NCBI GenBank assembly: GCA_017548485.1
Contig: JAFYZY010000189.1
Location: 1 to 37,086, forward strand
Direction: 5' to 3'
DNA length: 37,086 bases
DNA from: Oscillospiraceae bacterium
GTDB taxonomy: Bacteria; Bacillota; Clostridia; Oscillospirales; Ruminococcaceae
In this document: positions 1-37,086 of the stretch, piece by piece
Layout of the letters: each line of letters starts with the position of its first letter
Position numbering within the stretch: the first letter of the stretch is position 1
Notes under the pieces: model-generated
The model's input: the letters and a program-made list of their open reading frames with translations, nothing else
Told to the model about the DNA's origin: nothing
Database searches by the model: none
Position numbers and translations under genes: made by a program

Positions 1-1065
1 CTGATCAAGTTTCCGGGCGATGTGGACGCAGGGAAAAAGTACATGGAGAAGCTCGTGTCGGCGCTGGATCCCGGTGCCAGAGCTTCCGCGCTGCTCAGCG
101 CCTGCGGATTCTCCGCAGATGACACGGGAGACCTGCTCGGGATGTCTGCAGATGATGTGAAGGCAGCGCTCTCGTCCTCTGCCGCATCTCTTAAAGAGAC
201 CGCAAAGGAACTTGCGGGAGGAAAGTACAACATCAATATCCCCGGCCTTGAGATGTTCGCGGATCTGCTGGGAAGAGCATCTGTGGACGCCGGAGGCGAA
301 CCGGACAGCGAGATCCTGGGATATGCAAAAGAAGCCGGGACCGCCAAGAGCTCAGCGCCGAAGAAAAACGAAGCGGAGAACAAGGGCTCGAAAAAGAAGC
401 CGCTTTTCCTGGCGCTCGCAGCGTGCTGCGTACTGGCTGTGGGCCTCTGTGTGAATCACCTGCTTCAGAAAGGAAAGACGCCTGTCGATCCTTCTGACGG
501 GACAGGCACCTACGACGGACCTGTAAATGACGATCCCGACACTGAAGAAAACATGTATGCCAACTATAAAGTAGTCATGGTGATCAGGGATTACGGGACC
601 ATAGAGCTCGAGCTGGACAGCAGCGCGGCACCCAGAACGGTAAAGAACTTCGTCGATCTCGCGAAAAACGGATTCTACGACGGCCTCACTTTCCACAGGA
701 TCATTGAGGGATTCATGATCCAGGGCGGCGACCCTGAAGGAAACGGCAGCGGAGGATCCAAGAAGAAGATCATAGGCGAATTCAAGGCGAACGGCGTCGA
801 CAACCCGATCTCTCACACGAGGGGGGTCATATCCATGGCAAGGAGCAGAAACGACTACAACAGCGCCAGGAGCCAGTTTTTCATAGTGCAGCAGGACAGC
901 ACGTATCTTGACGGTCAGTACGCCGCCTTCGGACATGTCACTTCCGGAATGGACGTGGTGGACAGGATCGCTGCGGACGCGGAACCTACCGATAACAACG
1001 GCACTATCCCCGCGGACAAACAGCCGGTGATCGAATCCGTCACTGTCTCGGTGATAGAAGAATAA
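1..1065 (+). CDS. Membrane-anchored cyclophilin-type peptidyl-prolyl isomerase with N-terminal sigma-region-4-like segment (5' partial)
   Basis: The reading frame is open to the first base, so the true start lies outside the window; the GTG at 22 is only an internal codon. Visible residues about 18-60 (LDPGAR...GFSADDTGDLLGMSADDVKAAL) resemble the helix-turn-helix of ECF sigma region 4. A lysine-rich linker follows, then one hydrophobic helix at about 135-152 and an acidic/Gly/Pro linker. A complete cyclophilin domain runs from about 188 to 354, with FHRIIEGFMIQGGDP, GVISMAR, SQFFIVQQ and YLDGQYAAFG. The catalytic Arg and Gln equivalents are present; the Trp of cyclophilin A (W121) is Tyr. 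The topology suggests a cytoplasmic DNA-binding-like part and an extracytoplasmic foldase. The cyclophilin assignment is sure; the sigma-like part rests on pattern similarity only. Confidence 0.85.
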   Translation: MIKFPGDVDAGKKYMEKLVSALDPGARASALLSACGFSADDTGDLLGMSADDVKAALSSSAASLKETAKELAGGKYNINIPGLEMFADLLGRASVDAGGEPDSEILGYAKEAGTAKSSAPKKNEAENKGSKKKPLFLALAACCVLAVGLCVNHLLQKGKTPVDPSDGTGTYDGPVNDDPDTEENMYANYKVVMVIRDYGTIELELDSSAAPRTVKNFVDLAKNGFYDGLTFHRIIEGFMIQGGDPEGNGSGGSKKKIIGEFKANGVDNPISHTRGVISMARSRNDYNSARSQFFIVQQDSTYLDGQYAAFGHVTSGMDVVDRIAADAEPTDNNGTIPADKQPVIESVTVSVIEE

Positions 1066-1082
1066 GCAATGTGCATAAGAAG

Positions 1083-1110
1083 AGCTCCCTCGTCTGAGGG
1101 AGCTTCTTGC
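1083..1110. terminator. Hairpin between convergent genes
   Basis: Nine-base-pair perfect stem AGCTCCCTC/GAGGGAGCT with a 4-nt loop, lying between the stops of the cyclophilin gene and the minus-strand DUF4230 gene. It is followed by TCTTGC on the plus strand, so the U-tract is poor. It probably serves both directions. Confidence 0.6.
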
Positions 1111-1125
1111 ATGTGAAAGAAAGTA

Positions 1126-1734
1126 TCAGATGACTACAACGGTGAAGCCGGGATTCGCAGATGCCACGAACGATCTTACGACAGAGATGGCGTTCTCTTT
1201 GGCTTTCACCAGAAGACCGGAATCCAGCGCTTTCTTTTCCATAGCGGCGTTCTGATCTTTTGTAAAGGAATTGTAGTCGGTGATGGTGATCTTGCTGAAG
1301 AACGAATAAGTTTCGTCCATAGCCTGAATGGAGTCGAAATCGATCTCGTGAGACACTATCCTGGCGTCCGGAAGAGTGATCGTGATCAGTTCTCCATCAA
1401 GATTGATCTTTGCTTTCGACAGGTCTACGCCCGCTTTGACCGATCCGTCATAGGATATGACAAAGGAGTTGGTGGTGAACGGGATCCGGTATCCGTAGAA
1501 GTCCAGATAGCTGTCGTATTTGACCGTGTTGGTATATGCGTACTCCATCGTCGCAAGCTCGGATATCTCTACCAGGTCCTCAGCGAGAGCAACGGTGTCG
1601 AGCACCGGTTTCTCTTTTTCATGACGCGCCTCGCTGAATCTGACTCCTCCGAAGAAAGCTCCGGCGAGCGCTGCCAGTGCGAGAACGATGCCGACTACGG
1701 TGATGATACGCTTTTTGATGATCCTTCTTTTCAT
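1126..1734 (-). CDS. DUF4230 family membrane-anchored protein
   Basis: 202 residues starting MKRRIIKKR. This ATG is chosen over one 33 nt upstream because GGAGG lies 6-7 nt before it. A positively charged N-terminus is followed by a hydrophobic helix (about residues 9-31), giving a signal-anchor topology with the rest outside the membrane. The body matches the DUF4230 pattern: an aromatic-rich ATMEYAYTNTVKYD stretch, then FVISYDGSVKAGVDLSKAKI and ITITLPDARIVSHEID. The molecular function of this family is unknown. The gene converges on the cyclophilin gene, is transcribed alone, and backs onto the infC promoter region. Confidence 0.75.
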   Translation of the reverse strand: MKRRIIKKRIITVVGIVLALAALAGAFFGGVRFSEARHEKEKPVLDTVALAEDLVEISELATMEYAYTNTVKYDSYLDFYGYRIPFTTNSFVISYDGSVKAGVDLSKAKINLDGELITITLPDARIVSHEIDFDSIQAMDETYSFFSKITITDYNSFTKDQNAAMEKKALDSGLLVKAKENAISVVRSFVASANPGFTVVVI

Positions 1735-1806
1735 TAATATCCTCCGTGGATACTGAGGGACGGACATGCAGCTTTCAGGAAAAGTATAATTTATAATTGT
1801 GAACAG

Positions 1807-1812
1807 ATTATA
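1807..1812 (-). promoter_or_regulatory. Candidate promoter (-10) of the DUF4230 gene
   Basis: On the minus strand TGATATAAT forms an extended -10 (TG-n-TATAAT). No good -35 is seen 17 nt upstream. The leader to the ATG at 1734 would be about 65 nt. Confidence 0.45.
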
Positions 1813-1856
1813 TCACAGCCGGATCCTGATAATTCGGGATCTGCCGCGAAAAGCGC

Positions 1857-1885
1857 TTGACAAAGGCATCTTACGTTGATAACAT
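1857..1885 (+). promoter_or_regulatory. Sigma-A promoter of infC-rpmI-rplT
   Basis: TTGACA at 1857-1862, a 17-nt spacer, then TAACAT at 1880-1885. It sits about 150 nt before the infC start, leaving a leader RNA that carries the attenuator. The TTG of this -35 box is in frame with infC but is clearly promoter and not a start codon. Confidence 0.85.
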
Positions 1886-1891
1886 AGTCCA

Positions 1892-2033
1892 AGGAAAAAC
1901 AAAGCAGTGCGTCCGCGCTCACCCCGCATCACAGGTGCGAAGGTCAACATCGTCAGCCAAAGGCTGTTTAGTGTTGCGCGGATTTTCCGCGCGTTTTTGT
2001 TTTTTAACCCCTTTTTCCCAGTTACGGAGGTAC
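1892..2033 (+). promoter_or_regulatory. infC leader with terminator/antiterminator switch (L20-leader type)
   Basis: The untranslated leader holds two mutually exclusive pairings. The terminator arm GCGCGGA (1976-1982) pairs with TCCGCGC (1986-1992) before a T-rich run. An identical second copy of TCCGCGC lies upstream at 1912-1918 and could pair with the same 1976-1982 strand, forming an antiterminator. A small CAGCC-AAA-GGCTG hairpin (1954-1966) sits between. In Bacillus subtilis the infC-rpmI-rplT leader is an attenuator controlled by L20, and the same logic is inferred here from position and architecture. Confidence 0.75.
1976..2005 (+). terminator. Leader attenuator terminator upstream of infC
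   Basis: Seven-base-pair GC-rich stem GCGCGGA/TCCGCGC with a TTT loop, followed by GTTTTTGTTTTTT. This is a textbook intrinsic terminator placed inside the leader, 30-60 nt before the infC start. Confidence 0.85.
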
Positions 2034-2039
2034 ATAGCG

Positions 2040-2570
2040 ATAGCCGCTCAGAATCACTTAATCAATGAGGACATCAAGGCAGCCGAAGTAAGGCTCGTCG
2101 GTGCTGACGGAAGTCAGCTCGGGATCATGGAGACATCCAAAGCTCTTGCGATAGCTGAGGAGTCAGGCATGGATCTCGTCCTTATCGCGCCGCAGGCGAC
2201 CCCGCCGGTCTGCAGGGTAATGGACTACGGCAAGTACAAGTTCGATCAGCAGAAGAGAGAGAAGGAAGCCAACAAGAAGCAGAAGACCGTTGAACTCAAA
2301 GAGATCAGGCTATCTCTCAACATCGACACCCACGACTTTGAGACGAAAGTCTCTCAGGCAAAGAAGTTCCTGTCTGCAGGCAACAAACTCAAGGTCAGCA
2401 TCCGCTTCCGCGGACGTGAGATGGCTCACACAGACAGAGGTATCGATGTCATGAACAGGTTCCAGGAGGCTCTCGGAGACGCTGCGACGGTGGACAAGCC
2501 CGCAAAGCTTGAAGGAAGATCGATGCAGATGTCCATGAGTCCCAGAACAGGGAAGAAGACCGAAAACTGA
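2040..2570 (+). CDS. infC: Translation initiation factor IF-3, probable AUA start
   Basis: IF-3 binds the 30S subunit, keeps it free of 50S and checks the initiator codon and tRNA. The protein begins at about AAQNHLINEDI and carries the family core EVRLVGADGSQLGIM, APQATPPVCRVMDYGKY (interdomain region) and the C-terminal IRFRGREMAH; about 176 residues, normal for the family. No ATG/GTG/TTG lies at the correct place. GGAGG (2026-2030) precedes ATA at 2034 and at 2040; spacing of 9 nt favours 2040. AUU, AUC or AUA starts are known for infC in other bacteria and permit autoregulation by IF-3's own start-codon discrimination. Upstream in-frame starts would translate the promoter and terminator, so they are rejected. 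Confidence 0.93.
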   Translation: MAAQNHLINEDIKAAEVRLVGADGSQLGIMETSKALAIAEESGMDLVLIAPQATPPVCRVMDYGKYKFDQQKREKEANKKQKTVELKEIRLSLNIDTHDFETKVSQAKKFLSAGNKLKVSIRFRGREMAHTDRGIDVMNRFQEALGDAATVDKPAKLEGRSMQMSMSPRTGKKTEN

Positions 2571-2577
2571 ACTTATC

Positions 2578-2594
2578 CGGACCCGGGCGGTCCG
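2578..2594 (+). other. Hairpin in the infC-rpmI intergenic RNA
   Basis: CGGACC-CGGGC-GGTCCG forms a 6-bp stem 38 nt before the rpmI ATG and ends before the rpmI ribosome-binding site. It might be part of a translational control element or a processing site; function is not shown. Confidence 0.45.
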
Positions 2595-2631
2595 ACGATA
2601 TAAGTAATACCGATCAGGAGGAAATATCAAA

Positions 2632-2841
2632 ATGCCCAAGCTTAAGACACACTCCGCTACGAAGAAGCGCGTCCTGAAGATCACGAAGTCCGGCAAGGTC
2701 AAACGTGCCCGCGCTTATCGCAGCCACATCCTCAATAAGAAGCCCACAAAGCGTATGAGACATCTCCGCGGACCGGTCTACGCGGCCGAATCCAATGCGG
2801 GCAATCTCAAGAAACTTCTGCCCTACGGCGTAGCGAAATAA
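2632..2841 (+). CDS. rpmI: Large ribosomal subunit protein bL35
   Basis: 69 residues, very basic, with the bL35 opening [24 protein letters not shown] and RSHIL...K.T.RMRHLRG in the second half. An AGGAGG ribosome-binding site lies 9 nt before the ATG. It is the second gene of the classic infC-rpmI-rplT operon and is normally translationally coupled to rplT. Arg codons are mainly CGC/CGT, unlike many other genes in the window. Confidence 0.97.
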
Positions 2842-2856
2842 GGAGGATAGAGAGCA

Positions 2857-3210
2857 ATGGCAAGAGTTAAAGGCGCAATGATGACGCGCAAGAGAAGGAA
2901 GAAAGTCCTTAAGCTCGCCAAGGGTTACTTTGGTTCCAAGAGCAAGCACTTCAAGATGGCCAAGCAGGCCGTGTACAAATCCGGCAACTATGCTTATGAA
3001 GGCCGCAAGCAGAAGAAGCGCGAGTTCCGTCAGCTGTGGATCACCCGCATCAACGCAGGATGCCGCGCCAACGGAACGAACTACAGCACATTCATGAACG
3101 GACTCAAGAAGCTCGGTGTCGAGCTCAACCGCAAGATGATCTCCGAACTCTACATCAACGACCCCGCAGCGTTCGCAGATCTCGTAAAGAAAGCTGTAGC
3201 TGCAAACTGA
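2857..3210 (+). CDS. rplT: Large ribosomal subunit protein bL20
   Basis: 117 residues. bL20 binds 23S rRNA early in 50S assembly and acts as the autogenous repressor of this operon in both Bacillus and E. coli. Family motifs are clear: [48 protein letters not shown] and [25 protein letters not shown]. It starts 15 nt after rpmI with AGGAGG in front. As the likely effector of the upstream leader switch it closes the regulatory loop. Confidence 0.98.
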
Positions 3211-3221
3211 TAAGTCATCAT

Positions 3222-3252
3222 CCCGTCCGCGTCAGCGGACGGGTTTTGCTTT
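3222..3252 (+). terminator. Terminator of infC-rpmI-rplT
   Basis: Nine-base-pair stem CCCGTCCGC/GCGGACGGG with a GTCA loop, followed by TTTTGCTTT. Confidence 0.9.
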
Positions 3253-3277
3253 GTCCGGAACAGCGGCGGCGCGTTCC

Positions 3278-3306
3278 TTGACATTGTCCGGACGTGTTTT
3301 TAATAT
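3278..3306 (+). promoter_or_regulatory. Sigma-A promoter of the trmH-type to leuS operon
   Basis: TTGACA (3278-3283), 17-nt spacer, TAATAT (3301-3306); a TATAAT overlaps at 3306-3311. It lies just after the rplT terminator and 47 nt before the first ATG of the long operon. No other strong promoter was spotted before leuS. Confidence 0.85.
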
Positions 3307-3352
3307 ATAATACAATATAATGCCTTTTTAGGCTTTTTTTGAGGTCCGGCAG

Positions 3353-4153
3353 ATGCAGGAGATCACTTCTCAGGACAACGGAAAGCTCAGGGCTTTCATG
3401 GCTCTCTGCAGGGAAAAGAAGGAAAGGGACAGGAGCGGTCTCTGTGTTCTTGACGGCGTCAAGATATGCAGGGATGCCGCTGCGTCGGGATACCGGCTGC
3501 GGCAGCTGTGGATCACCGGGGATGCGGCGGAGAGATACGCCCGGGAAACGGAGGAGCTTTCGGCTGCCGCCGATGAGATCTTCGTGATCAGGAGCTCCGC
3601 GGCGAAGAAACTGTCCGAACTGAATTCTCCGCAGGGAGTGTTCGCTGCTGTGGAAAGACCCGCGCCGGTGAGCGTAAGGGAGCTCGCTTCGCATTCCAGG
3701 ATCCTCGGACTTTGCGGTCTGCAGAATCCCGAGAACGTGGGAGGATGCGTCAGAACGGCGGCGGCGCTGGGTTTCGGGGCACTGCTTCTGTCGTCCGACT
3801 GCGCCGATATCTGGTCGCCGAGAGCGGTCAGAGCTGCGGCAGGCACGCAGTTATCATGCAGCATCTACGTGACATCCGATTTCGCCGCTTCCGTAGGAGA
3901 GCTCAGAGACGAGGGAGTGCTGACCTGCGCTTCCGCTCTCCACAGGGATTCCATCCCGGTGACGGAGGTGGAAAAAGGCGGCAGACTGTTTCTGGCTGTG
4001 GGAAGCGAGGGACAGGGACTGCCTGATGATGTGACGGAAGCATGCGATAAGACCGTCCGCATACCGATGAGCGCATCCGCAGAGAGCCTGAACGCGGCTG
4101 CTGCCGCCGCGGTGATGATGTGGGAACTCAGAGAAGCCGGCGCACTGAATTAA
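3353..4153 (+). CDS. TrmH/SpoU-family RNA 2'-O-methyltransferase
   Basis: 266 residues. An N-terminal substrate-binding part (about 1-105) is followed by a SPOUT domain with the three knot motifs: NPENVGGCVRTAAALG at 125, VGSEGQG at 216, and IPMSASAESLN ending near 247. The enzyme would methylate a ribose in rRNA or tRNA using S-adenosylmethionine; this subfamily is usually annotated as a 23S rRNA (RlmB-like) methyltransferase, but the target nucleotide cannot be told from sequence. Position directly after rplT is common in Bacillota. ATG at 3353 has GAGG 8 nt upstream. Confidence 0.9.
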   Translation: MQEITSQDNGKLRAFMALCREKKERDRSGLCVLDGVKICRDAAASGYRLRQLWITGDAAERYARETEELSAAADEIFVIRSSAAKKLSELNSPQGVFAAVERPAPVSVRELASHSRILGLCGLQNPENVGGCVRTAAALGFGALLLSSDCADIWSPRAVRAAAGTQLSCSIYVTSDFAASVGELRDEGVLTCASALHRDSIPVTEVEKGGRLFLAVGSEGQGLPDDVTEACDKTVRIPMSASAESLNAAAAAAVMMWELREAGALN

Positions 4154-4187
4154 CAAAAGAAATACCGATCGGGGATATAGATCATAA

Positions 4188-6290
4188 ATGTCAAAACTGG
4201 TAATCGTTGAGTCACCTGCCAAGGTGAAGACAATCAAGAAGTATCTGGGGAAGGACTACAATGTCACCGCTTCCATGGGTCATATCAGAGATCTTCCGCA
4301 GAACTCTCTCGGAGTCTATGTGGAGCGCGGGTTCAAGCCGCAGTATCTGAACATCGCAGGCAAGGAGAAACTGATAAAGGAACTTCAGTCCGAAGCCAAA
4401 AACAGCGACGGGGTGATCCTTGCGACAGACCCGGACCGTGAAGGCGAGGCGATAGCATGGCATCTCGCGACGGTCCTGAAGCTTCCTCATGACGAACTCA
4501 ACAGGGTGACCTTCTCGGAGATCACGGAGAAGGGGATAAAAGAGGGGATGTCCCATCCCAGGACCATAAATGAGGATCTTTTCAACGCGCAGCAGGCCAG
4601 GAGAGTTCTGGACAGGCTTGTAGGGTACAAGCTTTCGCCGTTCCTGTGGAAAAAGGTCCGCAGGGGACTTTCCGCCGGAAGAGTGCAGTCTGTCACGGTC
4701 AGGATCCTCGTCGACCGCGAGCGCGAGATAGAGGCGTTCGTGCCCAGGGAGTACTGGATCGTCGATGCCCTGCTGAAGACCGACAAGGGAAGGAAGTTCA
4801 CTGTCAGGCTCAGGACCAGAGACGGCGTAGCGCCGGAAGACTTCAGCATCCCGAACGAGGAGGAATGCAGGAAGATCACCGACGCTCTGGAGAATGAGAA
4901 GTTCGTCATCGATTCTCTCAAGAAAGGCGTCAGGCACAGACAGCCGGAACCTCCGTTCATCACGTCCACCATGCAGCAGGAGGCGTCCAGAAAACTGGGA
5001 TTCCCCGCGAGAAAGACCATGAGGGTCGCGCAGGAGCTCTACGAAGGAATAGATGTGAGCGGAGAAGGCTCCACCGGTCTCATAACCTACATGAGGACCG
5101 ACTCCCTCAGGGTGTCGGACGAGGCGGCTGCCGCCGCGGCGTCCTTCATCGAGAGGAATTACGGAAAAGAATACCTGCATAAGGGTAACAGGACATACAG
5201 AAGACGCGGGAACGTCAGCGCGCAGGATGCGCACGAGGCTATCCGTCCCACATCGGTTGAGCTTACGCCTGAGAGAGCGAAGAGCTCCCTCACACAGGAC
5301 CAGTACAGGCTCTACAAGCTCATCTGGGACAGGTTCATCGCGAGCCGCATGGCCGATCAGGAGCAGAACACCGTAACGGTGGACGTAAGAGCTGGAGAAT
5401 ACCTCTTCCGTGCCAGCGGGTACACGGTGGCGTTCGACGGCTTCACAAAGCTGTATGAGGTCTCCACAGATGAGAAGAAGGAGCAGCAGGTAGTGCTGCC
5501 GCCCCTCAAAGAGGACACGCAGCTGGAGAAGGAGGAGATAAAGCCTTCCCAGAAGTTCACACAGCCTCCGGCGCGCTATACTGAGGCCTCCCTGATCAGA
5601 AAACTGGAAGAGAACGGTATAGGACGTCCTTCGACATACGCGCCGACTATCTCCACCGTAATGGACAGGGGATATGTCGAGAGAGACGGGAAATCGCTGA
5701 AGCCCACGCAGCTGGGCATCATCGTCACCGACATCATGATCGACCAGTTCCCGGACATCGTCGACGAGAAGTTCTCGGCAGACATGGAGAAAGCCCTGGA
5801 CAAGATCGAAGAGGGCAAGAACGACTGGTCCTCCACCATAGAAAAATTCTACAAGGGATTCGATAAAAGCCTGACGGAAGCAGAAAAAGCGCTGGACGGA
5901 CAGAAAGTCAGGATACCGGACGAAGAGACCGATGTGATCTGCGAGAAGTGCGGACGCAAGATGGTCATCAAGACTGGAAGGTTCGGCAAGTTCCTTGCGT
6001 GCCCCGGATTCCCGGAATGCAAGAACACCAAGAGGATAACAGTCTCCACTCCCGGAAGATGCCCGAAATGCGGCAGCCCGGTAGTGCAGAGAAAGAGCAA
6101 GAGGGGAAGGATCTTCTATGCCTGTGAGAAGGGCACGGAGTGCGGCTTCATGACTTGGAACTCTCCCACTGACAGGGTATGCCCCCAGTGCGGTTCGACA
6201 CTGTTCCTCACAAAAGGGAAAAACGGCACATACGTGTGCGAGAAGGAAGGCTGCGGCTATAAGGAAGCAGCCGCGAAAGAGGCAACATGA
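4188..6290 (+). CDS. topA: DNA topoisomerase I (type IA)
   Basis: 700 residues. The enzyme relaxes negative supercoils by single-strand cleavage through a 5'-phosphotyrosine. The N-terminal Toprim domain shows VIVESPAKVKTI and the metal-binding DPDREGEAIAWH at 81-92; the catalytic Tyr is Y301 in GLITYMRTDS. The AHEAIRPT motif follows, then the gate domain. The C-terminus from about residue 585 carries three zinc-ribbon repeats (CEKCG, CPKCG, CPQCG, each with a second Cys pair) that bind single-stranded DNA. It starts 34 nt after the methyltransferase gene with only a weak GGGGAT upstream, and overlaps trmFO by ATGA. Confidence 0.98.
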   Translation: MSKLVIVESPAKVKTIKKYLGKDYNVTASMGHIRDLPQNSLGVYVERGFKPQYLNIAGKEKLIKELQSEAKNSDGVILATDPDREGEAIAWHLATVLKLPHDELNRVTFSEITEKGIKEGMSHPRTINEDLFNAQQARRVLDRLVGYKLSPFLWKKVRRGLSAGRVQSVTVRILVDREREIEAFVPREYWIVDALLKTDKGRKFTVRLRTRDGVAPEDFSIPNEEECRKITDALENEKFVIDSLKKGVRHRQPEPPFITSTMQQEASRKLGFPARKTMRVAQELYEGIDVSGEGSTGLITYMRTDSLRVSDEAAAAAASFIERNYGKEYLHKGNRTYRRRGNVSAQDAHEAIRPTSVELTPERAKSSLTQDQYRLYKLIWDRFIASRMADQEQNTVTVDVRAGEYLFRASGYTVAFDGFTKLYEVSTDEKKEQQVVLPPLKEDTQLEKEEIKPSQKFTQPPARYTEASLIRKLEENGIGRPSTYAPTISTVMDRGYVERDGKSLKPTQLGIIVTDIMIDQFPDIVDEKFSADMEKALDKIEEGKNDWSSTIEKFYKGFDKSLTEAEKALDGQKVRIPDEETDVICEKCGRKMVIKTGRFGKFLACPGFPECKNTKRITVSTPGRCPKCGSPVVQRKSKRGRIFYACEKGTECGFMTWNSPTDRVCPQCGSTLFLTKGKNGTYVCEKEGCGYKEAAAKEAT

Positions 6291-7591
6291 CAGAGATCAG
6301 GGTTATCGGCGCGGGACTCGCGGGATGCGAGGCGGCATGTATGCTTGCAGACGCAGGCTACAGGGTCGTGCTGTATGAACAGAAACCCGTGCACTTTTCT
6401 CCGGCGCACAGGTCGGAGAAATTCGCCGAACTGGTGTGTTCCAACTCGTTCAAGGCCGACAGGGTCGAGAGCGCTTCCGGACTTCTGAAAGCGGAGATGA
6501 GACTGTTCGGGTCGGTATGCCTGAAAGTGGCTGACGGCTGCAGGGTCCCCGCAGGCGGAGCGCTCGCAGTCGACCGTGAGCTGTTCTCGCAGGGAGTGAC
6601 CGACGAAGTCAGATCCCGGGAGAATATCGAGATCCGCAACGAGGAAGTCACGTCGATAGATCCCGAGGTTCCTACGATCGTGGCGACCGGACCTCTCACA
6701 GAAGGCGCCCTCGCCGAGGAGCTCAGGCGTCTGACAGGCGGCGACTCGCTGTATTTCTTCGATGCCGCGGCTCCCATAGTCACCCGCGACAGCCTGAACA
6801 TGGACAGACTGTATTCCATGAGCCGGTACGGCCTGGGCGGAGACGATTATCTGAACGCTTTCTTCGATAAGGCCGGATATGACAGCTTCGTGGAGGAGCT
6901 CATAAACGCAGAGTGCGCGGAGCTGCACGCATTTGAGGAGCAGCCGGTATACGAAGGGTGCATGCCCATAGAAAAACTGGCAAAAAGAGGGCACGACGCC
7001 ATAAGATACGGTCCCATGAAGCCGGTGGGACTGAGGAATCCCGAGACAGGACACCGCCCATGGGCCGCGGTCCAGCTCAGACGAGAGGACGAGGAAGGCA
7101 CCATGTTCAATCTGGTGGGCTTCCAGACCAACCTCAAGTTCGGAGAGCAGAAAAGAGTGTTCTCCATGATCCCGGGGCTTGAGAACGCGGAGTTCGCAAG
7201 ATACGGCGTCATGCACCGCAACAGTTTCCTGAACGCGCCGGAGGTGCTGGACGGAACGCTGAGGATAAAGGGAACGGAGAACACGTATGTCGCCGGGCAG
7301 ATCAGCGGAACGGAAGGTTACATGGAGAGCGCCGGATGCGGCATGCTCGCCGCGTGGTTCCTGATGGCGAGACTCAGGGGGGAAGAACCGGTCCCGCTGC
7401 CCGAGACCACGATGCTCGGAGCTCTGATGAGATACCTTAAGACGCCCAATAAGGACTTCCAGCCGATGGGAGCCAATATGGGCATACTCCCCGGTCTCAA
7501 GGACGAGATCAGGGACAAAAAAGAGAGATATGCGGGATATGCTTCGAGGGCGATCGATGACCTCAAGGCATACCTGGAAGAAAACCGGTAA
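6287..7591 (+). CDS. trmFO: Methylenetetrahydrofolate-tRNA-(uracil-5-)-methyltransferase
   Basis: 434 residues. This FAD enzyme makes m5U54 in the T-loop of tRNA, using methylene-tetrahydrofolate as carbon donor, and replaces SAM-dependent TrmA in most Bacillota. The Rossmann FAD motif GAGLAG is at 8-13. The two conserved cysteines are visible: C51 in ELVCSNSFK and C225 in YEGCMPIEKLA. GTEGYMESAGCG near the C-terminus is the second FAD-contacting segment. The start overlaps the topA stop by 4 nt, and topA-trmFO is a conserved pair, which supports translational coupling. Confidence 0.97.
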   Translation: MTEIRVIGAGLAGCEAACMLADAGYRVVLYEQKPVHFSPAHRSEKFAELVCSNSFKADRVESASGLLKAEMRLFGSVCLKVADGCRVPAGGALAVDRELFSQGVTDEVRSRENIEIRNEEVTSIDPEVPTIVATGPLTEGALAEELRRLTGGDSLYFFDAAAPIVTRDSLNMDRLYSMSRYGLGGDDYLNAFFDKAGYDSFVEELINAECAELHAFEEQPVYEGCMPIEKLAKRGHDAIRYGPMKPVGLRNPETGHRPWAAVQLRREDEEGTMFNLVGFQTNLKFGEQKRVFSMIPGLENAEFARYGVMHRNSFLNAPEVLDGTLRIKGTENTYVAGQISGTEGYMESAGCGMLAAWFLMARLRGEEPVPLPETTMLGALMRYLKTPNKDFQPMGANMGILPGLKDEIRDKKERYAGYASRAIDDLKAYLEENR

Positions 7592-7606
7592 GGAAGATCA
7601 GAGGAT

Positions 7607-8284
7607 ATGTCAGATCTTGAACAGAGAATAGGATATATTTTCGAGGACAGGAGCCTTCTGGAGGAGGCGCTGACCCATTCGTCGTATGCGAATGAGCACG
7701 GACTCGGAAGACTCGGATGCAACGAGAGACTGGAGTTTCTGGGAGACGCAGTCCTCTCCGCCGTAGTCGCGGATCATCTGTACAGGACTCTTCCCGACGT
7801 TGAGGAGGGAGAGCTCACCAAGCAGCGCGCAGCCATGGTCTGCGAATCCGCGCTCGCAATGTTCGCGAGAGATATCGATCTCGGGAAGGACATGCGGTTC
7901 GGCAAAGGCGAGCTCAAGACCCACGGCAACGAGAGGGATTCCATCCTTTCGGACTGCTTCGAGGCGGTTATCGCCGCCATTTATCTCGACGGAGGAGTCG
8001 AAGCCGCCAGGAAGTTCATCGCGCGCCATGTGCTCCAGGAGGCCTCCGGAGCCGAACTGTCACGGGACTACAAGACCGAGCTGCAGGAAGTGATCCAGCA
8101 GAACCCGGAGGAGAAGCTCAGATACGTGCATACCGCTGAGAGCGGACCCGATCACGACAAGACTTTCACTGTGGAGATCTGGCTGAACAGCAACGTCATC
8201 GCGACGGCCACCGGCCACAGCAAGAAACAGGCGGAACAGAATGCCGCGGCGGAGGCGCTGCGCCTCATGGGCCTTGTCAAATGA
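7607..8284 (+). CDS. rnc: Ribonuclease III
   Basis: 225 residues. It cleaves double-stranded RNA, including the 30S rRNA precursor. The catalytic signature NERLEFLGDAVL is at 39-50, with the second acidic cluster in DSILSDCFEAVIAAIYLDGG. A double-stranded-RNA-binding domain fills about 152-222 and ends with the typical GHSKKQAEQNAAAEAL helix. It sits 15 nt after trmFO, overlaps the next gene by ATGA, and keeps the Gram-positive rnc-smc-ftsY neighbourhood. Confidence 0.97.
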   Translation: MSDLEQRIGYIFEDRSLLEEALTHSSYANEHGLGRLGCNERLEFLGDAVLSAVVADHLYRTLPDVEEGELTKQRAAMVCESALAMFARDIDLGKDMRFGKGELKTHGNERDSILSDCFEAVIAAIYLDGGVEAARKFIARHVLQEASGAELSRDYKTELQEVIQQNPEEKLRYVHTAESGPDHDKTFTVEIWLNSNVIATATGHSKKQAEQNAAAEALRLMGLVK

Positions 8285-9282
8285 AGAGACACGCCAACCT
8301 GGCATTCTTCGTGCCGCATCTCGGATGTCCGCACCAGTGCGTATTCTGCGACCAGAAGAGCATAAGCGGTCAGCAGAAGTCGCCTACGGCGGAGGAAGTA
8401 ACACAGACATGCGGCAGATACCTTCCCGCTGACGGCGCGGGAACGGAGATAGCGTTCTTCGGAGGGTCGTTCACCGCCATAGACAGAGACCTTATGACAC
8501 AGCTGCTGGAAGTAGCTTATCCCTTCGTCAGGGAAGGAAGGGCATCCGGAATACGGATATCCACCAGGCCCGATGCCATCGACGGTGAGATCCTGGACAT
8601 ACTGAAAAGATACGGCGTTACTTCGGTAGAGCTCGGCGCTCAGAGCATGTCAGATGAGGTGCTCAGACTTAACGGCAGGGGCCATGACAGCGAAAGCGTC
8701 GTGAAAGCTTCCAACCTGATAAAGGAAGAAGGCTTCTCGCTGGGACTTCAGATGATGGTCGGCATGTACGGCGCAGATGATCCCGGAGCGGAAGCTGAAT
8801 ATACAGCCCGCAGGCTGGCGGATCTGGGACCGGACACGGTCAGGATCTATCCCACGATAGTCGTGGAGGGCACCGCGCTGGCGGCGCTGTTCAGGGCAGG
8901 GAGATACAGCCCTCTCGAACTCGAGCAGGCGGTGGACATCACCGCTTCCCTGATAGAGATGTTCCGCAGCAGGAGCATCGACGTGATCAGGACAGGGCTC
9001 CACTACGAAGAGAGCCTCATGGATTCCATGATCGCAGGGCCCTATCATCCCGCTTTCGGGGAGCTGTGCGAGTCCAGGATATTCCGCAATGCCATAGAGA
9101 AACATCTGACTCAGGGCGACAGCGCGGAAGTGCGCTGCGAGCCCAGGCTGCTCAGTCAGGTGACAGGTCAGAAGAAAAGCAATATCGAATACTTCAGATC
9201 CCGCGGTATAGGGATCAGAGTGATCCCGGACGAAAAGGTCACGGGAATAACAGTAAACAAACTCCAGCAAGGAGATCATTGA
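8281..9282 (+). CDS. Elp3-like radical SAM protein (lacking the acetyltransferase domain)
   Basis: 333 residues. The radical SAM cluster motif CX3CX2C is C16, C20, C23 (GCPHQCVFCDQ), followed by EIAFFGGSFTAID and a (beta/alpha) barrel with VELGAQSMSDEVL and DTVRIYPTIVVEGT. These segments resemble the SAM core of Elp3/COG1243 proteins, but the protein stops before a GNAT domain would begin. Clostridia commonly carry such a gene between rnc and smc. A tRNA-modification role is plausible but not shown. It is translationally coupled to rnc by a 4-nt overlap. Confidence 0.85.
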   Translation: MKRHANLAFFVPHLGCPHQCVFCDQKSISGQQKSPTAEEVTQTCGRYLPADGAGTEIAFFGGSFTAIDRDLMTQLLEVAYPFVREGRASGIRISTRPDAIDGEILDILKRYGVTSVELGAQSMSDEVLRLNGRGHDSESVVKASNLIKEEGFSLGLQMMVGMYGADDPGAEAEYTARRLADLGPDTVRIYPTIVVEGTALAALFRAGRYSPLELEQAVDITASLIEMFRSRSIDVIRTGLHYEESLMDSMIAGPYHPAFGELCESRIFRNAIEKHLTQGDSAEVRCEPRLLSQVTGQKKSNIEYFRSRGIGIRVIPDEKVTGITVNKLQQGDH

Positions 9283-9285
9283 AAA

Positions 9286-12200
9286 GTGTATCTGAAATAC
9301 ATTGAGATCCAGGGATTCAAATCGTTTCCGGACAAGACCAGGCTCACTTTCGACCGCGTGCTGACGGGGATCGTGGGACCTAACGGAAGCGGTAAGAGCA
9401 ACATAAGCGACGCAGTGAAGTGGGTGCTGGGAGAGCAGTCCACAAAGTCTCTGCGCGGCGGAAAGATGGAGGACGTCATATTCAGCGGGACGCCGGAGAG
9501 GAACCCTATGGGCTTCGCTCAGGTCTCCATGTGCCTGGATAACTCCGACAGCCGCATCCCGGACGTCGGCAAGGAGATAACTGTCACCAGAAGGTACTAC
9601 CGCAGCGGCGACAGCGAGTATATGCTGAACGGATCTACCGTGAGACTGAGAGATCTCAGGGAGATGTTCATGGACACCGGACTCGGAAGGGACGGGTATT
9701 CCGTGATCGGACAGGGCAGGATCTCGGAAGTGGTCGAGAGCAAGAGCTCCGACCGCAGGGAGATATTCGAGGAGGCTTCGGGCATCGCCAAATTCAGGTT
9801 CCGCAAGACCGAGGCGGAGCGCAAGCTGCAGCAGACAGAGGACAATCTGTCGAGACTCAGAGACATAGCCGGCGAGCTGGAGAGCCGCGTGGGACCGCTC
9901 AGGGAGCAGAGCGAGAAAGCGAAAAAGTTCCTTGAGTATGCGGAAGAGAGAAGGACGCTTGAGATAACGCTCTATTCCGATACGATCAAGAGATCCAGAG
10001 ACAGCATCTCCAAAGAAGATGAGAAGATAGAGATCGCCAGGCTGGATTACCGCAGTCTGGACGAAAGATTCCAGGAGATCGGCGTAGAGATAGAGCAGTT
10101 GTATGAGAACAGCCGCCAGGCAGGTTCCCGCTCCTCCGACCTCAGCGCTGAGATAGACGTGAGAAACTCCGCCATATCCGCGATCGAGGCAAAGATAGCC
10201 GTTCTCAGGAACGATATAATGCACGGCGAGAGGGATATCAGGGAACTGCAGGAGGACATCAGTTCGCTGTCGGAAGGCGGTTCCGGGATAGTCCGCGAGA
10301 TACAGGCAAGGCTTGCCGACGCACAGCAGAAGGAAGACCAGGCTGCCGCCGTCGAGGACGCCATCGCCGGCCTTGAGAAGGATCTTGAGATCCTTGCCCA
10401 GGATACCCAGTCAACGGACAGAATGAGGTCTGAGCGTCTGGAGAGGCTGAACGCCCTGCAGAAGGAGATCGCGGACCTCAGAGTTGAAACTGTCGCATCC
10501 AGGTCAGTCATAGAGACCATGGATGAGAGGGAGAACTTCATCAGGGAATCGCTCCCGCCGGAACTGGACAGGCTGGAAGACAGGAATGCAAGGCTGAAGG
10601 AGACAGAGGAGTATATCGCAGGCCTCTCCGGCGACATCACTGCCAGGGAGAACGAGACGAAGGGATATGAACTCAGGCTCGGATCGAGAAACGAGAAACT
10701 GTCCCAGGCTGCCGACAAGGTTTCCGCCTGCGAGAACGAGATAGAGAGGATGAGGCAGAGGATGAACCTCCTCTCCGATCTTGAGAGCAGCAATGAGGGA
10801 TATCAGCCTCCGGTGAGGAAAGTCCTGTCCGCCACGGAGGACAAGAGGCTCCGCGGCATAGTCGGTACCGTGGGATCGCTACTCACCGTGGATGAAGGGC
10901 TTGAGACCGCTATAGAGACGGCGCTGGGAGCCGCGATACAGAATATCGTTGTGGACGACGAGAGAAGCGCCAAGGCCGCGATCGGCCTGCTGAGGGACGA
11001 ACGCGCGGGAAGAGCCACTTTCCTGCCGCTTGACACAGTCAGCGCCAGGAGATTCGAGAACAGGGAAGTTCTCGGAGATCCGGGCGTCGTGGGCGTAGCG
11101 AGCGAGCTGGTGAGCTGCGATGACAGATACCGCCCGGCAGTGGACAGCCTGCTCGGCAATGTCCTGATCGTCGAGGATCTGGACTACGCGTCTGCGATCG
11201 CAAGAAGGGCAAAGTACAGGATCAGGATCGTCACCAGAGACGGTCAGATAATAAATGCGGGCGGGTCATATACGGGCGGTTCCGTAAGGGCCCAGGCCGG
11301 CATGTTCTCCAGAAAGGCGGAGATAGAGGAGCTTGAAAAAAAGATAGCCCAGCGCAGGAAGGACAGCGAAGCGCTTAAGGAAGAGCTCGGCAGAGCCAGA
11401 GAAGAGGCTTCCAAAGCGCAGGCCGAACTCACTGCGGTGACGTCCGAACTGGTCACTGCCAGAGAGGACCTTATAAGGGCCGAGTCGACGGCAGACAGAC
11501 TGAGGGATGAGATCGAAGCTCTCAGGACCAACGTCGAGGCAGCCTCGGCGGAGCTGGACAGCATCGATGCCGGAAGGGCACAGAGACAGGCGGATATCAT
11601 GCGTGCGGAAGCAAAGAGCGCGGCGCTTCAGTCGGAAGCGGAGCGTCTGGAAGCGCAGCTCACGCAGGATGATTCCTCTGACGGCATCATGGAGAAGCGC
11701 ACCGGGATAATGCAGCAGCTCACGGAACGCCGCGTAGAGAGAGCGGAGCTCCTCAAGGACGCCGAGAGATCCCGCCAGTCAGCGGAAGACCTCAGGCTCA
11801 GAGGAGACGAGTCGCTGGGAAGGATGTCCAACCTGCAGGATACCATCGCTTCCATCAAGGGAGAGAACGACGAGCGTCAGAAGCAGATAGACGGTCTTGA
11901 GCAGGAAGCCGCCGGGGCGAGAAAAGAAATAGAAGACATAAGGGCCGAGATCGCGAGAAGCGGGGAGCTCAGAAACGAGAACGACCGCCGTACACAGGAA
12001 CTTCGCGGCGAGCAGGACGGCATCGCGGAGCAGAGAGAGAAGATAGCCAGCGAGATCTCCAGACTCGAGGAGAGGAAGCAGGCCCTGCAGAACGACTACA
12101 ACAGCGCTGCGAACAGGCTCTGGGAGGAATACGAGCTCTCGGTGGCGGAGGCGCTGCCGCTGTGCGTGGAATTCACCAGCGTGACGGATCTGCGCCAGAA

Positions 12201-12870
12201 AGTCAGTTCCGTGAGGAACAGGATAAGGGCTCTGGGCAACGTCAACGTCGCCGCGATAGAGGAATACCAGGAAGTCAGCGCCAGGTACGAGTTCATGTCG
12301 GAACAGATATCCGATGTGGACGAGAGCAGGAAGAGCCTGCTGCGTCTCATCGACGACCTGGAGCGCGAGATGAAGCAGATCTTCACCAGAAGCTTCAACG
12401 AGATCAACGAAAAGTTCCACTATACCTTCAAGATGCTCTTCGGAGGAGGACATGCGAATCTGTTCCTCACCGACGAGAACGATATCCTGGAGAGCGGTAT
12501 AGAACTGGATGTGCAGCCGCCGGGAAAGGTGATCAGGAGCCTTTCGCTCCTGTCAGGAGGAGAGAAGGCCCTCGTGGCTATCGCCATCTACATGGCCATC
12601 CTGGAAGTGAATCCGTCGCCGTTCTGCATACTGGACGAGATAGACTCCGCGCTGGATGAGAACAACGTCGTAAGATTCGCACGCTATGCGAAGACCATGA
12701 TAGACCGCACGCAGCTTATCGCCATCACCCACAAGAGGGGAACGATGGAGGAGGCCGACGTCCTCTACGGAGTGACCATGCAGGAGGAGGGCGTATCCAA
12801 GGTGCTCAGGCTGAGCGTGGAAGAAGCACAGCTGGTCCTGGAAAAGGAACAGAACGGAAGGAACAACTGA
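9286..12870 (+). CDS. smc: Chromosome segregation protein SMC
   Basis: 1194 residues, the usual SMC length. The ATPase head halves are at the ends: Walker A GPNGSGKSN at 31-39, ABC signature LSGGEK near 1089, and Walker B CILDEIDSALDENN near 1114-1127. Two long coiled coils rich in Glu/Arg/Lys flank a hinge at roughly 510-650. With ScpAB (not in this window) SMC forms condensin, which loads at parS sites and aligns chromosome arms. Translation begins at GTG (9286), with AAGGAG 11 nt upstream; the alternative ATG codons are far inside the Walker region. Its stop shares one base with the ftsY start. Confidence 0.98.
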   Translation: MYLKYIEIQGFKSFPDKTRLTFDRVLTGIVGPNGSGKSNISDAVKWVLGEQSTKSLRGGKMEDVIFSGTPERNPMGFAQVSMCLDNSDSRIPDVGKEITVTRRYYRSGDSEYMLNGSTVRLRDLREMFMDTGLGRDGYSVIGQGRISEVVESKSSDRREIFEEASGIAKFRFRKTEAERKLQQTEDNLSRLRDIAGELESRVGPLREQSEKAKKFLEYAEERRTLEITLYSDTIKRSRDSISKEDEKIEIARLDYRSLDERFQEIGVEIEQLYENSRQAGSRSSDLSAEIDVRNSAISAIEAKIAVLRNDIMHGERDIRELQEDISSLSEGGSGIVREIQARLADAQQKEDQAAAVEDAIAGLEKDLEILAQDTQSTDRMRSERLERLNALQKEIADLRVETVASRSVIETMDERENFIRESLPPELDRLEDRNARLKETEEYIAGLSGDITARENETKGYELRLGSRNEKLSQAADKVSACENEIERMRQRMNLLSDLESSNEGYQPPVRKVLSATEDKRLRGIVGTVGSLLTVDEGLETAIETALGAAIQNIVVDDERSAKAAIGLLRDERAGRATFLPLDTVSARRFENREVLGDPGVVGVASELVSCDDRYRPAVDSLLGNVLIVEDLDYASAIARRAKYRIRIVTRDGQIINAGGSYTGGSVRAQAGMFSRKAEIEELEKKIAQRRKDSEALKEELGRAREEASKAQAELTAVTSELVTAREDLIRAESTADRLRDEIEALRTNVEAASAELDSIDAGRAQRQADIMRAEAKSAALQSEAERLEAQLTQDDSSDGIMEKRTGIMQQLTERRVERAELLKDAERSRQSAEDLRLRGDESLGRMSNLQDTIASIKGENDERQKQIDGLEQEAAGARKEIEDIRAEIARSGELRNENDRRTQELRGEQDGIAEQREKIASEISRLEERKQALQNDYNSAANRLWEEYELSVAEALPLCVEFTSVTDLRQKVSSVRNRIRALGNVNVAAIEEYQEVSARYEFMSEQISDVDESRKSLLRLIDDLEREMKQIFTRSFNEINEKFHYTFKMLFGGGHANLFLTDENDILESGIELDVQPPGKVIRSLSLLSGGEKALVAIAIYMAILEVNPSPFCILDEIDSALDENNVVRFARYAKTMIDRTQLIAITHKRGTMEEADVLYGVTMQEEGVSKVLRLSVEEAQLVLEKEQNGRNN

Positions 12871-13754
12871 TGGGACTGTTTGACAAACTTAAGGCCGGTC
12901 TCACTAAGACAAAGAACAATTTTGCCTATTCCGTGAGAGCGGACAAGATATCGGACGAGTATTTCGAACGCGTGGAAGAGGCGATGATCCTCTCGGATGC
13001 GGGCTACGATGTGGCGATGTCGGTGTCGGAGGAACTCAGAAAAGCGGTCAGGGACAACAATGCCGCCGATGAGGAAGCAGCAAATGTGCTTCTGAGGAAG
13101 ATCTGCAGCGACAGGCTGAGAGCTGACAGGGAACTGGATCTCTCGGGGGATCCGGCCGTGATAATGCTCATCGGAGTGAACGGATCAGGAAAGACTACCG
13201 CTGCCGGCAAGCTTGCCGCCTACTACAAACAGCAGGGCAGAAAAGTCATGATCGCCGCAGCGGACACCTTCCGCGCCGCGGCGGCTGAGCAGCTCGAGGT
13301 TTGGGCTCAGAGGAGCGGCACGGAGTTTTTCTCCGGGCAGAACGATCCGTCCGCCGTCGTGTTCGACGCGGTCAGATCGGCAGCCGCAGGCAGAGCGGAC
13401 CTCGTGATCTGCGATACCGCAGGACGTCTGCAGACCAAGAAGAACCTCATGGATGAGCTCGGAAAGATCGCCAGGACCGTGAGAAAAGCCGCTCCGGATG
13501 CATCCGTGGAAACGCTGCTGGTTCTGGACGGAATGACGGGACAGAACGCTATAGAACAGGCGAGAGCGTTTGCAGAGACAGCGGACGTCTCCGGCATCAT
13601 CGTCACCAAGCTCGACGGCACGGCTAAAGGCGGGAGCGTATTCTCGGTAAAGGAGAAACTCGGGATACCGGTGAGGTTCGTCGGAGTCGGAGAAGGCATA
13701 GATGACCTGCTGGTCTTCGATCCGGACGAATTCTGCGAGGCGCTTTTCGAATGA
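12870..13754 (+). CDS. ftsY: Signal recognition particle receptor FtsY
   Basis: 294 residues. FtsY is the SRP receptor GTPase that hands ribosome-nascent chains to the Sec translocon. A short N domain (1-90) is followed by the G domain with P-loop GVNGSGKTT at 102-110, the SRP-specific DTFRAAAAEQLEVWA, the G3 motif DTAGR, the G4 motif TKLDGTAKGG and the C-terminal GVGEGIDDLLVFDPDEF. The acidic A domain of E. coli FtsY is absent, as usual in Bacillota. It overlaps smc by 1 nt and rdgB by 4 nt. Confidence 0.98.
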   Translation: MGLFDKLKAGLTKTKNNFAYSVRADKISDEYFERVEEAMILSDAGYDVAMSVSEELRKAVRDNNAADEEAANVLLRKICSDRLRADRELDLSGDPAVIMLIGVNGSGKTTAAGKLAAYYKQQGRKVMIAAADTFRAAAAEQLEVWAQRSGTEFFSGQNDPSAVVFDAVRSAAAGRADLVICDTAGRLQTKKNLMDELGKIARTVRKAAPDASVETLLVLDGMTGQNAIEQARAFAETADVSGIIVTKLDGTAKGGSVFSVKEKLGIPVRFVGVGEGIDDLLVFDPDEFCEALFE

Positions 13755-14365
13755 AGAAGATCGACGAGTTGGTGATCGCCACCAACAATAAAAACAAACT
13801 GGAAGAGTTCAGGGATATCTTCTCAAAGTCAGGTATAAGAGTCGTTTCCATGGCTGAGAAGGGTATCCATGTGGATCCGGACGAGAACGGAACCACGCTG
13901 AACGACAACGCGAGGATAAAAGCCAGAGCGGTATGGGATGCATGCCACTGTCCGGTAGTGGGCGATGACACGGGACTTTTCGTGGATGCTCTCGGAGGAG
14001 AACCCGGCGTCTACTCCGCGAGGTATGCGGGGCCGGACGGCAACAGCGGAGCAAACATCGACAAGCTCCTCGAAAAACTCCAGGGGGTTCCGAGAGAGGA
14101 AAGGACCGCGAGATTTGCGGTATCGCTCTGTTACATAGACGCGGAAGGGAACGAGATGATCGTTCACGGAAGATGCGAGGGCTGGATAGCCTTTGAACGG
14201 CAGGGAGAGGGATTCGGATATGAACCGGTGTTCTGCCTCAACAACGGATTCTCGTTCGCGGATATAGGAAAAGAGCTTAAGGACAGACGTTCACACAGGG
14301 CGAGGGCGGCTCACATACTTGCCTTCTACCTGAAAGGGATCAAAAAGATCAGGGGATACGGTTAA
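13751..14365 (+). CDS. rdgB: RdgB/HAM1 non-canonical purine NTP pyrophosphatase
   Basis: 204 residues. The enzyme hydrolyses dITP, ITP and XTP to monophosphates, keeping deaminated purines out of DNA. Family motifs: VIATNNKNKLEEF at the N-terminus, VVGDDTGLFVDALGGEPGVYSARYAG in the centre, EGFGYEPVF and the C-terminal DRRSHRARA. Its ATGA overlap with ftsY and TAATG overlap with yhbY place it firmly in the operon. Confidence 0.96.
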   Translation: MKKIDELVIATNNKNKLEEFRDIFSKSGIRVVSMAEKGIHVDPDENGTTLNDNARIKARAVWDACHCPVVGDDTGLFVDALGGEPGVYSARYAGPDGNSGANIDKLLEKLQGVPREERTARFAVSLCYIDAEGNEMIVHGRCEGWIAFERQGEGFGYEPVFCLNNGFSFADIGKELKDRRSHRARAAHILAFYLKGIKKIRGYG

Positions 14366-14649
14366 TGGACAGCAATGAACGCGCGAAGCTCAGAAGTTTC
14401 GCAAACAACATAAAAGCATGCTATTACATCGGCAAGGACGGCATCACCGATGCGGTCCTCAGCGGGATAGAGGAAGCCCTGGTTCCCAGAGAGCTGATCA
14501 AGGTAGGTGTCCAGGAGAACAGCCCGGTCACCGCCAGGGAAGCCTGCGCAATAGTCTCGGAAGCGCTCGGCGCCGAAGGAGTGCAGGTGATAGGCAGAAA
14601 ATTCGTCATCTACAGAAGAAACAAAGAGATCAATCAGTATGGCATCTGA
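14365..14649 (+). CDS. yhbY: YhbY family ribosome-assembly RNA-binding protein (CRM domain)
   Basis: 94 residues, a stand-alone CRM domain. The RNA-binding GxxG-type loop appears as YIGKDGIT at 27-34, followed by the helix with ALVPRELIKVGV and the terminal strand GVQVIGRKFVIYRR. YhbY proteins bind pre-50S particles. It shares one base with rdgB and overlaps nadD by 11 nt, an order (yhbY-nadD-yqeK) conserved across Bacillota. Confidence 0.93.
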   Translation: MDSNERAKLRSFANNIKACYYIGKDGITDAVLSGIEEALVPRELIKVGVQENSPVTAREACAIVSEALGAEGVQVIGRKFVIYRRNKEINQYGI

Positions 14650-15238
14650 GAAGCTCCTGTTCTACGGCGGATCCTTCGACCCGCCCCATATGGGACACCG
14701 CAGGCTGCTGGAAGCAGCCATAGCTGCGGTCGGCCCGGATATCACTCTGGTGATACCCACAGGATTGTCCCCTTTCAAGGACAGGTGCAGCACACCGTTC
14801 AGGGACAGGGTCAGGATGGCAAGGCTTGCGTTTGCGGACCTTGAGACCGTCAGGGTATCCACTCTGGAGGGAAGAGGCTGGCGCAGCTACACCTACAAGA
14901 CGGTCAGGAAGCTGCTCAAGAAATACCCGGGACGGGAACTGTACATGCTGATAGGTTCGGATATGCTCGTTTCCTTCGGGCACTGGCACCTGTACCGCAG
15001 GATCATGTCCAAAGTGACTCTTGTCGCGGGATGCCGCGATGACGATGAGGTCAGGGGTTTCGAGCGGGCGGCGGAAAGACTGAGAAAAGAAGGGGCAAGG
15101 ATAATCCTCCTCGGCTTCAGCCCGGTGGAAGTCTCATCCACCGAGATCAGAGACGCGGTCCGGACTGACAGAGACATGGACGGATATATATCCCGGGAAG
15201 TGATGAGTCACATCAGGAAGAGAGGTCTCTACAGATAA
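14639..15238 (+). CDS. nadD: Nicotinate-nucleotide adenylyltransferase
   Basis: 199 residues. It transfers AMP from ATP to nicotinate mononucleotide to make deamido-NAD, the common step of NAD synthesis. The nucleotidyltransferase signature GGSFDPPHMGH is at 10-20 and the second motif SSTEIR at 166-171. IGSDMLVSFGHWH is the family's substrate-pocket segment. The gene begins inside the 3' end of yhbY and ends on the first base of the yqeK start codon (TAATG). Confidence 0.97.
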   Translation: MASEKLLFYGGSFDPPHMGHRRLLEAAIAAVGPDITLVIPTGLSPFKDRCSTPFRDRVRMARLAFADLETVRVSTLEGRGWRSYTYKTVRKLLKKYPGRELYMLIGSDMLVSFGHWHLYRRIMSKVTLVAGCRDDDEVRGFERAAERLRKEGARIILLGFSPVEVSSTEIRDAVRTDRDMDGYISREVMSHIRKRGLYR

Positions 15239-15798
15239 TGACTATTGCGGAAGCCGACAGCCTCGCAAGAGATAGACTTTCAGACAGACGCTACTATCAC
15301 ACTCAGTGCGTCGCAAAGGCCGCCAGAGAACTCGCGCCGAGATTCGGAGCCGATCCGGACAGGGCGGAACTGGCGGGATTCCTTCATGATATCTTCAAGG
15401 AGGAGAGCGACGCGGTCTTGTTGAAAACACTGGGTACCTCGGATATAATTGGGGACAAAGATCTGGCAAGGAAGCATGCTCTCTGGCATGCTTTTGCTGC
15501 GGCCGAATACGCTTCCGAGGTGCTGGGACTGGACTGGGAGATCTGCGACGCGATCCGCTACCACACTTCCGGGAGAGAGGGGATGACTCCCCTCGACATG
15601 ACCCTTTTCCTGGCGGACTATATCTCGGAAGACAGGAGATACGACGACTGCGTCAGAGTCAGGAAGACAGCGGAGCGCGATGTTCATGAAGCTTTGCTGG
15701 AAGGCCTCAGATATACCATCACCGACCTCCTGGAAAGGAACGCGGTGATCGATCCCAGAACTCTCGACGCGTACAACAGCTGCGTGAGAGATCTGTGA
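15238..15798 (+). CDS. yqeK: YqeK-type HD-domain nucleotide hydrolase
   Basis: 186 residues. HD-domain ligands are seen in order: YYHTQCVAKAA, AGFLHDIFKE (the HD pair), HALWHAFAAAE, RYHTSGREGM and LADYISEDR. The family is placed after nadD in Bacillota; members hydrolyse diadenosine tetraphosphate symmetrically to ADP using an iron-dependent centre. Stop and next start overlap as GTGA. Confidence 0.93.
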   Translation: MTIAEADSLARDRLSDRRYYHTQCVAKAARELAPRFGADPDRAELAGFLHDIFKEESDAVLLKTLGTSDIIGDKDLARKHALWHAFAAAEYASEVLGLDWEICDAIRYHTSGREGMTPLDMTLFLADYISEDRRYDDCVRVRKTAERDVHEALLEGLRYTITDLLERNAVIDPRTLDAYNSCVRDL

Positions 15799-16757
15799 AA
15801 GGGCGGAACAACGATTTGAGAAGAAACTGGGCGGTAAGGATACTCGTTCTTCTGGCATCGGTCTCACTGGTGTTGGGAGGGCTTTCCATGCTGTCGGCCA
15901 GAAAGCCGTACTGGTCCGGCTCGGAGCTGCCCGGAAAGATCTCGACACCGGCGCCTGCTTCAAGATCAGCCAGGAACATCCTGGTCGCCGGCGTCACGGA
16001 AACTGATGGCGCTGCACTGGCAGAGATGGTCCTTCTGATAAATCTGGATCTTGAGACGGGAAAGGCCGGGATCATGTACCTGCCCGGAAATACGCTGATC
16101 GGAGCCGATGAGGTCCGCTACGGAAGACTTAGCGGAGCTGTGAACTGGGGCACCGCGGACGAACCGGACGGAGGGGCGGCGGCCCTGGCGGACTGTCTGG
16201 CGGACTGTTTCGTTCTTCCGGTGGACAATTACCTCCTTTTCGACATGGATATCCTCCCGGATATCACGGAGAGGCTGGGCGGAGTCAGAGTGTCGCTGGA
16301 GAATGAACTTATCATCTCCGAAACGGAAACTCTGGACGCAGGAGATCACATATTCCATTCGGGTGAGGTCAGAGACCTCATTCTTTCGACGGACGCAGAG
16401 GACATCGAGACAGTCAATGCGCTCAGGGCGACCTTCATGGAAGGAATAATGAGAGCAGTTCTGGGAATGCCGGAAAAGGAGGTGCTCGCTCTCGTCAAGG
16501 AGAACAAGAGCAGCATCGATACCGATCTCTCTGTGAGAGAACACAAAAAACTGTCGCCGTCGCTCTATGAGAAGAGCGGGTCGATGATAGATTATTTCAC
16601 CGTTCCCGGCAAGACGGTAAACGGATACGGAAGCAGCAGACTCACTGTCTGGTCTGTGCGGCGCGCCGAAGCGGCAGCGCTCATAAATGACAGACTGCGT
16701 GCACATACGGATCATGTCCTCGCGGAGGACATGTCAGTGCCGGAGATCCCGGCATAA
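15795..16757 (+). CDS. Divergent LytR-CpsA-Psr (LCP) family membrane protein
   Basis: 320 residues; one N-terminal membrane anchor (about 14-33) and an extracellular domain. RNILVAGV, AEMVLLINLDLETGKAGIMYLP, LSGAVNWG, NYLLFDMDILPDITERLGGVRVSL and TVPGKT match the LCP fold seen in LytR-like attachment enzymes, and an LCP gene after yqeK is a common clostridial order. The charged signatures of active members are missing: where active enzymes show an R-x-D ahead of the strand and a PRD-like turn, this protein reads ETDGAALAEM and LPGNTL. It may therefore bind polyprenyl phosphates without catalysing transfer. The start is GTG overlapping the yqeK stop. Confidence 0.75.
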   Translation: MKGRNNDLRRNWAVRILVLLASVSLVLGGLSMLSARKPYWSGSELPGKISTPAPASRSARNILVAGVTETDGAALAEMVLLINLDLETGKAGIMYLPGNTLIGADEVRYGRLSGAVNWGTADEPDGGAAALADCLADCFVLPVDNYLLFDMDILPDITERLGGVRVSLENELIISETETLDAGDHIFHSGEVRDLILSTDAEDIETVNALRATFMEGIMRAVLGMPEKEVLALVKENKSSIDTDLSVREHKKLSPSLYEKSGSMIDYFTVPGKTVNGYGSSRLTVWSVRRAEAAALINDRLRAHTDHVLAEDMSVPEIPA

Positions 16758-16778
16758 ACATATATAAGGAGACTGGAT

Positions 16779-17132
16779 TTGGAATCATTACAACTGGCAA
16801 AAGAATTCGCTGAAGCATTCGCTGACAAGGTGGGGCAGGATATCAAGATCCTCAAAGTCGAGGAACTGACGACTCTTGCCGATTACTTCGTACTGGTCAC
16901 CGGTCAGAGCAACACACAGGTCCGTGCTCTGGCTGACGCGGCGGAAGACCGCCTTACGGAACTCGGCCTTCCTGCGCCGCGCAGGGAAGGGCGCGGCGGC
17001 GAGAGCTGGGTCCTGATGGACGCCGGAAGCGTTATCGCTCATGTGTTCACCAGGGAAGCCAGAGAGTACTATCAGCTCGAGAAACTCTGGGCTGATGCGG
17101 ATATCGTAAAATTTGATGATTCGGAGAATTGA
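16779..17132 (+). CDS. rsfS: Ribosomal silencing factor RsfS
   Basis: 117 residues. RsfS binds bL14 on the 50S subunit and blocks subunit joining during starvation. Typical features are KVGQDIKILKVEELTTLADYFVL, TGQSNTQVRALAD and the C-terminal GESWVLMDAGSVIAHVFTREAREYYQLEKLWADA. The start is TTG (16779): AAGGAG lies 8 nt upstream and the protein then begins at the usual helix. It is followed 5 nt later by leuS. Confidence 0.96.
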   Translation: MESLQLAKEFAEAFADKVGQDIKILKVEELTTLADYFVLVTGQSNTQVRALADAAEDRLTELGLPAPRREGRGGESWVLMDAGSVIAHVFTREAREYYQLEKLWADADIVKFDDSEN

Positions 17133-17137
17133 TATAG

Positions 17138-19672
17138 ATGGCCTTTTACGATTACAGGAACATAGAGAAGAAGTGGCAGAAGATATGGGACGAAGAGAAG
17201 ACTTTTGCCGCCAAAGATGACCATACAATGCCGAAATTCTACGGGCTCGTGGAATTCCCGTATCCTTCCGGAGCAGGCCTGCATGTCGGGCACCCCAGGA
17301 GCTATACGGCGCTGGATACCGTAGCGAGGAAGAGGAGGATGGAGGGCTACAACGTCCTCTACCCGATGGGCTGGGACGCCTTCGGGCTTCCGACCGAGAA
17401 CTTCGCGATGCAGAACCACATCCATCCCGAAGTGGTGACGGAGAACAACGTCAAACGATTCAGGGATCAGCTCAAGAGCCTCGGACTCTCGTTCGACTGG
17501 GACAGAGAGGTCAACACCACGGATCCTTCCTATTACAAATGGACTCAGTGGATCTTCCTGCAGCTCTATAAGCACGGGCTCGCCTACAAGAAGGAGATGA
17601 ACGTCAACTACTGCACCGGATGCAAGGTGGTCCTTGCAAACGAAGAGGTGGTCAACGGCGTCTGCGAGAGGTGCGGAAGCCCTGTCGTCCAGAAGACCAA
17701 GAGCCAGTGGATGCTGAAGATCACGGCTTATGCCGACAGACTCATAGACGACCTTGATGAAGTCGATTACATCGAGAGAGTCAAGACGCAGCAGAGAAAC
17801 TGGATAGGACGCTCATACGGCGCGGAAGTGGATTTCACTGCGACTACCGGTGAAAAGATCACGGTCTTCACGACCAGATGCGATACCCTCTTCGGAGCGA
17901 CTTATATGGTGCTCAGCCCTGAGCATCAGTATGTCAGAAACTGGCTGGAGAGCGGGGTCATACGCAATCCAGATGAGGTGAGGGCATATCAGGACGAAGC
18001 TGCCAGAAAGTCCGATTTTGAGCGCACGGAACTCGCTAAGGACAAGACCGGAGTGAGACTGGACGGCGTGGAGGCGATAAATCCCGTCAACGGCAGCAGG
18101 ATCCCGATATTCATCTCGGACTACGTGCTCGCGAGTTACGGCACGGGAGCCATCATGGCGGTTCCCGCTCACGATACCCGCGACTGGGAGTTCGCAAAGA
18201 AGTTCGGACTTCCCATCATCGAAGTGGTAAAGGGCGGAAACGTCCAGGAAGAGGCATTCACCGACTGCGAGACCGGAATCCTGGTCAACTCCGGATTCAT
18301 GGACGGGATGTCTGTGGAAGACGCAAAGAATGCCATGTATGAATGGCTGGAGAAGAACGGCAAGGGAACCAAGAAGACCAACTTCAAGCTCAGGGACTGG
18401 GTATTCAGTCGCCAGCGCTACTGGGGAGAGCCTATACCCATGGTCTACTGCGAGAAGTGCGGATGGCAGCCGATCCCGGAGGATCAGTTACCGCTGCTGC
18501 TGCCTGACATCACGGACTTCGAGCCCGGCGAAGACGGAGAGAGTCCGCTTGCCAGACACACTGACTGGGTCAATACCACATGCCCCTGCTGCGGCGGTCC
18601 CGCGAAGAGGGAGACGGACACCATGCCACAGTGGGCAGGGTCCAGCTGGTATTTCCTGAGATACATGGATCCGCACAACGACAAAGAGCTCGTAGGCAAG
18701 GATGCAATAGATTACTGGGGCCCCGTGGACTGGTACAACGGCGGTATGGAGCACACCACTCTGCACCTGCTCTACAGCCGCTTCTGGCACAAGTTCCTCT
18801 ATGATATCGGCGTGGTCCCCTACAAGGAGCCTTACGCCAAGAGGACGAGCCACGGAATGATCCTGGGTCTGAATCCGCACAGCTTCGTCAACATGACAAA
18901 GGACGAACAGCAGGAGCTCATAAAGGAGTTCGGCAGCGAGGAGAACGCCAAGAAGGCGCTGGTGGAGAAATACGGCGAGATGGCCGAGCACCCCATCGTC
19001 AAGATGTCCAAGTCGCTGGGCAACGTGGTGAACCCCGATGACATAGTCAGGGACTACGGTGCGGATACTCTCAGACTGTATGAGATGTTCATCGGGGACT
19101 TCGAGCAGGCAGCTCCCTGGTCCACCAGCAGCATAAAGGGCTGCCGCAGATTCATAGAGAAGGTGTGGCAGCTTCAGGATGTCCTGACAGACGGCGATGA
19201 GTATTCACCGGAATTCGAGTCGGCTTTCCACCGCACCATCAAGAAGGTCGGGAACGACATAGAGTCCCTGAAGGCAAACACTGCCATCGCCGCTCTGATG
19301 TCTCTCGTGAACGATATCGGAAAGAAAGGCACCATCAACAGAGCGGAGTACAGAACACTGCTGATACTCTGCAACCCGTTCATTCCGCATATGACGGAAG
19401 AGGCCTTCGAGAGATGCGGGTTCGGAGGGCAGATCTCCCAGCAGAAGTGGCCGGAGTATGACGAAGCCAAGTGCATCGACAACGAGATCGAGATGCCGGT
19501 CCAGATCAACGGCAAACTGCGCGGGAGGATCACAGTTCCGTTCGATTCCGACAACGAGACCGTGCTCGCTGCAGCAAAGGCAGATGACAAGGTGGCGCAG
19601 GCGGTCGACGGCAAGATGATCGTCAAGGAGATAGTTGTAAAGAACAAACTGGTCAACATCGTGGTCAAATAA
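17138..19672 (+). CDS. leuS: Leucyl-tRNA synthetase
   Basis: 844 residues, a bacterial class Ia synthetase. The HIGH motif is HVGH at 49-52 and the KMSKS motif at 622-626. The zinc-1 insertion shows CTGCK...CERCGSP. The CP1 editing domain carries [21 protein letters not shown] and [19 protein letters not shown]. The tRNA-binding and C-terminal domains finish with [15 protein letters not shown]. Last gene of the long operon, with a terminator 30 nt downstream. Confidence 0.98.
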
Positions 19673-19701
19673 TGCTTTGATCATCTGACAACACAGCAGC
19701 G

Positions 19702-19742
19702 CGGCGTCTTTCCTGCATCATGCGGGCCAGGACGCCGTTTTC
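19702..19742 (+). terminator. Terminator after leuS
   Basis: Outer stem CGGCGTC (19702-19708) with GACGCCG (19731-19737), an inner CCTGCA/TGCGGG stem, then TTTTCTGCTG. Flanking CAGCAG/CTGCTG can add a further stem. Confidence 0.8.
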
Positions 19743-19757
19743 TGCTGTGAAAACCGG

Positions 19758-19787
19758 TTGACGTAAAGGCGCTGTATGTGCTAGGCT
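19758..19787 (+). promoter_or_regulatory. Probable promoter of the Mn2+ riboswitch-ATPase unit
   Basis: TTGACG (19758-19763) and, 18 nt on, TAGGCT (19782-19787). The -10 is weak. The expected start would be about 19794, at the 5' edge of the riboswitch. Confidence 0.55.
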
Positions 19788-19793
19788 GAAATC

Positions 19794-19886
19794 GTAAAAG
19801 GGAGTAGCTTAACACCCTCAGGTGGTTCCGAAGCCCGTCATCACGACGAGAAACGTCCGGGCCGGAATAGATAGCAAGACTTTTGC
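19794..19886 (+). promoter_or_regulatory. yybP-ykoY manganese riboswitch
   Basis: The conserved core AAAGGGAGTAGC and the closing TAGCAAGACTTTT match the known yybP-ykoY aptamer. Pairings seen: P1 GTAAAAG (19794-19800) with CTTTTGC (19880-19886); a hairpin CACC/GGTG (19813-19824); a long arm TTCCG (19826-19830)/CGGAA (19863-19867), GCCCG (19833-19837)/CGGGC (19858-19862) and GACG/CGTC inside. This class senses Mn2+ and often precedes Mn2+-exporting membrane proteins and P-type ATPases, as here. Confidence 0.88.
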
Positions 19887-19921
19887 TGCATTCGTTTTTT
19901 TTGCGGCATAAGTCTTTTTTT
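19876..19921 (+). terminator. Riboswitch expression-platform terminator
   Basis: AAGACTTTTGCTGC (19876-19889) pairs with GCGGCATAAGTCTT (19903-19916), with one T-T mismatch and one wobble, followed by a T run. Its 5' strand contains the 3' strand of riboswitch P1, so a metal-stabilised P1 would prevent this hairpin. That makes the element an ON switch for manganese. Confidence 0.85.
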
Positions 19922-19939
19922 ATTAGGAGGAAGACCGGA

Positions 19940-22546
19940 ATGGATTATTATACGCTGTCATCAGACAGGGTGCTGGAAGAACTCGGTTCGGATGTTGCAA
20001 CCGGACTAAATTCAGAAGAGGTCGCAGTCAGAAAAGAGAGATACGGAGAGAACGCCCTGGCGGAGAAACCTCCCAAGACTCTACTGCAGAGGTTCATTGC
20101 ACAGTTCGCGGATATCCTGATAATCATTCTTCTCATATCGGCTGCGATATCATTCACGGTATCACTGGTCAGCGATGACGAGAGTTTCTTTGAGCCGATA
20201 CTTATACTGGTGATAGTCATAATCAACGCCTGCATCGGGGTGTTTCAGGAGAGCAAGGCAGAAAAGGCACTGGATGCGCTCAAAAAGATGTCTTCTCCCC
20301 ACGCGAGAGTGCTCAGAGACGGCGAGGAAAAGATGGTGGACACCAAAGAACTGGTGCCCGGAGACATCATAAGACTGGAAGCCGGCGACTTCGTACCCGC
20401 CGACGCAAGGCTCATCCGCGCGTCCAACCTCAAGGTGGAGGAAGCCGCGCTTACGGGAGAATCGCTTCCCGTGGAGAAGGACCCCACAGCAGAGGTCAGA
20501 GAGAATGCCCCCCTCGGAGACAGGATAGACATGGTATACAGCGGCTGTTCCGTAAGCTACGGGACCGGTATGGCCGTGGTCACCGCGACCGGAATGGATA
20601 CCGAGATGGGAAAGATCGCGTCGCTGCTGAACGAAGAGACAGAAGAGGAGACGCCGCTGCAGCAGAAACTGGCTCAGCTCGGCAAGATACTCGGATATAT
20701 CTGCCTCGCGGCATGCGCTGTCGTCTTTGTCGTCGGTCTGATCGACGGTATGTCGCCTCTGGAGATCTTCATGGTAGCTGTGTCTCTGGCGGTATCGGCT
20801 ATCCCCGAAGGTCTTCCCGCGATAGTGACGATAGTCCTGTCTATCGGGGTGCAGCGGATGGTGGAGCACAATGCCATCATAAGAAGCCTGCCGGCTGTTG
20901 AGACTCTGGGAAGCGCTTCCGTGATCTGTTCGGACAAGACGGGCACGCTGACCCAGAACAGGATGACGCTCACAAGGGCATGGGTGGACGGCAGAGATGA
21001 ACCGGAGACGATCACTGCCGACAACACCGAAGAGGTGAAGAAACTGCTATTGTACGGTGCGCTCTGCTGCGACGGTTCGGTGGTGTTTCTGGAGGACGGA
21101 GAGAAACACATAGGCGACCCGACAGAGACCTGCATAGTCCTCGCCGCGCACAGGAACGGGATGCCGAAGGAACAGATAAACAGAGAGTATCCCAGAGTGG
21201 CTGAACTGCCGTTCGATTCCGACAGAAAGATGATGACTACGGTCAATATGATCGGAGGAGAACCGGTAGCGATAGTCAAAGGCGCATTCGATATGATCGC
21301 ACAGAGATGTATTTCCGGAGATCTGGAAAAGGCAGCGGCAGTGAACAGGTCAATGGGAGAAGATGCCTTGAGAGTTATCACGGTTGCATACAGAAAACTG
21401 GATTCAGTCCCGGAAGATACGAAACCGGAGGATATCGAGAAGGAACTGACGCTTCTCGGACTGGTCGGAATGATAGACCCGCCCAGACCGGAGGTAAAGG
21501 ATGCGGTCAGCCTTTGCAGGCAGGCAGGCATAAAACCCGTTATGATCACGGGAGATCACGTCATCACTGCGTCGGCGATAGCAAGAGAACTCGGTATCCT
21601 GACAGACGGGGATGAGGCGGTGACCGGTGTCGAAGTGGACGCCATGAGCGATGACGAGCTCCTGCGGAAGGTGAGGCACATCGACGTATACGCCAGAGTC
21701 ACTCCGGAGAATAAGATAAGGATAGTCAAGACCTGGCAGAAACTCGGAGAGGTCGCCGCGATGACCGGTGACGGGGTAAATGACGCGCCGGCCCTAAAGG
21801 CTGCGGATATCGGGTGCGCGATGGGCATCACCGGCACCGACGTAGCCAAGGGAGTCGCGGACATGACCCTTACCGACGACAATTTTGCAACTATAGTGGA
21901 GGCGGTCAGACAGGGACGCGGAATATTCGACAACATACGCAAGGTCGTCGGATACCTAATAGGCACTAACATCGGAGAGATACTCGTGGTGTTCCTGGCG
22001 ATGCTCATCTGGAGAGAAGCGCCGCTGCTCTCGATGCAGCTCCTGTGGCTGAATCTTCTGACCGACAGCCTGCCGGCTATTTCCCTTGGAATGGAACCGG
22101 TGGACGAGGACGTTATGGAGAAGAGCCCCAAGAAACGCACGGAAGGGATATTCTCAGGCGGTTTCGGCGTCAAGGTGATACTGCAGGGGATCTATTTCGG
22201 AGCGGTCTCGCTGTTCGCTTTCTGGCTCGGCAAGAGAGCCACCGGAGAGGTATCAGGAGGACAGACACTGTGCTTTATGACGATGGCAGTAGCTGAAATA
22301 GTACAGAGCTTCAATATGAGGAGCCATCACTCGCTGTTCCACGGGAACCCATTCGCAAACAAAATGCTTGATCTGTCGGCGTTCCTTTCCATAGGACTGA
22401 CAGCGCTCGTGCTGTTTACTCCTCTGAGAACGCTGTTTGAACTGGATATAATGCCATGGACCTGTTATCTGTACGGCGCAGGTCTGGCGCTGCTCTCCGT
22501 TCCGATCATGGAGACGGCAAAGGCTTTGGGACTGGAAAAGAACTGA
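19940..22546 (+). CDS. P2A-type cation-transporting ATPase (Ca2+/Mn2+ efflux)
   Basis: 868 residues. ATG 19940 is used because AGGAGG (19925-19930) lies 9 nt ahead; an upstream in-frame start falls inside the riboswitch terminator. Motifs: LTGESLPVEK in the actuator domain, phosphorylated D332 in CSDKTGTLTQN, KGAFD in the nucleotide domain, TGDGVNDAP at 609-617. Transport residues resemble SERCA: PEGLP at 289-293 in M4, NIGE in M5, NLLTD at 705-709 in M6. Ten membrane segments are expected. By family this could be a Ca2+ pump; the Mn2+ riboswitch in front argues that its physiological load includes Mn2+. No partner gene is co-transcribed. Confidence 0.93.
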   Translation: MDYYTLSSDRVLEELGSDVATGLNSEEVAVRKERYGENALAEKPPKTLLQRFIAQFADILIIILLISAAISFTVSLVSDDESFFEPILILVIVIINACIGVFQESKAEKALDALKKMSSPHARVLRDGEEKMVDTKELVPGDIIRLEAGDFVPADARLIRASNLKVEEAALTGESLPVEKDPTAEVRENAPLGDRIDMVYSGCSVSYGTGMAVVTATGMDTEMGKIASLLNEETEEETPLQQKLAQLGKILGYICLAACAVVFVVGLIDGMSPLEIFMVAVSLAVSAIPEGLPAIVTIVLSIGVQRMVEHNAIIRSLPAVETLGSASVICSDKTGTLTQNRMTLTRAWVDGRDEPETITADNTEEVKKLLLYGALCCDGSVVFLEDGEKHIGDPTETCIVLAAHRNGMPKEQINREYPRVAELPFDSDRKMMTTVNMIGGEPVAIVKGAFDMIAQRCISGDLEKAAAVNRSMGEDALRVITVAYRKLDSVPEDTKPEDIEKELTLLGLVGMIDPPRPEVKDAVSLCRQAGIKPVMITGDHVITASAIARELGILTDGDEAVTGVEVDAMSDDELLRKVRHIDVYARVTPENKIRIVKTWQKLGEVAAMTGDGVNDAPALKAADIGCAMGITGTDVAKGVADMTLTDDNFATIVEAVRQGRGIFDNIRKVVGYLIGTNIGEILVVFLAMLIWREAPLLSMQLLWLNLLTDSLPAISLGMEPVDEDVMEKSPKKRTEGIFSGGFGVKVILQGIYFGAVSLFAFWLGKRATGEVSGGQTLCFMTMAVAEIVQSFNMRSHHSLFHGNPFANKMLDLSAFLSIGLTALVLFTPLRTLFELDIMPWTCYLYGAGLALLSVPIMETAKALGLEKN

Positions 22547-22579
22547 AAGAAGCAGGATCCCATCCGTCAGTCATTTTTC

Positions 22580-22608
22580 TTGACAGCCAAAGGATGCGCG
22601 TTTATAAT
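22580..22608 (+). promoter_or_regulatory. Full-consensus sigma-A promoter of rpsU
   Basis: TTGACA (22580-22585), exactly 17 nt, TATAAT (22603-22608). The leader to the GTG is about 32 nt. Confidence 0.93.
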
Positions 22609-22646
22609 GTCAAGGTACGAAATTCCTAGGCAAGGGAGGGATAAAA

Positions 22647-22823
22647 GTGTCGGAAGTCAGAGTCAAGGAGAACGAGAGTCTGGACAGCGCGCTCCGCAGG
22701 TTTAAGCGTCAGTGTGCACGTTCGGGGATCCTTGCCGAGGTTCGCAAGCGCGAGCATTACGAGAAGCCTTCTGTCCGCCGTAAGAAGAAGGCGGAAGCTG
22801 CCCGCAAGCGCAAGTTCAAATAA
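22647..22823 (+). CDS. rpsU: Small ribosomal subunit protein bS21
   Basis: 58 residues, short and extremely basic. It starts at GTG (22647) with GGGAGGG about 6 nt upstream, reading [20 protein letters not shown] and continuing with [24 protein letters not shown]. These are the classic bS21 features; the protein binds the 3' end of 16S rRNA near the anti-Shine-Dalgarno. It is a single-gene unit between its own consensus promoter and a terminator. Arg codons are mostly CGC/CGT. Confidence 0.97.
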
Positions 22824-22834
22824 GGATACTGACT

Positions 22835-22862
22835 AAGGGCGTTGCGAGCAACGCCCTTTTAA
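22835..22862 (+). terminator. Terminator of rpsU
   Basis: AAGGGCGTTG/CAACGCCCTT stem closed by a CGAG tetraloop and ending in TTTT. Only about 20 nt separate it from the next ATG, so some read-through may feed the downstream genes. Confidence 0.88.
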
Positions 22863-22881
22863 CATATTCAAGGAGAGAAGA

Positions 22882-23742
22882 ATGGGAGCTAGATTCGGTC
22901 CTGCGGGAAACTCAAACAGCTTTACTGATGCCGGCTTCAAGAGCACTCTGGATGCCCCGGCGTTCTGCGCTTCGATGGGACTGGATGCGTATGAGTACCA
23001 GTGCGGCCTCGGAGTGAGGGTAAAGCAGGATATGGCTGAGAAACTGCGGCTGAAAGCACTCGAGAACGGAGTACAGATGAGCCTGCACGCGCCTTATTAC
23101 ATCTCTCTTTCCTCGCTGGAAGAGGAAAAGAGAAAGGGCAGCGCAAGGTATTTCCTGGAGAGCGCGCAGGCTGTGAAGGGAATGGGAGGCGCCAGATTCG
23201 TGGTGCATTCCGGTTCCTGCGGCAAACAGACGAGAGAACAGGCACTGGCGCTTGCTGTCGAGACCTTAAGATACTGTATCGCCGAGCTGGATGCTGCCGG
23301 TTTTACAGACGTCACGGTATGCCCCGAAACGATGGGAAAGATAGGTCAGCTCGGAACTCTGGAAGAGGTGCTGGAACTGTGCTCAGTGGACGAAAGGATC
23401 CTTCCGTGCATAGATTTCGGTCATCTGAACGCCAGAACGATGGGCGGCATAAAGGGCAGGGAGGATTATGAGTTCATACTCGACGCCATGGCGGACAGGC
23501 TAGGCACTGAACGGGCGTCCGCGTTCCATTCCCATTTCTCGAAGATAGAGTACACGACAGGAGGAGAGAAGAGACACCTGACATTTGAGGATACGGTCTT
23601 CGGACCGGAGCCGCGGCCGCTGATGAGGCTCATAGCGGAGAGAGGCTGGAGCCCGACGTTCATCTGTGAATCTGACGGCACTCAGGCGGAAGATGCCCGG
23701 ACACTGAAAAGAATATATACGGAGGAACTTGAAAGACTATGA
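22882..23742 (+). CDS. Endonuclease IV-like TIM-barrel protein
   Basis: 286 residues. The AP endonuclease IV fold is recognisable: LHAPYYISL, VVHSGS, VCPETMGKIGQLG, CIDFGHLNAR, HSHFSKIEY and ICESDGTQAEDA carry the His, Glu and Asp metal ligands in the right order. The usual DRH ligand triplet reads KRH (GGEKRHLTFED), so the Asp is replaced by Lys. This is therefore a divergent member whose activity on abasic sites is uncertain. AAGGAG precedes the ATG, and the stop overlaps the next start by ATGA. Confidence 0.82.
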   Translation: MGARFGPAGNSNSFTDAGFKSTLDAPAFCASMGLDAYEYQCGLGVRVKQDMAEKLRLKALENGVQMSLHAPYYISLSSLEEEKRKGSARYFLESAQAVKGMGGARFVVHSGSCGKQTREQALALAVETLRYCIAELDAAGFTDVTVCPETMGKIGQLGTLEEVLELCSVDERILPCIDFGHLNARTMGGIKGREDYEFILDAMADRLGTERASAFHSHFSKIEYTTGGEKRHLTFEDTVFGPEPRPLMRLIAERGWSPTFICESDGTQAEDARTLKRIYTEELERL

Positions 23743-24806
23743 GCAGGATAGAAAAACTGATCGCGAAGCTCCCGGAGAACTGTGACGGAGCGATAATATT
23801 CTCCATGACGAACAGGGGATATCTGACGGAGTTCATGTCATCCGACGGAACGCTGCTGGTGTTCCGCGACGGAGCGGTGTTCATCACCGACTCCAGATAC
23901 ATCGAGATCGCCAGAAAGACGGTGAAAGGCGCTGATGTCGTGCTTCAGGACAAACTGGCGGAGCAGGTGGCGGAGATCTGCAGGGATCACGGCGCAAAGG
24001 AACTGATGGTCGAACAGGAGCTTACTCTGGCGCAGTTCAGGATGTTCAGGGACGGCTTGGCCGGTGTCACTCTGCTGGACGGACCGGAGCTTTCGGACAC
24101 TATCAGGGAGCTAAGGGCGATCAAGGAACCCAAGGAGATCGAACTGATCTGCGGCGCCCAGGAGATAACGGATAAAGCTTTTCTGGAGATCCTCAACTTC
24201 ATCAGGCCCGGCGTGACCGAGAAGCAGGTGGCGGCAGAACTGGAGTACTGCATGAGAAAGCTCGGAGCGGACGGCCTCGCTTTCGGATCAATAGTGGCAT
24301 CCGGCGAGAACGGATCCATGCCGCATGCTGTTCCCGGTGACAGGAAGATCAGAAAAGGCGACCTGGTCACCATGGATTTCGGCGCCAAACTCGGGGGATA
24401 CTGCTCCGATATGACCAGAACGGTAGCCGTGGGAAAGATCAAGGAGGAGCAGCTGAAGATCTACAACACGGTCCTTGAAGCTCATCTTTCCGCGATGGCT
24501 GCGGCGAAACCCGGATGTTCCGGGAAAGCGCTGGATGCCATAGCAAGGGAAGTCATAGATGCGGCGGGATATGCAGGCTGTTTCGGGCATTCACTGGGAC
24601 ACTCCCTCGGCCTTGACATCCATGAGACGCCCATGTGCACTCCGGCAAGGGATTACACGCTCCCCGCGGGGACCGTGATGACCATAGAGCCCGGCATCTA
24701 TGTGGAAGGCAAGTGGGGCGTCAGGATAGAGAACATGATCCTCATCACGGAGGACGGCTACAGGAACCTCACAGGAAGCGAGAGGGCGCTCATAACGCTC
24801 GACTGA
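23739..24806 (+). CDS. M24 family aminopeptidase (Xaa-Pro type)
   Basis: 355 residues: an N-terminal creatinase-like domain (about 1-130) and a pita-bread metallopeptidase domain. The five metal ligands are seen in MDFGA, CSDMTRT, GHSLGHSLG, TIEPGIYV and VRIEN. Proteins of this build remove N-terminal residues preceding proline. In many Bacillota it lies before efp; here it is coupled by 4 nt to the endonuclease IV-like gene and followed by holB. The substrate range cannot be read from sequence. Confidence 0.92.
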   Translation: MSRIEKLIAKLPENCDGAIIFSMTNRGYLTEFMSSDGTLLVFRDGAVFITDSRYIEIARKTVKGADVVLQDKLAEQVAEICRDHGAKELMVEQELTLAQFRMFRDGLAGVTLLDGPELSDTIRELRAIKEPKEIELICGAQEITDKAFLEILNFIRPGVTEKQVAAELEYCMRKLGADGLAFGSIVASGENGSMPHAVPGDRKIRKGDLVTMDFGAKLGGYCSDMTRTVAVGKIKEEQLKIYNTVLEAHLSAMAAAKPGCSGKALDAIAREVIDAAGYAGCFGHSLGHSLGLDIHETPMCTPARDYTLPAGTVMTIEPGIYVEGKWGVRIENMILITEDGYRNLTGSERALITLD

Positions 24807-24898
24807 AGCCGTCAACTTGTGTTTTGAGGACCCATACAATAGAATTAAGGGTGGACCGGACGCCGGCCCGGCAGCAGCGCACAGGTTCGGAGGATGGG

Positions 24899-25786
24899 AT
24901 GTTCGAAGAGTTTCTGGGCAATGAAGAACTGAAAAAAGAGATCTCAGCCCGCCTTGAGTCGGACAGTTTTCCGCATGCGGTGTCATTCTCCGGAGACGAA
25001 GGGACCGGGTGTGACTTCTTTGCCAGGCTCGTGTCCGCCGAATACCTGAACGACTGCAACGGGCTAGTGATGAGAAACGTCCATCCCGATTTCGTCTCTG
25101 TTCAGGGAAGCGGTTCTTCCGGACAGGTATCCGTATCAGATGTGAGAGATGCCCTCTACGAGATGAACAAGGCTGCAGTCATGACAGACGGCAGACGCGT
25201 GCTCCATATCAGGGAAGCGGAGAACCTCAACGCATATTCGGCAAATGCCCTGCTCAAGATGATGGAGGAGCCCCCGGAAGGCGTGATATTCATCCTTACG
25301 GTGAGACGCCAGGATGATCTGATGCCCACGATCCGCTCCCGTGTTGTGGAATACAGGATCAGACCTCTTGAGACAGAGCTGTGCGCCGGTGAAGCGGTCA
25401 GAAGACTGCCGGAGCTGGACAGAGAGAAGGCGGAGAGCCTTTCCGAACTGTTCGGCGGAAGGCTCGGACTTGTTCTGAGAGCCGCCGGGGACCGGAAGTA
25501 CTCTTTCTGCGTGCAGACTGCGGAGAAATTGATAGAAGCCGCTTACGATAAAAACAGATACGGGATGATGGCGGCGCTTGCGGCGGCGGAGAACAGAGAC
25601 CAGCTGTCGCTGATTTTCAGGATCGCGCTGTCCGGCATTGCCCGCAAAGTGAAGAAAGATCCCGGGAACGCTGATCTCTCGGGTCACATATATGAATGCG
25701 TCTCAGATGCCCTGGAACAGACGGATGCATTCGTCAACGCAAAGACAGCGGCTGCGGTGCTTGCCGCAAGGATCGCTGAGAGGTAG
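24899..25786 (+). CDS. holB: DNA polymerase III delta' subunit
   Basis: 295 residues. ATG 24899 has GGAGG 5 nt upstream; the same frame extends much further upstream but overlaps the M24 gene and has no matching family sequence. Clamp-loader motifs: a degenerate P-loop GDEGTG without the Lys, HPDFVSV, LNAYSANALLKMMEEPPEGVIFIL (sensor-1 region; SANALLK) and TIRSRV. The zinc-binding loop of many delta' proteins is not seen. With tau and delta it loads the beta clamp. The neighbour ricT is the standard Bacillota arrangement (holB-yaaT). Confidence 0.92.
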   Translation: MFEEFLGNEELKKEISARLESDSFPHAVSFSGDEGTGCDFFARLVSAEYLNDCNGLVMRNVHPDFVSVQGSGSSGQVSVSDVRDALYEMNKAAVMTDGRRVLHIREAENLNAYSANALLKMMEEPPEGVIFILTVRRQDDLMPTIRSRVVEYRIRPLETELCAGEAVRRLPELDREKAESLSELFGGRLGLVLRAAGDRKYSFCVQTAEKLIEAAYDKNRYGMMAALAAAENRDQLSLIFRIALSGIARKVKKDPGNADLSGHIYECVSDALEQTDAFVNAKTAAAVLAARIAER

Positions 25787-25788
25787 AA

Positions 25789-26652
25789 ATGGCAAGGATA
25801 GTAGGAGTTAAATTCAGAGGCGCCGGGAAGAGCTATTATTTCGATCCCGGTGAAGAGACATACAAAAGGGGAGACAAGGTCATAGTCGAGACTGCCAGAG
25901 GCATGGAGCTCGGTGATGTATCGTTCCCGCCCTGCGAGATAGATGACAGCAAGGTCAGGGACGATCTCAAGCCGGTCATCAGGAGAGCAAATAAAGATGA
26001 CGAGGCCGTGTTCCAAGAGAATCTCATTGACGAGAAGAGGGCCTATAACATCTGCCTCGACAAGATAAGGGTCCATGAGCTGGACATGAACCTTATCGGA
26101 GTGCAGTACACCTTCGACAGGAAGAAGATCACCTTCTATTTCACGGCGGATCAGAGAGTGGACTTCCGTGAACTGGTCAAGGATCTCGCCTCGGTATTCC
26201 ATACCAGGATCGAGCTCAGGCAGATAGGCATCCGCGACGAGTGCAGGATGCTCGGCGGAGTAGGTGTGTGCGGGCGTGAGTTCTGCTGCAGCGGATTCCT
26301 TCCGGATTTCCAGACAGTCACGATAAAAATGGCAAAGGAGCAGGGCAAGACCCTTTCTCCCACCAAGATCTCCGGATCCTGCGGAAGGCTCATGTGCTGC
26401 CTGAAATACGAGCAGGACATGTATGATGAACTCGTCAAGCTGACTCCTTCCAACGGAACTAAAGTCAGCACCCCTGACGGGACGGGAGTGGTGGTCGATG
26501 CCAACGTGCTGATGGGAAACGCAAAGGTGAGACTCGACGGAAGCGAGGCGGTGAGGTCCTATTCCAGTTCATCGCTGAAAAGACTGTCCGGATGGAAGAA
26601 CGGAAAAGACGCGGAAGAAACAGTGGATCCCGAGTTGGCGGATTTATCTTGA
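25789..26652 (+). CDS. ricT: PSP1-domain protein RicT (YaaT)
   Basis: 287 residues. The PSP1 core shows RVHELDMNLIGVQYTFDRKKITFYFTAD, then the cysteine-rich segment GGVGVCGREFCCSGFLPDF and GSCGRLMCCLKYEQD. In Bacillus RicT works with RicA and RicF in a complex that carries [4Fe-4S] clusters and promotes mRNA maturation by RNase Y. It begins 2 nt after holB, with GAGAGG before the ATG. RicA and RicF genes are not in this window. Confidence 0.94.
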   Translation: MARIVGVKFRGAGKSYYFDPGEETYKRGDKVIVETARGMELGDVSFPPCEIDDSKVRDDLKPVIRRANKDDEAVFQENLIDEKRAYNICLDKIRVHELDMNLIGVQYTFDRKKITFYFTADQRVDFRELVKDLASVFHTRIELRQIGIRDECRMLGGVGVCGREFCCSGFLPDFQTVTIKMAKEQGKTLSPTKISGSCGRLMCCLKYEQDMYDELVKLTPSNGTKVSTPDGTGVVVDANVLMGNAKVRLDGSEAVRSYSSSSLKRLSGWKNGKDAEETVDPELADLS

Positions 26653-26676
26653 TTTGTGTTCCGTGTATGCTATTAT
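26649..26676 (+). promoter_or_regulatory. Promoter of the small ferredoxin gene
   Basis: TTGATT (26649-26654), 16 nt, and an extended -10 TGCTATTAT (TATTAT at 26671-26676). It overlaps the ricT stop codon. Confidence 0.75.
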
Positions 26677-26711
26677 AGTTTCAGCCAATCGATTATAAGG
26701 AGGATTCAAAT

Positions 26712-26882
26712 ATGCCCTATGTTATCAGTGATGATTGTGTAAACTGCGGCGCTTGCGCAGCCGGATGCCCGGTCGGAGCCATCTCCGAGGGTGACGGAAA
26801 GCATGTCATCGATCCTGAACTCTGCGTCGAGTGCGGTGCCTGCGAGGCCACCTGCCCGGTCGGCGCTCCTCATCAGGAGTGA
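26712..26882 (+). CDS. 2[4Fe-4S] ferredoxin
   Basis: 56 residues with two CX2CX2CX3CP cluster motifs: C9, C12, C15, C19 and C38, C41, C44, C48. This is the minimal clostridial low-potential electron carrier, cytoplasmic. AGGAGG precedes the ATG. It has its own promoter and terminator, so it is an independent unit inserted between ricT and the trmN6-like gene, which elsewhere are neighbours. Confidence 0.95.
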   Translation: MPYVISDDCVNCGACAAGCPVGAISEGDGKHVIDPELCVECGACEATCPVGAPHQE

Positions 26883-26891
26883 TCTAAAACA

Positions 26892-26933
26892 CAAGAAAGC
26901 GGCGGGCACATCCGTGTCCGCCCTGTTTCTTTA
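26892..26933 (+). terminator. Terminator of the ferredoxin gene
   Basis: GGCGGGCAC (26901-26909) pairs with GTGTCCGCC (26914-26922); flanking AAGAAAG and TGTTTCTTT extend the stem and supply the U-rich tail. Confidence 0.85.
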
Positions 26934-26945
26934 AGGGGAAAAATT

Positions 26946-27644
26946 ATGACTGATTCCTATCTTCTGCACAACGGGACCAGAGTGTATACCGACAGCAGTG
27001 AGAGGCCTTCCATGGCTTCGTTCATGCTGGCGTATTTCGCTGACCTGAAGGGAAGCAGGAAGGTCCTGGACATGTGTTCCGGAAGCGGCGCTGTCTCTTT
27101 CTGGAATTACGACAGGGGATTCAGAGGGAAGACGGTCATGGTGGATATAAGACAGGATCAGCTTGCGCTTGCGGAAAGGACAGCGTCAGAGAATGGGTTC
27201 GATGTCGCGGCAGTATGCTGCGATGCCGCCTCTTTCCGGAGCGATGAGCGATTCGATGCGGTCATATGCAATCCGCCGTTCTTTGACGAACAGGATAAAA
27301 GCGCGGACCCTGACAGAAATGCCGTCAGGCATGAGAACGGACTGGATCCCGATGCGCTCTTCTCCGCTGCGGCGCTTAACCTGAAACAGAGAGGGCATCT
27401 GTATTTCTGCCATGTTCCGGACCGGCTTGCAGATCTGTTCGAGAGCCTCAGGAACAGCGGATTCGAGCCGAAGACGGTGCGATTCTGCAGGCACAGCGCC
27501 GGCAGACTGCCTTTTCTGGTGCTTGTGGACGCGATATACAAGGGCGGAAAGAAACTGACGGTGCTGCCCGATCTGTGCGTCCTGAACGAAAAAGGCGGTT
27601 ATACGGATGAGATGATGGATATCTGCGAGGAGGACTTCGTTTGA
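26946..27644 (+). CDS. TrmN6-like SAM-dependent N6-adenine methyltransferase
   Basis: 232 residues. Rossmann SAM motif VLDMCSGSGAVSF, then MVDIRQDQLALAERTA, and the amino-methylating motif IV NPPFF. The RHE-containing segment (DRNAVRHENGLD) is shared with YfiC/TrmN6 proteins, which make m6A37 in tRNA1(Val). The pairing with rsmI (yabB-yabC type) supports this. The target tRNA in this organism is not known. The stop overlaps the TTG start of rsmI. Confidence 0.88.
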   Translation: MTDSYLLHNGTRVYTDSSERPSMASFMLAYFADLKGSRKVLDMCSGSGAVSFWNYDRGFRGKTVMVDIRQDQLALAERTASENGFDVAAVCCDAASFRSDERFDAVICNPPFFDEQDKSADPDRNAVRHENGLDPDALFSAAALNLKQRGHLYFCHVPDRLADLFESLRNSGFEPKTVRFCRHSAGRLPFLVLVDAIYKGGKKLTVLPDLCVLNEKGGYTDEMMDICEEDFV

Positions 27645-28483
27645 ATAATCTGCCTGGAAAACTCTATGTGGTAGCCACACCTATAGGCAATCTCAGCGAC
27701 CTCTCCCCGAGAGCCGCCGAGACTCTGAACTCGGTGGATTTCATAGCGGCTGAAGACACCAGAGTGACTGCGAAGATCCTCAATCACATCGGTGTGAAAA
27801 AGAGTCTCGTCAGCTGTCAGAAGTATAACGAGCGCGAGAGATCGGAACAGATAGTCGCAAGGATCCTGGCGGGCGAGAATGCCGCTTTCTGCTCGGATGC
27901 GGGAACTCCTGTCATCAGCGATCCCGGCGGAACACTGGTCGCAAAGGCGCTCGATGAAGGGATAACAGTCGTGCCCGTATCCGGACCGTCTGCCGTCGTT
28001 TCCGCTCTTTCCGTCTGCGGCCTCAGGTGCGAGAGATTCTGTTTTGAGGGATTTCTGCCGACACCCAAGGGGGGAAGGAAAGAGCGCCTGGAGGAACTGA
28101 GGCAGGAAAAGAGGACCATGGTCTTCTACGAAGCCCCGCATAAGCTTCAGAGGACACTGAAGGATATGCTCGAGACCTTCGGCGACAGGCCGGTGACCAT
28201 CTGCAGAGAGATGACAAAGCTGCATGAAGAGATCTGGAGGACCGGTCTCAGGCAGGCTAGGGAATACTATGACGAAAACCCTCCGCGGGGTGAGTTCGTT
28301 CTGGTGATCTCCGGGTATGAGGGACCGGAAAACGGCGGGACCACGCTGGAAGATGCCGCGAGACTGGCCGCTGATTACATGGAAGAGGGGATGTCCGCTT
28401 CCGATGCGGCGAAGAGAGCGGCAAAGGAGACGGGGTTCTCCAGGAGCGAGATATACAGAGCTGCGGGAGGAAAGAAAGAGTGA
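27641..28483 (+). CDS. rsmI: 16S rRNA (cytidine-1402-2'-O)-methyltransferase
   Basis: 280 residues, tetrapyrrole-methylase fold. Family motifs: LYVVATPIGNLSDLSPRA, FIAAEDTRVT, CSDAGTPVISDPG, PVSGPSAVVSALSVCG, FEGFLP and YEAPHKL. A C-terminal helical tail (TLEDAARLAADYMEEG...) is present as in Bacillota RsmI. It starts at TTG (27641), with GAGGAGG 7-8 nt upstream and a TTGA overlap with the previous stop. It modifies the ribosomal P site. Confidence 0.96.
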   Translation: MNNLPGKLYVVATPIGNLSDLSPRAAETLNSVDFIAAEDTRVTAKILNHIGVKKSLVSCQKYNERERSEQIVARILAGENAAFCSDAGTPVISDPGGTLVAKALDEGITVVPVSGPSAVVSALSVCGLRCERFCFEGFLPTPKGGRKERLEELRQEKRTMVFYEAPHKLQRTLKDMLETFGDRPVTICREMTKLHEEIWRTGLRQAREYYDENPPRGEFVLVISGYEGPENGGTTLEDAARLAADYMEEGMSASDAAKRAAKETGFSRSEIYRAAGGKKE

Positions 28484-29004
28484 AGAGACTGCTGCTTATT
28501 TCTGATTCGCACGGCATGAGGGAACAGTTCGAGGAGATCTGCACTCTTCATCCCGAGGCGTATAAGATCATATTTCTCGGAGACGGCGCAGCTGAATTCG
28601 AGAAGATAAAGGCGGATCATCCCGAATGGCCGCTCATAGGCGTCAGAGGGAACAACGATTTCGGTTCCCAGCTGCCGTACGACAATGTCATAGTCGTCGA
28701 CAGCTGGAGGATATTCCTGACGCACGGGCATCACTACGGCGTCCGGGCAGGAGTGGGTGGACTCACGGGAGAGGCGCTGGATCACGGATGCAACGCGGCG
28801 TTCTTCGGGCACACTCATCAGCAGTTCAACAGTACCGAGAACGGTGTTATCGCTGTCAATCCGGGAGCAGTGTTCACATATCCGCAGTCGAAATACGCGA
28901 TGGTGGATATCCTGGATGACGGGAAGATGGTGGTCAATCTCACCGAACTCAAGAACGGCAGACGCAACGAGAGTAGGCTGGCGTCGTTCTTCAAGTCATT
29001 CTGA
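28480..29004 (+). CDS. YfcE/MJ0936-type metallophosphoesterase
   Basis: 174 residues. Calcineurin-like metal motifs in order: SDSHG near the N-terminus, FLGDG, GNNDF, LTHGHHYG and FGHTHQQF. These coordinate two metal ions; relatives hydrolyse phosphodiesters such as bis-p-nitrophenyl phosphate in vitro, with natural substrate unknown. It starts at GTG overlapping the rsmI stop, with GGAGG 5 nt ahead. Last gene of the ferredoxin-downstream group. Confidence 0.9.
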   Translation: MKRLLLISDSHGMREQFEEICTLHPEAYKIIFLGDGAAEFEKIKADHPEWPLIGVRGNNDFGSQLPYDNVIVVDSWRIFLTHGHHYGVRAGVGGLTGEALDHGCNAAFFGHTHQQFNSTENGVIAVNPGAVFTYPQSKYAMVDILDDGKMVVNLTELKNGRRNESRLASFFKSF

Positions 29005-29021
29005 CACGGATCTATACAGTC

Positions 29022-29047
29022 AAGGCGCCTTGCGGCGCCTTTTTTTT
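29022..29047 (+). terminator. Terminator of trmN6-rsmI-yfcE group
   Basis: AAGGCGCC/GGCGCCTT stem with a TTGC loop and a run of T. Confidence 0.92.
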
Positions 29048-29050
29048 GCA

Positions 29051-29077
29051 CAAAAAGAGCCGCGGTGCGCGGCTCTT
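29051..29077 (-). terminator. Terminator of the EamA transporter gene
   Basis: AAGAGCCGCG/CGCGGCTCTT stem with a 3-nt loop; read on the minus strand it is followed by TTTTTG. It sits tail to tail with the preceding plus-strand terminator. Confidence 0.88.
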
Positions 29078-29095
29078 GATACCGGTATCGTATGG

Positions 29096-29989
29096 TCACT
29101 CGCAGAATCCCATCACCACTATGCCGGCCAGGGTGAAGAGAAGCGCGATGTAATGGCGTTTCGAGAGACGTTCCTTCAGGAATACCGCCGCCCACACACA
29201 GGACAGTACGCAGTAGGAACTGATGATCGGAGCAGAGGTGACCGGGTTGTCGTTGAGAGCCTTAACATAGGCTGCCTGCCCGGCGGTCTCGCAGAGGGCG
29301 CCGGAGAGCATCGGAAGTCCCTGATCCAGCGAGAATCTGGCTTTTCTGATGCAGAACAGATATATGAGTATCACCACTGCGCAGGCGAACCAGGTCAGTT
29401 CATATGCGCAGTTGGCGGAGTCCTCATCCATGCTGACTAGTATGGCGCTGTCGGCAAAGGTGCCGAGAGTGTCCAGCAGGCAGTAGAGGATAGGGAGGAT
29501 GAACGCCCTGATGTCCTTTTTATAGCTGCGTCCGGAGAGCTCCTGGCGTTTCATCCTTGACTCGTCGTCCTCTTTGGATTCTGCAACTCCGAGAAGGAAG
29601 ACTCCCGCGGTCACCAGGATTATTCCGAGAGCCTGAAGAGCATCGACGGCTTCATGAAGAAAAATGAGGCAGAGGACAGCTGAGAAGGCTCCGGAGCAGT
29701 TGCAGATGGGTGATGAGACAGACAGTTCTATGTACCGGAGCCCAAGATAGCCTATGACCATGGACAGGATATATAGGGCGGAAGCCGGAAGATAGTGTAT
29801 CAGATCAGATAAAGTGACGGTCGCTTTTCCAGTGAGTATCATGGCAAGAGCATGAAAGCCCATCACGAATCCGACAACGACGGAGATCTTGAGGTGCGAA
29901 TCCAGATCGCCCTCTTTAGCTCCTACCTTGGTGAAGATGTCGGATCCGCTCCAGAAAAGAAGCGCTAACAGAGACATAACGAACCACAT
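29096..29989 (-). CDS. EamA/DMT-family transporter
   Basis: 297 residues with about ten hydrophobic segments in two repeated halves, typical of EamA drug/metabolite transporters (for example SLLALLFWSGSDIFTKVGA in the first and GALCETAGQAAYVKALN in the second). The ATG at 29989 opens directly into the first membrane helix; the longer upstream frame would cross the promoter. The substrate cannot be inferred. The gene diverges from the acyltransferase-like gene across an inverted repeat. Confidence 0.87.
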   Translation of the reverse strand: MWFVMSLLALLFWSGSDIFTKVGAKEGDLDSHLKISVVVGFVMGFHALAMILTGKATVTLSDLIHYLPASALYILSMVIGYLGLRYIELSVSSPICNCSGAFSAVLCLIFLHEAVDALQALGIILVTAGVFLLGVAESKEDDESRMKRQELSGRSYKKDIRAFILPILYCLLDTLGTFADSAILVSMDEDSANCAYELTWFACAVVILIYLFCIRKARFSLDQGLPMLSGALCETAGQAAYVKALNDNPVTSAPIISSYCVLSCVWAAVFLKERLSKRHYIALLFTLAGIVVMGFCE

Positions 29990-30000
29990 TTGTTTGACCG

Positions 30001-30048
30001 CCTGTAATATAATTGCTTTGGAATGATCAACAGAATTGATATTACAGG
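30001..30048. promoter_or_regulatory. Inverted repeat in the divergent eamA/acyltransferase intergenic region
   Basis: CCTGTAATATAATT (30001-30014) and AATTGATATTACAGG (30034-30048) are inverted copies: 10 bp perfect, plus 4 bp after a one-base offset. Arm centres are about 34 bp apart, near three helical turns. The right arm overlaps the minus-strand -10. A repressor operator is the simplest reading. Confidence 0.5.
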
Positions 30049-30067
30049 AAACAGGTCCCGAGTTCAA
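30039..30067 (-). promoter_or_regulatory. Promoter of the EamA gene
   Basis: On the minus strand TTGAAC (30067-30062), 17 nt, TAATAT (30044-30039). The leader to the ATG at 29989 is about 43 nt. Confidence 0.7.
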
Positions 30068-30102
30068 GTTGGACGGGACCTTTGCGATACGGAGGTACGT
30101 CT

Positions 30103-31371
30103 TTGAAAACAAAAGTCAAGAATGCGACATATGACGAAGTTATGGCGCTTCCGAGACAGCCGCACAAACTGCCGCAGAAGCCGGGAATGCTGTTCAGGAC
30201 GCTCATGAGAGTGCTGGGAGCTCCGGATCTGAAACAGACGGGCTTCACGTTTACCGAGAAGGATATGGAGCGGGCCGGCGACGGGCCGTGGCTGATCCTC
30301 ATGAACCACTCCGCTTTCATAGATCTCGAGATCGCCGCAAGGATACTTTACCCGCGTCCTTACTGCATCATCTGCACTTCCGACGGATTTGTCGGAAAGG
30401 ACTGGCTGATGAGAAAACTCGGCTGCATCCCGACTCAGAAGTTCGTCAGCGACATCACTCTTATACGCGATATGCAGTATACCGTCGACGAGCTCAGGAC
30501 CAGCATACTGATGTACCCGGAGGCGAGCTATTCGTTCGACGGGACTGCGACTCCGCTTCCAAGAGGTCTCGGAGTTCTCGTCAAGAGGCTCGGAGTCCCC
30601 GTGGTCATGATAAAGACGGAAGGCGCTTTCGCGAGAGATCCTCTCTACAACTGCCTGCAGAAGAGAAAGGTCAAAGTCTCCGCTGAGGTCAGCTGTCTGC
30701 TGGACAGGGAGCAGATATCGGAGCTCGGGCGCAAAGATATAGAAGCGGTGCTGGACGAAGCGTTCACGTTCGACAATTTCGCCTGGCAGAGAGACAACAA
30801 AGTCTCCATAGTTGAGCCCTTCCGCGCCGACGGCCTGGAGCGGATAATGTTCAAATGCCCTCACTGCGGAGCAGAAGGTGAGACGAAAGGCGAGGGAACG
30901 GTCCTCAGATGCGCGCACTGCGGCAAGGAATGGTCCATGGACGAGTTCGGACAGATGCACGCGTTGGAAGGCGAGACGGAGTTCTCTCATGTTCCGGACT
31001 GGTATGCGTGGGAGAGAGAGGAGGTCCGCAGGTCGCTCCTGGACGGGACGTATCTCCTGGATACGGACGTCAGTATCGGGATGATGGTGGACCACAAGTA
31101 CATCTATATGGTCGGAGACGGCCATCTGACGCACGATGTGAACGGATTCAGGCTTACAGGCTGTGACGGGAAACTGAACTACGAGCAGAGACCTCTTGAG
31201 TCGTACAGCCTGTATTCGGATTATTTCTGGTATGAGATCGGCGACGTGATATGCATCGGAAACAAAGACTGCCTATATTACTGCTTCCCGAAGAAAGACG
31301 GAGTGGTGGCTAAGACCAGGATAGCGGCAGAGGAACTGTACAGGATCTGTGACCCAAAGAACCGCAGATAA
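30103..31371 (+). CDS. PlsC-like acyltransferase with internal zinc ribbon and C-terminal domain
   Basis: 422 residues, starting at TTG 30103 with GGAGG 7 nt upstream. The N-terminal part has the glycerolipid acyltransferase motif HX4D (NHSAFID; H69, D74) and a block III-like YPEAS at 138-142. Around 252-273 is a zinc ribbon, CPHCG...CAHCG (C252, C255, C270, C273). A C-terminal region of about 145 residues follows, rich in aromatics (DVSIGMMVDHKYIYMVG...), with no recognised motif. The protein could acylate lysophosphatidate or a related acceptor; no membrane helix is obvious. The extra domains are unlike ordinary PlsC. Confidence 0.78.
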   Translation: MKTKVKNATYDEVMALPRQPHKLPQKPGMLFRTLMRVLGAPDLKQTGFTFTEKDMERAGDGPWLILMNHSAFIDLEIAARILYPRPYCIICTSDGFVGKDWLMRKLGCIPTQKFVSDITLIRDMQYTVDELRTSILMYPEASYSFDGTATPLPRGLGVLVKRLGVPVVMIKTEGAFARDPLYNCLQKRKVKVSAEVSCLLDREQISELGRKDIEAVLDEAFTFDNFAWQRDNKVSIVEPFRADGLERIMFKCPHCGAEGETKGEGTVLRCAHCGKEWSMDEFGQMHALEGETEFSHVPDWYAWEREEVRRSLLDGTYLLDTDVSIGMMVDHKYIYMVGDGHLTHDVNGFRLTGCDGKLNYEQRPLESYSLYSDYFWYEIGDVICIGNKDCLYYCFPKKDGVVAKTRIAAEELYRICDPKNRR

Positions 31372-31386
31372 CGATAACAGCATATA

Positions 31387-31414
31387 AAAGCGGAGAGCAT
31401 GGGCTCTCCGCTTT
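31387..31414. terminator. Bidirectional hairpin between acyltransferase and desulfoferrodoxin genes
   Basis: Twelve-base-pair stem AAAGCGGAGAGC/GCTCTCCGCTTT with an ATGG loop, between convergent stops. On the minus strand a CTTTTATAT tail follows. Confidence 0.85.
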
Positions 31415-31435
31415 GCCGTTATAGGTGATCTCAGT

Positions 31436-31807
31436 TTATTCTGCTGCCCAGAGTCCGTGGAGGTTGCAGTATGCAACGCAGGTGACGACTTCGTCTTCCG
31501 GAAGGACGGCGAATCTCACCACGGGATCGCTGCCGGGCACGAGAAGCTTGCGCTGGTTGCCTGTGGTGGTCTGGAGAGCTACCCACTTGATGTAGTGCTC
31601 TTCCAGCATCGGATGGGCGACTGAACCGACTGTTACGGTGACGACATCGCCTTCCCGTGTCACGACGGGGACATGCTTTTCAACAGCGGCGTCGGTGGTG
31701 CCGGGGACGATCTCTTCCATCGGTTTTCCGCAGCACATAACATCGCAGCCGGGATGCTCTGCGTAGGCGATGATGTTTCCGCACATCGGGCATCTGTAGA
31801 ATTTCAT
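31436..31807 (-). CDS. dfx: Desulfoferrodoxin (superoxide reductase)
   Basis: 123 residues. Centre I, a rubredoxin-like Fe(Cys)4, is C6, C9, C25, C26 (CPMCG...CC). Centre II, the catalytic Fe(His)4Cys, is seen in EKHVPV, VAHPMLEEHYI and CVAYCNLHGLW. It reduces superoxide to hydrogen peroxide without making oxygen. Last gene of the perR-rbr-trx-dfx operon, so its product peroxide can be handled by the rubrerythrin encoded just upstream. Confidence 0.96.
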   Translation of the reverse strand: MKFYRCPMCGNIIAYAEHPGCDVMCCGKPMEEIVPGTTDAAVEKHVPVVTREGDVVTVTVGSVAHPMLEEHYIKWVALQTTTGNQRKLLVPGSDPVVRFAVLPEDEVVTCVAYCNLHGLWAAE

Positions 31808-31823
31808 GTGTCTCTCCTTTGTC

Positions 31824-32132
31824 TTATCTGTACTGCGCGATAAGGGAAAGCAGCTCCGCTTTTTCCCTGTATCCTGATACGCGGTTTATTTCTTTCCCGT
31901 CCTTGAAAAAAACGAGTGTCGGGATGAACTGGATGCCGTATCTGACGGCAAGCTCTCTCTCCTCGTCCACGTTGACTTTTCCGAGGGAAAGATCTGTTTC
32001 GCTGACGATCTCCTCGAGGATCGGGGCGATCATCTTGCAGGGGCCGCACCATGTGGCCCAGAAATCGACCACGGTGAGCTCGGGAGAGCTCACGGCGCTC
32101 TCAAAGTTCTGAACAGTTAGGACCTTTTCCAT
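31824..32132 (-). CDS. trxA: Thioredoxin
   Basis: 102 residues with the redox site WCGPC (C29, C32) in TVVDFWATWCGPCK and the cis-proline loop FIPTLVFFKDG. The start at 32132 is chosen because GGGAG lies 6 nt upstream; the longer frame runs into rubrerythrin. In this operon it may reduce oxidised target proteins after peroxide stress. Confidence 0.95.
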   Translation of the reverse strand: MEKVLTVQNFESAVSSPELTVVDFWATWCGPCKMIAPILEEIVSETDLSLGKVNVDEERELAVRYGIQFIPTLVFFKDGKEINRVSGYREKAELLSLIAQYR

Positions 32133-32151
32133 TTTTTGCTCCCTGAACCGA

Positions 32152-32682
32152 TCAGCCTTCGCCGACCACTTCGAAATATGCCTGGGGATGAGCGCAGACG
32201 GGGCAGACCTGAGGGGCTTCTGTGCCAACATGGATGTGTCCGCAGTTGCGGCACTTCCAGATGACTACTCCGTCTTTCTTGAAGACTTTTCCGTCTTCCA
32301 GATCCTTCAGGAGCGCGAGATAGCGCTTCTCATGCTCTTTCTCTATTGCGCCGACGCCTGCGAAGCGGGCGGCGATATCGTCGAATCCCTCTTCCTTCGC
32401 TTCGTTGGCAAAACGGACATACATGTCTGTCCATTCCTCGTTCTCGCCTGCGGCTGCAGCCTTGAGGTTCTCAGCTGTCGTGCCGATTCCGCCGAGGTAC
32501 TTGAACCAAAGTTCTGCGTGCTCTTTTTCGTTAGCGGCTGTCTCGGTGAATACGGCAGAGATCTGCTCATATCCTTCCTTCTTGGCCTTGGATGCAAAAT
32601 AGGTGTACTTGTTCCTGGCCTGGCTCTCTCCGGCAAATGCTGCCTGGAGGTTCTTCTCGGTCTTGCTTCCCTTGAGTTCCAT
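32152..32682 (-). CDS. rbr: Rubrerythrin
   Basis: 176 residues. An N-terminal ferritin-like diiron four-helix bundle carries the Glu/His ligands in [36 protein letters not shown] and [11 protein letters not shown]-terminal rubredoxin domain has [10 protein letters not shown] and [11 protein letters not shown]. It reduces hydrogen peroxide to water with NAD(P)H-derived electrons, a standard anaerobe defence. AAGGAG precedes the ATG at 32682. Second gene of the operon, after perR. Confidence 0.97.
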
Positions 32683-32710
32683 TAGTATTCTCCTTTTTAA
32701 TATGATAGGC

Positions 32711-33085
32711 TCACGCCCTGTTAACTCGGTTACGACATTCGGGGCACAGGTGTTCGGCCACGATATCCGCTTTTGTAAGGGTGTCTCCGGCGATGCGGCG
32801 AAGCTCATCCATTATCGCCGTGTCTTCTATATCCTCGATCTTACCGCATTCCGAGCATATGAGATGTCCGTGTGGATGCGGCGTGCAGTCGTAAACGGAA
32901 GAGCCGTCTGAAAGGACCAGTCTTCCGATCTCTCCTTCGTCGAAGAGCCTGCCTAGATCACGGTATACCGTTCCGAGCGAGATGTTGGGGATCTGTTCCT
33001 TTGCGCGCTCAAATACCTGAGCCGCGGTCATGTGGCCCCGGGATCCTCTGAGTATCTGCAGGACCAGTTCCTTCTGTCTGCTCAT
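32711..33085 (-). CDS. perR: Peroxide-responsive repressor PerR (Fur family)
   Basis: 124 residues: winged helix ([25 protein letters not shown]) and metal-binding dimer domain. The regulatory-metal residues fall at H18, D66, H72, H74 and D85, with exactly the spacing of B. subtilis PerR H37, D85, H91, H93 and D104; Asp at the last position is the PerR rather than Fur form. Structural zinc cysteines: C77, C80, C114, C117. ATG 33085 has GAGGG upstream; an ATG at 33109 would leave almost no leader. First gene of the operon it probably represses. Confidence 0.9.
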
Positions 33086-33100
33086 TGTGACCCTCAAATC

Positions 33101-33128
33101 AGTAATCATTCCTAATACTAATGATACT
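33101..33128. promoter_or_regulatory. Candidate PerR operator
   Basis: Imperfect inverted repeat AGTAATCATT (33101-33110) / AATGATACT (33120-33128), AT-rich like PER boxes but with a wider spacer than the consensus 7-1-7. It covers the perR -10 and start site and lies in the -35 zone of the divergent TPR gene. Confidence 0.5.
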
Positions 33129-33149
33129 CTGTTCTGATATAATATTCAA
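33121..33149 (-). promoter_or_regulatory. Promoter of perR-rbr-trx-dfx
   Basis: On the minus strand TTGAAT (33149-33144), 17 nt, TATCAT (33126-33121). Confidence 0.78.
33135..33143 (+). promoter_or_regulatory. Extended -10 promoter of the TPR-DUF4037 pair
   Basis: TGATATAAT: TG-n followed by a perfect TATAAT (33138-33143). No clear -35 hexamer. It overlaps the perR promoter on the other strand. Confidence 0.6.
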
Positions 33150-33210
33150 TGAGACGGGGCATGTGTTTTGCGCGCATGCCCCGGAAGAAAAGACCGAGGA
33201 GGACCGTGCG

Positions 33211-34044
33211 ATGCCGGAGTATAACGGGATAGATCCTTCCTGTCCGTTTGACGCGTCCGAATATGCTTCAAGGCCGGCCCCCGGGACGGCTAAGGGAAGA
33301 GTGGACGTCAGGTGGATACTGGCTGAAGCAGACGGGTATTACGCGAAGAACGACCCGGCAGGAGCGGAAAAGATGCTGGAGGAGCAGCTGAGCACAGCGG
33401 AGGAACTGAATGACCGGGAAGGAAAACTCGGCATCCTGAACGAACTTCTGGGGTGTTACAGGAAGACCGGCAACGCGGAAGCAGGTCTCAGGACTGCAGG
33501 CGAGAGCACGAAGCTCGTCAGCGGGCTCGGAATGGAAGGGACCGTTACGGCAGGAACGGTGTATCTCAATGCAGCCACCACCATGCGTGAGTTCGGAAGG
33601 GCGGAGGACGCGGTCAGATACTACGATACCGCCGCAAGGGCATACGCAGCCAATCTCGATCCGGGAGATTACAGATTCGCCGGGCTGTACAACAACTACG
33701 CGGCCTGCATGGAAGCCTGCGGAGATCACAGGTCGGCGGAAGATTATTATAAGCGCGCTCTCGCTGTGATAAGCAGACTCAGAGACTGTGCGCTGGAGGA
33801 AGCGGTCACATGCGTCAATCTGGCGTGCATGTACGGAGATCTCGACAGCGAGGATGAGAGGATAGAGGAATACCTGATGAGGGCCAGAAGGCTCTTCGAC
33901 AGAGAGGATGTCCCCAGAGACGGCTACTACGCGTTCAACGCCATGAAATGCGTCGACGCCTTCTCTCATTTCGGATTCTTCAGGGACGCAAAGGAACTCA
34001 GGCTCAGGGCAGAGGAGATATATGGAATACTACAGAAAAGCTAA
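33211..34044 (+). CDS. TPR-repeat protein
   Basis: 277 residues, from ATG 33211 with GAGGAGG 8 nt upstream; the frame is open to 33121 but that ATG lies inside the divergent promoter. From about residue 33 on it is helical tetratricopeptide repeats, with typical segments such as AEKMLEEQLSTAEELNDREG, GRAEDAVRYYDTAARAYAAN, NNYAACMEACGDHRSAEDYYKRAL and VNLACMYGDL. No signal peptide, so cytoplasmic. TPRs bind partner proteins, and the likeliest partner is the DUF4037 protein whose gene begins 23 nt before this one ends. Confidence 0.82.
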   Translation: MPEYNGIDPSCPFDASEYASRPAPGTAKGRVDVRWILAEADGYYAKNDPAGAEKMLEEQLSTAEELNDREGKLGILNELLGCYRKTGNAEAGLRTAGESTKLVSGLGMEGTVTAGTVYLNAATTMREFGRAEDAVRYYDTAARAYAANLDPGDYRFAGLYNNYAACMEACGDHRSAEDYYKRALAVISRLRDCALEEAVTCVNLACMYGDLDSEDERIEEYLMRARRLFDREDVPRDGYYAFNAMKCVDAFSHFGFFRDAKELRLRAEEIYGILQKS

Positions 34045-34960
34045 GATGCTGTTCCTCTCGAAGGGAAGAAGCGCGATAACGGAGTTCTTCCCGTATGCCG
34101 ACGACCGTCTGGCCGCAGGTCTGGTGGGGCAGGGCAGCGAGTGTTTCGGATATGACGACGGGATCTCCGCCGACCATGATTTCGTCCCGGGTTTCTGCAT
34201 ATGGCTCAGCGACGAAGACTATGCGCGGTACGGCAGCACACTGCAGGACGTGTACGATTCGCTTATTGCGGAGGAGTACCCGGATTCCGTGAACATGAAG
34301 ACCAGCGCGGGAGCGATAAAGCGCAGAGGCGTGTTCTCCGTGGACGGGTTCTATGAGAGTCTCATAGGCTGCCCGGGAGTCCCGCAGAACAACATGGTCT
34401 ACATGGCAATTCCTCAGTACGCGCTGGCTGAAGCCACTAACGGATGGGTGTTCGAGGATGAGAGCGGCGAGTTCAGCGCGATAAGAAGAGAACTGCTCAA
34501 GGGATATCCGGAGGATGTCAGGAAGGCAAAGCTCGCGTCGTCGCTTCTGCTGATGGCTCAGAGCGGGCAGTACAATTTCCAGCGGTGCGTGAATCACGGA
34601 GAGGAGTCCGCGGCCGTGCTGGCGCTCTCCACATTTGTCAGAGAGAGCATAAAGGCCGCTTTTCTGCTGGAGCACAGTTATGCTCCGTATTATAAATGGG
34701 CTTTCCGCAGACTGAGGGAACTGCCCGGTATGAACATGCTGGACGCGTCGCTGGAGTACATCCTTCTCGGAAGCAACGAGGGGAGAGGGGTCGTTCAGAA
34801 GATCCGCGCAGTGGAGCGGGTGGCATCCTATTTCACGTCCCGTCTGCGCGACGAGGGACTGTCGTCTTCCGAAAGTGATTACCTTGAGCCGCACGCTTAT
34901 GAGGTCAGGGAGAAGATCGGAGACAGCGCCATCAGGAACACGTCCATCTTCTCTGAATAA
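34022..34960 (+). CDS. DUF4037 nucleotidyltransferase-like protein
   Basis: 312 residues. An N-terminal segment at 38-54 reads GSECFGYDDGISADHDF, resembling the GS...D-x-D motif of polymerase-beta-type nucleotidyltransferases; PGFCIWLSDEDYARYG and YPDSVNMKTS follow, typical of DUF4037. The C-terminal half is mostly helical. Relatives include aminoglycoside-type and MNT-type nucleotidyltransferases, but target and activity are unknown. The 23-nt overlap with the TPR gene, with AGAGGAG before the ATG, implies coupled translation and probably a complex. Confidence 0.72.
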   Translation: MEYYRKAKMLFLSKGRSAITEFFPYADDRLAAGLVGQGSECFGYDDGISADHDFVPGFCIWLSDEDYARYGSTLQDVYDSLIAEEYPDSVNMKTSAGAIKRRGVFSVDGFYESLIGCPGVPQNNMVYMAIPQYALAEATNGWVFEDESGEFSAIRRELLKGYPEDVRKAKLASSLLLMAQSGQYNFQRCVNHGEESAAVLALSTFVRESIKAAFLLEHSYAPYYKWAFRRLRELPGMNMLDASLEYILLGSNEGRGVVQKIRAVERVASYFTSRLRDEGLSSSESDYLEPHAYEVREKIGDSAIRNTSIFSE

Positions 34961-34972
34961 CGCAGAAACAGA

Positions 34973-35004
34973 AAAGCACGGCGAACCGACTATCGCCGTG
35001 CTTT
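34973..35004. terminator. Bidirectional terminator hairpin
   Basis: Twelve-base-pair stem AAAGCACGGCGA/TCGCCGTGCTTT with an 8-nt loop, between the convergent DUF4037 and Rrf2 genes. Confidence 0.85.
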
Positions 35005-35026
35005 GATATTAATTATTCTGAATGGT

Positions 35027-35428
35027 CTATGAGTTTATCAGGTCGCTGAGTTTCTTGCCGAAGAAATAATCGTGGGTGATCCTGTCGTATTCAGCCCACA
35101 GAGGGAGAGACCTGCATTCCGCTGCCCTGGGGCACGGCTCCGAACCTGCGGCGAGGCACGCCACCGGCGCGAGAGGGCCTTCTGTCAGTTCCAGGATCTC
35201 TCCGACGCTGTATTCATCTGGCTTCCTGCAGAGTCGGTAACCGCCGCCCTTGCCGCTGGCGCCGGAAATGAGGCCACCTTTTACAAGATCCTTTACTATG
35301 ATCTCTAGATACTTTTTGGATATTCCTTCTCTGGAGGCTATGTCCTTCAACGGAATATAACTGCCGTTATCGTATTCCGCGAGATCCGACATCACTCTTA
35401 CTGCGTATCTGCCCCTGGTAGATATCAT
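35027..35428 (-). CDS. iscR: Rrf2-family iron-sulfur transcription regulator (IscR-like)
   Basis: 133 residues. The winged helix begins MISTRGRYAVRVMSDLAEY, with IASREGISKKYLEIIVKDL as recognition region and GKGGGYRL as wing. Three cysteines, C91, C99 and C105, match the [2Fe-2S] ligands of E. coli IscR (C92, C98, C104). With a cluster it would repress Fe-S assembly genes. It diverges from the nifS-like and nifU-like genes, and its own promoter overlaps their operator region. GGAGG precedes the ATG. Confidence 0.92.
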   Translation of the reverse strand: MISTRGRYAVRVMSDLAEYDNGSYIPLKDIASREGISKKYLEIIVKDLVKGGLISGASGKGGGYRLCRKPDEYSVGEILELTEGPLAPVACLAAGSEPCPRAAECRSLPLWAEYDRITHDYFFGKKLSDLINS

Positions 35429-35459
35429 AGACTGTTCCCTCCATGTTTTGCTTTTGCCT

Positions 35460-35489
35460 ATTATACCGCAGGGTAAATAGGTGAATCAA
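35460..35489 (-). promoter_or_regulatory. Promoter of the Rrf2 gene
   Basis: On the minus strand TTGATT (35489-35484), 18 nt, TATAAT (35465-35460). Confidence 0.75.
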
Positions 35490-35523
35490 GACCAATTACC
35501 TATTGACATAGTAGGCGAATAGC
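35476..35523. promoter_or_regulatory. Candidate IscR-type operator
   Basis: AATAGGT (35476-35482) and ACCTATT (35498-35504) form a perfect 7-bp inverted repeat with a 15-nt spacer; a third similar copy, AGTAGGCGAAT, starts at 35510. The copies overlap the -35 boxes of both divergent promoters. Confidence 0.6.
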
Positions 35524-35532
35524 GGGTATCAT
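35503..35532 (+). promoter_or_regulatory. Promoter of the nifS-nifU-like operon
   Basis: TTGACA (35503-35508), 18 nt, TATCAT (35527-35532). Confidence 0.82.
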
Positions 35533-35572
35533 TTATCACAGAGAATAACTAAACAGCAAGGAGAAAAAAGAC

Positions 35573-36757
35573 GTGATATATGCTGATAATGCTGCAACGA
35601 CAAAGATGAGCGAGGCAGCCATCAGGGAACTGGTAGCAGTCAATGAGAACACTTTCGGAAATCCCTCGACGCTTTACAGCATAGGGCAGAGCGCCAAGGA
35701 AGTTCTGGAGAAGGCGAGAGAGAGAGTTGCCGCCGTCATCGGGGCTGAGCCTAATGAGATATATTTCACCTCAGGCGGTAGCGAAGCGGACAATCAGGCT
35801 ATAATATCCGCTGCCGAGAACGGCAGAAAAAGCGGAAAGATGCATATCGTGTCGACCGCTTTCGAACACCATGCGGTACTTCACACGCTTGAGAAGCTGA
35901 GGAAGGAAGGTTTCGATATCACGCTTCTTGATGTTCATGAGAACGGGATCGTGATACCTTCCGAAGTCGAGGAAGCGATAAAGGACGACACCTGTCTTGT
36001 CACGGTCATGTTTGCGAACAATGAGATAGGAACGATACAGCCGATAAGTGAGATAGGCGAGATCTGCAGAAGGAAGGGAGTACCTTTCCATACCGACGCA
36101 GTACAGGCTATGGGACATACCGCGGTCAATGTGAACGACCTCAAGGTCGATATGCTTTCCGCATCGGCTCACAAGTTCCACGGCCCCAAGGGAGTGGGAT
36201 TCCTCTACGCCAGAAAAGGCATGAGGCTTACGAACCTCATAGAAGGCGGCGAGCAGGAGAGAGGAAAGAGAGCGGGAACAGAGAATGTCCCCGGGATCGC
36301 GGCCATGGCAGTGGCTCTTGAAGAGGCTGTCGGCAACATGCAGGAATACGCGGACCGACTGACCCCGATAAGAGACAGGATCATTGACGGGTTAAGCAGG
36401 ATCCCTCATTCAGCCCTCAACGGCGATGCAGTCAGGAGACTTCCCGGCAACATCAATTTCTGTTTTGAAGGCATAGAAGGAGAATCGCTTCTCCTGCTGC
36501 TGGATGACAGAGGGATACAGGCTTCTTCCGGCAGCGCCTGTACATCCGGGTCGCTGGATCCCAGCCATGTGCTTCTGGCGATTGGAAGGGTCCACGACGT
36601 TGCGCACGGTTCTCTGAGACTGAGCATCGGAGAGGACATAACGGAAGAGGATGCGGACTATATAGTCAAGTCTGTCGGCGAAGTAGTCGATTATCTCAGA
36701 AGCTTCTCCCCGGTGTGGAGAGACCTGATGAACGGAAAAGCGCAGTTTATACTTTGA
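35573..36757 (+). CDS. nifS: Cysteine desulfurase (NifS/IscS type)
   Basis: 394 residues, starting at GTG with AAGGAG 9 nt upstream. It takes sulfur from cysteine through a PLP cofactor and hands it to the scaffold. PLP lysine K201 lies in SASAHKFHGPKGVG; the HTDAVQ segment precedes it; the persulfide cysteine is C323 in SSGSACTSGS, the long-loop group I form. EHHA near residue 101 is the conserved PLP-stacking site. It is followed 15 nt later by its scaffold partner. Confidence 0.96.
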   Translation: MIYADNAATTKMSEAAIRELVAVNENTFGNPSTLYSIGQSAKEVLEKARERVAAVIGAEPNEIYFTSGGSEADNQAIISAAENGRKSGKMHIVSTAFEHHAVLHTLEKLRKEGFDITLLDVHENGIVIPSEVEEAIKDDTCLVTVMFANNEIGTIQPISEIGEICRRKGVPFHTDAVQAMGHTAVNVNDLKVDMLSASAHKFHGPKGVGFLYARKGMRLTNLIEGGEQERGKRAGTENVPGIAAMAVALEEAVGNMQEYADRLTPIRDRIIDGLSRIPHSALNGDAVRRLPGNINFCFEGIEGESLLLLLDDRGIQASSGSACTSGSLDPSHVLLAIGRVHDVAHGSLRLSIGEDITEEDADYIVKSVGEVVDYLRSFSPVWRDLMNGKAQFIL

Positions 36758-36772
36758 GAAGGAGAAAATAAA

Positions 36773-37086
36773 ATGGCACTCTACAGTGAAAAGGTGATGG
36801 ATCATTTCAGGAATCCCCGCAATGTCGGAGTGATAGAAGACGCCAACGGCATCGGAGAGGTCGGGAACGCGAAATGCGGCGACATCATGAAGATGTACCT
36901 GAAGATAGAAGATGATATCATCAAGGACGTAAAGTTCGAGACGTTCGGATGCGGAAGCGCTATCGCTTCCAGTTCCATGGCGACCGAGCTTATCAAGGGA
37001 AAACCGGTAGCGGATGCAATGAAACTGACGAATAAAGCCGTCACAGAAGCGCTCGACGGTCTGCCGGCCTATAAGCTGCACTGTTC
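36773..37086 (+). CDS. nifU: Fe-S cluster scaffold protein NifU/IscU type (3' partial)
   Basis: 104 residues are visible before the window ends with no stop. LYSEKVMDHFRNPRNVG is the family opening. Two of the cluster ligands are seen in NAKCGD (C35) and FGCGSAIASSS; a further Cys follows a His at the cut end (YKLHC). The scaffold receives sulfur from the upstream desulfurase and assembles [2Fe-2S] or [4Fe-4S] clusters. AAGGAG precedes the ATG. Whether it ends as a short IscU-like or extended NifU-like protein cannot be seen. Confidence 0.95.
   Translation, partial: MALYSEKVMDHFRNPRNVGVIEDANGIGEVGNAKCGDIMKMYLKIEDDIIKDVKFETFGCGSAIASSSMATELIKGKPVADAMKLTNKAVTEALDGLPAYKLHC

Follow-up and report, generated by a model that had tools for sequence, protein, structure and literature searches.

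The closest described system is the PlsC of Thermotoga maritima (5kym), which shares with the protein described here the fold of residues 28–234, the HX4D catalytic pair and the Pro-Glu of motif III. In contrast to PlsC, our protein has no EGTR sequence and carries a zinc ribbon followed by a predicted PH-like tail. The structural match begins at residue 42 of 5kym, and the N-terminal part before this position, which forms the membrane helices, has no counterpart in our protein. GPAT1 and the plastid GPATs (8e4y, 1iuq) have the LPLAT fold in common with it and differ in their accessory parts. Another comparison is offered by the Aas-type acyl-[ACP]-phospholipid O-acyltransferases (NF006386), whose acyltransferase part is weakly matched by two paralogues of the same genome (types C and D below); these matches are far below cut-off, and both paralogues lack the fused ligase. 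In the open literature, preprints and most subscription papers aside, we found no PlsC-type acyltransferase that carries either a zinc ribbon or a PH domain. A published genome survey found 433 bacterial genomes, besides Rickettsia, without PlsB, PlsX and PlsY, and concluded that more glycerol-3-phosphate (G3P) acyltransferases await characterisation (PMC5615194).

Results

Gene and domain layout

The window, that is, the whole stretch of 37,086 nucleotides that was analysed, contains at 30103–31371 (+) a single open frame of 422 residues. It belongs to type A of the four paralogue types (A–D) considered below, and its features are:

30091–30095 (+): ribosome-binding site GGAGG, read in the sequence, 7 bases 5′ of the TTG start
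30103–31371 (+): ribbon-tailed acyltransferase gene, type A, 422 residues; TTG start, stop at 31369–31371
30184–30804 (+): PlsC/LPLAT fold, residues 28–234 (VIA-align to 5kym; PF01553)
30307–30324 (+): catalytic HX4D, H69–D74 (HSAFID), with His and Asp invariant in 66 aligned rows
30517–30543 (+): motif III, residues 139–147, PEASYSFDG, where PlsC 5kym has PEGTR (alignment comparison)
30847–30936 (+): zinc ribbon CPHC-x14-CAHC, residues 249–278 (four invariant Cys; sub-threshold ribbon profiles)
30991–31041 (+): linker helix with DWYxWER (W300 invariant), residues 297–313 (alignment, model)
31042–31368 (+): PH-like domain, residues 314–422, seven strands and a C-terminal helix (predicted structure, fold matches)

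The TTG at 30103 coincides with the alignment position of the first codon in most type A homologues. An EamA-type transporter gene (29096–30112, −) is divergent from the acyltransferase gene and overlaps it; its called start is probably too far upstream, since the protein starts later in two loci of the genus.

A sequence-only reading of this DNA had proposed a PlsC-type catalytic part, a built-in CX2C-CX2C zinc ribbon, an unassigned C-terminal part and no obvious membrane helix, and all four points held. In a Pfam scan, PF01553 (Acyltransferase) matched residues 60–168 with 32.6 bits (cut-off 23) and was the only family above cut-off, in agreement with the HX4D pair and the PlsC fold. Zinc-ribbon models matched residues ~250–278, every one of them below cut-off (best 19.5 bits, cut-off 30.8). 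The protein did not match any NCBIfam model above cut-off; NF006386 gave no match in this search, and neither TIGR00530 (PlsC/AGPAT) nor the PlsY profile PF02660 matched at E up to 10. We found no membrane helix in the window protein, whose Kyte–Doolittle mean over 19 residues peaks at 1.33. This mean exceeds 1.6 in 7 of 66 family rows, including L004 from the window genome (at residue 23); five of the seven rows belong to types B, C or D, so the N-terminal helix of some paralogues may be hydrophobic after all.

A conserved family of ribbon-tailed acyltransferases

From 109 relatives found in a scan of genome contigs, 80 loci were retained. These are mostly from Clostridia, with some titled Treponema or other spirochaetes and a few under other titles, which are names of metagenome bins and may be wrong; one locus, from Oscillibacter valericigenes An860, bears the title of an isolate. 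The CxxC pair was present in 106 of 107 distinct homologous protein rows, with a ribbon span of 22 residues in 105 rows and 21 in L008. The 107th row is the first half of L040, where an in-frame stop lies between the acyltransferase and the ribbon and the second half carries the ribbon; this type A gene (L040, 6001–7275) contains either a natural break or a sequencing error. The alignment took 66 of the 107 rows, and in all of them C252, C255, C270, C273, H69, D74, P139, E140, W300 and G338 are invariant. Given the CxxC pair in 106 of 107 rows and these invariant residues, the order of acyltransferase and ribbon is neither chance nor a gene fusion: two joined genes are ruled out, and the ribbon-tailed acyltransferase is a conserved family.

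In a tree, 33 of the 66 aligned rows were split from 12 stand-alone PlsC rows by one branch with a support of 100/100. Because the stand-alone rows were selected by a pattern requiring EG[TS]R, the motif they show does not count as independent evidence; none of these rows came from L164 or L165, and L168 gave one of two. L004 forms a long branch of unsure placement. By hhalign, the tails of types A/B and type C are homologous (probability 96.9). Other copies included a truncated type A gene of 316 residues immediately 5′ of a full copy (L024, 4419–5366) and a type A gene inside which an IMG/VR contig with phage-like genes begins (L173). Viral carriage was rejected: L173 is the only such relative, and since its gene is truncated where the contig with phage-like genes ends, this is probably the host flank of a prophage.

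Predicted structure of the catalytic domain and the tail

The AlphaFold2 model of the full-length protein had a mean pLDDT of 93.3 and a pTM of 0.90. Residues 28–234 aligned with 5kym by VIA-align with Z 16.2 (193 residues, rmsd 2.8, 13% identity), and Foldseek matched the catalytic part to the PlsC fold with E 8.4e-7. The next matches were GPAT1 (8e4y, Z 13.8) and a plant plastid GPAT (1iuq, Z 13.1); absence of a family from these tables does not exclude it. The ribbon strands are modelled at 261–264, 267–270 and 276–279.

Regarding the 144 residues after the ribbon, the C-terminal part of 62 members matched nine Pfam families, each in 1–2 members, with a best E of 0.0092, which is not convincing, and no PH-like Pfam family was among the matches. 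The tail sequence had a single match among solved structures (E 0.51). In the full-length model, residues ~314–422 adopt a predicted PH superfold with Exo84 as top match (Z 9.8), and the tail modelled alone (pLDDT 92.9) gave Exo84 1zc3 with Z 10.7 over 103 residues, as well as many PH, EVH1, PTB and Ran-binding domains, with a Foldseek probability of 1.00 and a best E of just 1.3e-3; both models share method and sequences and hence are not independent. Seven strands and a C-terminal helix are common to the modelled tail and the domains of Exo84 (1zc3/1zc4), MTMR6 (2yf0) and SSRP1 (6l1r), matched by the tail alone with Z 10.7, 9.7 and 8.9. These domains are eukaryotic, have varied ligands and show 8–14% identity to the tail. 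From the models, the PH superfold can be assigned with good confidence, but not its ligand, and a PH-like fold is no proof of lipid binding, as PTB, EVH1 and Ran-binding domains are among the top matches.

Ribbon-tailed paralogues and phospholipid genes in the genus of the window

The window genome (90.9% complete) contains four family members, which are all its PF01553 matches. Across nine genomes of the genus, which are 54–94% complete, we did not find PlsX (0/9, compared with 18/18 others), PlsY (0/9, compared with 4/4 relatives of the order) or FabF (0/9). CdsA was present in 7 of the nine and in 4/5 others. In six of them (G000, G001, G002, G003, G005 and G008) the PF01553 proteins found, 3–4 each, are all ribbon-tailed; the other three (G004, G006 and G007) have stand-alone PF01553 proteins besides ribbon-tailed ones. 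Beyond the genus, a stand-alone PF01553 protein in a frame <300 residues occurs in 31 of 32 relatives, the exception (G024, 55% complete) having no PF01553 match. Taking completeness as an independent detection chance, plsC would be missed in all six genomes with a probability of 2e-5 and plsX in all nine with 8e-7, figures that serve as a guide only because related assemblies are not independent.

Among the paralogues, type B was found in 9/9 genomes of the genus, type C in 8/9, type D in 7/9 and type A in 6/9, types C and D being assigned by score and match range and only some of the genes being placed in the tree. In G003, neither type A nor a stand-alone PlsC was found. With this distribution, type A is unlikely to be the sole essential enzyme; as candidates for phosphatidic acid synthesis, types B, C and D are to be preferred to type A, whose motif III reads PEASY in place of EGxR. 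TIGR00530 is weakly matched by the type C (33.8 bits) and type D (48.9 bits) proteins of the window genome, against a cut-off of 102.95.

PF00501 ligases are present in 9/9 genomes of the genus. Three were scanned (G000, G002 and G004), and their best matches were long-chain-fatty-acid-CoA ligase models with scores below the cut-offs, so that we infer their substrate. An acyl-CoA-ligase-type gene is flanked by two stand-alone PlsC genes in G004 and G006, and adjoins one in G007; this arrangement suggests that the genus activates imported fatty acids as acyl-CoA. The G004 locus (L124, 7043–10085) is a compact cluster of phosphatidic-acid genes, which may serve imported fatty acids. Further PF00501 ligases are present in the remaining six genomes, but no stand-alone PlsC was seen in them. 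As PlsX, PlsY and FabF were not found and the PF01553 proteins of these genomes are all ribbon-tailed, some ribbon-tailed proteins may use scavenged fatty acids to make phosphatidic acid.

A stronger form of this idea is that the paralogues jointly replace PlsX, PlsY and PlsC, with at least one acting as G3P acyltransferase and at least one as lysophosphatidic acid (LPA) acyltransferase. We regard it as a serious but tentative explanation. It is favoured by CdsA occurring in a genus where PlsX and PlsY were not found, by the six genomes with only ribbon-tailed PF01553 proteins, by the spread of types B, C and D and by the weak TIGR00530 matches of types C and D. However, type A is found in just six of the nine genomes and not in G003, the genomes are incomplete, an enzyme of another family could serve, and most other type A genomes have PlsC-like proteins outside the family, as described below.

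Wider association with fatty acid and PlsX/PlsY genes

FabF was scored as present on a strong match (best frame ≥154 bits; in pieces in G084) and as absent where there were only short matches <30 bits. Among relatives, it was present in 1/15 ribbon-bearing and 20/24 ribbon-less genomes (Fisher p 5e-6), counts that leave out G024 and G028 and place G010, G013, G025 and G031, with a weak PlsC-like match only, in the ribbon-less class. When the window genus was counted once, the difference was 1/7 versus 20/24 (p 0.002), and 1/5 versus 18/22 (p 0.017) for genomes ≥90% complete; no FabF was seen in 4 of the 24 ribbon-less relatives. PlsY was present in all six ribbon-less relatives tested (G010, G011, G013, G025, G026 and G028) and in five of six ribbon-bearing relatives outside the genus (G009, G022, G027, G033 and G039, not G035).

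We also analysed 50 further type A genomes drawn from the 80 loci, hand-picked for spread and leaving out L005–L007 of the window genus. Strong FabF was found in 16/50, PlsY in 31/50 and both in 5/50, counts that ignore kinship and in which genes missing from incomplete bins inflate the absences. At least 45 of the 50 have a PF01553 match in a frame <300 residues, not counting G069, whose single PF01553 match comes from the first half of the interrupted gene; four more have, among the matches listed, a PF01553 match of 75–104 bits in a longer frame. From the FabF and PlsY counts, the family tends to accompany departures from the standard fatty acid/PlsX/PlsY scheme, with no fixed loss. A rule that the ribbon enzyme means loss of FAS-II is ruled out by the 16 type A genomes with strong FabF.

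Catalytic motifs and the acceptor

The window protein has PEASY in place of the EGxR motif III of PlsC/AGPAT, and in the alignment with 5kym the Arg of EGTR stands opposite a Tyr. Among the 66 rows, motif III reads PEASY in 49, PEAGY in 2, PEARY in 8, PEARH in 1, PEGQT in 4, PEGQV in 1 and PEGST in 1. By type, A has EASY (49/51) or EAGY (2/51), B has EARY (8/8), C has EGQT or EGQV (5 rows) and D has EGST (1 row); EARH belongs to L097. No type has an Arg at the fourth place of the motif, the Arg of the PEARY and PEARH rows standing one place earlier than that of EGxR. In motif II, every one of the 51 type A and 8 type B rows has Lys at residue 113, while the five rows of type C and the single row of type D have basic residues at 111 and 112. 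Given these motifs, the acceptor may differ from LPA or be held differently. The fourth-place Arg of motif III is also missing from some eukaryotic lysophospholipid acyltransferases.

Type A could accordingly be a salvage or remodelling enzyme with a tafazzin- or LPGAT-like role, re-acylating scavenged or host lysolipids, which we consider possible but rather unlikely. The missing Arg in every type is consistent with such a role, as are the fold match of the catalytic part to 7zkq chain T (Z 12.6), which we take to be tafazzin, and the fact that type A usually occurs alongside other PlsC-like proteins. Transporter genes offered a further hint: MFS genes with no assigned substrate (L123, 6667–7998; L059, 4218–5804; L067, 4083–5672) lie beside one type D and two type A genes. 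The MFS gene is directly upstream in both type A cases, but 2 of 85 type A loci is a weak adjacency, and the two MFS proteins scanned did not match any lysophospholipid-transporter model; on this ground, a reading of the MFS neighbour as a transporter of this kind was rejected.

An acceptor outside the glycerophospholipids, such as a glycolipid or a surface polymer, would fit the non-PlsC motif III and the fold matches to PatA (Z 9.9) and LpxM (Z 9.0). We consider it improbable, as PlsC (Z 16.2) and GPAT1 (Z 13.8) are clearly better matches.

Gene neighbourhood and the role of the ribbon

We did not find a conserved neighbour gene across the 85 type A loci, the largest shared neighbour family being mixed ABC ATPases in 6/85 loci. 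The neighbourhood was thus discarded as a clue to function. Three treponeme loci have a P-type-ATPase-like gene directly upstream (L076, L078 and L082; L078 scanned), and three others have a NUDIX gene there (L072, L077 and L079; L072 scanned).

In the window, genes for desulfoferrodoxin/superoxide reductase, thioredoxin, rubrerythrin and a Fur-family regulator (31436–33109, −) are convergent with the acyltransferase gene. The superoxide-reductase neighbour recurs only in loci of the window genus, and a redox operon was ruled out on both grounds. The sequence-only reading had also suggested that the Cys-rich part may sense redox or metal state or recruit a partner, and had noted that zinc ribbons bind nucleic acid or proteins. 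That the tail is such a sensor or binds nucleic acid is very improbable: the adjoining redox genes and the RNA polymerase subunit ribbons among the nearest by sequence would suit it, but the Cys are invariant in loci lacking redox neighbours, residues 291–422 are acidic (16 K+R, 23 D+E) and the ribbon matches are below cut-off. Being invariant throughout the aligned family, the ribbon suits a structural element.

Discussion

On balance, from the invariant catalytic motif, the predicted folds and the gene content of the genus, we favour a reading of the window protein as a peripheral-membrane glycerolipid acyltransferase that belongs to the PlsC/LPLAT superfamily and works with imported fatty acids. 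We infer its chemistry from the catalytic pair: H69 and D74 would activate the hydroxyl of a lysolipid or glycerol-phosphate acceptor, to which the acyl chain would move from acyl-CoA (or acyl-ACP). The ribbon, together with the helix that contains W300, may act as a rigid joint that holds the PH-like domain to the catalytic domain. Together with the N-terminal helix, the PH-like domain could substitute for the N-terminal membrane helices of PlsC and dock the enzyme either to the membrane or to a partner. The family would serve bacteria in which the incorporation of imported fatty acids takes the place of the standard FAS-II/PlsX/PlsY route.

Several observations count against this explanation. 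The association with fatty acid genes is imperfect, as seen from FabF and PlsY in the 50 type A genomes and from the four ribbon-less relatives in which no FabF was seen, and neither the Gly nor the Arg of EGTR is present in motif III. In addition, no neighbour gene is conserved, and the N-terminal helix may be hydrophobic in some paralogues.

For the gut genus of the window, our tentative proposal is that this ribbon- and PH-tailed family took over phosphatidic acid synthesis: imported fatty acids would be converted to acyl-CoA and the paralogues would perform both G3P acylations, with PlsX, PlsY, stand-alone PlsC and FAS-II gone. If true, this would supply a G3P acyltransferase of the sort that hundreds of bacterial genomes are said to lack. 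The genomes concerned in the survey were mostly Actinobacteria and Bacteroidetes, so the family would answer the question for some Clostridia and not generally (PMC5615194). The window genus is such a case, with 3–4 candidate genes per genome, all of one family, in six of nine genomes. If borne out, the finding would pair a PlsC-fold enzyme with a PH-like module.
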